Source of the DNA: Tetraselmis striata
Lineage: Eukaryota > Chlorophyta > Chlorodendrophyceae > Chlorodendrales > Chlorodendraceae
Assembly (NCBI GenBank): GCA_006384855.1
Contig: VCJN01003259.1
Location: forward strand, 124,001-188,000
Length of the DNA stretch: 64,000 nt
Direction: 5' to 3'
The notes under the pieces are model-generated. The model worked only from the letters and a program-made list of their open reading frames with translations. It did not search any database and had not been told where the DNA came from. Positions 1-64,000 of the stretch are shown one piece after another. The position numbers and the translations under genes are program-made. The stretch's first letter is position 1. Each line of letters opens with the position of its first letter.

Positions 1-48
1 TCATGGGACCCCCCCCCCCCCTACCCCTCCTGACCCCCTCTCCTTCAG

Positions 49-3000
49 GACGTGCGTAAATACATCCTCGGGGCCATCGTTCTTTGCGACCGCACGCTGC
101 CTGCCGTGCTGGACCGCGCACGGGACGTGAATGAGGAGGTGCGCCGCGTGGTGTTTGTGACGGCCAGGGAGAGGATGCCGTTGGCGCTGCTCAGGTATGT
201 CGATCGCAGAGAGCTTTCTGCCGCTGCCTGAAAGGTGGCCTTTTAGCAGCACTGTCCCGGTGCAATTTCCTGACTACCCATACCCTCACGCATCCGCGCA
301 GCCCTGCCCAGCGTGCCGCCCTCCTGGAGCACGGCCTGCACGACCGCGTGGACAGCGTGAAGCGCGCTGCCGTGGCGCTGCTGACACGGTGGCTGGACCA
401 GTGCGAAGGCCAGCCCCTGCGCCTCCTGCGCGCGCTGGGCCCGGCGGACAACGAGGCGCTGTGTTGCGATGCGTTGCGCGCTCTTATTGGCGCGGGGCAG
501 GTGGCGCCCACCAAGGTGGCGCGGCAGGAGGGCGGCCCCTGCAGCGCCGCTGCGCGCTGTCTTTGAGGCGGGAGAGCTGCTGCAGGACGAAGCTGCGCTG
601 TTCTGGTGAGATGCTTGACTAGAGCGTTGCATGTAGCCATGCGACGTAGTGCCACGCTGAGCACAGTGAGGAGTTGTGCAGGCGCTTGGTGAGATTTTGG
701 TGTATGTGACTGTTAGTTGAGTGTGTCTATGCGATGAATTGTGCACAGGCGTGTGATATGTGAACACCTAAGCCAGACAGCCAGCAGCCAGGGCGTCGCC
801 GCGGCCTCCACGAACGGCACCGCCGCAGTGGTGCAGGCAGCTGCGGCCGGTGAGTGCCTTGAAGCGCTGGAGGCGGCACTGCCAGAGACTGTGGCAGACT
901 TCGTGCGCATGGTGGAGAGGCCATCTGGAGGCAGATGAGTCGCGCTTTGCGGTCCGGCAGCTGCTGCTGGTCGCTGCGCGGTGCGTGGACTTCACGGACG
1001 GCCAGGGCCGGCTGGCGGCGGAGGGGCTGGTGGAGCAGCTGGTGATGTCCTCGCCTGGCGGCCCAGAAGACACAGCAGCCGTGGAGGAGCTGTGCCGTCA
1101 GGTGTTCTCATCGGTCGGAGATGTGTTGGAGGTCCTTCTGCAGGCGGTGGACGCGGTGGGGCATCTGGACGACAGTGCTGACGCCGGCCTTTGGCTGAGC
1201 GCCCTGGGCACGCTGGGCTTGGCGCTGCGCCAGTGGCCTGACTCGCCACGTGAGGCGGCCGCCGTGCCGGCGCACATCATACAGCAGCTGGAAGATGCCG
1301 TGGACCGCCTGGCGGCTGCAGGCATTGGAGCTGAGGAGGAGGCTGTCAGGTGTGGCTGCGCGGCGATGTCTTGGCATGGTGTTACCGTCCGTGTCGCTGT
1401 CTGGCCCGCTCTCATCCGTCTGCCTCCCATGGCCACGATCGCAGGGTGGAGGGCGTCCGCGTCCTTGGGCTGTACTGCCTGGTCCGCAAGCAGCTAGATG
1501 CGAAGGCCGCCCAGGTGTCTCTCCTGGCGCAGGAACTGTCCCATGGGACGGCCGCTGTGCGAGTTGTGGCGGCCAAGGCGCTGTGTGACATTGCACTGGA
1601 CTGCGGCAGTGAGTTGCGGGTGAGCAGCTCATTTGTGGCTGCTAAGCGCTGCCTGTGTCTACATGATACGGCGCTACTGTGCTGGAGAGCAGCATGCACC
1701 CAGTGCTCGTTCATGCGCCCCATTGGGTACTGTTCCCATGATTACCATGCGACGGAAAGCTAATGAGAACTGCTGCTGCAACTCTGTGTTTTACTCTCAG
1801 GCGCTGAAGTTTCTGGGTGATAGCACAGAGGAGGCCAGCCCGGGCGACGCGCTCGAGTCAGCGCATTTGGACGTCATTGGCCTTTTGATGGAGGCCGCAA
1901 ACGCCGGCCTGGCACCAACGGCCAGTGGAAAGAAGAAGGTGGCGAAATAGGATGGGGAGAGAACGTGAACGACAACCTGATTATGTCGACCTTGCTCTAG
2001 TAACCGTCACTGTGCTTCTATGCGCAGGGTGACCTGGAGGTGTGTGAAGTGGCGGCGGAAGGCCTCTTCAAGCTGCTGTTCACGCAGCACCTGTCCACGA
2101 GGTCGACGGAGCTGTCGGCTTTGCAGGTTGGATAGACAGCCGGCACTGCGGTTAATCAGATCAAATTATTTTGCTGCTTCCGGCACTACAATAGCGGTTT
2201 GCTACTTGATGCCCGGCCGGCGACACTCAAGCGGCGATGTGTTGCTGTCTCGGTGCGCGCAGGACGGCGACTCCATCTCCGCGCTCGTTTCGTTGCTGCT
2301 TCTCTACTTTGCCCCGGGCACTGAAGACTGCTCTCGACTGCGGCAGTGCCTGGTTGTGGCCTTCGACAAGTACCCTGGGTTGTGCGCCGCGCACCATCGC
2401 CTGGTGGCGGGTGCGTTTCTGCCAGCTGCCAGACAATCGATGCTTTTGTCTGCCGGCAAGTCGACGGGCCGCGGCGGCAAAGCCTCTCAGCTCTCCGCCA
2501 GCGTCATTCGCTTTGCGACTCAGCTCCTGCAGACGCCCGTCAGGGAGGCAGCCGGTACGAATGCCGCATGTAGACATACACATTCACATTCACAATCGCA
2601 GCGGTGATCGAGTTTTGTGAGAATCTGACTGGTATCTTGTTCTCCAAATCGCCCACGGGCTCACAGTTTCCTGCGAGGGCGGCCCTGACTGGGGCGGCCT
2701 CGGCCACGAGGAGCTTGCGGAGCGCATCGTCGCAGAGATCGTCACAGCTCCCAAGGGGGCGGCTTCTAAGCCATATGTAGCGGCTTTATGCAAGGTGGGA
2801 CTAGGCTGGGTGGGACAGTGGAGCTGGAGCAGTCGCACGTACTCTGCATATGCATGATGGGTGCCGACATGGCGATATCGTGCAGTCGAACTACCCTGTC
2901 GCTGCTCGCATTGCTATTCGTTGCGGGTCGTTCCGTCATCTCTGGAAGCAGCAGGGTCGTCGCTGAATGCTTTCGCGTGTCGCAACCAATTCGCAGACTC

Positions 3001-3967
3001 TATCGGGTCTTCCTCTGGCAGGCGTTTCCGGACCAGCCCTCCGTCGACTGCGGGTGCTGGCACAGAGGCTTGTCGACGACACTCAGCTCGATCGCGTGGC
3101 TGCCAAGGATGCCGTCACTTTCCTGCAGACCGTGGCCGATCTGGAGGACGCCCTCCCCGGTGGAGAGCCGATGGACGAGGAATTGACCGAGGCGCTGCAC
3201 GACGCTGTCAAGAGGCACGAGTTCGACCCAGAGCTCCTCAAGATGTTCGACCGGGGCGCACAGCACGGGCGGCGCAAGCCGAGTGGACGCCGTCGCACAT
3301 CGAGCGAAGACAGCGACGATGACGCGGACTCCAGAAGTGTGTCGGCTGCCTCCGGCGAGCCGCCGCGTGCTGCCACCCGGCAGCTTCCGGCTCGCAGGGC
3401 TCGTGCTGCCGCCAGGCAGAGCCTCGCCGTGGCTAAGTCCGTCAGCAGTAGCGAGTCCGAGGATACCTCGGGCAGCGGAACGGAGGAGGAGGGCGCCCAC
3501 GAACATGGGGAGCGCCCTGTCAGCGGCGACGAGTCCAACTCGGATGACGACTTTCAGAGTCCTCGCAACAGGTGGGCACTGACAGCAGTTTGCCTTGCAA
3601 GCTGTCCGACGTCGCTGATCACTTTTGCCAGTCCCATATCCTTCCACAGTCTGCCTTACATGCAGATGGAACGTGCATCCCCTTTTGCCAGCATAACCAC
3701 CTGCCAGCATCCCCTTGTACTACAGCATTGCAGAATAAATGACCATGGTGGTTATGCTGGCAAAAGGGGAGGGGTTATAGACCCGCAACGCGCGGCTCTT
3801 CGCGTGCCTGTAATGGCAGTGTTATTGTGATGTTGGAAAAGTGCGACCCGCGTGCGTAGACTCATTTATGTGGCGCTGTTGCTATCTGCCAATACAGGCG
3901 GGGATCCCAAGCATCCAGTGTGGCTGGCCCGGAGCGCACCGAGGCAGAGGACGAGCCTGCTAGGTGA
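49..3967 (+). CDS. NCAPG: Condensin complex subunit 3 (CAP-G), 3' part of gene
   Basis: HEAT-repeat subunit of condensin I, which compacts mitotic chromosomes; the 5' part lies off the left edge. Model: 49-194, 302-605, 749-1349, 1445-1619, 1801-1938, 2028-2126, 2263-2554, 2602-2631, 2667-2794, 2886-2955, 3022-3571, 3898-3967. Every junction is GT-AG and in phase once two extra bases are allowed. CAP-G-like segments include DVRKYILGAIVLCDRTLP, AQRAALLEHGLHDRVDSVKR, WRVICEHLS, the Cnd3-type GDLEVCEVAAEGLFKLLF and SNYPVAARIAIRCGSFRHLW, followed by a Ser/Asp/Glu-rich tail typical of the family. One extra base is needed near 536-539 (CCCC) and one at 921-922 (CC) to keep frame. Exon 12 could instead splice on at the GTGAGG at 3964. 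The 35-nt intron 2632-2666 is unusually short. The family call is firm; the frameshifts may be assembly errors or decay. Confidence 0.82.
3679..3769. repeat. Perfect 23-bp inverted repeat (foldback hairpin) in last CAP-G intron
   Basis: Positions 3679-3701 and 3747-3769 are exact reverse complements (23/23) around a 45-nt loop, inside intron 3572-3897. The arms read CCCCTTTTGCCAGC... and its complement. This may be a small foldback transposon or a hairpin RNA precursor. No coding potential is seen in it. Confidence 0.8.
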
Positions 3968-5078
3968 GGAGCCCTGCCCGGATGTCATGCTGCAAAAAGC
4001 CTGGTTGGCACGCTTGAGCTGCCCGGCTTGCCGAGAATCTGCGTAAGGCCAATATCTTGACAGATAACTGAGGTCAATACGGCATTGCCACTTCGTTCCG
4101 CTGCCTTAGGAGCAAGGCCGGCTCCAGCAGGAAGCGCCAGCCACTGGGTGAGAACAACTGGGTGGCATGATGGCCTAGCGCAGGGACTAGAAATTCCCAG
4201 CTAATTTGTTGGGGGTGCGAGCATAAGGTCCTCTGAGTGGTGTATGGAGCTTGAACCAATTCTCCAACTATCACCACACGGGCGATCACCGTGGCTGGCA
4301 TATAATGTACCATGCTGACACAGCTTTAGCCATTGCCATGTCGAAATCGGACTGATTGCAGACCATGACCCGCCGTAATCCGCAGATGATTACCGCCGAG
4401 TGAGGGCAAACTGCGGTTGTACGATTGTGACAGCCCAGCCATTTAATCTATTTCGTTTCCTCAATGCTGCTGTGGTGTCAAATTTTGCATATTTTGCCGC
4501 TGCTGGGTGCGCTGCGTCAAACTGGCTTGCGGCTGCCTACACCAACCATGGAAGCCGATATCAAGAACCTCAATCGAAGTCGCAGAAAGTGTGCTGGGAC
4601 AGTCAGTGTCCATCCCGGGGACAGGGGATGGCGGGGCTATTCAGCTCTTCTCTACTGCCACTGGTATCATTTGCAGGGATACTTGCAGCTCTGATGTGGA
4701 ACATTGTCGCGATTCCTGTCGTCATTGTAGTACCTGTCACTATTACCTGACCTGTTAAATATTCATCCGATATATGCTTCAGGCATGGTAATAATCCCTC
4801 AAGGCCTCAAATTCTGCCGCCATTTCAAGGTAGTCTGTTAGAGAAAATTAACAAAGTTGGGCCCGGTCATAGTGATACTAATGAAAACAGCAGTAAGCGA
4901 GTTTGGCATTTTGATGCTGAGCTCCTCAGACATAAGGTAATTTCACAGTTATGTTGTGACATGCATGTACATCCATGCTGTAAACAATAAGATGAATGCA
5001 GCTTATGCCACTCGACTACGCCATCCATGTAGGTCAAAACAAAGGGGTAGGAAAGGATGCGGCAATCTCTGTCTCTCA

Positions 5079-5116
<38 letters not shown>

Positions 5117-8087
5117 CCTCCCTCCCTCTCTCACGTAATCCAATTGCTGGACAAAACTACCGTCCAGATATTCTGATGCTTCTATCAGTTGAACGTTATA
5201 AACTATTGTCTACTATCTAATTCTGTTTATCTGTAGTACTTTTTGCAAATCCTGAGCTCCTAGCTACTGATTTTTAACTTTCATTAAACAAGTTGTAACA
5301 ATACAAAGTGTGGCGAGTAGTTCCTGCTTGCGGGCTGATATCCTGCAACGGAGTGCATGGCACCAGAGTCCGAGAAACAAGAAATGGTTAGCAGGTTCGC
5401 ATGCGTTATTGAACACAGCACCCTGCAAGCAATTGATCATAGTCCCAAGCACAAAAGGTAGGCTTTGCTGCTGAGTATCTGCGCTGAATCCGATGACTGA
5501 CTGACAACAGTAGCTGTATATCTAGTTTTCCATGTTGCATGATCACCAATGGAAAAATAATCCGGAAAGCAGCTAAGTATGGCAGTGTTGTGTCCATGCA
5601 CCTAGCGCGACTACCTGTATATCGCAGTGCTTTATTGGGCGGCAAGAGCTCAAGAGTGAAGAGTACCTGTGCGGCAGCCGAGGCAGAAGTGAAAGTGGCT
5701 GCACAACAACAGGCGCACAACTTATTGTGAAAAAAACACCTCTTTGTGGAATGCTGTACAAACTCTCGAACGCGCGCCGCCCGGTTGCGCGCGCCACGCG
5801 CGCGTCATCGATGATGATCTTGCGCGATGCTGCAGATGGCTGGCCGAGCGGCCGCGCCGCCTCGCGCGGCGCCGGCTCCGCTGTCGGTGGCGGCGCGGCA
5901 AGGCGGCGGGCGTCCCCAGACCCGCTTTCAAACCACATCACCCAACACGCCTACTCCACCCTCGCCGACCTACACCTGCAAGCTCAGGTGACCGCCCATT
6001 CTGCCATGTAGCGTTCTTGACCCCATTCGCAGTGTGGATGCTGTACGTTGTCCGAGCTCGCCCTCCGACCCCCCATCCGCCACCGCCGTCAGCCTGCTAT
6101 TCGTCGGCCGCCGTCGGCCGATCAACAACCCTCTCGTCGCCATCGCCGTTCGTCAAGTCACCGACCCGATAACGCGAACGTTAGGGGGTTTGACACATCT
6201 GCGCCTGCATGAATCCCGTGTTCAACAGCGTTCGGATTTGCCCTGCGTACTTTGGGGCGACCGCGCTTTGCCGGCGTGGTGGATGACGGTAGTGGATATC
6301 CGTAGTGTAGATCGGCCGATGCCCGCCGCCGCCACCGCCGCCGAGGCCACCCGCTGGGGCGATGACGATGCACAAGCTCCCTCTACCGAGGATAACTTCC
6401 TTTGGCGACAAGCTGGCATGGAATCGAACACCAATAACGCCACTACCGAGCCCAGTGGGATGGCGCGTGGTCACGGCGTGCGGAACGGGGGCGGCGCACG
6501 GCACGCAGCAGCCCCAGCGGGCCGCGCGCCGTCGAACCTTACGCTATCAACTTCGAACCCGCAATAGAGTATTCCCAGGTCGTACTGCACGGCATACCTG
6601 TAGTCAGCGCCTTGGCCGTACGAGTACAGCTCCCCGAAACCTCTGAACCTTTCCGTCGTTTTTTGTGGCGGCTTTATGGTATGATACGGAGGAGAGATCA
6701 GACCGGGCCCTCAGCAAATCCACCCGAGAGGCTATCCCCGTGCTTCAAGGGTCTACGCTGTCGGCACAGCCAGTCGTCAGCTACCCCTCCTTGTCGACAG
6801 ATGTCTAACACCCCCACCTCCTCTCTGTCAACCGTGTTCCTTCAGGTGGCCGGGCGTTCTAAGCACCCAGAGAAGAAGAAGGAATAACGCCCATGCTCAC
6901 TGGTAAGCAGCTGGCGTCTGCACCACTCTATGTCAGCTTGAGGTGGGGACAGGGACCCAAGGGAGGGGGAGAGATCTGCAACCTCGCGATGCCTTCTCAG
7001 TGATGAAGTAACACCCAAAAGTTAGGAAGTGCCGGATGATCCAAGTGATTATAAGGGTCGAGGCAAGAGAGAAGGCTGTGAGGCGGCTGTGTTGATTTGG
7101 TGTGATTGAGTGTCTGGTCCAGGTCGGGCTGCCCACAAGGATGAATAAAAAGTACCAATTAATCTGTCAATCCTCCGAACGGGGCCACCCCCTTGCGGAA
7201 GATGTCACTTCAATCCATTCTGAGTGCTGTCTGGCAGGCTGCTCCTTGGGACAGGCCGGCTCTGTGTGTGTATGTTGAGGGTTCAGTTGCTCCGGCCGGT
7301 GATGCAATTTTAAATAAATATGGAATTACCGTCTGATTGACAGTGAGGAGAACTGGCTGCCTGAGGCCTCTGTGAGCAACTGGCCCGTCGTGTTTATGAT
7401 ATGTTCAGGCCTGCGTGGTTGTGTGTTGAGGGTCTCAGGTGATGACAAAAAACATTAGATGACGAGACTGAGCCACCTGGCTGCCCAGCGTCTTGCTGGC
7501 TCCAAGGTTGTGAGCGACAATCGAGGCATTTGTCTGATGAGACCCGCTTTAGCCTGATGTGATAAGCAGTAGCTGTTGCCTAGCGTGCGGTGTTCTTCAT
7601 GAGCATCACTGTGTTCTGAGCGGATTCGCCATGCTGTTGTCGCAGGGGCAGAGCTGGATGGTCGTGCCCAATGATGACCATCTCACATAGTCATTTGTTT
7701 TATGATCTTTAAAGTGACACATTATTTAAATTACCTGTCGCGTTGCATCTAGACCAGGTGACCCCTTCCCTCCTGCATGCTGCCCGGATTCGACCTGCCG
7801 TTTGTACATTGTTTTGCTGCATGTCTTGCCTGCATGAACAACATGTGATGAAGATTCAAGCACAAACAGAGAAGCAACTCCTCTAGCTGCAGACATCCAC
7901 TTGCTTCTGGGAAGCTCGAGTATAGCTGCTTGTACACCTAGCCAGCTCTGCTGCGGCAGGCTGGAATGCCATCGATTGCCGAGCCTCGGCCAAGCAACTA
8001 TGTAAACAAAGTATTCAAGCCCCCATCGTTTCACAGCAGCACACGAACCCACACTGCATGGCTCACATCACACCGTGTGGCAGCTGC
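3968..8087. other. Gene-poor interval between CAP-G and RWA
   Basis: No gene could be established here. 5770-6570 is GC-rich with open frames in several phases but no recognisable domain. A short possible 3' exon lies at 6846-6887, after a CTTCAG acceptor, encoding VAGRSKHPEKKKE and a stop. From 6900 to 8087 the sequence is more AT-rich and without coherent frames; the part next to 8088 is presumably the RWA 3' UTR. Confidence 0.5.
5082..5112. repeat. (CT)n microsatellite
   Basis: Uninterrupted CT dinucleotide run of about 31 nt, followed by CCTCCCTCC-type sequence. Confidence 0.95.
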
Positions 8088-10202
8088 TCATGCGATGACT
8101 GTTCCAAACACCAGGGCCACCACTCCTGCAGCGCCCATCAGCATGGCGTTTTGCAGCAGCAGCCTGTTGTCTTTGAGCGGGATGGCGGCGTCCTTCAGGT
8201 CGTTGGTGAGCACAAACAGCCGGTGCGAGAGGAACACGTAGAGCGTGGTGGTGGCTGCAAAGTTGAGCAGCGGGAAGTTGGTGGGCAGCAGCTGCAGCAG
8301 CGCCACGGGCTGCCCATCTGGGATACTGGAGGACAGCCAGGTGTGATACTGGCAGATGTAGGTCTCCAGGGTGATGCAGCCGAGCCAGGCAAACGTGCTG
8401 AGCGAAAAGGTGCGCATAGCTGCACATGCACACACAGGCCACCGTCAGCACAACTACGCCGTGATATGCCCCACCATCTCCATGGCACAACTCACCACCC
8501 GCTGTTGCCGCAAACGTCAACAACAACACACACGCCAGGCCACAGGGCCAGCGCTACGATGGTTGGCCATAGTTGTGACGGACAAGAAGGGGGGAAAGGG
8601 GGTCCAAACCTGGCGTCAGGTTGCGCAGCAGGATCCAGATGGTGATGGGGATCCAGGAGGTGTAGGGGTGCAGCCTGTTGTACTCCAGCTTGGGCAGCAC
8701 GTAGACGTGCTCATACCACAGCTGCCCGAAGCCCACGCAGATGGCCACCAGCGCGGCGCGAACCGTCCACTTGCGCGCGGTCGGCATCGCGTCAATCTGC
8801 GGGGACGCAGCAACGCATGTTCAGGTGAGCAGACTGCGATCTCTGGACAACCGTGTGTCTGCAGGGTGGGGCGGTGGGCACCTGCAGGAAGGTGCTCTCC
8901 ACCCATGGGCGGATCCAGCCACAGATCATGCCGTAGATCCACACGTAGCGGTCAAGCGAGGACCGGAAGTACCACTCATGCAGTACGTCCTCCTTGGGGC
9001 GGCGCGGGTCGACGTATCCAACCAGCCAGCTGCGCGCGGGACAAGTGAGAGCAGGCGGATTCCGCCCCGAGGTGCCGCCATCCTGCAGTGATAGCGTCGG
9101 GCGTCTCAGGGGTGGGGGCCCACCTGAACGGCTGCCAGAAGGTGTAAAACACTGAGGGGATATCCCAGCAGATGGCGACCAGCGCAAAGCACCATGCCAT
9201 CTTGGAGCCAATTCCAATGCGGCTAGTGTTCATCTTTGGCATGATGGCTGCGGGGGGCGCAGGGGGGGTTCAGCACTGGTCGCGAGAGGGCAGGGGTGGA
9301 ATGGAGTGGCGGGGGGCTGCCCACCTAGTGCTGCGTACACAAAGAGCGTGAACAGCGTGTGCATGGGGCAGATGTAGTAGAGCATGTAGCTGTTCTGCAG
9401 CGCGATGCAGGTGAAGAGGACGAGGAAGTTGAGGCGCCACATCATCTGGAAGAAGCGTCCCAGGGTGTAGTCGCCGGTCTTATGATAGTAGATGAAGTTG
9501 CCGAACCCGGTCATCCACACGTACCTGCACGCACAGAGGCACCCATCGCCAGCCCATCAGAGCGCCCAGCATGACGGCTAAAAGCGTTGAGCGCTCTACT
9601 GGCACAATGAGCGCAGTGGACAGACGTACGCGGCGATGAAGACGCGGATAGCGTTGTAGAGTTCCCCCGCCGCGTAGTAGTGGTACAGCAGGAACAGCAC
9701 CTGGGGCAGCGCGACCACACCCGAGCGTGAGTATGCTGTCCCCTGGGGTGCGCCGCGTTTCTTGACATGAAGACAGGGGGCAGCCCTCCCCCCCCCAGAC
9801 CCCCCCCCCCCCCCCCTCGGGCGCCACCCCATTCGTGCGCCACACCTGCATCCAGCCTTTCCACTCCTCAGTCTGCGAGCGGTTGAGCAGCGTCGGCGTG
9901 CGCCACACCTTCATTGGCTGGCTAAAGTTGAAGAGCACGAGCATGAGGTACACAAAGAAGAAGGAGTCCCGTGTGTAGTTCTGACGTGGAGGAAGGAGGG
10001 GGTCAAGGGGGGGGGGGGGGGGGGTCAGCCGTCGGTCACGCGGACGATCTGCCCATCTGCCAGAGGGTGAGGGTCGCACCTTGGAGCCCTCTGGCAACAT
10101 GTTAGTGCGGTCTGCCAGGAAGAACCATGTCATGATGCTGCCAAACTCGACCCTGCGCACCCACAGGGCATGGCGGCGTCAGCGCAGCTGACAGAGCGGA
10201 AA

Positions 10203-10236
<34 letters not shown>

Positions 10237-10727
10237 GAGACGGATGATGACACAGCGTCTGGGCGCATTGCGCACATTGACTTGAGGGTGTGGTTGGCCG
10301 CCTTGAGCGCCTCCGTCTGGAAGGACAGGCACTTGATGGCCGGGCTGCCCAGGAGCTCCCCCAGAAAGCTGTATCGCACCGGCGCGGGGCTGGAGGCCGC
10401 GGGCTCGCCCGAGTCCTCCAACCCGGCGCCATTCTCTGCTAGCTCCCCCGCGTCAGAGCTGTGCGCCTTCGGCAGTGACCTGCGCCCGCGCCGAGCCCCC
10501 CCCCGCGCCCTCGTCAGGCTTATGTGCCGGTGGCTGCTCCGCCTGCTTGCCGAGAGGGGGGGGGGGGGGGGGGGGGCGCACCGTGTCCCGGAACCCCTCT
10601 TTTGCAGCACGCACGAGTACAGCCACATGCATGTCGCCCACGCGTACGCCAGGAAGAACCCGACCTGGCCAGCGCTGACGGGCGCCGCCTGGGTGAGCTC
10701 CAGCAGATGACGGCCCAGCGCCATCAC
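8088..10727 (-). CDS. RWA: CAS1/REDUCED WALL ACETYLATION-type polysaccharide O-acetyltransferase
   Basis: Multi-pass membrane protein of the Cas1p acyltransferase family (plant RWA, animal CASD1, fungal Cas1p). The family supplies or transfers acetyl groups for O-acetylation of wall polysaccharides or glycans in the Golgi. Exons, 5' to 3' on the minus strand: 10727-10582, 10479-10276, 10152-10080, 9980-9846, 9700-9630, 9524-9325, 9247-9124, 9029-8882, 8796-8610, 8419-8088; these total 1620 nt, or 539 aa, close to plant RWA length. Diagnostic segments: [15 protein letters not shown] near the N-terminus, [65 protein letters not shown] and [13 protein letters not shown]. The stretch after exon 1 ([17 protein letters not shown]) is a hydrophilic loop. 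Long poly-G/C runs sit in five introns. The start is the first of two tandem ATGs. Confidence 0.93.
10203..10235. repeat. 33-nt poly-G run in an RWA intron
   Basis: Uninterrupted G run (poly-C on the RWA coding strand) inside intron 10153-10275. Similar runs lie at 9790-9816, 10008-10023 and 10557-10576 in the same gene. Confidence 0.95.
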
Positions 10728-12244
10728 GCCAGCGATTCGACGAGCCGGGCAGGGACGCAGGCGCGCGGAGAGGGCTCGGGTGAGGCACGTGATACAGGCA
10801 GACAGCCGCTACCGGGATTCGCCTCGCCTGAGTGGAGATCGCGCGGGAGTGTGTTGGGGACCGCGCCCTGCGCAAGCATCACTAAGGTAAGGTAAAACAG
10901 CTCATCGGCCACAACGGCGGCGTTCGGGGGCGCTGACCGCCGCGGCCGCGGCAGTCAGCCTGTGGACCAGGATGCGCCCCTCGTCAGGTCGTCGCGTACT
11001 CCGACACCGCCCGTGCCAGTCAAGGTCACACTGGGCCAGCGCTGTGGCACCCCATATCAGCGATGCACCCTATTTTGCAGGGTATTCTAGGTTGTGCGCG
11101 GTGCTCAGCTGGCTAGGTCTTGGCATTCGCGGCGCGCGCCACCCGCGCGATACCCAGGCCAGGGGGTACAGGGTCGGCACAGGTTTGAATTACAAAAGCG
11201 TAAGCAACAAGAGCCTGCCGCGTAGTACAACACAGGTATTTATTAATTACATAAGGGCTTTCACAAAAGCGCACTACAAACAGAACTAACTTCGACTGTG
11301 AAAGGTTGCCAGCAAAAGAGAGAGACATAGGCCTGAAACCAAGGTCGAGCAGGAGGACAGGGAGCCAAGAACCAAGAAGGAGCCAAGGGAACCACGAAGT
11401 CACTTAGCTGTGCCGTCGCATGCTCGCATTCCCGCGTGGGGCGCTGTCACCAGCTCAATGGGCGGCCCATTTCTGAACGCGAACCTAAGTCACTACAGGC
11501 ACCTCTCAGACGCCTATAGGGCTTTAGTTCAGACCAGCGTTGCTGGTCTTGCCCGTACTCAGGGGGGTGAATGCCAGTGGCAATGAAGCCTCTCACCACA
11601 GGTCACTGCCACGCCGTGCAGTACTTTATGCAGTGCTGGTCGCGGCTATCAACCGTTCCTACAGTACTTTACGTCGGTACCGGGTCGAATGGTGACAACC
11701 CAGCACCACCAGCAGCGCGCGCGCACGATGCAGCGGGCAGCACGCGTGCGACCGTACGACAAGCACGCAGGCTACCGTGATTACCTTTGGCCCTCGTTCC
11801 TCAAGCCGATCTCCGTCTCTTACACCGTCTCCGTCCCGTACACAGGCTCTTGCCTATGCCTGTCATAGGCAAACACAGGCACACACAGGCACACACAGGC
11901 AAGACAAGGGGGAAGAGGGACCGCTAGAAGGCGGAGGCCCTCTATAAGCACGCGATCGCGGCCATGGCAAGGCAGCCGCACGTCACGCTAAGTGCTAATA
12001 GCACGCGCGCCGTGCGCGCACCGCGCGCCAGACGCATTACGCACTGCCCTTGTCTAATTGTACTCATCAAGTCCTATACTACTACTCGGCTGCGGCTACA
12101 GTGAGTCTTGCGCCTTGTACCAGCAGCAGTACAGTACTTCATCTTCTGCAGGTAGTCCACCTTAGGGGTCCCTGTTAGAGGTCCCGATTAGAGGTGCTAT
12201 CTGAGTTCCCTTAGAAGTCCCGCTTAGGTGTGCTTGGGCGGGTC
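10728..12244. other. Interval between RWA and the Gypsy element
   Basis: RWA 5' flank, then repeat-like DNA. 11868-11900 has short CAGGCACACA-type tandem copies. A plus-strand CTATAAG TATA-like motif lies near 11941. 11411-11470 duplicates a segment at 12438-12497. No gene is recognised. Confidence 0.45.
11411..11470. repeat. 60-bp direct repeat, copy 1
   Basis: Identical to 12438-12497, beginning TGCCGTCGCATGCTCG and ending in the palindrome ATGGGCGGCCCAT. Copy 2 spans the inner edge of the Gypsy terminal repeat; copy 1 lies outside the element. Confidence 0.9.
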
Positions 12245-12441
12245 TCTGATCTCCGGTATGTATGTCTCCTTGCGCCTCGCTCAGGGCTATGGCCAGGGTA
12301 TGGAACCCTAACCAATCAGGTGCCCTGCCTGTGGTCTCAACCGGGTATGGAACCCTAGCTTTAACCCTAGCCGGCCCGGAAGGGCTTGGCTGTCCCGTTC
12401 TTCACGCGCACGCGGATATGACGGATGCTGCGGCAGCTGCC
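12245..12441 (-). repeat. Gypsy 3' LTR (197-bp terminal direct repeat, left copy)
   Basis: Identical to 19551-19747. The repeat begins TCTGATCTCCGGTATG on the plus strand and ends GCGGCAGCTGCC. It does not have the usual TG...CA ends at these borders, so the exact LTR limits are uncertain. Confidence 0.85.
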
Positions 12442-12497
12442 GTCGCATGCTCGCATTCCCGCGTGGGGCGCTGTCACCAGCTCAATGGGCGGCCCAT
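12438..12497. repeat. 60-bp direct repeat, copy 2
   Basis: Identical to 11411-11470. It adjoins, and overlaps by 4 bp, the 197-bp terminal repeat, and is followed by a poly-C tract (poly-G on the element's strand). Confidence 0.9.
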
Positions 12498-12558
12498 CCC
12501 CCCCCCCCAGACGGTTGGTCGCCAGAAGGGTGAACGGCCGCTGGGCGCCAATCGACGC

Positions 12559-15500
12559 TCAGTGATGCTGGTCGCCAGCGCACGCCTCGGTGTGGAAGTG
12601 AATTGACGCCACGGAGTGACGCCACTCAGCTCGCAGTTCTCGCTCTCGCAGCTCGTTGTCGCGGAAGACCGCGAGCCACAGGGTTGATCGGCGCGTAGTG
12701 CGGTTACGCTGCATGTCGCCGGCAATAATGTGGAGCCGCCCACAATCGCCTAGATGCCGTAGCCACTGCATGCGCGGGGAAGGTCCCTGCGCGATGTAGA
12801 AGATTGGTACTTGCACGAAAAGGATGTCCGCGCATGACGCCATGATTGGCAGCGCCAGATCAAGTAGTTGGAACCACGGGGAGGTCACCACTATGAAAGG
12901 GGCCTCTAACCGCGGCTGTGTTGTCATCATCGTCGTCGTCATCATCGTCGTCATCGCCACAGTTGCGGTTACATCGCGAGCGCACTGGTACACAAAGGAT
13001 TCCAGCGCGTCCTCGCACATCTCAGTTTGGTACACCGGATTGAAGTCGTTGTTGATCACTGTCGCACCGCACGGCCGCAAGGCCTCAGCGGTGCTGCCAT
13101 GTCCCGCCCACGGATCAAAGATTACTCGGCCGCGCCAGCTGATCACGTTGGCTAGCGCAGCGTACTCGCTCACTTGGTTACTGATTGCCGGTAGACAGTC
13201 ATTGGCTGCTTGAAGGTTGTTCATCGTTCTCGTCACAGTTGCTGGGTGCCAGGCGCCAGGCATGCCCCAGTTCAGTCTCGCTGCCACTGCCGCTCTTGTC
13301 GGCTGCAAAGGCGGGGCAGGGTCTTGAATCTCCTCGTCGCTGTCGTCGTTGTCACTGATTGTTGTGGCGGCTAAAGCCACCGATGTCCACTGTGCCGGCA
13401 ACGCTGCGTCATCAGCGCTGCACTCCGCACACCGCCATGCCCCCCGCGGCACACGTGCCACAGGTGGCTGATGACACAACTTGTGCCAGCCTCGTTCACA
13501 GTCTTCGCAGATGATGATCGGGTTGCGCTGGGTGCTGACGCGCCCGTCGCACTCCTCGCACGCCATATTTGGGTCTTCAAATCCTGCCGGCAACACCACG
13601 TATGGAACGGCGCACCGCGCCAGCTCCTCAACGCGCACGCGCGCCGTGTCGCCGTCAGCTCCTTGGATGACCACCACTCCGTTGTCGTTCACCTCGTAAA
13701 CCTTGTAGACAGCCGGTCGCACTCGTGGATCGAGCGCGTCTTGCTGCCGCTGTTGCACGTAGACGAAGTCGCCGGGGCTGAAGCGTTGCACTCCGGGCGC
13801 CACCAACCCCGCGCGCCTCCTGCGATAGCGCATCACTTCACGATGCTGCGCCGCTTCCACGTTGTGCATCGCCGTCGGCACCATGAGCGCCAAACGCTCC
13901 GCGCGCACTGTCATCAGCTCCCACATGCCCTCCGGGCTGTTGAAGTCCACGGCGCTCTCCTCAAAGAGCGCTCTCGCCTGCGCGGGAAACACGGGTGCCC
14001 TGCCGTACACCAACTCGTATGGGCTGTACCTGGTGCTGGCTTGCTTGCTGCAACGGTAGCCCAGCTCGATGGAAGGCAGAAAAGTGTCCCACACGACGCG
14101 CTTGCCGGGCTGAACCACATAGCGCATCAGTGCCTCCTTGACTGTTTTCACCATCCCTTCCGCCAACCCATTGGGCTGCGGATGATAGGGCAGCGGCTTC
14201 GGATGATCGATGTCATGCTCCACGAGAAGCTCGTGGAACTCGCCGCTGAACTCGGTACCGCCGTCGGTACACACCTCGCCTGGCGCCGCGAAACGCGCCA
14301 GCACTCTCTCTTGAAAGGCTTGTCGTATGTTGGCTGCCTCCTTGGTGCGCAGCGGCACCAACTCCACCCACTTGCTCGCCGCTTCCACCATCACCAACAC
14401 CCAGACATTGCGACTGCGGGTGGCCTCAAAAGGCCCCGCCAAGTCCAAGTGCCAGCGGTAGAACATGCCGAAGTGCGGCAGCGGCTGCATGTCCAGCGGT
14501 GAGGCTGCCTTTGGGCGACCGCTGGTGCCGCCGGGTCGATGTTGCAGCCGATCGCAGTCCGGACACGCCTTCTTGACTCGGGCTACATCCTCCACCATCC
14601 CTGGCCAGAAATATGAAGCGGCGATAACACTGCGCAGCCGATCCCGCCCCAAATGGCCCATCTTGACATGCACATCCATAATCACCGTGTCTCGCTCACT
14701 GGGTGGCGGTACCTCGCGGTGCGTGCCGTCCTTGTGTAAATACCACAAGATGTTGTTTCTCCATGTATAGCGGGCATAAGGTTGCGGCATGTTGACGTTG
14801 CCCGCCTGCAGCTCCGCCATCGCCTCCGCGTCCATCCACGGATCGCCTCTCCGCGGTCCCGCCGTCAGCTCGCCGGTAACCGCCACCAAGTCGCCGTTGG
14901 CCGTGCCCTCATGGGCGGTGTCCAGCACGCGGCGTCGCGCCCATGCTGACAGCTCCGGCTGCCGGCTGCTCTGAGCCGTTGCGCACCAAAAGGCTGCCGC
15001 ATGTCGCACGGTGCCCTCCGGTGAAAACTCACCGCGCCCATCCAGCTCCGTTGGGTCGCCCTCCACGGGCCCCCGACTCAGACAATCTGCGTTGACGTGG
15101 TGAGCGCCCTTCCGATAGCGTACCACGAAGTCGTACTCGCTGAGCCTCATCGCCCACCGCGCCAACTTCCCACGAAGCTGAGCGGTGTTCATCAGCCATT
15201 CCAAAGGCCGATGATCTGTCACCACCACAAACTGCCTGCCAAACAGATAGTATCTGAACTTGTCCATGCCATACAACATGGCAAGACACTCACCCTCATA
15301 GCTGGCATAGTTGGGCTCCGCGCCTTGGCAGGTGCGGCTCGCAAACTCCACCACGTACTCCTGTCCTTCGTCGTCCTCCTGCGCCAACACCGCGCCCAAT
15401 CCAGCTCCGCTGAAATCGGTGTGCAGGATGAAAGGGCGGCTCCAATCCGGATTTCTCAGCACGGGAGCTGAAACCAGGTCTGCCTTGAGCTGCTCGAAGG

Positions 15501-17862
15501 CTCGTTGCTGCTCCGATCCCCACTCCCACGGCACCTTGCCAGTGAGCTTGGTCAGCGGCTTGCGCTTGACTGCAACTTGCTCGATGAACTTACCGTAGTA
15601 GCCCACCATGCCGAGGAAGCGCCGAAGCCCCGCAACGTCAGTCGGCGGCGGCATCTTCACCACAGCCTCCACCTTGGAGTGCTGCGGGAATACGCCTTCG
15701 CCGTCGACCCAATGGCCCAAGAAAGCAATCTGCCTCACGGCCATGCGCCCCTTGCCGGGCGCCAGTCTGATGCCCGCCGTTGCGAGCCTCTGAAACACCG
15801 TCTCCAAATGCTGAAGGTGCTGCTGAAACACCTCAGCGTCGCTCATCTCGGCTGCGCCTGAAAAGACACAGATGTCATCGGCGTAAACCGCCACGAACGG
15901 CAGATCGCCAAGGGCCTCATCCATGACACGCTGCCATGCTTGGCTGGCGTTCTTGAAGCCCATCGCCATCCGGCACCACTCATACTGCCGGTCGCTGCCC
16001 CAAAAGGCAGTCTTGTGTCGGTCCTCCTCTGCGATGGGCAGCTGATGAAACGCCGACTTGGCGTCAAACCCGCTGTACATGCGCGCGCCTGCGACCTTGC
16101 TGAGTAGCTCGTCTGTCTTGGGCATACAATACGCCCACGACTCAGTGACACTGTTCAACGGGCGAGCGTCCAAACACACCCGGATCCCGGTCCAGTTGCC
16201 GTCGTCGTCCTTCTTCGGTGGACACACTACTGGGATGCTGTAGGGAGATTGGCTCTCGCGGATCGCCCCAGCTGCCAACAGCTCCTTGCACCAGCTGTCC
16301 ACGAAGTCCCACTCAGTCTTGCTCAATCGGTACTTGGGTCGCTTGATGGGCTGCGTGTTGGTCGTCGGTATCCTGAACTCCCAGTGGTTGACGGCCGGTA
16401 GGTCGCTGACGGACCACACCCACACGTCATCCCAAAAGCTGTCGCAGAGCTCCACTAGCTGTTGTTGCTGTGAAGCCTCGCACTCGCGCCCGCACCGCCA
16501 GTGTTTCTCAGGATCCTTCAGGCTGCGAACATCCTCCACGTGATCATTCATACTTGCCTGCGTGTAGCCACGATTGGCCCACGCAGCAGCGCTACTCCGT
16601 TCCGCAGTCCCGCCGCCGTCCGACACGGCGTTGGCGCCGAAAGCTCGGCGCCCCGCCCTGCTTGTCGCCGTCACCTCGCGGCGGTAGCGCGCGCTCGCGC
16701 GCACCATCACTGCCACGAACATGGCTAACACCGTGGTGTTGCCGAGACGACTCGCCTCGCCGAAGTGCATTGACGTGCCGCCCAACCAAATGAGCAGCAG
16801 CCAGCAGCATAGCGCCTGTTGACACAGCTGCTGCCATGCTCTCCCGCAGGATCTCTGCATCCTGTGTTGCTCTCGTCTCTCTCGTTCCGCGCGCTGAGCT
16901 GCCTGGGCAGCCCGAGCTGCGCGCTCCAGCTCCTCCAAGTCCCTCAGTCGCTGCTGCTCCACGAAGAGCTGCCCGACGATCCACGCTACGCTGTGCAGAC
17001 CCATGGCATTGCCTATGAGGCGCTCATGGTCCGGCAGCGATATGCCGTGAATTACGTTCGGCTCGTAACCGAAAAGCTCCTCCTTCAGGTGGACAGTGGG
17101 CCGTTCCCACTCGCCCGTGTTGATGTTGAACAACATGCCGGCCCCCTCGCCGGAATAGGCATCTGAGTCCGATCGCGCCAAGATCGTTGGCAACGCGCGT
17201 GGCTGCCCCGGTTTGTTGACGCGAACTCCGTTGGGTGGCGTCGGCAGATTGACATGCGGCCGTAGGTGCGGTGGCAGCACCTCTCGCAGCAGTCGTGGCT
17301 GCATGTCCGCCCGCCTCTCCCACGCCAACTTCAGTCTCTCCACGTCCCCCATGTTCGTCCAGAATCGTCGCACTCGGTGATGATTCGCTCCACAGCCCGC
17401 CTCATCAATCACGAGCGCTCTCCCGATGATCTTCGTGATGTATTTCTCAGACTCTTTGATGTACAGTCTCTCGTCTCCGCTCGTATCCACGTTCTCCAGC
17501 AGCCACCCCACGCCGGTGGGCTGCTTCTCCTCGAGCTTCTCGATGAACGCGGCCACGTGAAAGAGCAAACGTGACCTCCGGTCGCGCAATCCTAGCGCGT
17601 TGCGATTGGCTCTGCTCATGCCTGGGCAAGGCCATCCACACCCCACTATGTCTATGTATGGCAGGCGCCTCACGTCCTCCGTTGTGATCGCCGTGATGTC
17701 CTGTGGAAACGAGTCCCACCCCTTGATCGCGCTAGCTGGTAGTAGATCCGGATATCTCCTACTGAGCTCCTTGAACACGCTGCCCAGCGGCCTTGCGGGC
17801 TGCCGGGTCGATGTCCGAATGCCGGTATCTGGCCACCTTCTGACCGTTGGCCAGCATGGCAT
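12559..17862 (-). CDS. Gypsy ORF2: C5-methyltransferase / RT / RNase H / integrase / PHD / second methyltransferase-like polyprotein
   Basis: Uninterrupted 1767-codon frame. Residues about 45-305 continue a C5-cytosine methyltransferase begun in ORF1: motif IV GCGWPCPGMS (catalytic Cys near 77), motif VI ENV (about 121), motif VIII-like HHRVRRFW, motif X LIGNAM. Two hydrophobic stretches follow (about 347-395). Reverse transcriptase lies at about 475-700 with YADD near 660, RNase H with HTDFSGAGLG near 814, and the integrase HHCC zinc region at about 1070-1107. The D,D,E core is marked by HLDLAGPF (about 1137), DGGTEFSGEF (about 1200) and PQPNGLAEGM (about 1231). A C4HC3 PHD finger spans about 1432-1478 (CEECDG, CEDCERGWHKLC, WRCAEC). 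The C-terminal domain has a SAM-binding-like FDPWAGHGST (about 1584) and VVTSPWF (about 1661). The initiator is unclear because translation probably enters from ORF1. The chromatin-reading and DNA-methylating roles are inferred. Confidence 0.9.
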   Translation of the reverse strand: MPCWPTVRRWPDTGIRTSTRQPARPLGSVFKELSRRYPDLLPASAIKGWDSFPQDITAITTEDVRRLPYIDIVGCGWPCPGMSRANRNALGLRDRRSRLLFHVAAFIEKLEEKQPTGVGWLLENVDTSGDERLYIKESEKYITKIIGRALVIDEAGCGANHHRVRRFWTNMGDVERLKLAWERRADMQPRLLREVLPPHLRPHVNLPTPPNGVRVNKPGQPRALPTILARSDSDAYSGEGAGMLFNINTGEWERPTVHLKEELFGYEPNVIHGISLPDHERLIGNAMGLHSVAWIVGQLFVEQQRLRDLEELERAARAAQAAQRAERERREQHRMQRSCGRAWQQLCQQALCCWLLLIWLGGTSMHFGEASRLGNTTVLAMFVAVMVRASARYRREVTATSRAGRRAFGANAVSDGGGTAERSSAAAWANRGYTQASMNDHVEDVRSLKDPEKHWRCGRECEASQQQQLVELCDSFWDDVWVWSVSDLPAVNHWEFRIPTTNTQPIKRPKYRLSKTEWDFVDSWCKELLAAGAIRESQSPYSIPVVCPPKKDDDGNWTGIRVCLDARPLNSVTESWAYCMPKTDELLSKVAGARMYSGFDAKSAFHQLPIAEEDRHKTAFWGSDRQYEWCRMAMGFKNASQAWQRVMDEALGDLPFVAVYADDICVFSGAAEMSDAEVFQQHLQHLETVFQRLATAGIRLAPGKGRMAVRQIAFLGHWVDGEGVFPQHSKVEAVVKMPPPTDVAGLRRFLGMVGYYGKFIEQVAVKRKPLTKLTGKVPWEWGSEQQRAFEQLKADLVSAPVLRNPDWSRPFILHTDFSGAGLGAVLAQEDDEGQEYVVEFASRTCQGAEPNYASYEGECLAMLYGMDKFRYYLFGRQFVVVTDHRPLEWLMNTAQLRGKLARWAMRLSEYDFVVRYRKGAHHVNADCLSRGPVEGDPTELDGRGEFSPEGTVRHAAAFWCATAQSSRQPELSAWARRRVLDTAHEGTANGDLVAVTGELTAGPRRGDPWMDAEAMAELQAGNVNMPQPYARYTWRNNILWYLHKDGTHREVPPPSERDTVIMDVHVKMGHLGRDRLRSVIAASYFWPGMVEDVARVKKACPDCDRLQHRPGGTSGRPKAASPLDMQPLPHFGMFYRWHLDLAGPFEATRSRNVWVLVMVEAASKWVELVPLRTKEAANIRQAFQERVLARFAAPGEVCTDGGTEFSGEFHELLVEHDIDHPKPLPYHPQPNGLAEGMVKTVKEALMRYVVQPGKRVVWDTFLPSIELGYRCSKQASTRYSPYELVYGRAPVFPAQARALFEESAVDFNSPEGMWELMTVRAERLALMVPTAMHNVEAAQHREVMRYRRRRAGLVAPGVQRFSPGDFVYVQQRQQDALDPRVRPAVYKVYEVNDNGVVVIQGADGDTARVRVEELARCAVPYVVLPAGFEDPNMACEECDGRVSTQRNPIIICEDCERGWHKLCHQPPVARVPRGAWRCAECSADDAALPAQWTSVALAATTISDNDDSDEEIQDPAPPLQPTRAAVAARLNWGMPGAWHPATVTRTMNNLQAANDCLPAISNQVSEYAALANVISWRGRVIFDPWAGHGSTAEALRPCGATVINNDFNPVYQTEMCEDALESFVYQCARDVTATVAMTTMMTTTMMTTQPRLEAPFIVVTSPWFQLLDLALPIMASCADILFVQVPIFYIAQGPSPRMQWLRHLGDCGRLHIIAGDMQRNRTTRRSTLWLAVFRDNELRERELRAEWRHSVASIHFHTEACAGDQHH

Positions 17863-19465
17863 TCAACACGGCAACGTAGCCTCCGCCACATGGCTCGTAC
17901 AGGCTGATGCCCTCTTCGCGGGTGCTCAGCCTCGCCAGCCCGTGACGCTGCAGGCTCTGCACCTCCCGCAAAGGCGGTAGGTCTGCCGGCTCGCAGGTCT
18001 TGGACTCTTGCACGTCACGCCGTGAGGGTTCGTGGGCGGCGTGGCTGTGAGACACGTCACTGCCCCCCCCACTCTCCTCCCCCATCTCATCATCGCCGAG
18101 CTCCACCCCATGGCAGTAGCTCGCTCTCTCCACGCGCACCACAGGTTGGTGCTCGCGTACCCGCCGCTCCCACGCCGTTTGACTGAGCAGTGGCACTCTG
18201 CCGGCCGGTCGGTTGGGTGCGCGGAAAGTGCAGATCCTGGTCGCCGGGTCCGGTCGCAGCCCGAGGGCTGTGATGGTGGGTCCACCGAGCAGCAAGCCCG
18301 GTGCCTCGCCTCCATTCTCGTACACGCGCGGTGCGTGATGAGCTGCCATGATTGAGGTGACGGGGTCCCGAAGCGTGAAGACCACGCCATCCCGCAATCG
18401 TCGTTGTTGCTCGCATGAGCGCTTGCCATTGGCGAGCACCACCACCATGTCGACGTCCACCCACCCGCCAGCGCCCTTCACCACGGCCTCCGCCGCGCTT
18501 GGTTCCATCGCTGACGCGTTCATGCGGGTGTGGCTGCTCCCGCCGTCGGAAATGGTCTCGCACTGCAGCAGGGTATTGTTGGCGTGCAACTCGCACGTGA
18601 TGGTGTCAAGCCGAGCCGTCTCCGGCTGCTCCTTCGCCTCAGCCCCCGTGGGCTGAAGGGCAAAAATGCCCTTGTGGGCGACTTCCGCCTGCTGCTCCAG
18701 GCAGCGTCGGGTCTCAGACCCTTTGGGCAGCCGTAGTGCTTGCTCCCTGATGTCTGCCTCAGTGGCACTGCGTCGATAGTCAGTGGCGGGTTCCCACTTG
18801 CCGCTGCGGCGACATACTGATGCCTCCTCAACCGCCGTGCTGGCATTGCGCTGCGCATTTGCACGCTTGCGATCTTCCTCCTCCTCGCGTTGTCTCGCGA
18901 GTTGACCTGGCCGGTAAATGGCAAAAGACCGTTCAGTCTCAGCCTCTCCGCCAGCGGTCTTCTCCTCCGCGGTAGACTTGCCGCCGCTTTGTTGGTCAGC
19001 GACCTCCTCCACCATCATCAGCGCTGCCTCGAAGGCGCGCTCCCCGCTCGAGGTCCTGGCTGAGTGAGCGTGGCTGCTGATCGGCTCGGTACTCAGGGCA
19101 CCGCCGCCCCATGCTGTTGCCATGACGCTCTCCATCATCCCGCCGCCGCTGCGCTCGAGCTGGTAAGCCTCCATCAGGCTGATGGAGACTCGCTTGCTCT
19201 CCAGAGCACGCATGACAGCATGCTTCTCCCAGCCATCCTCCACGGGCTCGTGCTTGACCAGCCGCTTGGCGATCTCCATCAGTGGCATGCGCGGCTGTCC
19301 ACCGCCGTTGGCCAGTGACACAGGCACCGTGACGCTCTGAGCTGCGCTGGTAAGCTTCGCCGTCAGCTCTGTACGGCTGTGCATTTGCTGCGCCATCTCC
19401 ATCGATGGGGTGGTGAAGCCGCGAGGCAGCCTCCGCTGCCTGGCCTCACGTTCTCCGTCCTCCAT
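17759..19465 (-). CDS. Gypsy ORF1: gag-like region, aspartic protease-like domain and N-terminal part of C5 methyltransferase
   Basis: 568 codons from the first Met inside the right LTR; the frame stays open upstream to 19621 within the LTR. Residues 1-250 are hydrophilic, Glu/Arg-rich and gag-like, with no zinc knuckle. A retropepsin-like domain follows: ISDGGSSHTRM near residue 305 (DGGS where DTG/DSG is usual) and LLLGGPTITALGL near 392. The last 70 residues match C5-methyltransferase motifs I and II (ISLYEPCGG, then HSDIDPAARKAA). The frame stops at 17759 just as the homology continues in ORF2, one base shifted, with 104 nt of overlap. Dropping one G at 17769-17770 (minus-strand AAGGAG) restores continuity into RRYPDLLP. 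A +1 ribosomal shift, a mutation or an assembly error could each explain it. Confidence 0.75.
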   Translation of the reverse strand: MEDGEREARQRRLPRGFTTPSMEMAQQMHSRTELTAKLTSAAQSVTVPVSLANGGGQPRMPLMEIAKRLVKHEPVEDGWEKHAVMRALESKRVSISLMEAYQLERSGGGMMESVMATAWGGGALSTEPISSHAHSARTSSGERAFEAALMMVEEVADQQSGGKSTAEEKTAGGEAETERSFAIYRPGQLARQREEEEDRKRANAQRNASTAVEEASVCRRSGKWEPATDYRRSATEADIREQALRLPKGSETRRCLEQQAEVAHKGIFALQPTGAEAKEQPETARLDTITCELHANNTLLQCETISDGGSSHTRMNASAMEPSAAEAVVKGAGGWVDVDMVVVLANGKRSCEQQRRLRDGVVFTLRDPVTSIMAAHHAPRVYENGGEAPGLLLGGPTITALGLRPDPATRICTFRAPNRPAGRVPLLSQTAWERRVREHQPVVRVERASYCHGVELGDDEMGEESGGGSDVSHSHAAHEPSRRDVQESKTCEPADLPPLREVQSLQRHGLARLSTREEGISLYEPCGGGYVAVLNAMLANGQKVARYRHSDIDPAARKAAGQRVQGAQ

Positions 19466-19550
19466 GCGCACCGTGTTGACGCCATGGCGTTGAGCCTCCG
19501 TGCTCTTACGCTGTGGGCGCAACTGGCTGGCTGCTGCCAGCCCCACCACC

Positions 19551-19747
19551 TCTGATCTCCGGTATGTATGTCTCCTTGCGCCTCGCTCAGGGCTATGGCC
19601 AGGGTATGGAACCCTAACCAATCAGGTGCCCTGCCTGTGGTCTCAACCGGGTATGGAACCCTAGCTTTAACCCTAGCCGGCCCGGAAGGGCTTGGCTGTC
19701 CCGTTCTTCACGCGCACGCGGATATGACGGATGCTGCGGCAGCTGCC
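19551..19747 (-). repeat. Gypsy 5' LTR (197-bp terminal direct repeat, right copy)
   Basis: Identical to 12245-12441. Reading inward on the minus strand it is followed by GGTGGTGGGGCTGGC, whose TGGTGGGGCTGG could be a tRNA primer-binding site. Immediately outside (19748 on) lies LINE-like sequence, so the element may have inserted into, or be truncated by, that fragment. Confidence 0.85.
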
Positions 19748-19786
19748 AGGGACCAAAGGGACCCCCGCCCCGGGCGGGGTAGGCTA

Positions 19787-20659
19787 TCAGCCGCGGCGAG
19801 GACGCTTGCAGCCAATGACCCGGGTCATAGCAACACATGCCGACGAGCGACGCGGCGCAGGCGCAGGAGTACCATCACGTGCCGCACGCGCGGGCGCGAC
19901 CCCGCCAAGAACGTTGTCTGCATGTGCCATGTTGATGAGCAAGGAGAAACGGCGGCGCCACGCAGACAAGAGCTGGCCGATTTTTTGGCCAGTGTGTGTG
20001 TGGCTAGCTTTCGCGAGCTCCACCAAGAAAGCCTCGGCGTGCGGGGCCAGCGAGCCAAACTCGGAAACGGCGAAAGGAACAAAGCGAAGCATGCCGGCGG
20101 CGTTTCGGACACCCTCGTCATACTTCTGGATTTTGTGGCGCTCTGCAGCCCTCAAAGCAGTCGTTGGATCCGAGCTTGACACGCCGAGGATGGGGGCAAT
20201 AATGGTGGTATCGATAGCAACCGTGTTTCCGCGGATACCGCCATACCCGAAAAGCCCAACATCGGCCGGCCGGCCGTCGCTGCCCTTCGGGAGAGAAACA
20301 AGCACCGACGGGTCCGTGAGGATCTGGACACCCACGCCCAGCGCGGACTTCACGTCGTGGCAAATGTCGGAAAGGCCATGTGCGGCCCACTCGTGTGCGG
20401 CGTGATTGGAGACGCCCCCAGAGCAACGTGCCACGTGATCAGCGTATGCGACCGCCCAAGTTGAAGGAGTGAACTCCACGCCAGCATCCTCAAAACGGGC
20501 CAGCATACCTTGTACCGAGAAGGAGCAAGAAGCACAAGGGCATGGCTCGCCAAGGGAGAGGACAGGAGCCGCCGGAAGGCCAAATGGGCGGCAAGCGGCA
20601 ACACGGAACATGGAATCGTAGTATGCAACACAGGTACTACGCGGTACCTGCGTCGGCAC
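19787..20659 (-). pseudogene. LINE-like retroelement fragment: C-terminal zinc/endonuclease-like region
   Basis: 290-codon frame with a Cys motif (CPCASCSF), then RPADVGLFGYGG, AIDTTIIAPI and AAERHKIQKYDEG, then FVPFAVSEFGSLAPHAEAF. This D...D...K spacing ending in a 'P.AVSEFG' block is characteristic of the region after reverse transcriptase in many algal LINE-like elements, where it resembles a PD-(D/E)XK nuclease. No reverse transcriptase is present, so it is a 5'-truncated remnant. It abuts the Gypsy right LTR. It belongs to a different family from the copies at 35.7-42.4 kb and 61.4-62.4 kb. Confidence 0.65.
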
Positions 20660-21268
20660 AGGTACAGGTACTGCTGTTGCTGCTCCTGCTCGCTACGACT
20701 GGTTCGTCTTATCCCTCATCGCCCCCGGCCCTCAATCACGCACACAGTTGGTATACGAGCTTTGTACATAACGACTTTGTTCATTGGCGTAAGGATCTTG
20801 ACGACGTACTGCAATATGTGGGAGGACATGCGTTAAATACTGACTCGCAATACAGGCAAAGGTGAACACATCGGATCCAATGATGCCAAGCTGTGCATAA
20901 AAGTTGCATCGCTGGCTAGAGATCGGACGACACAGCAGGAGAAGCGGGAACGCCGGCACCTACGACCGTACGATACTGGTACGCCGATACGACAAGACAA
21001 TCATTCGCAACACTGGATTAATATACGTCGGACCATCAATCGAGCCAAATCATCATGTACGCTTGCTACTACTACTGTGTCACGCGGGCTACCTGTGCCG
21101 TCCACGTCCACAGCGCATCACGGCATCGCGCTGCCCCCGCTGCCGCCCTACGGCCGGATCGCTCGCCACCTTTCCCCATCGTCTCGCCCCCACAGACGAA
21201 GCACGCTAAACCCCGCTCACCTCCGTCCCTCTCCTAGCCAGACGTCCTTGCAACCGCTTTCGATCGCA
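20660..21268. other. Interval upstream of thioredoxin m
   Basis: Contains short GTACC-rich direct repeats near 20630-20670, then mixed sequence without coherent coding. The last 150 bases are C-rich and probably hold the thioredoxin promoter and 5' UTR. No TATA box is obvious. Confidence 0.4.
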
Positions 21269-21671
21269 ATGGCTGCCTCCATGTCTTTGGCCGCCGCTGC
21301 CCCTGCGGCTGCGATGGTCCGCGCCGCCCGTCCCCCCGCCAGCCTGCGCAGCACCTCGGCGATGGCGCCCGGCACCGCACAGCTGCGCCTGCGGGTCGCG
21401 CAGCCGGCGGGGCGCAGGGCCATGCGGGTCTCTCGCAGCTCCACCCCCTCCCACGTGGTCGCCAGCGCTGAGGCTGAGAAGGGTGAGTTGCACTGGCACG
21501 GATTTTCTTGGAGCGCCAGCGCGCTGCCAACGACAGCAGAGTACCCATACCGACCGCCGCTGGCAGTACTTAGCGGCAATATTCCCATCGCTCGCTCGCT
21601 CGCTCTGGGCCCCACCAGCTCGCCAATCGGCAGTGCGAGGAACCTCCCCGTCCTTCCACGGATATCCAATA

Positions 21672-21702
<31 letters not shown>

Positions 21703-22656
21703 GATGACAGCAATTCCTCGTGATCCACTGTGGCTTCTCCCGCCAGGCTGGGGCTATCTCGCCAGGCTGAGACCCTTTCCTTTGGTGTAGCAGGATACGT
21801 GCTAGGCTATTTTTTTTCCTAAGAAACCTCCAGTGCGGAGGAGGCACCGCTCTACTTCCCTCCACCTACACCTCCGGCTCGATACTCATCCTCTTATTTT
21901 TGATTTTTGCCCCATTTACGTCCTCGATCTTGAATGATGTCTTGAGAGGAAAGATCATTCAAAAATGGTGGTTGTTTTAGCGGAGGTGGGGGGGGGGGGG
22001 GGGGGAACCACTCATGGCCACCCAGGTGGTCCCTGAACGGAATCATTGTCTGCTGCCCAGTTTTGAACGTTGCCCTATGTATCCATAATTTTACTGTCAA
22101 AAGAAATCCCAGCGTGGCCTGTGAGCCACCGGGTACGGACGAGATGTTTGTGGGAGACCCTGTCTGCGCCCGTTCCTCAGATGCAATGGGCGTTTGCGCT
22201 CAGGATCCTGCGAATAACACCCCACTCCTGTTACCCTCTGCGTAGCTATCAGCGTCACGGATGCCACCTTTGAGGAGATTGTGCTGAAGAGCGACGTGCC
22301 CGTGCTGGTTGACTTCTGGGCTCCGTGGTGCGGGCCGTGCCGCATGATCGCGCCCCTGATCGATGAGCTCTCTGAGGACTACGCCGGCAAGATCAAGGCG
22401 GTGAGTGCCAGGGCAGCAGCTCTCACGCAGCGCATTCTGATGTTCTATGCCGCTCGTGTTCCATCCTTCCAACCTAACATTTTATGCACGGCCACAGGTC
22501 AAGCTCAACACTGATGAGAGCCCGGGCGTCGCTACGGAGTACGGCATCCGCAGCATTCCCACAGTGATGATCTTCAAGGACGGCCAGAAGATGGACACCG
22601 TCATCGGGGCGGTGCCCAAGAGCACCCTGACGCAAACCATTGACAAGTATGTGTAG
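21269..22656 (+). CDS. TRXM: Chloroplast m-type thioredoxin
   Basis: Plastid dithiol-disulfide oxidoreductase that passes electrons from ferredoxin-thioredoxin reductase to stromal target enzymes. Exons 21269-21482, 22246-22400 and 22498-22656 total 528 nt, or 175 aa. Residues 1 to about 68 are Ala/Arg/Ser-rich with almost no acidic residues, as expected for a plastid transit peptide. The thioredoxin fold follows: [20 protein letters not shown], redox site WCGPC at 99-103, and cis-proline 144 in SIPT. The mature part is about 107 residues, normal for the family. The start is the Met after CGATCGCA, which gives the transit peptide directly. Intron 1 (763 nt) holds both a 29-nt poly-C and an 18-nt poly-G run. 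Confidence 0.95.
21672..21700. repeat. 29-nt poly-C run in thioredoxin intron 1
   Basis: Uninterrupted C run; a poly-G run of about 18 nt follows at 21988-22005 in the same intron. Confidence 0.95.
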
Positions 22657-22713
22657 ATCAGCATGATTGTGCAAATGAGAGGGGGCGGGAAATGTCCCCT
22701 ATCTTATTCCGAA

Positions 22714-22718
22714 TGTAA
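22714..22718 (+). terminator. TGTAA polyadenylation signal of thioredoxin m
   Basis: TGTAA, the usual green-algal polyadenylation signal, 58 nt after the stop codon. Confidence 0.6.
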
Positions 22719-23260
22719 TCGTTAGATGAGCCATCGCATCTGTCGACGTCCGCCCTCCCTGCCAAGCTCGCACATGTAGCAGTGGCATTGCGCTGCAGTC
22801 TTTTGCAAGTGAAGCAAGGCAATAGCGCTGCGCTGGCCCTCAGATGGGGATGCCCTGATGTGGCCCACAGGACACGGATGCTGTAATTGCGCGGCTGTGG
22901 GCCCCTCACCCACAACTCAATGTTGTCTGCACACAGAGGATGATGTCCACCATGCTAGTGAGTTCCAAGTCCAGCGCAGACATCTTTGACACATTCCTGA
23001 GTGATGATGCACGCAGACTTGGACGCACTGCTGGAAACTAAAAACCCGATGTCTCATTAAGCAATGCTTCCTGAGATAAATATATCACGGTCGCACGTAC
23101 AAGATCAGTGATAGGCGACTGGGCCAGGCGAAATGTGCCGGTGCATATTGCTTGGCTGCCAGGAGGAATTCCATTTAGAATTGGAAAGCATAAACATCTG
23201 GAGTTGTTGAGGAGGATATCGTTGCAGCCTTAATTAATTGGCTCTTATTCTTCGATGCAA
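22719..23260. other. Intergenic space between convergent thioredoxin and TFB4 genes
   Basis: About 540 nt between two convergent 3' ends. No coherent coding, repeat or RNA gene is seen. Confidence 0.5.
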
Positions 23261-23265
23261 TTACA
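23261..23265 (-). terminator. TGTAA polyadenylation signal of TFB4
   Basis: TTACA on the plus strand (TGTAA on the gene's strand), about 100 nt after the stop at 23368. Confidence 0.5.
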
Positions 23266-23367
23266 AAGAAGTAGGGCTTCTGATACCGCAGCTTAATTGT
23301 GGCAGTCACAGCGCCGAATTTGTAGGCAGCCGCTGCTTGATCTTTATTCATTGACCCTCTCGGCGAG

Positions 23368-25093
23368 CTATGCGCCGGCCGAGGGCCCAGCGCCGCTGCC
23401 GGATGCCTGCGTGGCCTGCAACTTGGCACGCTTGGCGCTGAAGGCGCTGCCGCATGTTGAGCACTCGGACAGGCCCTACGCATCAACGCAGAAAAGCTAT
23501 GTCAGTGGCGTGTCGCAAAACAGCACAAGCAAGCTGGGGCAGCCACAACAACCGGAGCCGCACCTCGCAGAAGATGGATAGGCACACAGAGCACACATAC
23601 CCCAGGTCAATGGACCGCTGCGCCGCACACACACAAGCCAAGACGTGAGTCCTGATTCAGGGCATTTTAGAAGGGGAAATCAGCGCGTGGTAGGTGGGGA
23701 AGGGGTGGGGGTACCTTGTGGCAGAAGCACGAAGCTCGGAAATCTACGCCTGTAGGCTTGGGCAGCTGCAGGAAGCTGCGAGACTGCGTGTCTGCAGTGA
23801 ACACCGTCTGCAGCGTTCCCGGGCGTCAAAGGGGTATTGGATGATTAGGAGGGGGGGTATTAGGCAGTTGGGTGCTCTCCTAATATGAATGTCTGGGGAT
23901 CGGGGAAGAGGGAAAGCCAGGCCGCTGGCAGAGGCTGCCCCTCCGCTCACCAGGAGGTATTGCAGTAGCGCAGAGGGCCGTGGCGGCCGCAGGTAGACAC
24001 CCTTGGTGAGGTGGACGGCCTGCTGCAGGAAGGACGAGTCGCTGCGGCCGAGCATGCAGGCGTCGATGACGACCTCGGCTTTCTGTGGGGATGCCCCAAG
24101 GACGAGCGCGACGGGTGGCGTCAGGGATACGCACAATAAGACAGTAGGATGCGCCCGGAAGCGGCTGCTCCTCAGGCCGGCATGAGAGGGGATGGGGGGC
24201 ACCTGGGCGGAGAAGATGCTGTTCATGAACGCGATGTATTGCGACTGCACATCCGGGGATCCCTGAAGGACGAGTAGGCGCGGCTTGCTGGCAGTGGCGG
24301 CAGCGCCCTTGGGCACCAGCCCCCGGCGCGACAGGCTGTTGAGGTAGCACAGCGCTCGGGAGAGCGTGCCCGACAGTGCGGGCTGTTGCTTGCCGCTGTC
24401 CCCGCCGCCCTCGCTTGACGCACCCAGTGCCTGAAGCCCCGTCACCACCGCGCTGCACACCGAGGCGCGGCTCTCCGCGCTCGCTGTCTGCTTCCCCTTC
24501 CCCTTGAGCCCTGCAGACTCGTAGAGCAATACGCTGGGGGCGGGATTCCTCGTCAGCAGCGGAACCAGCAGGACAGGCGAATGCACCCTTGGCAATCCCC
24601 AGGGGCGGCGTCAGGGGTCGTGGGGCCACTACTAACCTCTTGTTGTCGTGCACGCAGAAAATGGCTAGCCGGTTGTCTTCATTGAGCAGCAGGAAGGCGT
24701 TTATGTACACGAGGAGCTGTGGCGCGGAATACATGCAGAGCCGGGCAGGGAGCCGTCAGTACAGCACGGTATCCCCCCTTGCTCGCCTACTGGAGATGCA
24801 GCGACAGTTGCTCATTCAGGGGGCGGGGCGCACCTGCTCCACAAAAGCCTGGAAGTCAAGCAGGCCGCCGCCCTCGCGCTCCGAGTCAGGCGTGGTGTTC
24901 ACACTACCCCAGTACGACGGAGCCGTCTCCACAATCATCACCAGCACTGTGCTATCCTCCTCTGAGGTATCAGCAGGCGGCAGCGCCGGGGGCACTGGTC
25001 AGCAAGAGCCAGTATAGGGGAGGGGGGGGGGGGGGGGTCAATTAGTATTCTTGACTTCGGATGTGGCATCCCGGCCTCACCTGAGTCTCCCAT
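23368..25093 (-). CDS. GTF2H3: TFIIH core subunit p34 (TFB4 / GTF2H3)
   Basis: Subunit of the TFIIH core, which opens DNA in transcription initiation and nucleotide excision repair; p34 pairs with p44. Exons 5' to 3': 25093-25081, 24994-24834, 24716-24637, 24533-24203, 24082-23951, 23807-23715, 23617-23564, 23475-23368; these total 972 nt, or 323 aa, normal for the family. A vWA-like N-terminal domain is shown by VLVMIVETAPSYWGSV and LLVYINAFLLLNEDNRLAIF, then LSRALCYLNSL, QYIAFMNSIFSAQ and KAEVVIDACML. The C-terminal zinc-binding part is GVDFRASCFCHK, GYVCSVCLSIFCEG and SECSTCGSAF, with eight Cys in paired C-x-x-C style. The 13-nt first exon encodes MGDS and is inferred from phase and splice sites. 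Poly-G runs lie in the first intron and upstream. Confidence 0.95.
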
Positions 25094-26864
25094 AGCGCCC
25101 CACCCTGAGCCTCGCAGCTCACAGAACACGTGCGCCTCCTGCTGGCAAAAGAGGATTAATGCTGGGGGTGGAGCCTTGCAAGCACTGGCCGCAAAAGGCG
25201 GCGGGAGCGGCCTGGACTGCTGGGGAACAGGACGCGGCCAACGAGCGAGAATGAACCGACGCTGGAGGGCAACGCGCGTATATGTTACACCTTGGTTCGA
25301 TCGGAGTGTCTCTCAGTCCGCCGTGTGAATGTAGAAGGCTGTTGCAGGAGGCGGGAGGGTGGCAGTATGTGTGTGTATGTGTGTGTGTGTTGGGGGGGGG
25401 GGGGGGGGGGGGGGGGGAGGGGGCGCGGTGACGCAACTAGCCCAAGGCAATGGCAGGCGCTGGTGACGCAGCCGCTACCCGATCGCCGAAAAATCGCCGC
25501 CGGGAACGATTCACCCAGCAGTCGCCATATTATTTTAATAATTGCCCGTCACAACCGTGGATGACCATATCCACGGAATCACTCGTCAACCCAGCACTAC
25601 CACTATCTACATAAAGATGTATGGTACATATACAAATGATGTACAAAATGATGCCCCCAGACGCTCTCCCTGGCCTGTGACCAAAAAGATTACATGAGCT
25701 AGCAGCAGAAGGCGATATCGGAAATCACCAAAATAAAAGGCAATCAGAAAGGTCCTCTACATCGACTGCGGGGTGGAAGCAGTAACATGAGAAGACGCAA
25801 AAAGATTAAATAACGAATTTGTGTACCGCGATATTATTTATAATTATATCATATCGAAATACAGGGAAGCGCTACGACGTAAGGAGTGGTAGTCGCTATG
25901 GTATTCCTGCTGGTCGTGGCAGCCACGAAACGACCAGTCGGCAAGACCCGTTTCACAGCGCTCTGCTGATTAGGGACCCTTATGACTGCGGGCGAATCGA
26001 GTCGCCTCAGACATCGCGATAGGCGAAGAATCCGTTTGTCTCTCTCCAGGCGACGCTGGCGAGAGCTGGGAACCAGGTATGTCTTCTTCCGTTGCGGTAC
26101 GTTGACAAAGTGCGCCAGTAGCACCTGTCGCGCTCCCGTCGGGCGGAGGCGCGCTACTGGTGGCCTGAGTACTCGTACGAGGTACAGGGCGGAGGGCAGG
26201 GATAGCGGATGATGGCGCGCCTGCTAGAACTTTCTTGCCTTTCCGCGCCGCCCATCCCGAGTCCGGCCGCGTTAACCGATGATAGGCCTGTCCTCCGTGC
26301 TCTGTCGGGTCAGTCGCCATATTCACCAGGTCGTGAAAGACTCGAAGCGCCGCTGTGCACACGTCTGCTTTCTTACGGCGGGCTCCCAGGGCTCTATGAT
26401 TGGCGCCCCAAGAGCTGCGGAATGCAGCGGGCTTGCGCTTTGATCGCGCGCCGTTACCCGGGCCAGCATGCATCGTTCCGCTCACCGTGTGGCATCGTGA
26501 CGCTACTGCCAGGGAGTCCCGTCTACGGATATTGTGACCTACCTGCGCGATTGTACCGTGACAGCGGCCGAACGGGTCGGGTGGGGATCGCGCGCTTTGG
26601 TCGGGTTCGCTTATTGCCGCCTTCCATCTGGTTTAGAAACGTGGTGCTATACTGGAAATCGCGAAAATGCTCAGCGAGTCACTGGAACCGCCCATCAGCG
26701 CCGCTATCCCAAAATTATTCCCGCCAAGTAGTTGAACAAGCGAAACGCTCTTCTTCTGCCCCCTTGCTGCCGCGCCGCTGCTGCAGGTTTCACACACACT
26801 GCGGCAATCACCTCTGCGGCGTGTGGATTGCCAGCTGCAGGCGAACCCGCCACTGCCCTTCACA
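25094..26864. other. Interval between TFB4 and the membrane-protein gene
   Basis: TFB4 upstream region with a 26-nt poly-G run preceded by a GT-rich tract (25366-25417). Then AT-rich DNA (25560-25870), then a GC-balanced stretch (25900-26860) with open frames on both strands but no recognisable domain. Upstream exons of the next gene could lie here. Confidence 0.4.
25392..25417. repeat. 26-nt poly-G run
   Basis: Uninterrupted G run directly after a (GT)n tract, upstream of TFB4. Confidence 0.95.
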
Positions 26865-27528
26865 ATGCTGCTTACACCGCCCTTAGTGTCAGTATTTGGA
26901 ACCGCAACTGCCGTCGGCGGCCTCTTCGCGCCGGCACCCTTGCGAAGCGTGTGCCATGCGCTTGCAGTGATCCTGCTGGGACCGCGGCTGCTGGGGGAGA
27001 AGACGTACACCCGACTGTCGCTGATGATGATGCTGTACTGCTGGCTGGAGGAGCTGAATGTCCCAGGCTACCGGTCCCCGGGGGTGCCCGCGCTGCTGGT
27101 CAATTTCTGCGCAATCTCTCTCTCCTTTCACGCCTCTGTGCTGCTAGACCCCACCGGCTTCCCCCGCATGGCCTCCTTCAGCGGGTACAGCATGGGTGGC
27201 TTCCATGTGGGCAACTTCTTGGTGCACATCCTGCCAGTAATCCTCCTCCTGACGTGGACCGCCCGCGATCTACCAGGGCTACGCTGATGCCGTCAGCGGT
27301 GTGGGGCCCTGCCTCGGGCTCATCACTGCCGCCAATCATCTCATTTGGTCCCTTTTCACCGCCAAGGGGCTTGACCTGTCCGAGGTGTACCTCTACTTCC
27401 ACCCCTGGATCTGGACCTCCCTCTGGGTAGTAGCGATTGCCACACACCTCGTCCTAGGCGCTTGCTGGCAAAGTGCCGTAGCAGCAGTCCTTCAACTTCC
27501 ACCCCTTGATGATGCGGCACTGAGCTGA
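26865..27528 (+). CDS. Unrecognised multi-pass membrane protein (one apparent frameshift)
   Basis: Not assigned to a family. An open frame from ATG 26865 encodes several hydrophobic helices (LLTPPLVSVFGTATAVGG, SLMMMLYCWLEELNVPG, VPALLVNFCAISLSFHASVL, FHVGNFLVHILPVILLLTW). It runs into a stop at 27285-27287. The next frame carries on as AIYQGYADAVSGVGPCLGLI, NHLIWSLFTAKGLDLSEVYL and IWTSLWVVAIATHLVLG, ending at 27528. One extra base near 27255-27262 (GACCGCCCGC) explains the break. About 220 residues and six or seven membrane spans are predicted once it is ignored. Histidines at helix edges (FHVGN, LVHILP, YFHPWIW) could be functional. A 5' exon upstream is possible. Confidence 0.5.
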
Positions 27529-27723
27529 CAAGCTAGGTACCATGGACAAGGTCAGGCACTCCAAGCCCTAGTAGAATCAGTCCATGCCGTACCAGGGGGG
27601 GAGCTGTCCCAGCTGAGGCGTGTTGCAAAATAAAACTTACCTTTAATTCCGGAGACGGGCGCCGGCCACTCAGCAGCATTTACGAGATCTATGGAACACT
27701 GGAGTTATTCATGCATACTGCTA

Positions 27724-27724
27724 C

Positions 27725-27776
<52 letters not shown>
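27724..27776. repeat. (AC)n microsatellite
   Basis: AC dinucleotide run of about 50 nt in intergenic DNA. Confidence 0.95.
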
Positions 27777-28840
27777 CTGTGCCATTTTCGTGCTTAACCG
27801 CCGGGACAGCCACTGCGTGGACATCAGATACATGCTATTTTGACTTTCGGCTTCCACTGTGCTTTATGCTTTCAAGTGACATGAAAATGGAGCCCGCAGC
27901 AGCTTGCACGCCATGTGTGACTTAACATTTAATTGGATTCGCAAGCCGGAAAATGATGAATTGTTGTGTAGCAACAACTCGGATTATCCGTGTTGTATAT
28001 TTATGATGTATTCTGACGCATTTCCAGATAACTGTGTTTTTCCCTCTCGTGGGGTTCCAAAATAATAAAATGCCGCAAACCAAAAAGTGCGTTACAGTAC
28101 TCAGTTTATCTAATTGTGGCAGTTTTTTTTCTGGGCAGTTGTGGTTGAATGGCAACAAATGACCAATTGAATTCTCACTGACATTTAAATGAATGCTGTG
28201 TCAACTCCACAAATGGCGGAATGATTAAAACTATGCACAAAGGTCCGGTCTCATCTACTTGATTCAGCAATACCAGAAGTAGATCGGCACTGCGACTTGG
28301 TTCAGGTAACTTGCGCGCCGGCCAGGAACACTACTACAAACAACGCCAACCTGCAACAGGGCCGGCAGCCCCTTCAGACTAGCAACGCTGCGCCAACATG
28401 AATGGTGTGTGATGCCCCAGGCACCTCTGGGCCCCTGGCCGCACGCAAGTCGCCCGGGACCCATCCGCAGAAGGAGAGCCGGCTGTTTGGCGGCCCGACA
28501 TGTCGGCAGAGGGACAACACCGCTTCCTGTCCTGCCTGTGCCTGCAACTCACGCCGGAAGCATGGGGGGCACGAAAGATCTGTCACAGGCTCCCATCCTG
28601 ATGTATAGATCATGTCCCACCTCACCGCATCAGGAACCCACACCCTCCACGTTGAAGATCATACAGCGACTCCGCGACACAACTGTATCACACATCGTCC
28701 TATTATGCGGGTCATCGAAATGGTCGGCGAAAGCAACAACGCATGTCCCCGATGTAAGTAACAGGATCCGGCGGGTAGTGCTAGTGCGACGGCAGGCAGA
28801 GCTGGCAGTGGTTCGGGTAATGTTGCCGACATGTGGGACG

Positions 28841-28918
28841 GCGTACAGAAACGGCGTACAGAAACGGCGTACAGAAACGGCGTACAGAAACGGCGTACAG
28901 AAACGGCGTACAGAAACG
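28841..28918. repeat. 13-bp tandem repeat, six copies
   Basis: Six perfect copies of GCGTACAGAAACG, just downstream of the donor of the last identified MCMDC2-like exon, so probably intronic. Confidence 0.9.
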
Positions 28919-28932
28919 GCTGCGGGGCGCAC

Positions 28933-31900
28933 CTTGAGCAGCTCCATCCTATCTGCGGGAGGCAGGCCCACAAACTGGGTGGCAGACAGACCCACCAGCG
29001 TCTCCAGAGCTGCGCCCTCAGCGGCCAGCCACACCGCGCCCTCGTCGACACCCGTTGCGACATCAGTCACTGACACGAACCCCACCAACTGTGCCTCCGC
29101 CTGTAGAGAAAGAGAGCACACGTAGAAGTTCAGCCGCGCGGGAGGGGTCATCACCGAGTAGCCAACCAAGGCCGCGCTTGGCTCGGCGATTGCAAGTTGC
29201 GGATGCCCCGGAGATTATCCAAATTGCTCAAGACAGCGGCAGCGACCGCCTGCAATGGCATTGTTGAAGACTTCTGATGCCGCCGCTGCTTCGCTGATTC
29301 CGCTTCTGTCTGGACCGGGGAGGGGGGCTGTGTTCACCTCGGAGGATCCACATTCTCGGTCGCAAAAGCGGCACTCCCACAGGCCATCTCGAAAGTCCGG
29401 CCCCACGCCTGCAGCGGCCACGACGAGAATGCTCAGAAGGCGGCCGGCGCCGGAAGATGTCAGGGCACCGATTCAACATGCAATAATCCGCCGGTGGTCC
29501 AATGCATCAGGTGGCGTGGGTGGCAGCGTTATAGTAGTTTGCACTACGATTTTACGTACGACTTGGGGAGACCGGCACATCTGTCGACTCCGACCCCATG
29601 GCGTCCGCTCCCTCGCACTCATCATCATCGAAGAAACCCTGCGACAAGGGGATATCAGGTCAGCGCGATGACACGGGGGAAGGGGCAGGTTCTCTCTATC
29701 GACTGCTCGCTGGCCACCTGAGGCGAAGAAATGTCAGAATTTTTTGGTGTTCCTCGCGTAGCAGTATACTGTGATCGACGCCAATGGGCGATACAACGCA
29801 CAGTAAAACATCATCGGTAATCGACGACATGCCAGGTCTCCTTCAGGCAGAGACAGGGCGCTTGCTGAGGCGCACCTCCAGCAAGGACGACCCAACCAGC
29901 GGACGGTGGCAGTGCTGGTGCGCCCTCCGGACCCGCACGTGCACCTCGCGGACGCGCACGCGGGCCAGCACCACGGCGCCCGGCCCCACTTGCACCGCCT
30001 CGCCCGTGCGCCCCCCGCCAGGCGCGGCCCTATCCGCAAGGGAGGTCAGAGCGTCGCCCAGGCGGTAGACATTGTCGCTGCGGGCGGGCACATCCAGCCA
30101 AGCAGCCATCAGCACAGGCCAGCGCTGAAAACGTCGCCGCAACGTAAGAATTGTCTCCGAGTGTCGACGCGGTAATAAGAATACTGCGAATAACAGGAGT
30201 CCCTACATGTCAGAGGACAAATCTGACGAAATTATACATAGCGAATGTTAGTACAGTTTGAATGCAAGCCCAACTTTCAAGACGCATGCAATAACGGCTC
30301 TTATACATGTGTGTGACCAGATACTCTGCAATGAAGCTCCCGTGGCGACCTAGTGCTCTGCAATGAAGAGAACTCGGCTTGCCCGATACAGTCCCGACTC
30401 GCGTTTCACAGGTACGCACGACACTTCCGGAGAGCGTAGTATTGTCGGAAGGGAAAAGTGGGAATCGAGTATTTAAAATCGGCAGCAGTCAAGTGATTAC
30501 TCGCGCACGTGTGCGCAGATTTTTCAGAGACACTGTCAGGCGGCTATGTATGATGGAAGCATTATTAGAAACTTAAAAGGTGTAGCCGTCTTACCCGTTC
30601 AGCTGCGGGCTGGCCAACAGACCCGGCAGGCCCGACAGACTGTAAACGGCGGCGCCCGGTCCAAGCTCCAGGGAGTACACGCGGCATTTGCCATCCGCCG
30701 CCTTCACGCTGCGCAGCGGGGGCGGCCGGCCGACGAGGATTCAACGGGGCGCGCAACGAGGTAACGATGTCATTTGAGGATTTGTTTTGCGGATTGGTGT
30801 ATACTGCGCACGCAAACAACAATTATATGACCACTACGGTGTGATGGATATGATATGACGGCGATGATGCTGCGGATGTGGTCACAAAATAGTCACATAC
30901 CAGTCTCAGCATGAGTTAACTACAATGATAAGATAAGATGACGAATGCGATGGATACGATGACGGCTGACATCACGAATAGGCCAACCTGAACATATTCC
31001 TTATGAAGATGCGGCAGTCACAGTACAGCCTTGGAAGCCAGGATGAGATATTCGCCCTGTTGACATTAAAAATAAGCCGAGCAAAGGACGGTATGTTGTC
31101 GGACGCGCAGCAGCACGACAGCATAGCAAAGCGCCCCGGGGGTCCGGTCACTTAACGTTTAGATTCGAAGACCTTGATGTGCCGGAACGAATACTGTCAG
31201 AGAATATATCGCAAGGTGACGAGGCAGCAGCGCCGGGGAGAAGGCTCTGAAACCGCCACAGCGAGTTGGGGGAGGCGTGGTTGGCGCGCATTCGAACCTG
31301 GAGGCCTCCGCGCCTGTGGCCATCACGATGTGGCCGGGGCGCATGCTGCGCGCCACCTTCAGCAGCTCGCGCCTGTCGCCACTGTAGCCAACCTGGACCT
31401 GGCCGGGAACGGCGGGGGCGCGCGTAGCAGTGGTGTCATTGTTATCGCTCGGCCCTGCTGCGGAGTCATACTTTGTGGACTGGTATATACAGAGCGAGAG
31501 ACTAACGCAAATAATAACTGTCACGCGGCTACTATGCCCCTGGCCCTCTGCGGGGTACCCGTGGCGTCGGGGCAGTAGGCGTTGTTCGGCTGTACCCTGT
31601 ACTAGAAGTCATGTATAAGTTGTGCACTCGCGTCGCCCCATGCAACGTTGGCGACCTATGGAATGATGCTACCAATTCAAAGCATTCATTTCTGAGTATA
31701 TAAATCAAACCGACGACTGTCGCAATCAGGTTGAACGTGGATAACCGCTGCTATTCGAGCAGGGCTGTAATGACTACCCAAGAACCCAAAACCCTACAAC
31801 ATTCCAGGTGTACTGTGAAACACTGATGATGCCCTACTTAATTATGAATGAATTATTTATTTTTCGTAGGTAAGATAGCGAGAATAATTCTCTATGAATT

Positions 31901-33320
31901 GTTAGCGAATATTAGTACCAGTAGGCGCTGATGGGCTGCTCTGCTCTTTGGTCCCCGCTCTCACTGGGCACAGCAGTATTTGCTTTCACCGTGCCAGCAG
32001 CATCAATCACCACCGCTGTTGCCACCTGTTCAGCGGTACGTGTGATGCGCAGGAGTGGGGGGAAGCGGGGGGCGGGTGGTGGTGGGGGGTGGGGGGGGGG
32101 GGGGGGGCAGTGCGGGGAGGGCGGACAGTGCGGTGATGGGGCGCGGGGCTTACCTCCACCGACACGCCGTCCACTCGGAGCAGGAGGTGCAGCCAGGATG
32201 GGCACTCCGTCGCTGACTGCGTCGAGGCCATGGAGGATCCTGCGGCCTGCGTAGCGCCCATCGCTGACACGCCCTTGCTGTAGCGCACGGAGAGCAATTC
32301 GCCCAGGAGGGTGCTGGCCGCGGACCCGGCGCCCCCCGCCCTGGCGCTCGTGTGGCCCAGCTTCATCCTCTTGGCACCGTTAGGGATCGCTAGAGGCTGC
32401 TGGGGGCAGGTCAGGGGCAGAGCCGCGTTCATGAGACACCGGGGTCACTGCGAGGACGGCCTTCGCGACAACACCCACCGGCATCGACACCTCCCAAGCA
32501 CTCCGCTTGACGAGGCACGGGGCTGCCTTGCCGACCTGACAACGGCTCAACGGAGGGCGCACGCACGGGTTGGCTCTCACCCCTTTGGCCGCCCATAGAA
32601 TGGTTTCTGGCCCGATCTCCAAGCACAGCGCCGCTGTCGCCAAGGTCGGCGGCCCTGCGCCACGTTGCAGGGTGTCATGAAAGGGGGCGGAGGAAGGATG
32701 TCACGGGGGATGGAGGTGGGGGCGGGGGGGGGGGGGGGGGGGGGGAGCAGGCTGCTTCGGCCGAGCGAAAGGGTGGCCCTCACCTGGCGGAGGCCAGGGC
32801 CGCTGGCTGTCAGCCGCAGCAACGCACTGCGCAGCCGCCTGGGATAGCGCGCGCACAGCCACCATGTCCAGTGCCACCACCTCCCCCTCCGCCAGCAGGT
32901 CTCCCAGAGCCACCTACGAGGCGCAGCCACGCCGCAAGATTTGGTGGCACATAACCTAGCCCGAGTGTCCGGCAACCGAAGGAAGTTGGGAGCGGGGGGG
33001 GGGGGGGGGGGGGGGGTGAAGAGGTCCGGCGAGGCGAGTGGCGGTCCCTACCTGCTTGTCATACAGGATGAGAGGCAGCTGCGGCGCCAGTGCGCCTGAC
33101 GCCACATGCCGCTGGATTGTGACCACGCGGTGCTGCGCCTGACATCCCACTCGAAAGTCAGCTACTGCTGCCGATTCTCATACGCACACTACACAACAGC
33201 AACTCCCCCCCCCCCCCCCCCCCTAACCCCTCCATAAACACGTACTTCAATGGTTTTCTTATCATCAAATACAAGATAGTAAGATTACCACATACTTTTA
33301 TATTTGGTTATCAAGAGAGT

Positions 33321-33370
<50 letters not shown>

Positions 33371-35253
33371 ATGGAGTTTTAGCGGTTTGAGGGCATTACC
33401 ACCTCCCGATTGGGTAACCACTCAGTTGTGTATTGTATACAAACGGTGCCGGCACGGTGATAAGAACACTGGGAATGAGGACCTGCCATGCCTGCAAGAG
33501 GTCAAATCTAGGTAAAACGGACCGTGGCGGAGGTTCTTATGGGTTGCATTCAGGCCCGGAGGGAGGCTAGTAAGGGTTCCCATAGAAACGTCAGCACCTG
33601 TATGTGAAATATACATTTACATATGCAATGACCCCTCTCTGCCCCATGAATCGAAAAGTGCTATATTTTAATCAAAGATTTTTGGGTTTAATGCTCTAGC
33701 GATATTCGAAACTTCGACCCCCCCCCCCCCCCCCCCCCCCCCCTCATTGCGTTTGTCTCTGACATCGCCGTCACTGAGAACCCTATATCCCAGTAAAGTG
33801 TGCAAGGCGCCCTCGGCGCACCTGCTTGCTCGCGTCACACAGTGCACAGCGGCAGCCACTGGCCACCGCGCCGATGGCGCTGACCCGGCCAAGCACCCGG
33901 TCCTGCACGATCACGCGCGCGCCGCCCTCCACCTTCAGCTGTTGCAGCGAGGCGACGTCCTGGACAGTTGCGCAGTGCTCTGTCGGCAAGCATGGGGGGG
34001 CAGTCAGGATTGCCATGTCAGCCTTGCTGGCGCAGGATGAAGGGAGGGCTGGGCTCGGCGGTGCGGGTAGCTCACCGAGGTCGGCCTGGCTGGCCAGGAG
34101 CACCGCCTCCTCAGAGGGCAGCAGGCGCAGCAGCGCATCCGCCGCCCCGGACTTGCAGCATCTGTAGGGCTTCAGATTGGCGAATCGCAGCTCGGTTCCG
34201 GCGCCGAGTTGCGCTCGCTCGCCCGCCAGCAGCCGCCAGTATCGCTGGTGCAGCCGCATTGTGCACTGGCCCTTCCAGGAGCCGTCGGCCAGCTCCAGCG
34301 TGGCGCCCTCCGGGGCGGAGGTGCCGTCCTGCTCGTTGGTTCGGTCCGCGAGGGCGCCTAGCAGATGAGGGCACCGCCCTGCATCAGCTACACGTGAAGG
34401 GGGGGGGGTACCACCTGGCTGGCTCTGTTCGCAGCATGGCCGCGAACACGCAGGGGGATGGGCGCACCAGCGTAGTGCATTCTCAGCCCCGTAACCTCCA
34501 CCTCGGTGCAGCCGCCACCGAGAGCCCGGGAGGCCGCGACAGCCGACAGAGTGGCGGTGCTCTGTGTGCTAGCGGACGCCCCATCGCCGGCAGCCGTCGC
34601 TTTGCCAGCAGCCTGGGTCAAGTAGGGCACGTTTACCAATGCCTGGAACGATTCCACTACAAGGGAAGTGAGGATAGGCGGGTCTAGCATGTGACAGGCG
34701 CCTCGATTAGCCTCATCGCCTGATATACTATGGATATGCTGGCTGAATTCTCATTAATATTGATTAATATGATGATAATATATTTATTCGCATGCTGCTA
34801 TTTCGATTGTGGGCGGCGCAGCACCTGCCGCGCCGTCGACTGTTGCAGCTTGGCGTACAGGTGGGTGTGTGCGATGGCCTCCGTAACTCCTCCAGGATAC
34901 TTCAGCAGAAGGCTCACCAACTCGCGGCGTACCCAGTCCATGTCGACGCCCTGTTTGCCAGGCACCAGCGCCACTCAGAGCCCGCACCCCCCCCCCTCTC
35001 CCCCCCCCCCCCCCCCCCCCCCCGCCCCCGGCCCCAACTCCGCCGCCACCCCGTTGAGATGCACGCGCCTGCCGGCGCACCCGAACCCCCGTATCGCGCT
35101 GCTTCTCGTGCGATGCCCACCAGCCCCCGCGCAAAAATGAGCGAAACTTCAGGTTGGTATGGCGCTAGGTGTGTGTGCGAGGCGCACCTGCACGCTGTCG
35201 GGCTGGGCGGGCACGGTCAACGCCGCGTGCAGTGCGCGGACCGTCGTCTCCAT
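28933..35253 (-). CDS. MCM domain-containing protein 2-like (MCMDC2), partly resolved exon model
   Basis: Animal and plant MCMDC2 proteins are diverged MCMs that act in meiotic recombination. Well-supported exons, 5' to 3': 33979-33822, 33138-33052, 32913-32784, 32654-32581, 32399-32154; the last four join in phase. Probable others: 35253-35188 (start METTVRALHA), about 34975-34825, about 34682-34415, about 34357-34076, 32025-31919, 31398-31298, about 30740-30600, about 30140-29870, about 29169-28933. Similarity by eye runs in order: LVSLLLKYPGGVTEAIA (N-terminus), CRCALCDASK (half zinc finger), VTIQRHVASGALAPQLPLIL then GDLLAEGEVVALDMVAV (MCM OB fold), ALCLEIGPETILWAAKG, WPVLMAAWLDVPARSDN and AEAQLVGFVSVTDV (lid-like). 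No intact Walker A or B is seen, as expected for MCMDC2. It could be another diverged MCM. The 3' end is unresolved. Confidence 0.55.
33330..33369. repeat. (GA)n microsatellite
   Basis: GA dinucleotide run of about 40 nt inside an intron of the MCMDC2-like gene. Confidence 0.95.
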
Positions 35254-35711
35254 GTCCACGCGGCTTGGCAGCTACGAGTAGCCGGGTATCTCGCAGCACG
35301 GCGCCGCCGTCAGGCACGACACGCTGCCGGGGCGACTCGGAGGTAGGGGGGGGGGGGGGGGGGGGGGGGGAGTAGACACCCGCAAAGGTGGAGATGCTCC
35401 TGTAGGAAAGCGCGTGCAAGCTGCTGGCGGCAGGTGAGGGTTCGCGGCTGAGGAAGATAAGCGGGGTGTTGTGACCGCGAGAGCGTGGGCAAGAGTTGCA
35501 TCAACAGCAGTAGCTCTCGGCGGTGCGCAGGTTGCCTGTGGCTGTTTTTGAATATTTCAATTTTCAAATGTAACGACTATAGTCAAAGATTACAGCGACT
35601 TCGTAGCTGGATTGCTGCCTAAACGGCCGTCGTAGAGACGCTGCAAGGGTTTCACTGCCAGTCCTGTCCCGGGGGCGGAAAAAATGATTATAGCGACTTC
35701 CTCCGTACCGG
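35254..35711. other. Upstream of the MCMDC2-like gene
   Basis: Contains a 25-nt poly-G run and then GC-balanced sequence without coding signal, up to the LINE 3' tail. Confidence 0.4.
35346..35370. repeat. 25-nt poly-G run
   Basis: Uninterrupted G run just upstream of the inferred start of the MCMDC2-like gene. Confidence 0.95.
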
Positions 35712-35792
35712 GTACCGGTGAATTACAAAAAGGGCAGTAACAAATCCACCTCCTAGAAACAGTGGTACTAGAAAATCAACACAGCAAGCCGC

Positions 35793-36426
35793 CTAAAAGC
35801 GGCCCGCATTCCGCATGAGGCGGGATGGATGAGTGATGCGCACACGGTTCAGAGTCCGGGCCACGCGTGCACGTGTGTGTGTGGGTGATCCTCGGACGTT
35901 CTGTGCAGCTTCAGCAACGGGATGGCAGACGAATCTGCGCCGTCTGATGAGGCAGCGAGCGCGCTCTCGAGCGGCCACCAAGCTCAGGACCCCGAGGAAA
36001 TCTCTTGCGAGCAAGGCCTCATGGTGAGCCCGGGTGATGCACCAAGTGCCCCGCGATGAGACGGCACCCCGATCCGCAGCCAAGCATGCGATACCGCGCA
36101 CTGTGCGGCGCACCCCCTTGCTTACCTCACCCACTGTGCCGAAGACCATGCCCGTGTACTCCGACAAATCCAGGATGTCGCGAAGAGGACCCTTCTGTCC
36201 GGGCTCCGTGTTGTGCCACGCCGCATCCCGCGCTGCCAGCCCCCGTTGTATGTCGCCCAACAGGGAGCGCTCAAACCGATCCACAGCCGTGGCCCGGGGC
36301 ACTGTAGTGTACTTGACCCCGTACGTACCGCATAGTCTTGAACTCCAGCAGCGTGGACTTCAAGCTCCGGGGATCATAGCTCCCGGTCACGACGTTGAAC
36401 TCCGGAAGGGAGAGCTCTGCGTCCGG
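35793..36426 (-). pseudogene. LINE-like ORF, C-terminal part (3' side of nested insertion)
   Basis: Encodes the end of the element's protein: ATAVDRFERSLLGDIQRGLA, GPLRDILDLSEYTGMVFGTV and a basic tail RCLIRRRRFVCHP, nearly identical to 61509-62100. An extra GTAC at about 36323-36327 relative to the other copy breaks the frame, and the nested element cuts the rest off. The domain is the region after reverse transcriptase, probably endonuclease-like. Non-functional. Confidence 0.7.
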
Positions 36427-36458
36427 CCACTCGTCGAAACGGGGTCCGCCTAACCGCG
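36427..36458 (+). repeat. Left 32-bp terminal inverted repeat
   Basis: Exact reverse complement of 41237-41268. Confidence 0.9.
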
Positions 36459-37654
36459 TTTAACGACTACCACGCGCGATTAGTCGCCTGTATATATCGC
36501 GCCTAACGTTAGGCGTCACAGTACTTTAAACTTGGCGGTAAGGATGAGTACGGCAGCGGAGCCCTGCATCAAAGTACTATAGCGAGTAGCGGGTACTCGG
36601 TAGTCACGAGTGCACAAAGTACGACACGAGTACACGAGTCACTGTACTTTACGGGAATCGCCGCCCTTCATATCTGCTATTAGGCGCGCGCCTCCTCACG
36701 AGTACGCGCGGAAGATACCCGCGTGATGACGAGTGATGATGACGAGCAGGCGGGGCAGTAGGGTACTGGTCGATACACAACAAAGGCTGCAAAAATGCAT
36801 TACACGGTAGTCACGGTTGGTTTTGTGATTTAATAAAGGTGAGGTGACAGGCTGGATCAGCGGCCAATGAGCGTCGAGCTTCGGGGTGTGGTTAAGCGGA
36901 CATGGGCGCGCCTACTCCTAGCTGGCAAATTTAACGTCAAGGCACCGGACATTTTCGGATTTATGGCGGAGGGGTCGGCAACTGCATAAAGTATTAGGGA
37001 AATACTAGAAATTTAATTACAATGGGTCTACTACCGCCCCCGGCCCGTGCCCGCCCCCCCTGGCCTGCGGCCGGCTGGCTCCGCTGCCGCCGGCCTCTTC
37101 CTGGCGCCGGCACGTGGTGTTATGCCCGCTGTCGGCTCGGGTGCTGACTGCCCCTTATTGCCCGCAGCTACTTCTGGGGCATGCTATTCATGGCAGCTGC
37201 TGCCATCTGCTGCGCCCCGCGGCTAGGGAGCTTGTTTGACGGGGCTGGCATGATGCCGCCGCGCGCTCCCGTTGCGCTTGCTTCCTCTGGCGTCCAGCCT
37301 GCATCCTCGCAGTAGCGTCCTGAAGCGCCGGGGATCTAGCCGCACGGGGAACATGAGCTCGTCGAGCGAGCGGGGGAGGGGGGCTGTAGCCGGTAGACAG
37401 GTCTTGCACCGGAGCGCCGTTCTGGTCGATTCCGGACTGCGGTAGTGATGAAAGAAAAAACACTTAGTCGCCGACACTCGCTCGGGCAGCGACAACGTCA
37501 GCAGCTAGCTACACGATGAGCAGGTAAACCGGCCGGCAAGCGCACCTTTGCACTAGGGATGCAAAGAACCCTTGCTGCATGCGTCGGCTTCATCGATTTA
37601 AGCAAGGCAGCTTGCTCCTCCTCCACGGTCAATTAGGGTGGGCAGACGGGCCGT

Positions 37655-37948
37655 TCAGCTTGACCAGTCAAAAACGCTCGACGTGTCATCGGCGCTGACT
37701 GTCGTGAGGTAGTAGCGCAGGGGCGGGCCGCGCGGGACAGGCGGGGGCTCGCGTGCTCCTCTCGGCAGCATGATATCTTCCCACGACGCGTCATCCGTCC
37801 CGGCAGCGGCATGGAAGGTGCTGACGGGGGCCATGGTGGCACGGGGGGCGAGCAGGGCGATCTGCTCTGCATGCGAAGCGGTCAGCATAAATAGGCGAAG
37901 AGGAAGTGCCGAAGAGTGAAAGTGCGCGCGCGGCTGGTGGCTCATCAC
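37655..37948 (-). other. Open frame of unknown identity inside the TIR element
   Basis: 97 codons from a minus-strand ATG; the C-terminal half looks protein-like (DDASWEDIMLPRGA, PPLRYYLTTVSADD) and ends in a stop. It may be a 3' exon of a transposon gene. A second minus-strand stretch at 37223-37495 includes RSLDELMFPVRLDPRRFRTL. Neither is recognised. Confidence 0.25.
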
Positions 37949-39506
37949 GTACTTTATATCATTGCATCAGTCTCGAGTAGTAATGGTACCTCGGTACCCG
38001 GGGCGTCACAATAACATAATCAATGACACTACGATGCATCTCCTGTTGTATGTAATGCATAACGCGTTTCACATTAATCTTATTGCTGAACAGATTACAT
38101 GCAAATCAACATACATACCACAAATGACATGAAATTCACAAAAGTACAGATGTGTATAACTAACGGCAAAGACAAATGCAAACTTTTGTGTCAACATCGG
38201 TTGACAATGCTTGCTCGCGACGATACTGCAGTACACCGCGGCATCCATGCGTAACATTGACCCATGTTGTCAGTATCAAAAAAAAATGTTGTGAGTGTGT
38301 CAGGAAAATTAGTGAAGCAGGCATGCGCGCAATATGTGCAAGCATAATGCAGATTGGCCATGTTTCGTAAGATAGTATTGCTTAACATTACATTTGGAAA
38401 CCCCAGACCCAACCGACGCCTATATGTATCATGCGCCTGCCATACTACGCAACTGCTCCCGCAACATATGGATATGCTCAATTCACACACGCCACGGTTG
38501 CTACGTATATGCTACTACTGCATGGCATCAACACCGCCATCATCCTCATCGAGGGCGGCGATGTCGTAGGCATGGGAGTGCTTCAAGTAGGAGCACGACC
38601 ACCCGTGCCGGGCTGCACTATGAGCATCAGCGCAAAGTGCAGGAAAGCAACAACAACATGTAAGATGCTTCAGCAATAATATATCACACAGGTGGCCCAT
38701 CACCTGATCATCTGCCTCGGCACAGCGTCACCGGCGGCCCTTTGCCGCCGCCCCCTGCCAGCAGTGCCGCTGGCCTCTGTCCATGTATATGTGACAAGTC
38801 TGCCATGCACAATCCTGGGCGGGAAGACAAAGTCATGCTGGAAGACAGTGTTGATCGGGCCCTCCCACAGTCCAGTGCTCATAGGCGTTGATAGCACGCA
38901 TCTCCAACTGCAAACACAACGGGAGGCGAAGTCATCGCGCTGTTTTTGAGGTGGCGCTCAGCGACAACGAAATAAGTTACCTTGACCTACAAGCTACGGG
39001 CAGCTACGGAGGTATTCTTCGCAGCCTTCATGAACATCGCGGCAGCAAAGGACATCACTCCGTGCATGAATAAGTTGCATGACGGCAATTTCCCGATGGA
39101 TAGAACTGCATGGCAACCTTGACGCATTGAGTGCTCAGTGCATGGAGCACTGCAAACATGGAGATCAAGCAGGGCTTCCGCAACGGCAGCAACCAACAGC
39201 CCCAGCACCTGCTCAAGTCCGGCAAGGTGATGCTCTCCAGGACTGGCCAAGTCACGACGCGCAACACCTTGATCGCGCACCACCGTGACACGCATGGACC
39301 AGCCCATCGTGCACAGCCCCACCTGCCCAAGGCAAAGGCGTGTGCCGTGAAGGCAGAGATGGCAGAGAAAGCGGCGACGAAGCGAAGGAAGATGTGAATG
39401 CATTAATTACATCTAGTGAGCGTGTCCCTACCCCTTCTCGCCCTTACTGGATTTGCCATAGACAACCATGTCACATGAGCGGCAGGTGCTCGGCTCACCG
39501 CTGCCC

Positions 39507-40253
39507 TCAGCCCCCCTCACCGATGCTGAACGCCTCGCCTCCCGCCTCCATCGTTGCTTCGCGCCCCGCCCTCCTCTGCATGAAGTACTTCTTTTCATAT
39601 GGCCCGCACTTTACCGCATCCCACCTGTCAATGCTGTCGTAGCTTTCAGAACTGCGCCGATGTGCGGGGCGCTGAATAGTCGCCTTCGCTGGTGTTGTCT
39701 GAGATACCCGCTCACTCTCGCTCCATGCGCTCCTGCCACTCCGTAGCGCGCAACTTCCGAGCGCGCTCACCCAACTCACGCGCACGCTCTGAGCGCACAG
39801 TTCGGAGCGCCTACTGTTCCAGCTTGTCTGCCTCGCTCTTGCCCGGCAGCGCCTCCCACCGGAATACATAGCCATCCGTCTCTATGGGAAGCGGTGGCGG
39901 GATTGGTGCGCTGAATCCTAGCCCATCACATCGCGCAGAGCATCGCTATCGTCCATCGGGTCCATAAAATGCGCCTCGCACAGCGCATGCAGCTCGCGCA
40001 TTGCGTATACTTTGGGATCATCGAAGGCAGTGAGGAAGGGCCACGCCTTTGGATCACTTGGGCCCACTGAGTAGCCAGTTGGCAGCTCCATGTGGTGGCC
40101 GTGGCCGTTCATGCGGTCGTACATCGCCTCGGTCACCGCCGAGACCAACGCCTCCTCGCGTACCACTGGTAGGCCATCTACTGTGGTGGACTTGCCACAC
40201 TTCCGGCAGAATTCGGAGGCGGCGGGCTGGTGGCCGAAACGGCCAGAACGCAC
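39507..40253 (-). pseudogene. Degenerate ORF of unknown transposon-like protein
   Basis: Open from 40253 (ATG) with FCRKCGKSTTVDGLPV, a possible zinc motif, and AMYDRMNGHGHHMELPTGYS and PKVYAMRELHALCEAHFMDP. It stops after DALRDVMG, but coding continues in another frame as PPPLPIETDGYVFRWEALPG. It is probably a broken protein of the surrounding mobile element. No known family was recognised. Confidence 0.35.
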
Positions 40254-40753
40254 CGAGCGCAGTTCTCACGTCGCGCCATATCGTTGGGGCGCTGCGTCGG
40301 CGCGAAGGGTTTTCAGCCTCCAACCCGCTGTAGCATCAACGGACGATGCGAGAGAACAACGGAGGAACTCAAAAATCCGCCACGGCAACGACCTCAGCTT
40401 CCCCTCCCTCTAGCGATATCGGGTGCGTGTCGGGTGGGATCGGTGCCGAGATGTCTCCGATTATGTTTGGCGTGGGTGGGCTGCAGTGAGTGAGTGGGGC
40501 AAAAAGGGCGGCGTCCGTACCTGATGCGGCCGAGTGCACAGCCGATGTTGACCACTGTGGGCACCACCTGCCCGACAACCGCCAGTAATGTGTACCCATG
40601 GGGTAAGGTTTGCGCTCCGGGGGGCGTGATGCGCAGTAGCCGCGCGCACTGGGGGCAAGCGCGCTATGTGCAGCTCGGGGTGGGTGAGGAAGTTTGCTGT
40701 GTGATGGACGCGGTGCGCGTGGCCCGCATAAAGGATTCTATTATAGTACAGCA

Positions 40754-40880
40754 GTACTAGCGCAGTGTGCAGTGTGCGACAGTGTGCGCCGCAGTGTGCA
40801 ACAGTGTGCAGTGTGCAGTGTGCGACAGTGTGCGCTGCAGTGCGCAGTGTGCAGCAGTGTGCAGTGTGCGACAGCAGTGC
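40754..40880. repeat. GTGTGC/GCAGT-rich tandem repeat
   Basis: Irregular tandem copies of CAGTGTGC and CGACAGTGTGCG units over about 125 nt. Confidence 0.85.
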
Positions 40881-40910
40881 ATAATTAGTTCATGCACGAT
40901 ATCCCGGTAC

Positions 40911-41033
40911 TGGTGTGAATTACAAAAAGGGCAGTTCCCCAGAATTAGAAAATCAACACAGCAAGCCGCCTAAAAGCGGCCTGGTACTGGTACTGGTACT
41001 GGTGTGAATTACAAAAAGGGCAGTTCCGGTACT
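40911..41033 (-). repeat. Two LINE 3'-tail fragments with GGTACT hexamers
   Basis: 40911-40981 is the LINE 3' tail: GGTGTGAATTACAAAAAGGG, then GAAAATCAACACAGCAAG, then the GCCGCCTAAAAGCGGC hairpin. It is followed by four tandem GGTACT-type units and a second partial tail at 41005-41033. Both lie inside the TIR element. Confidence 0.75.
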
Positions 41034-41236
41034 GGTACGCCGTCATATCACGTACCATTTGCGTACGGGTACTGCTATGGCAGTCATGGCGGCGCGGGTA
41101 CTCGCGACCACCGCCGAGATAAGCTGACTGAAAGAGGATATAGGCGCGGTAAGGCGCGGTAAGGCGCGGGGTGATACGGAATACAGTAATCGTACAGTAA
41201 AATTGAGTACGGATACAGTACAAGTACCGTGTTAGT

Positions 41237-41268
41237 CGCGGTTAGGCGGACCCCGTTTCGACGAGTGG
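41237..41268 (-). repeat. Right 32-bp terminal inverted repeat
   Basis: Exact reverse complement of 36427-36458. Confidence 0.9.
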
Positions 41269-42405
41269 CACTAGGTCCTTGAGTTTCTCCTTGGGTACGG
41301 TGTTGCCGAGAGGCACTGCCTGTTGGAACAATTCATCCACCTCCGCCCGCCGTACGGCGATACCTAGGTTGTAAACACAGTGATCGCGGAAGGCATCTGC
41401 GATAGCGTCGTGCTGTACACGCCAGTGAGCGTCTCAAGGCGCCGGGAGATTCATGAGCGCGTCGCCGTACATGTCAACAATGACGGGGTTGTGCTCCGTC
41501 GAGGGCAGAATGATCCGGCTCCCAACCACCGGGGCCAAGCACGGGCTAGGCAGAAAGAAGTACCCGGCAGCGACCTCCCGCAGCTCATGCGGAGTCATGA
41601 CCGTCCGTGCGGTGGGGATGGCCACTGTCCACATGCCTGACGCCGCGTCGAGCTGGTTAAACAAGATCCGTTCCCTACATGTGACAGGGAGAGCGCACAC
41701 CTCATTTCGAAGCCGAGAGTTGTTGGCATGGTCTAGAAATGCCGTCAGCTCCTTTCGCGAGCCCGACGCAGCCTCCACTTCCCGCGCGCATCTGCGTCGC
41801 CGAGATGACCAGCAGTAGCCGCTTGGAGGCGGCCCCACGCCTCGCGCATCTCCGCGGCGTAGCTGTCCGACCCATGAGCATCGTTGAGGAAGTGGTCATA
41901 CCGGCGGGCGGAAGAAGTTGCGTTGAAGCTGCCTCGGCCAAGTACGGACCCGAGCTGTGGATCAAAGAAACAAGGGGTGGGGGTGTTGGTGCCGGAGTTC
42001 CTAGTCAGGAATCTTGGGAGGATGGCATTCATGCAGCCGATAAAGGCGGCATCACGAACGGTAGCCATGCATGCGGCGGATGCCAGCGCCCTTCTACCGA
42101 GTGGGGAGGTGAGGCATGCTGCGCGCCCTGGCCACTGCATCCTCGCTCAAGGTAGCCACCTCCGCTGCCATGGGCGGGGTCGGGGTCGTGCAAAAGCTCC
42201 GCCAGGAAATCGGTGACCACCGGATTGGTGTAGGTGCCGTACGTGGAGGGATCAAAAGAGACCCCTAGCACCTGCTCGACCGCCGCGAGGACGGTGGCAT
42301 CCACCGCCTCCGCAAAGGCCTCCACCTCGGACGGAAGACAATTGCGGAGCCAGTACCCCGCCTACTCGGAAGACAATTGCTGAGCCGTGGTACCGGTATC
42401 GTCGC
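41269..42405 (-). pseudogene. LINE-like ORF, central part (5' side of nested insertion)
   Basis: Minus-strand frames at 42325-42029, 42140-41745 and 41838-41434 read on from one another with shifts. Segments: SFDPSTYGTYTNPVVTDFLA; RDAAFIGCMNAILPRF, typical of the post-RT region of algal LINE-like proteins; FNQLDAASGMWTVAIPTART; and IILPSTEHNPVIVDMYGDAL, shared with the 61.5-62.4 kb copy. Reverse transcriptase itself is absent, so this copy is 5'-truncated near 42405. Several frameshifts make it non-functional. Confidence 0.65.
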
Positions 42406-42910
42406 CTACTCGTTTCAAGTTGAGTCTGATTTTGCCAAGACGGTCGCGCAGGCTGTGTTACCCACACTAGAGCCGAAATTGGCAGAAGTTCGGCGAATAC
42501 GAGGAGGGAAAACGGAGTCAAGGGGAGGAGTGGGGGGGGGGGGGGGTGGGGGGTGTGCTGTGTGTATCACAGCTAAACTGGAAGATGGCAGGCTCAGCTG
42601 ATACGACTGGGTTTATGTCTTCTCGTGCCGCACACGAACGGGCGCAGCGACGGGTGAGATGGCAACCCGTACCACTTGGCAACACATGTAGCCGGAAAAG
42701 CGGGTAGGAAAGAAGGGAACTCCATAAATTAGTTTAGATCATTTCAAGTTGTGTTTACTGGTTTTGTCATTGAAGAGCCAACGAAGAGAGAGGCAGATTG
42801 ATAAAACAGGGGCAGCGCCATGTCACGAAGGGGGCACTGAAAGGGCCACTTTTGCGGGGTCTTGTGGAACTTGGAAGTGTGGAAGGGGCGCGATGTGGCC
42901 GAAGAAGAAC

Positions 42911-44012
42911 TTACCACGTGCCCGGTGAAGGGAGGACGTTGGGGTCGATGTACTCCAGACTGACGTCAAAGTTGGTTGCCCACCCGCCTTGGTGGCGGAC
43001 CTGGGACAACGGGACTCCGATGGAGTTTGCAGCTGAGGCTGCAACCTTGCGAAGGCTATGAGAGGTCCAAGAAGTGCCGGCAAGGCGGGGGGCGGGGGGG
43101 GGGGGGGGGGGGGGGGGGGGGGAGCACCGACGAAGCGACGAACGGCCGTAGACAGCCAGTCCGCCATTGTATAGTCCACGACTTGGACTGCTCGCTCGGG
43201 GTGACCGCCCAGCAATTAGTCTCGGCCAAGGCAACAGGGTCCAGGGGGGTAGACTAAACGTTGTCGATGAAGTGGTGCATGAGACGGGCGACACGGGGGT
43301 GTTCCGACATGGGAAGGAGCGGCACGCGTAGGTCGTCGGGGCCATGTCGGCCGGCGCGGCCCTTATCGCGGTACACATGCATGGTGATGTTGTAGGGGTC
43401 GACGTGCAAGTCCCGCACTCGGCAGGACACACCACCAAGCCCCCTGGCAAAGAACATGAAGTTGACAACGGCGGCCACGAGGGCCCGGAAGAGCATTCAC
43501 AATTAGCTCGGCTCGCTCAACGAAAGAGTAAGCGACGTCGGTATGTAACGAGACGCGCAAAGCAACAGCCTCCATGCGGCGTTGCTAGAGTGGCAGGCCA
43601 CGACGCGCGGCGGTGAGGTGCTTGCTTTCTTCGGCACTGGGGTCGATGTTGTGCAGTTCGACTAACATGTTAGTTGCCGACAGGTAGGGCTGCAGCGACC
43701 AATGTGGCCCCGCTCACCAATCCAAGCGGCGTACCGAACGACGGTAGCAGTGTTTGCCTGCGGCGGGCTTGGGTCCTCGAAGTCGTGGCGGAACTCCGCG
43801 AACCGAGACAGGTTGTCGGCGTAGCTTTTGAGCGTCTGGTGTTGAGCGTCTGGCGTGAGGGTGTTGGAGAGGAGGTCGAGTGTACGATGCCCCAACTCGT
43901 CCGAGCCGAATGCTTCATGTAGACGGGCCCGGAGTGAAGCAGTCCATGGGGTGGCGAGAGTCTCTTGCTCGTCAAACACGTAAGTGCGACGTTTGCCCGA
44001 GGGGTATAACAT
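42911..44012 (-). pseudogene. Tyrosine recombinase (phage-integrase fold), decayed, with internal poly-G/C expansion
   Basis: N-terminal SAM-like part: ATPWTASLRARLHEAFGSDE and LKSYADNLSRFAEFRHDFED, then WIGERGHIG. The catalytic part has GGVSCRVRDLHVDPYNITMH, then TSHSLRKVAASAANSIGVPL (HxxR box), RHQGGW and the tyrosine in SLEYIDPNVLP. Stops and shifts occur near 43258-43500. A 29-nt G run (43094-43122; poly-C on the coding strand) sits between VGA and RLAGTSWTSHSL, where the sister copy has only a short Pro/Ala codon stretch. Confidence 0.65.
43094..43122. repeat. 29-nt poly-G run inside a recombinase pseudogene
   Basis: Uninterrupted G run, C on the coding strand, reading as polyproline. 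The homologous position of the plus-strand copy (about 48810-48830) has GCTGCCCCTCCCGCCGGC instead. Confidence 0.95.
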
Positions 44013-44576
44013 GAGGCCGGGCCATTCGGCGAAACAATCGGCCGCGAAATAATTGCCGGCAATCGGACGGTAACTGCTTGACGGGTTAGTCCGGGCACCA
44101 GCACGGGTTTGCGGGGCAATGTTTAGGTGGGCGAGCCGCCATGCGCGCCCATCGATCTTGTAGCGTCTGTCTCGCGCGAAATGTAAACGGGCGAATGTTG
44201 GTCGTTGCGAAGTAGTGTAACCCGTAGAGGAACTACAACCGACAGACGCATTGGTGAAATTGTACGGGAGCGGGTTGTTAAGCCATCATGTGCAGGTGTG
44301 CGAATGGTTGAGCCGCACTCGGCTGTGTTTGTAAGAAGCGCCGCACATAGGGAGGTCTAAATGAAGTCTATAGGGTAGGGGGGTCCGGTCCGGACACGGG
44401 GTGCTCATCCCGTCGTAGGTTGCAGAGCTGTCATGGTTCGCCGTGCGGCGGTCATCGATAAGAAGGGTGGCCTCGCAAAGCGCCAGCGGTTCCGACGGAA
44501 GGTGCGCCACGTCATTGCTCGTGCTCCTTTCGCGGCCACGCCCCCGACCGCCACCGCGTCCACGTCCACCCCCGCG

Positions 44577-45308
44577 TCATGCGAGCGTCGCCGCCACTCG
44601 AGCTGTGGCGGCGGCCTTGGCACTGTTGGCGACTGTGGCCTCGAAGACGCGACGCTCGTAGTCGCGCATCATGTCGCCGAAAACCGCAGAGCCCAAATGC
44701 TCCGCTGCAGGCTTGAAATGTTGAGCCCGCAGTACTTCCAACACCCCATGGTCACCGTGCACACGTTTAGTCTTGTTAGAAGGCTAGACGAAAGCGGACC
44801 GCCTTGTCGACGGCCTCGGCGTGGTTGCGAGAGCGCGCAAGGTAACGGGTAAAGTCTTGATTAGCAACCGACGGGACGTCGGGAAGCAGCTCGTCGCGAG
44901 CCATGAAGCGAGCGGCTGTGTGAGCCCGCCCAAAATACGTCATAAAATGTTCTCCTCTTGGGCCGGCAGACGTCGGTTATCCTGATTGAGGTAGTCGTTT
45001 GCCAGGCCGGTACGCAAAGGGAAAAGCTCAAGCACCCAGCTGACAGGTCCCAATTCCTCGTAATCATGCTTTGCTCGTTGCAGTAGCTCTGGCACCGCGA
45101 GGTTTTCGTCCTCGTCACTCGCAGATTTTGCTCCGACACGGGTAATGTGGGTTGGCTCTAGCAAGTCGGGGCGCACTCCGGGTCGCCCGATGCATTTCGG
45201 TTGTCCCGTGACGCGCTGCCCGGATCCATAGCCTTGTGCTCCGTTCCCATCGACACCACGTTCAGGAGTCGTCATTTGGGCCAACGACGATGTGAGCTCG
45301 AGCAACAA
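44577..45308 (-). pseudogene. YR-element ORF1 (unknown, gag-like?), minus copy
   Basis: Homologous to 46796-47354. Recognisable segments: DEDENLAVPELLQRAKHDYE, VLELFPLRTGLANDYLNQDN, NHAEAVDKAVRFRLAF and FGDMMRDYERRVFEATVANS, ending in an Ala/Thr-rich tail. The frame changes near 44950 and 44790. No known domain was recognised; its position before a recombinase suggests a gag-like or accessory ORF. Confidence 0.45.
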
Positions 45309-45690
45309 CGCATGCTAGGCATGCATGTCTGCTTGAAGCGAGCCGAGCGTCGGCTCGGCGACGCACGGGGTCTTCTCCATCTGGCATGGTGACGCACAAC
45401 AGATGAGGATTACACATTCGGATGGTGAGCCGAGTGTGGTCTTAAAACAACATGTGACCTTGCCCGCAACATGTAGTTACCGGGAAGTCAGTCGTTGTGT
45501 GAAACACAGCGAAACTGAAAGATGGCGGGCAAAGCTGTTACAACTGTTGTTATGTCTACTCGTGCTAAAAACGAACTACATGCGCAGCGACGGGTGAGCT
45601 AATAACCCGTACTACTTAGGAGCACAAGTAGCCGGAGAAGCGATTAGGAAGAAGGAAACCCCATAAACTACATCATACAATCAAGAGTAC

Positions 45691-46289
45691 GAGCATATAG
45701 TTGTGCTCTATTTATCACTGCTTTTGATCTTGTCTGCTTATTATAGAATAATATAGAAATCATTTTTATTTTTACTGTCTTCTGTAATAACACAGCAATC
45801 CTATGTAGAATTCGAGCAAGAGTGAAGGTACCGGAACAATGTACCTGGGATACGGTCGTTACGCTGCGGGGACCGCACGGCGCGTGGTGGTATAACGAAC
45901 ACTCGCCGAAACACTGATGCCGGTACTGAAAGCGATGGCTCTCTTGAAGTGCCGAGTCCGAAGTGACAATTTCTCAGGAGTCCTCCTCAGATGATGACGG
46001 GCCGAGGGCGCGACATGACCGGATTTAATTTAATTCTGGTTTTTGTTGACAAAACTACTAGTTCGTTATGTCACGTATTTGACCCATCTAAAATTCGTTA
46101 TTTGTAGTCGTAAACCCGCGACACCTTAAACATGCTCGGAATTCTAAAAGGAATGCTGTAAATGTAACGGTATACTATTATTCATCTCCTAGTTGTCGCA
46201 GTTGCAGTACTTTGGAGCTAATGTTGGCGTGGGACTGCAACACTATACAACATCGACAGCAGCACGCTTTTCCTTGTAACCAAATGATC
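45691..46289. other. Spacer between the two head-to-head YR elements
   Basis: About 600 nt of AT-richer sequence without repeats or coding. The two elements' outer terminal blocks point away from it. Confidence 0.5.
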
Positions 46290-46795
46290 ATAGCTAGTTT
46301 ATTATAGGGTTTCCTCCTTTCCTAATAACCGCTTCTCCGGCTAGCGTTGCTACTTAGTGGTACGGATTACTAGTTCACCCATCGATGCGCCCGTTCGTGT
46401 GCAGCCCGAGTAGACATAAAAGCAGCCGCAACAGTTGAGCATGCCATCTTATAGTTTCGATGTATTACACTACACAACGATTAATTTCTCGAAACATCCA
46501 TGTTGCGAGCAAGGTCACATATTGTTTCAAGACCACACCGGGCACGCCATCCGTGTGTGTAACTCTCATCCGTATGTCCGTGCGTCACCATGCCATATGG
46601 AGAAGACTCCGTCGCCGAGCCGACGCTCGAATCGTTGCAAGCAGACATGCATGTCTTGTCTACATTGTTGCTCGAGCTCACGTCGTAGTTGGCCCAATTG
46701 ACGGATCGTGAGCGTGGTGTTTATGGGAACGGAGCACATGACTCCGGGCAACGCGTCGCGGGGCATCCGACAGGCAGCGGGGGAGCCGCAAGTCC

Positions 46796-47354
46796 GTGAG
46801 TGACAAGGACGACTTCCTCACGGTGCCAGAGAAGCTGCAACGAGCAGAGTCTGGTTACGAGGACGTTCGACCGGTCAGCCGAGTGCTTGGGTTTTTCCCT
46901 TTGTGTACCGACCTAACAAACGACTACGTAAAGCATGATCACCGGCGTCTGCCGGCCTTGGAGGCTTTACATTTGGATGATGTGTCTTGGGGCCCACATG
47001 GTTGCTCTTTTATGGCCCTTGACGAGCTGCTACTGTACGTCCTTGCTGCTAATCAGGACTTCACTCCCTACATCGCGCGCGCCCGGAATCACGCCGAGGC
47101 CATCGACAAGGTGTTTCGCTTTCGTCTAGCCTTCTTGTTGAGGCTTCTTAACGAGATCAAACGTGTGCACGGTGACCAAGCAAGGTGTGTTGGACGTACT
47201 GCGGGCTCGGCATTCTCAGCATGCAGCCGAGCATTTGGGCTCTGTGATTTTCGGGGACCTGATGAAGGACTACGAGCGTCGGGTCTTTGACGCGATGGTC
47301 GCCAGCAGCACGAAGGCCACCGCCACTGCTCCGGCGGCAGCATCGCTCGCATGA
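46796..47354 (+). pseudogene. YR-element ORF1 (unknown, gag-like?), plus copy
   Basis: Open from ATG 46796: DKDDFLTVPEKLQRAESGYE, VLGFFPLCTDLTNDYVKHDH, LYVLAANQDFTPYIARARNH and AIDKVFRFRLAFLLRLLNEI. Around 47165 the coding moves to another frame (GVLDVLRARHSQHAAEHLGS, FGDLMKDYERRVFDAMVASS) and stops at 47354. About 185 residues if joined. Unknown family. Confidence 0.45.
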
Positions 47355-47932
47355 CGCGGGCATGGACGTGGACGTGGCGGCGGTCGCGCGGGCGTGGCCG
47401 CAAAGGTGAGCACGAGTGATGGCGTGGGGCGCCTTTCGTCCAAGCCGCTGGCGCTTTGCGAGGTCCCCTTTCGGTGACCGCCGCACAATGAACGATGGCA
47501 GCCCTACGGCGGTATGAGCACCCCGTGTCCGGACCGGACCCCTCTACCCTACACACTTCATTTTGACCTCCCTCAGCGCGCGCTTCTCACAGCCACAGCC
47601 CAGTGCGGCTCAACCATATCCGCACACATACACATGACGGTTCAACACACCGCCTCCCGTACCATCTCATCACAACGTTCGTCAGTTGCTACACTACGTA
47701 TTGCACCTAGTTCGCAACAATACTCTTTCGCGCGTGTACGTTCCGCGCGAGCCACGCGCTACGAGTGCGACGGGCGCACGAGGCGGCCCGTCTACCTGAA
47801 TAACCTTGCCCTGCAAACCCGTAACGGTGTCCACACTGACCCGTCCAGCAATTACCGTCAACCGCGGGCAACTTAACCACCGCTGCTGATTACTTTGCTG
47901 AAATATACCGGCTGCGTGTCACCCAGTCGGCC

Positions 47933-49031
47933 ATGCGTCGTATTTACGTGATTGACGAGTCCGAAGCAATCGCCCCATGGGCTGCTTCATTCCGGTCCCG
48001 TTTACAGGAAACGTTTGGCTCAAACGAGTTGGGATAGCGGGCCCTCGACCTACTCTCTAATTCCGTGACTCCCCGGACGCTCAAGAGCTACGCCGGCAGG
48101 CTGTCTAGAAGCGCGGAGTTTTGCCACGACTCCGAGATCATAAGCCCGGTGGAGGCGACCACTGCCACTGTCGTCCGGTACGTCGCTTGGATTGGTGAGC
48201 GAGGCCACATTGGGGCTAAGTCGTTGCAGCCCTACCCCTCAGCTAGCACCACGTTCTTCGAACTACAAAATGTTGACCCCATCGCTAACGATAGTCTGCA
48301 TCTCACCGACGCGCGTCGTGGCATGTTCCTAAGGCAGTGCCGCATGGAAGCTGTGACTTTACGAGTCCCGTTGCATGCTAATGTAGCTTTCGCTGTCGTC
48401 GAGCGCGCCGAGTTGATTGTGTTTGCTCTCCTCCCCAAGTGTCAGTACGGCTTCCGGGCCCTCGTGGCCTCGGTTGTCAACTTCATATTCTTTGCCATGG
48501 CACTTATTACTGGCGTGTCCTGCCAAGTGCGGGACGTGTATTTCGACTCCTACAACATCACCAGGCAGGTGTACCGTGCCGGACGGCGCGGCCCCGACGA
48601 CCTTCGTATGTTACTCCTTCCCGTGTCGGGGCACCCCCGCGTCGCCCGTCTTCTGCACATCTTCATCTACAACGTTCAGTCTGCCCACCTGGTCCATGTT
48701 GCCTTGGCCGAGACAAACTTCTGGGCGGTCACCCCGAGCGAGCAGTCCAAATCTTGGATTGCTGTTACAATGTCGGACCAGCTGTCTACGGCCGTTCGCC
48801 TCGTTGGTGCTGCCCCTCCCGCCGGCATATCTTGGGGCTCTCACAGCCTACGCAAGGGTGAAGCCTCTGTTGCTATCGCCATCGGAGTTGCGATGTCCCG
48901 CATTCGCCACCAAGGCGGATGCATGGGCCACAAACTCCGACGTCGTTATGGACTACATACACCCCAACGTCCTCCCTTCACATGGCGCGTGGTTCTTCTT
49001 CGTCCACATCGCGCGCCTTCGCCACTTCTAA
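47933..49031 (+). pseudogene. Tyrosine recombinase (phage-integrase fold), decayed
   Basis: Starts MRRIYVIDESEAIAPW with an in-frame TAG shortly after, then a long frame from 48065: LKSYAGRLSRSAEFCHD, WIGERGHIGAKSLQPY, GVSCQVRDVYFDSYNITRQV, ISWGSHSLRKGEASVAIAIG (HxxR box) and RHQGG. A 4-base insertion at about 48918-48925 (GGATGCATGGGCC for GGATGGGCC) shifts frame. The catalytic-tyrosine segment SDVVMDYIHPNVLPSHG then lies in the next frame, ending at 49031. Confidence 0.65.
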
Positions 49032-49347
49032 GTTTAACAAGTCTCCGCAGCGGTGGCCTTCCCCGGTGCCCCCTTCGTGACTTGGCGCCATCTCTTGTTC
49101 GTCAATCTACCGCTCTCTCCGTTCGCTCATCGATCACTGGCAAAACCATACTCAACTTGAAATGATCTAAACTAATTAGGGGTTTCCTCCTTCCTAATCG
49201 CTTTTCCGGCTACCGTTGTTGCTAAGTGGTACGGGTTACTAGTTCACCCGTCGCTGCACCCGTTCGTGTGCTGCAGCACGAGTAGACCTAAAAGCAGACG
49301 TAACAGCTGAGCCTTCCACTTTCGCTGTGTTATCATAGCACCCCCCG

Positions 49348-49935
49348 ACTCCATTAAACCTTCCTGCCAATTTCGGCTCTTGTCCGTGTAAAACATCCTG
49401 CGCAGCATTGTGGCAAACTATACTTAACTTGAAACACTTTATATAATGCAAAAAAACCTCGGCGACACGCGCCGATATTTACAGTTGGAACGCCGTGTGG
49501 GCACCCACCAATTCACCCGCATCCATCACCCGGCGTCTTTGCCACCCGAGCAGCCACAACACAACACACCCGCTGCCGCCACCACCTGCGCCCGTTCGTG
49601 TGCAGCACGAGTAGACTTAATAAAAGCAGACGTAATAGATGAGCCTGGCATCTTCCACTTCCGCTGTGTTATACACAACGCCCCCCTGACTCCGTTTTCC
49701 CTCCACGCTTTCATTAATAACCTTCCTGCCAATTTTGGCTCTTGTCCGTGTAAAACAGCCTGCGCGACCTTTTTGAAAAGCTATACTCAACTTGAAACAC
49801 TTTATTAGTTATATATATACTTCATAGGAAACCTCGGCGGTACGCGCCGATATTTACAGTTGGAACGCCGTGTGGGCACCCACCCATTCACCCTCATCCA
49901 CCACCCGGAGTCCCCGCCACCAAAGCAGCCACAAG
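49348..49935 (+). repeat. Tandem S-R-S terminal blocks of YR element
   Basis: Two S copies (about 49348-49560 and 49715-49935) share CTCTTGTCCGTGTAAAAC, AACTTGAAACACTTTAT and CGCCGATATTTACAGTTGG, with an R block between them (about 49588-49700). They are diverged from each other by substitutions and small indels. Confidence 0.75.
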
Positions 49936-49940
49936 CAGCC

Positions 49941-52900
49941 TACAAGAACGTGGTGAAGACTCATGGTGGCGACCTCCTGGTGGCGTTGCCACGCCTTTTG
50001 CTCACGCAGAACGTCAAGCCGTGTGGTGCTGAAGGTGAGTTGCTGGACCTAGAGCTGGAGTTTTTACACTTGATGGTCCCAACGTAGAAGTAGGCTCAAC
50101 TCCCGCCAACTGCCCCCCTTGCTTAGATGTGCTTGCTCACCACAACAAATGGCCGCGTCTGCCTGAGCTCACCGCCGGTAGCTATAAATAGAGGTATGTG
50201 CTCGCGAGCCTGAAGGCGTTGCCGCATGGCGATGGCGCACATGTACTAGGTGTGTCGGATGCTGTCATGTACACCGGTTCGCGTAGGTACTCGTTTCTGA
50301 AGACCGTAAACGGGTCTCAAATCCGATATGTGTAGCTGGCAACGCTTTTTGGCTACGTGGCAGCGCACGCGCTACGTGCGTAATATTACCACGTGACCGC
50401 TCGCGCTCCTCCCTCATCATCCCGCCGCCCGCCCCATCCCTGCCCGCGACACACAAGACGAGGCACATGAACGCCACCATATGCCTACGTTGGCGCGTTG
50501 CTACCGCGGTATGCGGGTCATGGTGCCGGTCGGTGTGTCCGATTGGCATCGGTGGGGCGGGATGGGTTGGCGAGACGGGTGGTCACGTGGACTCTGAGTT
50601 TTGATGAAATGACGTTATATTTGACTGTATCAACCGGATACTAATCACTACTCGTACTCGTTTCGGTAGTTGCATCTCAGGATTGTGACCCCGCTAAACA
50701 CAGCTTCAACCCCGGGATGATTTCATTTAGCGAGTACCAAGGGAACCGGTGTGTGAACAACATATCGGGTTGGGATACAGACATCTCCAACACATAGTTC
50801 GATCCAAGCCGCACAACAACCACCTATCATGTAGCCCATCCCAACCTGCGGCGCGTGATTTATTAGTGGGTACGCTGGCCGGCGAGTCCCAATATGTTGG
50901 CGAGGCGCATAATGTTTTGATTCATGCGCCCGTAGTTGCATATGTAATTACTTTGCATGATATTACATTCTATTCCTACTGCGCCAACACCCTCCTGACT
51001 TTGGCATGGTGCTTCTCTTGCTTGACCTTTGAGTCATGCCGCCGCTTTTGGTCAGGCTTTTTGCGCTCGCGGCTGCCTATCACAGGTCTGCGGTGCACAC
51101 CGTTGCTCCCCTTGATGGCAACATGTGTTGATATCTGCACCGCACTGGATCTAGCCTTTTTTCCCGAGCGCGTAACCTTCCCCCCCCCCCCCCCCCCCCC
51201 GCCCCTTATATGTTGGTTGGAGCTTTCTTTGCCCACTAGTGCAGGTGCTCTATGCCTTCAGTAGCGCCGTATGGAATGAGTCAGCCGAGCATCTCGACAA
51301 ACTCAGGGATGTGGATTTGGGGAAGGTAAACTACTTGACAGTAGTTGCTCACCCCTGCCACCTAAATGAGTAGAGTATGACTCGAAGATTTTGCTTCATA
51401 ATGTAGCCCTTAGGGGGCCCGCAATGCTATCCGGGGCGTGGGCAGCAGCAGCGGCGCTAGTTGCGGCTCTCCCGACAAACTCGCGCTTGAAGAAATCGGT
51501 GGCCCTGGTCGCCAATTACGACCTCCGGCCTCGCGATACCCGCCCGCCAGCCATTGCATGCCCGTTGTCGGTGGATATGTAATGGTGGTATCCTGCGGGT
51601 TGGTCTCGAGCGGCTCTTCCAATCGTGCCTCGTGCTGCCGCCAGCCGTCGCCTGCGCATGTATCGTCGTTATGCTGAGCGAGATGCCGAGATGAATTTCT
51701 TTCTTGCCCGCTGCGCCCGGGGGCCGGCCGCCAAGGTTCCACGTACGTCGCATGGACCGGCCGCTCGCTTGCGTCATCGCTGTCGTTGTCGCTGCCGACA
51801 AGGCCGTCCAACGTGCGCTTGAGCTTGCTGGCTGCCAAGCTGCACTTGCGGGATTGCTCTCGCACCGCGCTGGGTGCTGCCTACGATTTCAGGTACCGCT
51901 GCGTAGCGGCATCCAATTCCCGCTCGTGCTTTTGCTGATGCGCGACGCTGAGCTGACGCTCCGCGTCCAACTCCGCACGCAGCGACTCGAGCGTGCCCTC
52001 CACAGTCGCTCCCCGCAGCTGCCGTACCTCCCCAGTTGAGCTTGCATGTATGGCTATGCTGGCTTGAGCAGCTGCCGCTTGCTTGAGCAGCACCGCAGCC
52101 TGCTGCCGGCATGCCGGAGATGCCGGTTTGCTGGCTCCCGCGCTTCACAAACTGCCCACCAACCCCACGACGGTTGTGACGGACCGTTTGGGGGCCTTGG
52201 CCATCGCCCGTGTCCACGATCCGTTCCCCGTACACCATTGTATAGTGCGCGGCGGGTGGTGTTAGGATGTCGGTTCTGCAGGCTGGCATGCCGACAGAAC
52301 CCGCAATTGTAACACTCACTCGCACGGATGCCACAACGCGCAGGCGGGCCCACCACCGCCCATAATTTGGCATTTATTTAGAGTCCTAAGCGCTCCTTTT
52401 GGACACAACCTGGTGGGGGTTAGGGCATTCTGAGCGTGCTCACCGCACTGAGGGTGTAGCTTGGTTGGCTGAGGTATTGGCTGAGGTATTTTTTTGCAGA
52501 TTTCGGCTTTTCAGTGCGCGGCTTTTTTGGTTACTGTTGGCTGAGGTTTTTTTGCAGACGATTTCGGCTACAGTATTAATCTGTGCATATACGATAATGC
52601 TCGTACAGGTATCATCAGCAGCGTCTCTAGAGATAAAATACGACGGCCGTACGGGCAGCAAGGGTTTCAGTGGTGTCATTCGTGTCCCGGGGAGGAAAAA
52701 ATCACCAGCAGCACCGCCTGCCGCGCGCGCCACAGCGCAAGCGCTCCCAACAGCAGGCGGATGAAGTCGCAGATCGATGAAGTCCACTACCTACGATCGG
52801 GAGGCGCGCCAATTGCGCCGTCGGCGCCCATCAACTCATCGCTATCGCGCGTTGCTCCTGGCCACCGGGTGAGCGACAGCTGGCGCCACTTCTCAGTTGC

Positions 52901-53003
52901 CACCAGCTCGGCGCCCAGGCAGCGATCGCTTCCAGCACCCAGCAGTTCTCAGCCCCCTGTCTCGAGGTCGGACTCCGCTTCCCCATCCTGCCGCGGCACC
53001 GCG
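49941..53003. other. Repeat-derived interval upstream of the acid phosphatase
   Basis: No intact gene. 50300-51380 shows no coherent coding and includes a 20-nt poly-C run near 51181. 51410-52373 is a degenerate minus-strand ORF (listed separately). 52440-52760 has near-duplicate TTGGCTGAGGT units. The acid phosphatase frame is open upstream of 53004 to an ATG at 52761. Confidence 0.4.
51410..52373 (-). pseudogene. Degenerate transposon-like ORF (Cys cluster plus coiled coil)
   Basis: Three minus-strand frames succeed one another. First a Cys cluster SECYNCGFCRHASLQNRH (about 52320), then a coiled-coil segment TLESLRAELDAERQLSVAHQ (about 51980), then an acidic/Ser region GSDNDSDDASERPVHATYVE (about 51790). 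The arrangement suggests a gag-like or transposon accessory protein that has lost its frame. No family was recognised. Confidence 0.3.
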
Positions 53004-55587
53004 ATGATGCGCTGCCTCGCGGCGCTGGCGCCCGCCTCCGCCGCGGCACTGGCGGCGCTCAACATGACGCCGCCGCCGGCGGAGGCCGCCGCGCGCTGCG
53101 AGGGGCCACCCACGCGGGGCACGATGCCGGCGGGCGCTAAGCTGAAGCAGGTGCAGGTGGTTTTCAGGTGCGTCCTCGGTGGCTTTCCACCCGGGTGAGC
53201 TGCGCGCAGCGGCGGTGCTCCCGGCGGGGAGGAGACTCCCCGATGCTGCTCCCGGCTGACCCCTCCGGCCGGCCGGCTTACCTGGGCCGCAGGCACGGCG
53301 CGCGCACGCCGCTTACCCCCAATTTCTGGCAGGGCGTGGAGTGGGACTGCTGCGGGCAGCCCTTCAAGGTACGCCCCATCCTTCAGGATATATGGTGTGC
53401 GGTGTTGGCCTTGCCCGGCCTACAAGCGAGTCGCCGATGGAAACAGTCTTCGTCTCACTTCCTCCCCCCCCCCCCCCCCCCCCCCGCCCGCCTTCCGCCG
53501 CGCGCGTGCGCTTTCTCTCCTGCGATTACATCCTACCGCCTCAGGCGGCGCCCGTTGAGATCAAGCACCGCTCCGGCAGTGAGCGGCCGCACAGCACGTC
53601 GGACGCGCGGCAGCAGAGCATGGTTCTGCCGGGCGGCTGCCACAAGGGCGAGCTCACCATACTCGGCAAGATGCAGGTGGTGGCAGAGGCCCCAGGGTGC
53701 AGATGCAGATGCATACGCAACGCCTCAGCATCCCCCCCCCCCCCCCCCCCCTTTCCCTCTGCCATGTTCCCAATGTCTGTTCCGTGTAGCCACCTGCCAC
53801 CCGATATGGCTATGGCTATGGCTTACGGTGTTGGGTGCGCTGTGCGCTGGCGGGCGGGGGCAGGCGTACGACCTGGGGCGGCACCTCCGGCAGCACTACT
53901 GCGAGGAGCTGGGCTTCCTGCCCACGGAGTACCGCGAGGGGGTCATCAGCGCACACACCACCAACATGGCGAGAACGGTGCAGACGCTGACGGGCGTGGT
54001 ATCCGGCTTGTACTCCGACGTGCCGGAGTCCAGGTGAGCCGCACCGTCCAGCTGCCCGCAGGGTGGCGCAGAGGGGCAGAAGGAGCAGGCAACCAAAAGG
54101 TGGTCGGAAGGGATGGGCCGCGGGGGGGGGGGGGGGGGGGGGGGGGGGGGAGAGGGGGCTGACACACTGCGTCGCAGCCCCCTGCAGGTGTCGACGGTGC
54201 GCGACCACGAGGAGTTCATGTACGCAAACCCCGCGGGCTGCCCGCAGCTGAAGGTGCTGATGAAGACCAATCGCAAGGATGTGCAGGAGTCGATGGTTGA
54301 GTCAGAGGTGCGGCGCATGCCCATGCAGTGGCATGGAGGGACGGCCACCAACCAGTCCCCCCCCCCCCCCCCCCCCCGCGCCTCCTCTGGCATCACCACC
54401 CCGATCAAACACATGCATATCCGCACATGCCTCCAGGCGCCTGCCCACTCCTGATGCAAGCCGTGGGTGCATCCCATGGCGTCGCAGGAGTTCAAGCAGG
54501 TGAGTAAGGAGATTGTGGAAAGGTCGGGGGGCGAGATGCAGCCGCCCTTCAACGTCATTGACCTCTACGACGCATGTGAGCGCCCCTCCCTCCTCCGAGC
54601 CTCGTCCCCTCCCGCCCCCGCCGCCTCATTGCCTCCAGGCTGATCGCGCTGCTCTGCGCTTGGGCCAGCCACCGCCATCCTGTCGCACGGCAAGCAGTGG
54701 CCTGCCTGGATGGACCACGCCCTGTACGCCAAGGTCGCCGCGCTAGCGGTGCGTCGCATCAATCTGCTCTTCAACCCCAACGCTGCGCACCTCGCCGACG
54801 TACTCCACCTTGGCATGGGCCGCCTGCTCCAAGGTGGGCGCGTGTTCCCCTCCCGCGCTGCCCCTGACACCGCCGCCGAGCCTGGTCTGACCTGGTCTAT
54901 GCGCCCCGGCTGCCCCGTTAGAGCTGGTGCAGAACATGGAGGACTGCGTGGCTGGCCACTCTGCCGAGAGGCTGCACCTGTACAGCGGGCACGACACCAC
55001 GGTGGTGCCGCTCCTCGCCGGTTAGCATCCCCTTCCCCCTCCTTCCCAGTATTGTCCCTCCTCCCTGAGGGGAGGGAGGGGGCACTGTCTCACTGTGTGT
55101 GTGTGTGTGTGGAGGGGGGAAGGGGGGGGGGGGGGGCTGGACGGCGGTCCAACTGAGACGTACTGCCGTGTCCTTTGCAGCATTTGGCATGGAGCTCGAT
55201 CACTGGCCGCCCTACGCGTCCCACGTGGTCCTGGAGCTCTGGGAGCTGCCGGGCGCCAAGCAGAGGTGTGCCTGCGACGCGCTGCCTGCCTGCATGCCTG
55301 CACAGCCCCGAGAAAAGGGAGGGAGGGGGGGCATTGGCTGATGGGAGGGGTTGCCTGGCCTGGTGACGTGCAGGGCGGAATTCTACGTGCGGGCCATCTA
55401 CAACAACGAAGAGGTCAGGTGGCCGGGGCTGGCGCCCGGGGAGATGTGCCACCTGGAGCAGCTCACCGGTCACGTGCTCGCCCGCTTCCTGCTGCATGAC
55501 CACGAGGTGGACTGCGTGACGGTTGAGCCGGGCGCGGCGAAGGTCGTGGCTGCTGCCCCAGAGACTGCTGGCTCCCAGTTTGCGTGA
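53004..55587 (+). CDS. Histidine acid phosphatase, ACP6 (lysophosphatidic acid phosphatase) type
   Basis: Histidine phosphatase superfamily, branch 2; human ACP6 hydrolyses lysophosphatidic acid in mitochondria. Exons 53004-53167, 53293-53368, 53545-53676, 53864-54033, 54178-54307, 54488-54575, 54669-54833, 54922-55020, 55181-55265, 55374-55587; these total 1323 nt, or 440 aa. The phosphate-pocket motif RHGARTP is at 55-61 (nucleophile His56) and is split by intron 1. ISAHTTNMARTVQTLTGVVS holds the second pocket Arg, and the proton-donor motif SGHDTT places His332-Asp333. The N-terminus is Ala-rich; an alternative in-frame ATG at 52761 would add 81 Ser/Arg/Ala-rich residues that could be an organelle presequence. 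Poly-G/C runs fill at least five introns. Substrate is inferred from family only. Confidence 0.9.
54122..54150. repeat. 29-nt poly-G run in acid phosphatase intron
   Basis: Uninterrupted G run in intron 54034-54177. Poly-C runs lie in the neighbouring introns at about 53465-53485, 53732-53750 and 54358-54377. Confidence 0.95.
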
Positions 55588-55605
55588 TCGGTAGGGCGAA
55601 CCAGT

Positions 55606-55610
55606 TGTAA
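55606..55610 (+). terminator. TGTAA polyadenylation signal of acid phosphatase gene
   Basis: TGTAA 18 nt after the stop codon. Confidence 0.55.
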
Positions 55611-55741
55611 CCAAATATCGTGACTGACTATGACAGCCACGAGACTATAAATTTAATCGTATTATACCGGTAATGATATTACATATAATTATTACTTGTA
55701 TAATCATATATATTTTCTAACCGATTATAGATATAATATGA

Positions 55742-55744
<3 letters not shown>

Positions 55745-55811
<67 letters not shown>
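55745..55811. repeat. (GT)n microsatellite
   Basis: About 33 uninterrupted GT units in AT-rich intergenic DNA. Confidence 0.97.
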
Positions 55812-55812
<1 letters not shown>

Positions 55813-58407
55813 CATGCGCATCTGCACAATGCCAGTCATACTATCTGGATACATCTACATCTCTACCTGCAGGTGCATATGCATGAATATCAACGTTGTG
55901 GAACAGCGCCTGACTGATATGGTGCCGGTCGGTCAGTTGGCATAGCATTCATTTATCAGGGATACTTATGCCACACTATTCTGGATGACGGGCCGCACGC
56001 AAATTAGTGCAGCAGAGTCTCGACCGATCTATACTCGAACCGTGATGCCCATTACACCAGATGATCAGGTACGCAAAGCTAACCCCGCGACATGTAGAAA
56101 GCTACGGCACCGCATCCTTGCCCAGCGTACCACGCCCTATCCCGCTATCCGTCCATAAAACGTTGTACATGTGAGAATGGAACTATTATTCATAATCGTA
56201 GGACTGGTGATATATGCGGTTTTTTGGTCCTGCTGGGCATGCCGACATCCTGCTCCATACGGCGTCCGACAAAATTACGTGCGTGCTGCGTTTATGGACG
56301 AGTCATTTCACAGATATCGGTTGTGTCGCTTCTGCTAATTTAGAAATCCGCACATGCATCATGCCGGTGCAGACACGGCGAGGAAACTTGTGGTTAAGAG
56401 CGACACGCCCTGTCTGTGGCCGAGGCATGGCACCTGCGCGGTGTATCCACATCAAAACACATCAACATGGGCTCAAAAACCGTTTGTGTTGTCGGGTTCA
56501 GCGTATGTGTTGTCGGGTCGCGGCACGCAGATGCTTAAACAGAGAGGATTATTAAGGCTTCGTTTCTCCCATAGGTGTAGACTGTCGAGACATATGGATT
56601 AGGGAGCACCTCCAGGCTGCTCTGCCCAGGGCGGTGTGGGGGTCTACCGTGGTCAGCTAGAGTGTGTTATAGCTTCACTTTGTGGGATGCTATGGCCCAG
56701 GCCTATCATCTTATGGCACTTGGGAAAAGTTCTTATGACGAATGGGCCAAACAGCCCATCAGCGTCCTCATTCGTATTCACATGTATACAATATCATAGA
56801 TACATTCTTGTGCTTACTTCGTTGCAACGCTAGACTGGATCATTTGTTTCGGGCTGCTCAAGCGGTCAAGCTCATCGCATCTCGTTGTATAATCCATGCA
56901 GCGGCCTATTTTGTGCTGACGGGCGCACGCGTGCACAACTACACATGTGACAGACAACAGCTGCTTGATTCGTCGACGTGTGGCTCGTTGCGCGACGCCG
57001 GCCGGTGTCTGCATACACGAATTTCGGCGTGACTGCCGTGCGCTGCAAAATGACATTGTTGCTGCTGACGATGGGGATCATCGTTACTTCCACAACTGCG
57101 GCGGTGATATAATGGAATAGTAAAACTGCCATCTCCTTGGAATGCTGGGAGGCATGCATTTACATGGGAGGCTGGCAGACATGCATAGCAGCTATTGCGA
57201 TGATGCATACATATGTTTCGCGGGACGGCGGCTCCAATGCTTCGTGCTGGCCACTAAACGACATGGTGTGGATAGGCAAGGCGGATTTCTATGAAGTGAC
57301 AAAAACTGAAGAGTGTTAGGCGGGAATAGTAGGGAATTGAGTATATGTGTAGGATTGTGTATGCGCTGATGTATCATACACATCATTTAATTATTATTGC
57401 GCGGGCCGGCATATTGCTTTGTTTATTTAAAAAAACAAAAGTGCGTAACTGGCGTCGGACGACCGTGCTGCTACTGTGGAATTTGTAGCCCTGCTTGCGT
57501 AGTTCTGAGTGGTATTTATATGAAAATGTTCCGACGTTTCCTCGCAACGCACTGAGCGATACCGCGATTTTGAGAACTGCACCATCGCACTGCAGTGTCG
57601 ATGGTATCACTCCACATCGTGCATGGGCGCATGCCACTATGGCCCCAACCCAACCAGAAATACCCTAGCCTCTTTGTTGACATGTTTTCTCGCCCACCCA
57701 TGGCCGTACCACCATGCGATAGTTTACGCATGGCGGCGGGACCTGCGGGGCACCAACCCCCGTTGTTGTGGGGGTACTGGAAACGCTCAGTGTGGCGCAA
57801 GAGCTACTCGTTTAGGACACTTGTTAGTGCCAAAGGGGTTGCTTGCACCCTATGGTGCTGATAAAGGCTGAGCATTTATGCGCAACATTCCAGGATTTTA
57901 GGTCATAAACCCTAGATTTAGCTGCCCTACTATTCGTAAGCTTGGATTCGGCGAGAAAGGGGTCTTGGACTTATGTGGAAAGGTATATGACGTTATTATA
58001 TCGACTATATCGACTATACCTGTATACATCGATATGCATCGTCTTCAGACTACGAATCCCTGCTGTTCTCTCGCGTGCTGACCCCAGGCCAAATAGCCAC
58101 ATCTCGTCCACTCGGCCAAAATCGCCAGCGTGCTGGCAGCTCCAGCTGCGAGACGGCACGCTTGCCGCCAGCGAGACTTGCCTGTTGCAAAGATCCCAAT
58201 ATCATCGTTTCGCGCGCATGCGTTGCAGCAGGCCGGCTGTAGTCAGGCCGGCTGCCTGCCGCTACTACTGTACGCCGCCCGTTCGCCGGCTGCTAGAGGT
58301 GCTTAGCCATCGGCGACAGTGAGCGCCAACCCCCGCCGCCGGACCGACGGCTCGCACCACGAGGAGCTCGCGCCATTTAGCCTGCCCCGACCCAGCGAGT
58401 GCGTGCG
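55812..58407. other. Interval between acid phosphatase and HA-repeat gene
   Basis: No gene recognised. Mixed AT content with short open frames only. The last 250 bases become GC-rich and probably form the promoter and 5' UTR of the HA-repeat gene. Confidence 0.4.
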
Positions 58408-60249
58408 ATGTGGCGCCTGGCCTTTTTTGCCGGCGAGGCGCCGCGCGCAACGGCGCGCGCGCTGAGTGCCTGTGCGAACCGCCCCGTTGGACCGCCAGCC
58501 GCCGGCTGTGGCAGTGGTAGCGATGGCTGCTTCGGTGCGTGGCCACTGCCCTCTGGCAGCCCGCTGGTAGCTGTGGCGGCCTGGAGCGCCCCTGGACGGC
58601 GGTGGCCGAACTTCCGACTCCCCTCGGCGCCCCTCCCTCAGCGGCATCCGCTAGCTTCCCACAGCAGCGCCGCGCGGAAGGTTGAGGCGGAGCCAGGCAG
58701 CGCTCTCGCGCAGCTGGCGAGTGGCGTGCCGGCGGACTGGGTGCAGATGCTCCGCCAGCTGGAGCGCTACGTGGCGGAGCACGGCCACGCGCGCGTGCCG
58801 CTGCCGCAGGGGGAGGGGAGCAGGGAGAACTACCGCCTGGCGCGCTGGGTCAACACGCAGCGCGTCAATCGCAAGCGCGGGCAGCTGTCGGCGGCGCAGG
58901 AGGCGGCGCTAGAGGGCCTGGGCCTGGAGTGGGACGTGTTCGAGGCTGAGTGGCGGCGGCAGTACGCGCGACTCGTGGCGGTGCGCGACGCCGCAGGGCC
59001 CGGCGGCCTCAGCCTGGCGGCTCTGCGCGCCAGCATGCCGGACCTGTACAACTGGGTGGTTTACCAGCGCGTGCGGCAGCGAAAGGGCAAGCAGCGGCCG
59101 GAGTTTGTGGCCCTGCTGGAGGGCATCCAGTTCCAGTGGAGCCCGCAGGATGCCATGTGGGTCGCCGCGTTTGAGGAGTACAAGGCTGCGTCGCCAGAAA
59201 TGCGCCGCAGGGCGTCCACCGGGGAGGACGGCAGGTGCGGGAGAGAGGGAAAGGGGGAGGCGGAGGATGGGGGCGGAGGCGGTGATGGGCGCTTGGCTGA
59301 TGTATTTGGCGGGCTGGAAGTTGTCTGGCGCACCCGCAAACCACTCTGTCCCTGTCGTCGTTTGGGCGCAGGGTGGCGCGCTGGGTGAACGAGCAGCGGC
59401 GGGTGTACGCAGAGGGGCGCCTGCCAGAGGAGCGAAAGCGGTCGCTGGAGGCCGTCGGCTTTGTGTGGAGAATCGCGGACACGGAGTGGGCCGCAATGTA
59501 TGAGCGGCTGGCGAGGAGCAAGGACGCGGCGGGCCACTGCCGTCCGCTGGGGGACAGGCGCCTGCAGCGCTGGGTGTCGGCGCAGCGATTGGCGCGCCGC
59601 GAGGGGCGGTTAACGGCGGAGCGCATTGCGGCGCTGGACTCCCTCGGCATTGACTGGGATCCGGCGGGGCTTGGGGCAAGGTGGGAGGCGAGGATGTCAG
59701 AGCTGCGGGCGTTCCGGGAGCGCAAGGGGCACTGCATGGCGACACACGACTCCGGGGCGTCGCACAAACTTGTCGTTTGGTGCCCCCCCCCCCCCCCCCC
59801 CCTTGGCTGTCACCTCTTGAGGGGCACATGATGTCCCGCTGGTGTCCCATGCAGGGAAGGAAGGGTCGGTCCAGAATTGTGCGAGGATTGAGTGGCAGGT
59901 AATTCATGGCATGCTGCCTGCTGGCAGGTGTGAGTGGCAGCGGCGGCTCTGGCGGGAGGGCAAGCTGAACGCGAAGCGGCAGGCACGGCTGGCGGAGGTG
60001 GGCTTTGTGTGGAGGCCGAGCGACGCGGCCTGGGAGCGGCATTTTGCGGAGCTGCGCGCACTGCGCGAGCGCCGGGGGCACTGCCAGATACCTGTGGCGG
60101 AGGGCGCGCGGCCGCATTCCCTCAAGCTGTGGGGCTCCTACCAGCGCCGCCTGTGGCGCGGCGGCCGGCTCCTGCCGCATCGCGAGCAGAAACTGCGCTC
60201 CATTGGCTTCGACCTGGAGCGCCAAGCAAAGGGGCATGACGTCTCCTAG
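58408..60249 (+). CDS. Helicase-associated (HA) domain repeat protein with probable organelle presequence
   Basis: Exons 58408-59234, 59372-59779 and 59928-60249 join in phase to 518 aa. At least four HA-type units (about 65 residues each: W, an F/Y/L-rich helix, G-H/HC, then 'LxxWVxxQR...GxL...R...LexxGFxW') are visible, at residues about 105-170, 276-375, 380-440 and 447-508. Examples: ARWVNTQRVNRKRGQLSAAQ; RVARWVNEQRRVYAEGRLPE; LEAVGFVW; RERRGHCQIP; YQRRLWRGGRL. No helicase motifs are present. HA domains bind nucleic acid in bacterial helicases, while free-standing algal arrays are uncharacterised. The first 90 residues are rich in Ala/Arg/Pro/Ser with MWRLAFFAGEAPRATARALS at the start, suggesting a mitochondrial or plastid presequence. 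The 59780 donor was chosen because it keeps ...VVW/CEWQRRLW in frame. Confidence 0.85.
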
Positions 60250-61447
60250 CCGAGGAGAGGCACGCATGGCAGGGCAGCCTTCGTGGCTGCCTTGAGGCAG
60301 GAGCCCGGACAGCGGGCGCCGCACTCCCGGCAGCGGCCTTCTGTTTCATGAAGTGGCAGCGCTCTTCTAGCATGCACCCCCGGATGGCGCAGCTGTACTG
60401 CCATCCATTTTGAAACGCAGCCAATAGTTCAAGCCATGCGCGTTGGCCATCATGCACCGGCAGGTGTACCCCCCGGTGGCGGCCGCCCGAGAGGGCTGTG
60501 CTTGCGGCAGCGCCGCGCTTCCCCCTGGCAAGTTGGCAATGGCATCACTGACTACTATGAGTGGTATGTTTCATCAACGGCCATAGTACAACGCTAGCGC
60601 ATTAACAGAAGGTCCCAGTCAGCCACCAGGTCGCCAACTCAGCAAGCACCAGTGCCAGTAACAGCACTGGTGGAGGTCAGCTGGCAGTGCCAGATGAGAG
60701 GCTGAAGACGGATCAGAAAAGGACCCTGACACCCTGGGATACTTTATATGTCCACAACAAAAGAATACGGTGGGTAACATGAAAGGCAGTGCTGCTTGGG
60801 GCGGGTGAGGATTATCTACCTGTGGCAATCCTGGATTTTACGAGTATGGGTGCGATCATCATGCAAGGTAGAGATGCTGCGATCGATAATCATCGAGAAT
60901 ACTATTTTTAACACCGTGGATGGAATACAGTTTATGAGCAATAGTCTATAAATAAAATGTAATAAACAGAATTTTTGAATTATATATTATTGCTGACCCT
61001 ATTAACTGAATTGTCTATCATGACGGGAGCTCGGAAATTATAGATTAAAATGTTTTGATAGTTTGGATTATTTTAACTGACATACAGTTCATCTTGGTCA
61101 TATTGCGAATCGATTCCGGAAAGCAATAATAAATACATTGTGTGAGTTTGTATTTTTCCATTGATTATAGAATACTTCACGTACATGCTTTGCGTTTGGT
61201 GGCCCGTAAGATCGATAGACGATAATAATCCAGCGAAGCGTCGATTTTTCGGCGGCGAGCTTTATTGCGGTACGGTACGGGTACCCGTGTAGTGCAGCGG
61301 ATCGGGCCTATAGGTGCATGACTAAAGCGCTTATCTACTGACATGTACTACTAAGTACTATAATCCACTCACCCGCCCGCCCACCCGCCCATCACCCACG
61401 GTCCTTAATTACACAGCCGTCCGATTACGATCTCACGGTTCGGAGGT
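60250..61447. other. Downstream of the HA-repeat gene
   Basis: 3' flank, then strongly AT-rich DNA (60840-61200) and GGTACGG-type repeats at 61270-61290. No coding seen. Confidence 0.4.
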
Positions 61448-62420
61448 ACTGGTGTGAATTACAAAAAGGGCAGTTCCCCAGAATTAGAAAATCAACACAG
61501 CAAGCCGCCTAAAAGCGGCCCGCATCCCGCATGAAGCGGGATGGATGAGTGATGCGCACACGGTTCAGAGTCCGGGCCACGCGAGCACGTGTGTGTGTGG
61601 GTGATCCTCGGACGTGCTGTGCAGCTTCAGCAACGGGATGGCAAACGAATCTGCGCCGTCTGATGAGGCAGCGAGCGCGCTCTCGAGCGGCCACCAAGCT
61701 CAGGACCCCGAGGAAATCTCTTGCGAGCAAGGCCTCCTGGTGAGCCCGGGTGATGCACCGAGTGCCCCGCGATGAGAGGGCACCCCGATCCGCAGCCAAG
61801 CATGCGATACTCCGCACTGTGCGGTGCACCCCCTTGCTCACCTCACCCACTGTGCCGAAGACCATGCCCGTGTACTCCGACATATCCAGGATGTCTCGAA
61901 GAGGACCCTTCTGTCCGGGTTCTGTGTTGTACCACGCCGCGTCCCGCGCAGCCAACCCCCGTTGTATGTCGCCCAACATGGAGCGCTCAAACCGATCCAC
62001 AGCTGTTGCCCGGGGCACTGAAGTGTACTTGACCCCGTACCGCATAGTCTTGAACTCCAGCAGCGTGGACTTCAAGCTCCGGGGATCATAGCTCCCGGTC
62101 ACGACGTTGAACGCCGGAAGGGAGAGCTCTGCGTCCGGTACTAGGTCCTTGAGTTCATCCCTGGGTACGGTGTTGCCGAGAGGCACTGCCTGCTGGAACA
62201 AGTCATCCACCTCCCGCCGTACCGCGATACCTAGGTCGTGAACACAATGATCGCGGAAGGCATCTGCGATAGCGTCGTGTTGTACACGCCAGTGAGCGTC
62301 TCTAGGCGCCGGGAGGTTCATGAGCGCGTCGCCGTATAGATCAACAGTGACGGGGTTGTGCTCCGTCGAGGGCAGAATGATCTGGCACCCAACCACCGGG
62401 GCCAAGCACGGGCTAGGGAG
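61448..62420 (-). mobile_element. 5'-truncated LINE-like element copy
   Basis: 3' tail at 61448-61530 (GGTGTGAATTACAAAAAGGG, hairpin GCCGCCTAAAAGCGGC) followed by an open C-terminal coding region to about 62405. At 62418 homology stops and GGTACT repeats begin, the pattern of 5' truncation at insertion. This copy shows the uninterrupted sequence across the site split by the TIR element at 36427-41268. Confidence 0.75.
61509..62405 (-). CDS. LINE-like element protein, C-terminal endonuclease-like fragment
   Basis: Single open frame of 298 codons without reverse transcriptase. Segments: IILPSTEHNPVTVDLYGDAL, HDAIADAFRDHCVHDLGIAV, AFNVVTGSYDPRSLKSTLLE followed by FKTMRYG (an E-F-K that may belong to a PD-(D/E)XK-like site), ATAVDRFERSMLGDIQRGLA and GMVFGTVGEVSKG. 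It ends in a basic Arg-rich tail (RCLIRRRRFVCHP). The displayed Met is internal to a longer lost ORF, so this is a fragment that happens to remain open. Confidence 0.6.
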   Translation of the reverse strand: MAPVVGCQIILPSTEHNPVTVDLYGDALMNLPAPRDAHWRVQHDAIADAFRDHCVHDLGIAVRREVDDLFQQAVPLGNTVPRDELKDLVPDAELSLPAFNVVTGSYDPRSLKSTLLEFKTMRYGVKYTSVPRATAVDRFERSMLGDIQRGLAARDAAWYNTEPGQKGPLRDILDMSEYTGMVFGTVGEVSKGVHRTVRSIACLAADRGALSSRGTRCITRAHQEALLARDFLGVLSLVAARERARCLIRRRRFVCHPVAEAAQHVRGSPTHTRARVARTLNRVRITHPSRFMRDAGRF

Positions 62421-63918
62421 GTACTGGTACTGGTAGCGAGACTCGCTGCTGATAATAATGGGAATTAAAAAAAACTCTGGTAGCGACTACTTCCAAGCGC
62501 TGGCAATGCGAACGCTCGCTGCTGGTACTGGTACTCGCTACTCGCTGCTGGTACTGCTGGTACTGCTGGTACTGGTGTGAATTACAAAAAGGCAGTTCCC
62601 CAGAACTGCTGGTACAGTACTTTTTTTTTTTCGCCCCCGGGACAGGACTGACACCAGTGAAACCCTTGCAGCGTCTCTACGACGGCCGTTTAGGCAGCAA
62701 TCCAGTTACGGAAAGCCCTGGGTAGGCGATGCTCCGTTATAGTCATCAAGCAAATTGCCGAAGCATTCTTCAAGACTAATTGGAGTCCAGTGACGGAATT
62801 TCCAACACTGTTGGATCACCGGATCACTGCCACGCTTGATGATGGTGCCGCCTTGCCCACCCAAGATGTGGCTGAGCACTGTCCCGGCGCCGCCACGGCC
62901 GGACATCCCCGGCCGGGGCACGCCGCTTTCACTCATGCGCGGGCTGGTCCCGCCGCCACCCGGCGACAGTAGTCCAGCCAGCGCAGCTCTGAGGTGTGCC
63001 TCCCCGAGCTGCTGTGCGAGGGGGGTTAGTGTATGCCTTGCTGGGAGGCCTCGTGCTGGCTTGGCTGTGAGTCTCGCTGAAGTTCGGCCTGGTTGAGAGC
63101 GTTGGGTTGTTCTTGCTTGGAGCCTCTGCCTCGGCCGCCGGCCGAGCCCCGGCCCCCAGCTCTACCACTCTTCCACTCCTCCTCCCAAGCACCTTGCCCG
63201 CGCGTGTAGTAGCAGCGGGGAGCCAAATATATCCTAGCACAAGGCCAATGGTGTTGGGTTCGGCAGTATGCCTCTCTTCTCGTGATCTCGTCTTCGCATC
63301 GCAGCGGGAGGAGCATCGCCCTTGCAACCCGTGGTTGTTGCACTGCGGCCGCAGCGTCGTTAACCTCCCTTCTTCCTCTACTCGCGAATCCTCGTACCAA
63401 TAATGATCCTAACTAGGCACACCAGTGCATGGGTTTTCTTCATGCTTTCTTCGTGGTCAGTCCGTCCATGCTCCACTGAACTGTGCCGCCAGCCAGCCCG
63501 GCGCTTAGTTCCGCCATCACCAGTCGCGCCCGCGGCGGGGGTTGTTGCGGCGAGTCTATTATGCTTGCGTGCATGGTATTGGGCGGCATTCTCTTTGCCG
63601 GAGTGCATACGGCCACGTTTGATGCGTCTGCCCGTGCTCATACCGCACCCTCTTCCACCTCGCCATTGATGTAGTGGACGTTTCCTACTGCCTTTTCGGG
63701 TGATGAATTTTCCTGATTGCCTTTTGCAGCTAGCTCATGTAACTATATCAGGGCAGGGGCCATCCCCGCATGTAATCCTTACTTGTTTTAAGATGTGTAT
63801 AGCGTAGCTGCGAGCGCCGCATGCACGCCACGGACGTGGATTCGCGTTCGCATGTCATCGCATGAGAACGCGCGCAGAGCGCGCCAGGCGGAAAAAAAAC
63901 CCTCAACACTAGTCCTTG
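62421..63918. other. Interval with GTACTG repeats and retroelement-like debris
   Basis: 62421-62600 has GGTACT/GCTGGTACT repeats and another partial LINE tail (62574-62603). 62706-63330 has minus-strand open stretches (LSHILGGQGGTIIKRGSDPV; KFRHWTPISLEECFGNLLDD) that look like retroelement protein pieces but match no family by eye. Nothing else is supported up to 63918. Confidence 0.35.
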
Positions 63919-64000
63919 GTACTGGTGTGAATTACAAAAAGGGCAGTTCCCCAGAATTAGAAAATCAACACAACAAGCCGCCTAAAAGCGGCCCGCATCC
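63918..64000 (-). mobile_element. 3' end of another LINE-like copy, cut by window edge
   Basis: GGTACTGGTGTGAATTACAA, then GAAAATCAACACAACAAG and the GCCGCCTAAAAGCGGC hairpin, in the same orientation as the other copies. The coding part would lie beyond position 64000. Confidence 0.75.

Follow-up and report, generated by a model that had tools for sequence, protein, structure and literature searches.

The 64-kb window analyzed here, which is the whole stretch of Tetraselmis striata DNA under study, contains a Ty3/gypsy-type retrotransposon (11411–19740, minus strand, flanked by 4-bp target duplications) that encodes a predicted DNMT3-like C5 methyltransferase. A first-pass annotation made from the sequence alone had claimed a Gypsy element that encodes a C5 enzyme of its own, and this claim was borne out by the Pfam pol domains and the C5 profile matches. 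The explanation that we favor, and hold to be reasonably probable, is that the window carries a deleted copy of a young Ty3/gypsy family, in which a frameshifted C5 enzyme would mark the element's own cDNA, a PHD finger and a second methyltransferase-like domain would have roles of their own, and the ends would be derived from a circle.

Boundaries, repeats and classification of the element

The target-site duplication GCTG was read directly on both flanks (11407–11410 and 19741–19744; CAGC on both sides in the element strand), and 4-bp duplications were observed in eight of eight copies with both flanks read. All internal features given below lie on the minus strand. The 3′ terminus is formed by repeat B2 (11411–11470), the element strand of which ends in CGGCA, followed in window order by the LTR-like 3′ repeat A2 (11474–12435; 962 bp, TG..CA), the GC spacer (12436–12437) of the palindromic B-GC-A junction CGGCAGCTGCCG, repeat B1 (12438–12497; a 60-bp match to B2) and an 11-G run resembling a polypurine tract in the element strand (12498–12508). 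At the 5′ end, repeat comparison identified a remnant of repeat A1, comprising its first ~191 bp (19550–19740) and sharing 3 bp with gag at the join. A possible self-priming site of 15 nt within A (11903–11917) is complementary to the 15 nt lying directly 3′ of A1 in a full-length copy.

The repeats are permuted, in the order A-coding-B-A-B. The same LTR was not found at both ends: A stands at the 5′ end, and A-x-B was observed in 12 of the 15 3′ ends examined, the exceptions being a fold-back (C1687) and two copies without B2 (C311 and C2415). The B1-GC-A2 junction is identical in 11 of 11 copies read, whereas the 12 B2-bearing copies have 12 different A2-B2 junctions. The first-pass annotation had placed the element between short identical repeats; a repeat of 198 bp does exist, but it belongs to the larger repeat A (952–962 bp), and was rejected as the LTR and as the true ends. 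The true ends, the permuted repeats, the internal deletion and the presence of C5 domains in Ty1/copia elements are observations at the DNA level that go beyond that first reading.

Assignment to Ty3/gypsy is based on the order reverse transcriptase (RT), RNase H and rve integrase, a zinc-knuckle gag (read in a full-length copy, not in the window copy), TG..CA ends and a short target duplication. In DIRS elements, a tyrosine recombinase replaces the rve integrase and target duplications are not known; membership in this group was rejected on account of the rve integrase and the 4-bp target duplications.

Full-length members of the family measure ~11.5 kb. Through an internal deletion, the window copy lacks ~3.2 kb of them, namely the remainder of the 5′ repeat together with the leader and ~530 gag codons including the zinc knuckle. 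The truncated ORF1 (17759–19552; ORF list and copy comparison) retains the C-terminal part of gag, a protease-like region recognized by eye and C5 motif I/II, and its frame runs on into the repeat only as a consequence of the internal deletion. The family is young and multi-copy: at least 38 near-complete copies bear the C5 region, so that the concern that copies elsewhere in the genome might lack it was not realized, and 15 of these 38 have an open frame of at least 1750 codons.

Domain organization and the C5 methyltransferase

The full-length order is gag (zinc knuckle), protease-like region and C5 motif I/II, then, across a +1 overlap, C5 motifs IV–X, RT, RNase H, integrase, PHD finger and an amino-methyltransferase-like domain. 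ORF2 (pol; 12559–17862, 1767 aa) gave matches above the Pfam cut-off to RVT_1, RT_RNaseH, H2C2, rve and PHD. RT occupies residues 549–718 (15709–16218; PF00078), RNase H residues 781–910 (15133–15522; PF17919, PF17917), and the integrase H2C2 and rve core residues 1052–1220 (14203–14709; PF17921, PF00665), with an acidic triad read by eye as D1140, D1200 and E1235. The PHD finger (residues 1435–1481, 13420–13560; PF00628) also matches PHD domains in the PDB. Hydropathy revealed a hydrophobic stretch (about residues 350–391, 16690–16815) in the linker between the C5 domain and RT.

The C5 enzyme is encoded in two frames, with motif I/II (EPCGGG ... DID; 17771–17920) at the end of ORF1 and motifs IV (GWPCPGMS), VI (ENV), VIII-like (HRVRR) and X (GN) in another frame, at about residues 30–305 of ORF2 (16948–17775; profile and Pfam). 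A search of the 635 six-frame ORFs of at least 60 aa from the window and locus L074 with a profile of five homologues taken from other database sources (P0017–P0021) gave exactly two matches above threshold, one in ORF2 (E 1.8e-32; profile positions 60–329) and one in the tail of ORF1 (E 4.5e-8; profile positions 13–61), which complement each other in coverage. The DNA_methylase family (PF00145, cut-off 22) scored 21.9 bits on the whole of ORF2 and 25.2 bits on its first 331 residues. Motif I, the Pro-Cys of motif IV, ENV of motif VI, the Arg of motif VIII and GN of motif X occur in this order. No row of a ten-row alignment deviates at the catalytic Cys, the EN of motif VI or the Arg of motif VIII, and the profile of this alignment found DNMT3A as the best solved relative (E 3.9e-19). 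The motif layout of the first-pass annotation, including the RT, RNase H and integrase that follow, was recovered in full, and its PC and ENV segments do align with C5 enzymes, contrary to the outcome that it had named as a refutation. Among relatives, the position of the C5 domain differs: it either precedes RT or stands between RNase H and integrase.

The PHD finger and the second methyltransferase-like domain

The second methyltransferase-like domain (DPWAGHG ... NDFNP ... TSPWF; ORF2 residues 1522–1757, 12592–13299) was recognized by a profile trained without the window copy and P0005 (E 7e-57). A search with the C-terminal region yielded 14 matches, of which P0022 was left out (PHD fingers only) and five others were Tetstr1 gene models; the domain is common to the eight relatives from other sources, as expected from the way they were picked, namely by search with that region. 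All eight also carry C5 sequence, and in nine aligned rows the PHD finger lies between the integrase and the second domain. These two domains and the constant +1 relation described below were not part of the first reading of the protein.

Motif I is present in the second domain, and motif IV reads TSPWF in the window, against the usual (D/N/S)PP(Y/F/W); among the nine rows, SPW occurs in six, SPP (TSPPF) in two and neither in one. Four of the nine family members matched the phrog_799 DNA methyltransferase (E 1.6e-10 for P0018, 1.1e-4 and 6.9e-5 for two others). The window domain itself matched no family in Pfam, NCBIfam or PHROGs, and all nine domains together gave one weak match in NCBIfam. 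No match was obtained by phage tblastn with the P0018 second domain, and no relative by searches of viral contigs with P0005 or of genome contigs with P0019. The domain was also observed as a stand-alone ORF at locus L074. The atypical motif IV makes it doubtful that the second domain is catalytically active.

Selection among copies and the state of the two domains

Relative to the window copy, pN/pS was 0.14 for the C5 region in ORF2 (29 copies) and 0.14 for the second domain (11 copies), compared with 1.72 for the linker (29 copies). With each variable site counted once, nonsynonymous to synonymous ratios were 24:28 (C5), 15:17 (second domain) and 41:15 (linker), and the first two differ from the linker (Fisher p 0.006 and 0.02, respectively). 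No such difference from the linker was seen for RT (25:15, p 0.27), gag (p 0.34), RNase H (p 0.08) or PHD (p 0.22). The value of 0.07 for motif I/II depends on a single synonymous site that copies have in common, and in the more diverged copy C2010 (83%) C5 (0.29) is hardly below the linker (0.35). The pattern suggests purifying selection on the C5 and second domains.

This substitution pattern, together with the invariant C5 catalytic residues in the ten-row alignment, weighs against the alternative that either domain, or both, has lost catalytic activity or works on RNA and is kept as a structural or RNA-binding part. The TSPWF motif would fit such a state, as would P0016 (a cluster of 21 members), which has lost the second-domain signatures and has EH instead of EN in its C5, and a role for RNA has been discussed for the dinoflagellate LINE enzyme, as described in PMC5890265; we nevertheless regard this alternative as unlikely.

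Proposed role and integration route

The likeliest role of the C5 enzyme would be self-methylation of cDNA: the packaged enzyme would methylate double-stranded cDNA of the element itself, ahead of integration or during it, and methylated new copies might pass for host DNA or take on a chromatin state that is tolerated. Beside the integrase and the second domain, the PHD finger may read a histone mark at the target, and the second domain could either add a second mark or bind DNA as a non-catalytic relative.

Alternatively, the methyltransferases may act on target chromatin instead of cDNA, with the PHD finger and integrase picking the site and the enzymes silencing the neighborhood. The location of the PHD finger in the nine aligned rows is consistent with this, and the bdelloid N4CMT is a published fusion of a histone reader and an amino-methyltransferase (as described in PMC8885841); on the other hand, C5 is far from the PHD finger in the polyprotein and its position varies among relatives, and we consider this reading quite unlikely.

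As for integration, we propose that linear cDNA, with an LTR consisting of B+A, is converted into a circle or concatemer by variable end joining, and that the integrase cuts this intermediate at the B-GC-A palindrome; the permuted ends would be explained if joined cDNA were cut at the internal palindrome. The priming, polypurine and circle steps are likewise proposals drawn from the sequence. A broader and more tentative view, which we think has a minor chance of being correct, is that the family belongs to an old, widespread algal Ty3-type lineage with a 5mC and amino-methyl kit tied to a PHD finger, in which C5 is coupled to a frameshift (in this clade) and a circle cut at the palindrome is self-marked before integration. 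These explanations and their rivals are partly compatible, and not all are mutually exclusive.

The frame break between ORF1 and ORF2

ORF1 and ORF2 overlap by 104 bp in a +1 relation (17759–17862; copy comparison). No indel was found in the overlap in any of 30 copies compared, and gaps in the 541-bp compared stretch occur in four copies, all in a G run upstream (18062–18067); as most copies are 98–100% alike in this stretch, the constancy of the frame does not amount to 30 independent tests. We propose that a +1 ribosomal frameshift produces the complete C5 enzyme in Gag-Pol only, and being made whole only there, the enzyme would be packaged with RT and integrase.

A split enzyme could dispense with the frameshift, if motif I/II on a Gag-protease product associated with a separately started ORF2 product to form C5. 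ORF2 has its own ATG directly after a stop (17860–17862), ahead of the C5 remainder, and split C5 enzymes from overlapping genes occur in bacteria. However, all pol enzymes sit on ORF2, Ty3-type elements normally require Gag-Pol, and the first 20-odd ORF2 residues have no counterpart in the relative P0005 (76% over ORF2), whose ORF2-type protein begins ~23 residues inside the window ORF2; this arrangement therefore appears improbable. The deletion of most of gag from the window copy might hint at a dying element whose break results from a disabling mutation or from an error of assembly. This was rejected as exceedingly improbable, given that all 30 copies compared share the break, that many near-complete copies have an open ORF2 frame and that the P0005 protein likewise lacks motif I/II.

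Comparison with known systems

Klebsormidium provides an already published case in which a Gypsy element with such a repeat plan captured a C5 enzyme (PMC5890265), and the present element is of a kind with the charophyte and dinoflagellate cases named in the first-pass annotation. KnitGypsy-Dnmt3 of Klebsormidium nitens resembles the present element in its Gypsy domain set, its DNMT3-like C5 inside Pol and its DIRS-type repeat arrangement, with purifying selection reported. The plan as described in PMC5890265, a Gypsy Pol with a DNMT3-like domain and A-coding-B-A-B repeats, is found here in each part; the words PHD and frameshift are absent from the main text of that paper, which mentions adenine methyltransferases for DIRS elements and in general only. 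SymbioDIRS-Dnmt3 and SymbioLINE-Dnmt from Symbiodinium are likewise retrotransposon-borne C5 enzymes in many copies, and de novo CG methylation has been shown for the SymbioDIRS-Dnmt3 type; unlike the present element, they belong to tyrosine-recombinase or LINE elements without rve integrase, with one methyltransferase as described (PMC5890265). DIRS1-like elements with a Dam-like adenine methyltransferase (cited in PMC5890265) also combine a retrotransposon with an amino-methyltransferase, but use a tyrosine recombinase. The bdelloid N4CMT shares the combination of an amino-methyltransferase with a histone-reading domain and an SPP-type motif, but is described as a host gene with a chromodomain instead of PHD, an intact SPPY and demonstrated 4mC activity (PMC8885841).

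In the limited literature collection searched, no report of the double-enzyme plan was found. Retrotransposon C5 capture now extends to a chlorophyte, with many copies and with elements of two superfamilies in a single genome; a histone reader and a second methyltransferase-like domain are further additions, within one polyprotein. As near-identical copies exist, many with an open ORF2, what a retrotransposon gains from DNA methylation becomes testable in a culturable alga.

Other elements of the genome

The ten Tetstr1 gene models found all lack the catalytic GWPC motif, and surveys based on gene models can therefore miss the family. Other abundant retrotransposons, such as those with 1561-aa copia frames, apparently lack a methyltransferase, judging from their length and the matches listed; such elements were counted against the favored explanation. 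An RVT_1 search for placing the long C5-bearing frames scored 150 of 3001 candidates, most of them from other families. DNMT3 members have been reported in LTR Copia elements and also in DIRS (PMC12344493); the description given there mentions neither a chlorophyte element nor a second domain. In agreement with the Copia cases, C5 domains related to the element's own are also carried by Ty1/copia elements of the Tetraselmis striata genome.

C5 methyltransferase domain and frame arrangement

The first-pass annotation had proposed a C5-cytosine methyltransferase (C5) spread over both ORFs of the Gypsy element, and all of its claimed motifs were found in the window. A C5 profile built from five homologues from other sources (P0017–P0021) and searched against 635 six-frame ORFs matched two above threshold, ORF2 (1.8e-32) and the tail of ORF1 (4.5e-8). 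These cover profile positions 60–329 and 13–61, respectively, placing the split exactly where the reading frame changes. By ORF reading, the two frames overlap by 104 bp in a +1 relation (17759–17862, minus strand). Over 541 bp compared in 30 copies (506 bp in one), 26 copies were gap-free and the gaps in the other four all lay in a G run at 18062–18067; no copy had an indel in the overlap, though 11 substitutions fall there. All rows of a ten-row alignment (A3) share the catalytic Cys, the motif VI EN and the motif VIII Arg.

Against solved structures, the window C5 piece alone retrieved DNMT3A (E 0.00085), and the family profile also gave DNMT3A as its best match (3.9e-19), with HaeIII, DRM2, HhaI and DNMT2 behind. 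In Pfam, DNA_methylase scored 21.9 bits over the whole of ORF2 (cut-off 22) and 25.2 bits over its N-terminal piece, and RVT_1, RT_RNaseH, Integrase_H2C2, rve and PHD were all above cut-off in ORF2. When the C5 part of ORF2 was the query, 10 of 11 proteins found were jgi/Tetstr1 models, with identity up to 100%, and on this basis the genome was assigned to Tetraselmis striata. The related protein P0005 (76% identical over ORF2) lacks motif I/II and begins about 23 residues inside the window ORF2. Between the C5 domain and the RT, a hydrophobic stretch (16690–16815) may be a polyprotein membrane anchor; similar stretches precede the RT in P0005, P0012, P0016, P0017, P0019 and P0021, and none was seen in P0018 or P0020.

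A second methyltransferase-like domain

Following the PHD finger, the last ~236 residues of ORF2 carry DPWAGHG, NDFNP and TSPWF. PHD and second domain are present in all nine proteins compared (the window, P0005, P0012 and P0016–P0021; degenerate in P0016), which for the eight relatives is a selection effect because this region was the query that retrieved them. The informative part of this set is the co-occurrence of C5 sequence in all eight. A profile trained without the window and P0005 recovered the window second domain at 7e-57. The naming of the domain is weaker than this family homology: the phrog_799 DNA methyltransferase was matched by four of nine second domains (best 1.6e-10), a D12 adenine methyltransferase model was touched by two of nine (best 0.0065), the best solved structure for the profile was a putative modification methylase (0.0086), and the window domain itself matched no family in Pfam, PHROGs or NCBIfam. 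At motif IV, six of the nine rows read SPW, two SPP and one neither. The accessible text of PMC8885841 ties SPPY to most N4-cytosine enzymes; a domain with SPW at this motif need not share that chemistry and may even be inactive.

Stand-alone second-domain ORFs, mostly of about 220–380 codons, occur at dozens of genome places among the matches listed (150 of 824 candidates scored). The only one read (L074 535–1221, C155:181034–181720) matches the second-domain profile at 1.8e-39 and lies beside an uncharacterized 139-codon frame.

Substitution patterns

Young copies (30, fewer per region) were compared codon by codon with the window; the counts are rough because copies share ancestry. By region, pN/pS values were as follows: C5 in ORF2, 0.14 (29 copies); C5 motif I/II, 0.07 (29, resting on one synonymous site only); second domain, 0.14 (11); protease region, 0.09 (28); RT, 0.43 (27); gag, 0.30 (27); RNase H, 0.09 (6); H2C2 and integrase, 0.15 (5); integrase C-terminal part, 0.03 (9); PHD, 0.27 (11); spacer, 0.89 (11); and the linker between C5 and RT, 1.72 (29). 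When every variable site was counted once and each region set against the linker (N:S 41:15) by Fisher test, C5 (24:28, p 0.006), the second domain (15:17, p 0.02) and the protease region (18:29, p 0.0006) differed, whereas RT (p 0.27), gag (p 0.34), RNase H (p 0.08) and PHD (p 0.22) did not. In C2010, an 83% copy, the contrast was not clear (C5 0.29 versus linker 0.35). Between the window and P0005, identity was 71% in C5, 69% in the second domain, 85–91% in RT, RNase H and integrase, 63% in the linker and 43% in the spacer.

The family in the genome and in the literature

In the T. striata assembly (224 Mb, 2903 contigs), the C5 segment of ORF2 gave at least 131 matches (124 of 380 candidates scored) and the PHD plus second-domain segment at least 130 (116 of 948 scored). 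Among the C5 matches listed, 38 were at ≥96% over at least 320 of 321 residues, 15 of them (counted by eye) within open frames of ≥1750 codons. Full-length copies (C569, C1240) span about 11.5 kb, and their ORF1 frame, 1129 codons long, includes a zinc knuckle. Comparison of the two A repeats of C1240 over stretches of 601 and 552 nt showed zero mismatches, which marks this copy as a recent insertion. From the window copy, about 3.2 kb is missing, comprising the 5′ repeat past its first ~191 bp, the leader and some 530 gag codons.

Published cases of C5 capture already include Gypsy, DIRS and LINE elements (available part of PMC5890265), and one sentence in the accessible portion of PMC12344493 adds Copia. 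As far as the text seen of PMC9998398 goes, MMETSP transcriptomes showed no DNMT3 in green algae. No Gypsy element with both C5 and a second methyltransferase-like domain was found in the literature searched, in which subscription papers are thinly covered, so that absence is unproven.

Ends, repeats and an integration model

Repeat A (952–962 bp, TG..CA) stands at the 5′ end, and the 3′ end has the order B1-GC-A2-x-B2, where the 60-bp B follows a G run. The B1-GC-A2 junction, CGGCAGCTGCCG, was identical in all 11 copies read. B2 was seen in 12 of 15 3′ ends examined, and the A2-x-B2 junction was different in each, ranging from strongly trimmed B to >50 nt of filler; C311 and C2415 yielded no B2, and C1687 has a fold-back of A instead. 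Each of the eight copies for which sequence on both sides was read has a perfect 4-bp target duplication (CAGC in the window; GGAA, GGAG, GCCC, CATC, GGTG, GTGT and GGGC).

We propose the following mechanism: a linear cDNA with an LTR of B plus A would have its ends joined, with loss or filler, and the circle or concatemer would be cut by integrase at the palindromic B1-GC-A2 junction. The 15 nt following A1 are complementary to 15 nt within A (C1240 versus window A), which would allow self-priming, the mode of Tf1. At the 3′ end of C1687 (68820–69000, L070), repeat A folds back into inverted A sequence via a complementary word of 15 nt, consistent with self-primed synthesis. A DIRS-like repeat plan is in print for KnitGypsy-Dnmt3 of Klebsormidium nitens, without a circle-cutting explanation in the accessible text (PMC5890265).

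Other C5-bearing elements and neighbouring features

The C5 domain lies before RT in the window, P0005, P0012 and P0016, and between RNase H and integrase in P0018–P0020 (Pfam). In P0017 and P0021, motif positions likewise put it N-terminal to the integrase zinc finger. Six of 21 distant places among the C5-segment matches listed were fetched. In Ty1/copia elements of the same genome, C5 precedes Pol_BBD and the integrase region (two elements scanned), and six 2147-codon frames with C5 were also matched by RVT_2. Exchange of C5 between element superfamilies is possible because copia C5 domains fall beside the window clade (SH-aLRT 93) in a quick tree with long branches and no DNMT3 reference.

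Additional C5-bearing families seem to exist in the genome: PF00145 gave at least 123 matches (123 of 337 candidates scored), and among those listed, 39 lay within open frames of ≥1000 codons (our own count), none at window-family places from the C5-segment search. Long open frames with the C5 motif-IV region, among them C663, C1197 and C2750 (2299 codons), C205 (2298), C2687 (3505) and C2193 (2483), appear to be further retrotransposon-like families. Six stand-alone 325-codon C5 frames (C1993, C776, C1647, C2337, C355, C1455), covering Pfam profile positions 1–320, perhaps derive from integrated viruses.

Beside the element, the end of a flanking ORF (19787–20659, minus strand) recurs downstream of a copia element (L048 3114–5282); Pfam gave no match, and the common sequence is an unclassified repeat. 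A 366-codon ORF at 48065–49165 (plus strand) weakly matches PF13495 (phage integrase SAM-like domain, E 0.049) and carries an HSLRKG motif, which we take to be tyrosine-recombinase-like. The ORF at 58399–59388 (plus strand) matches the Helicase-associated (HA) domain twice (PF03457, E 7e-23).
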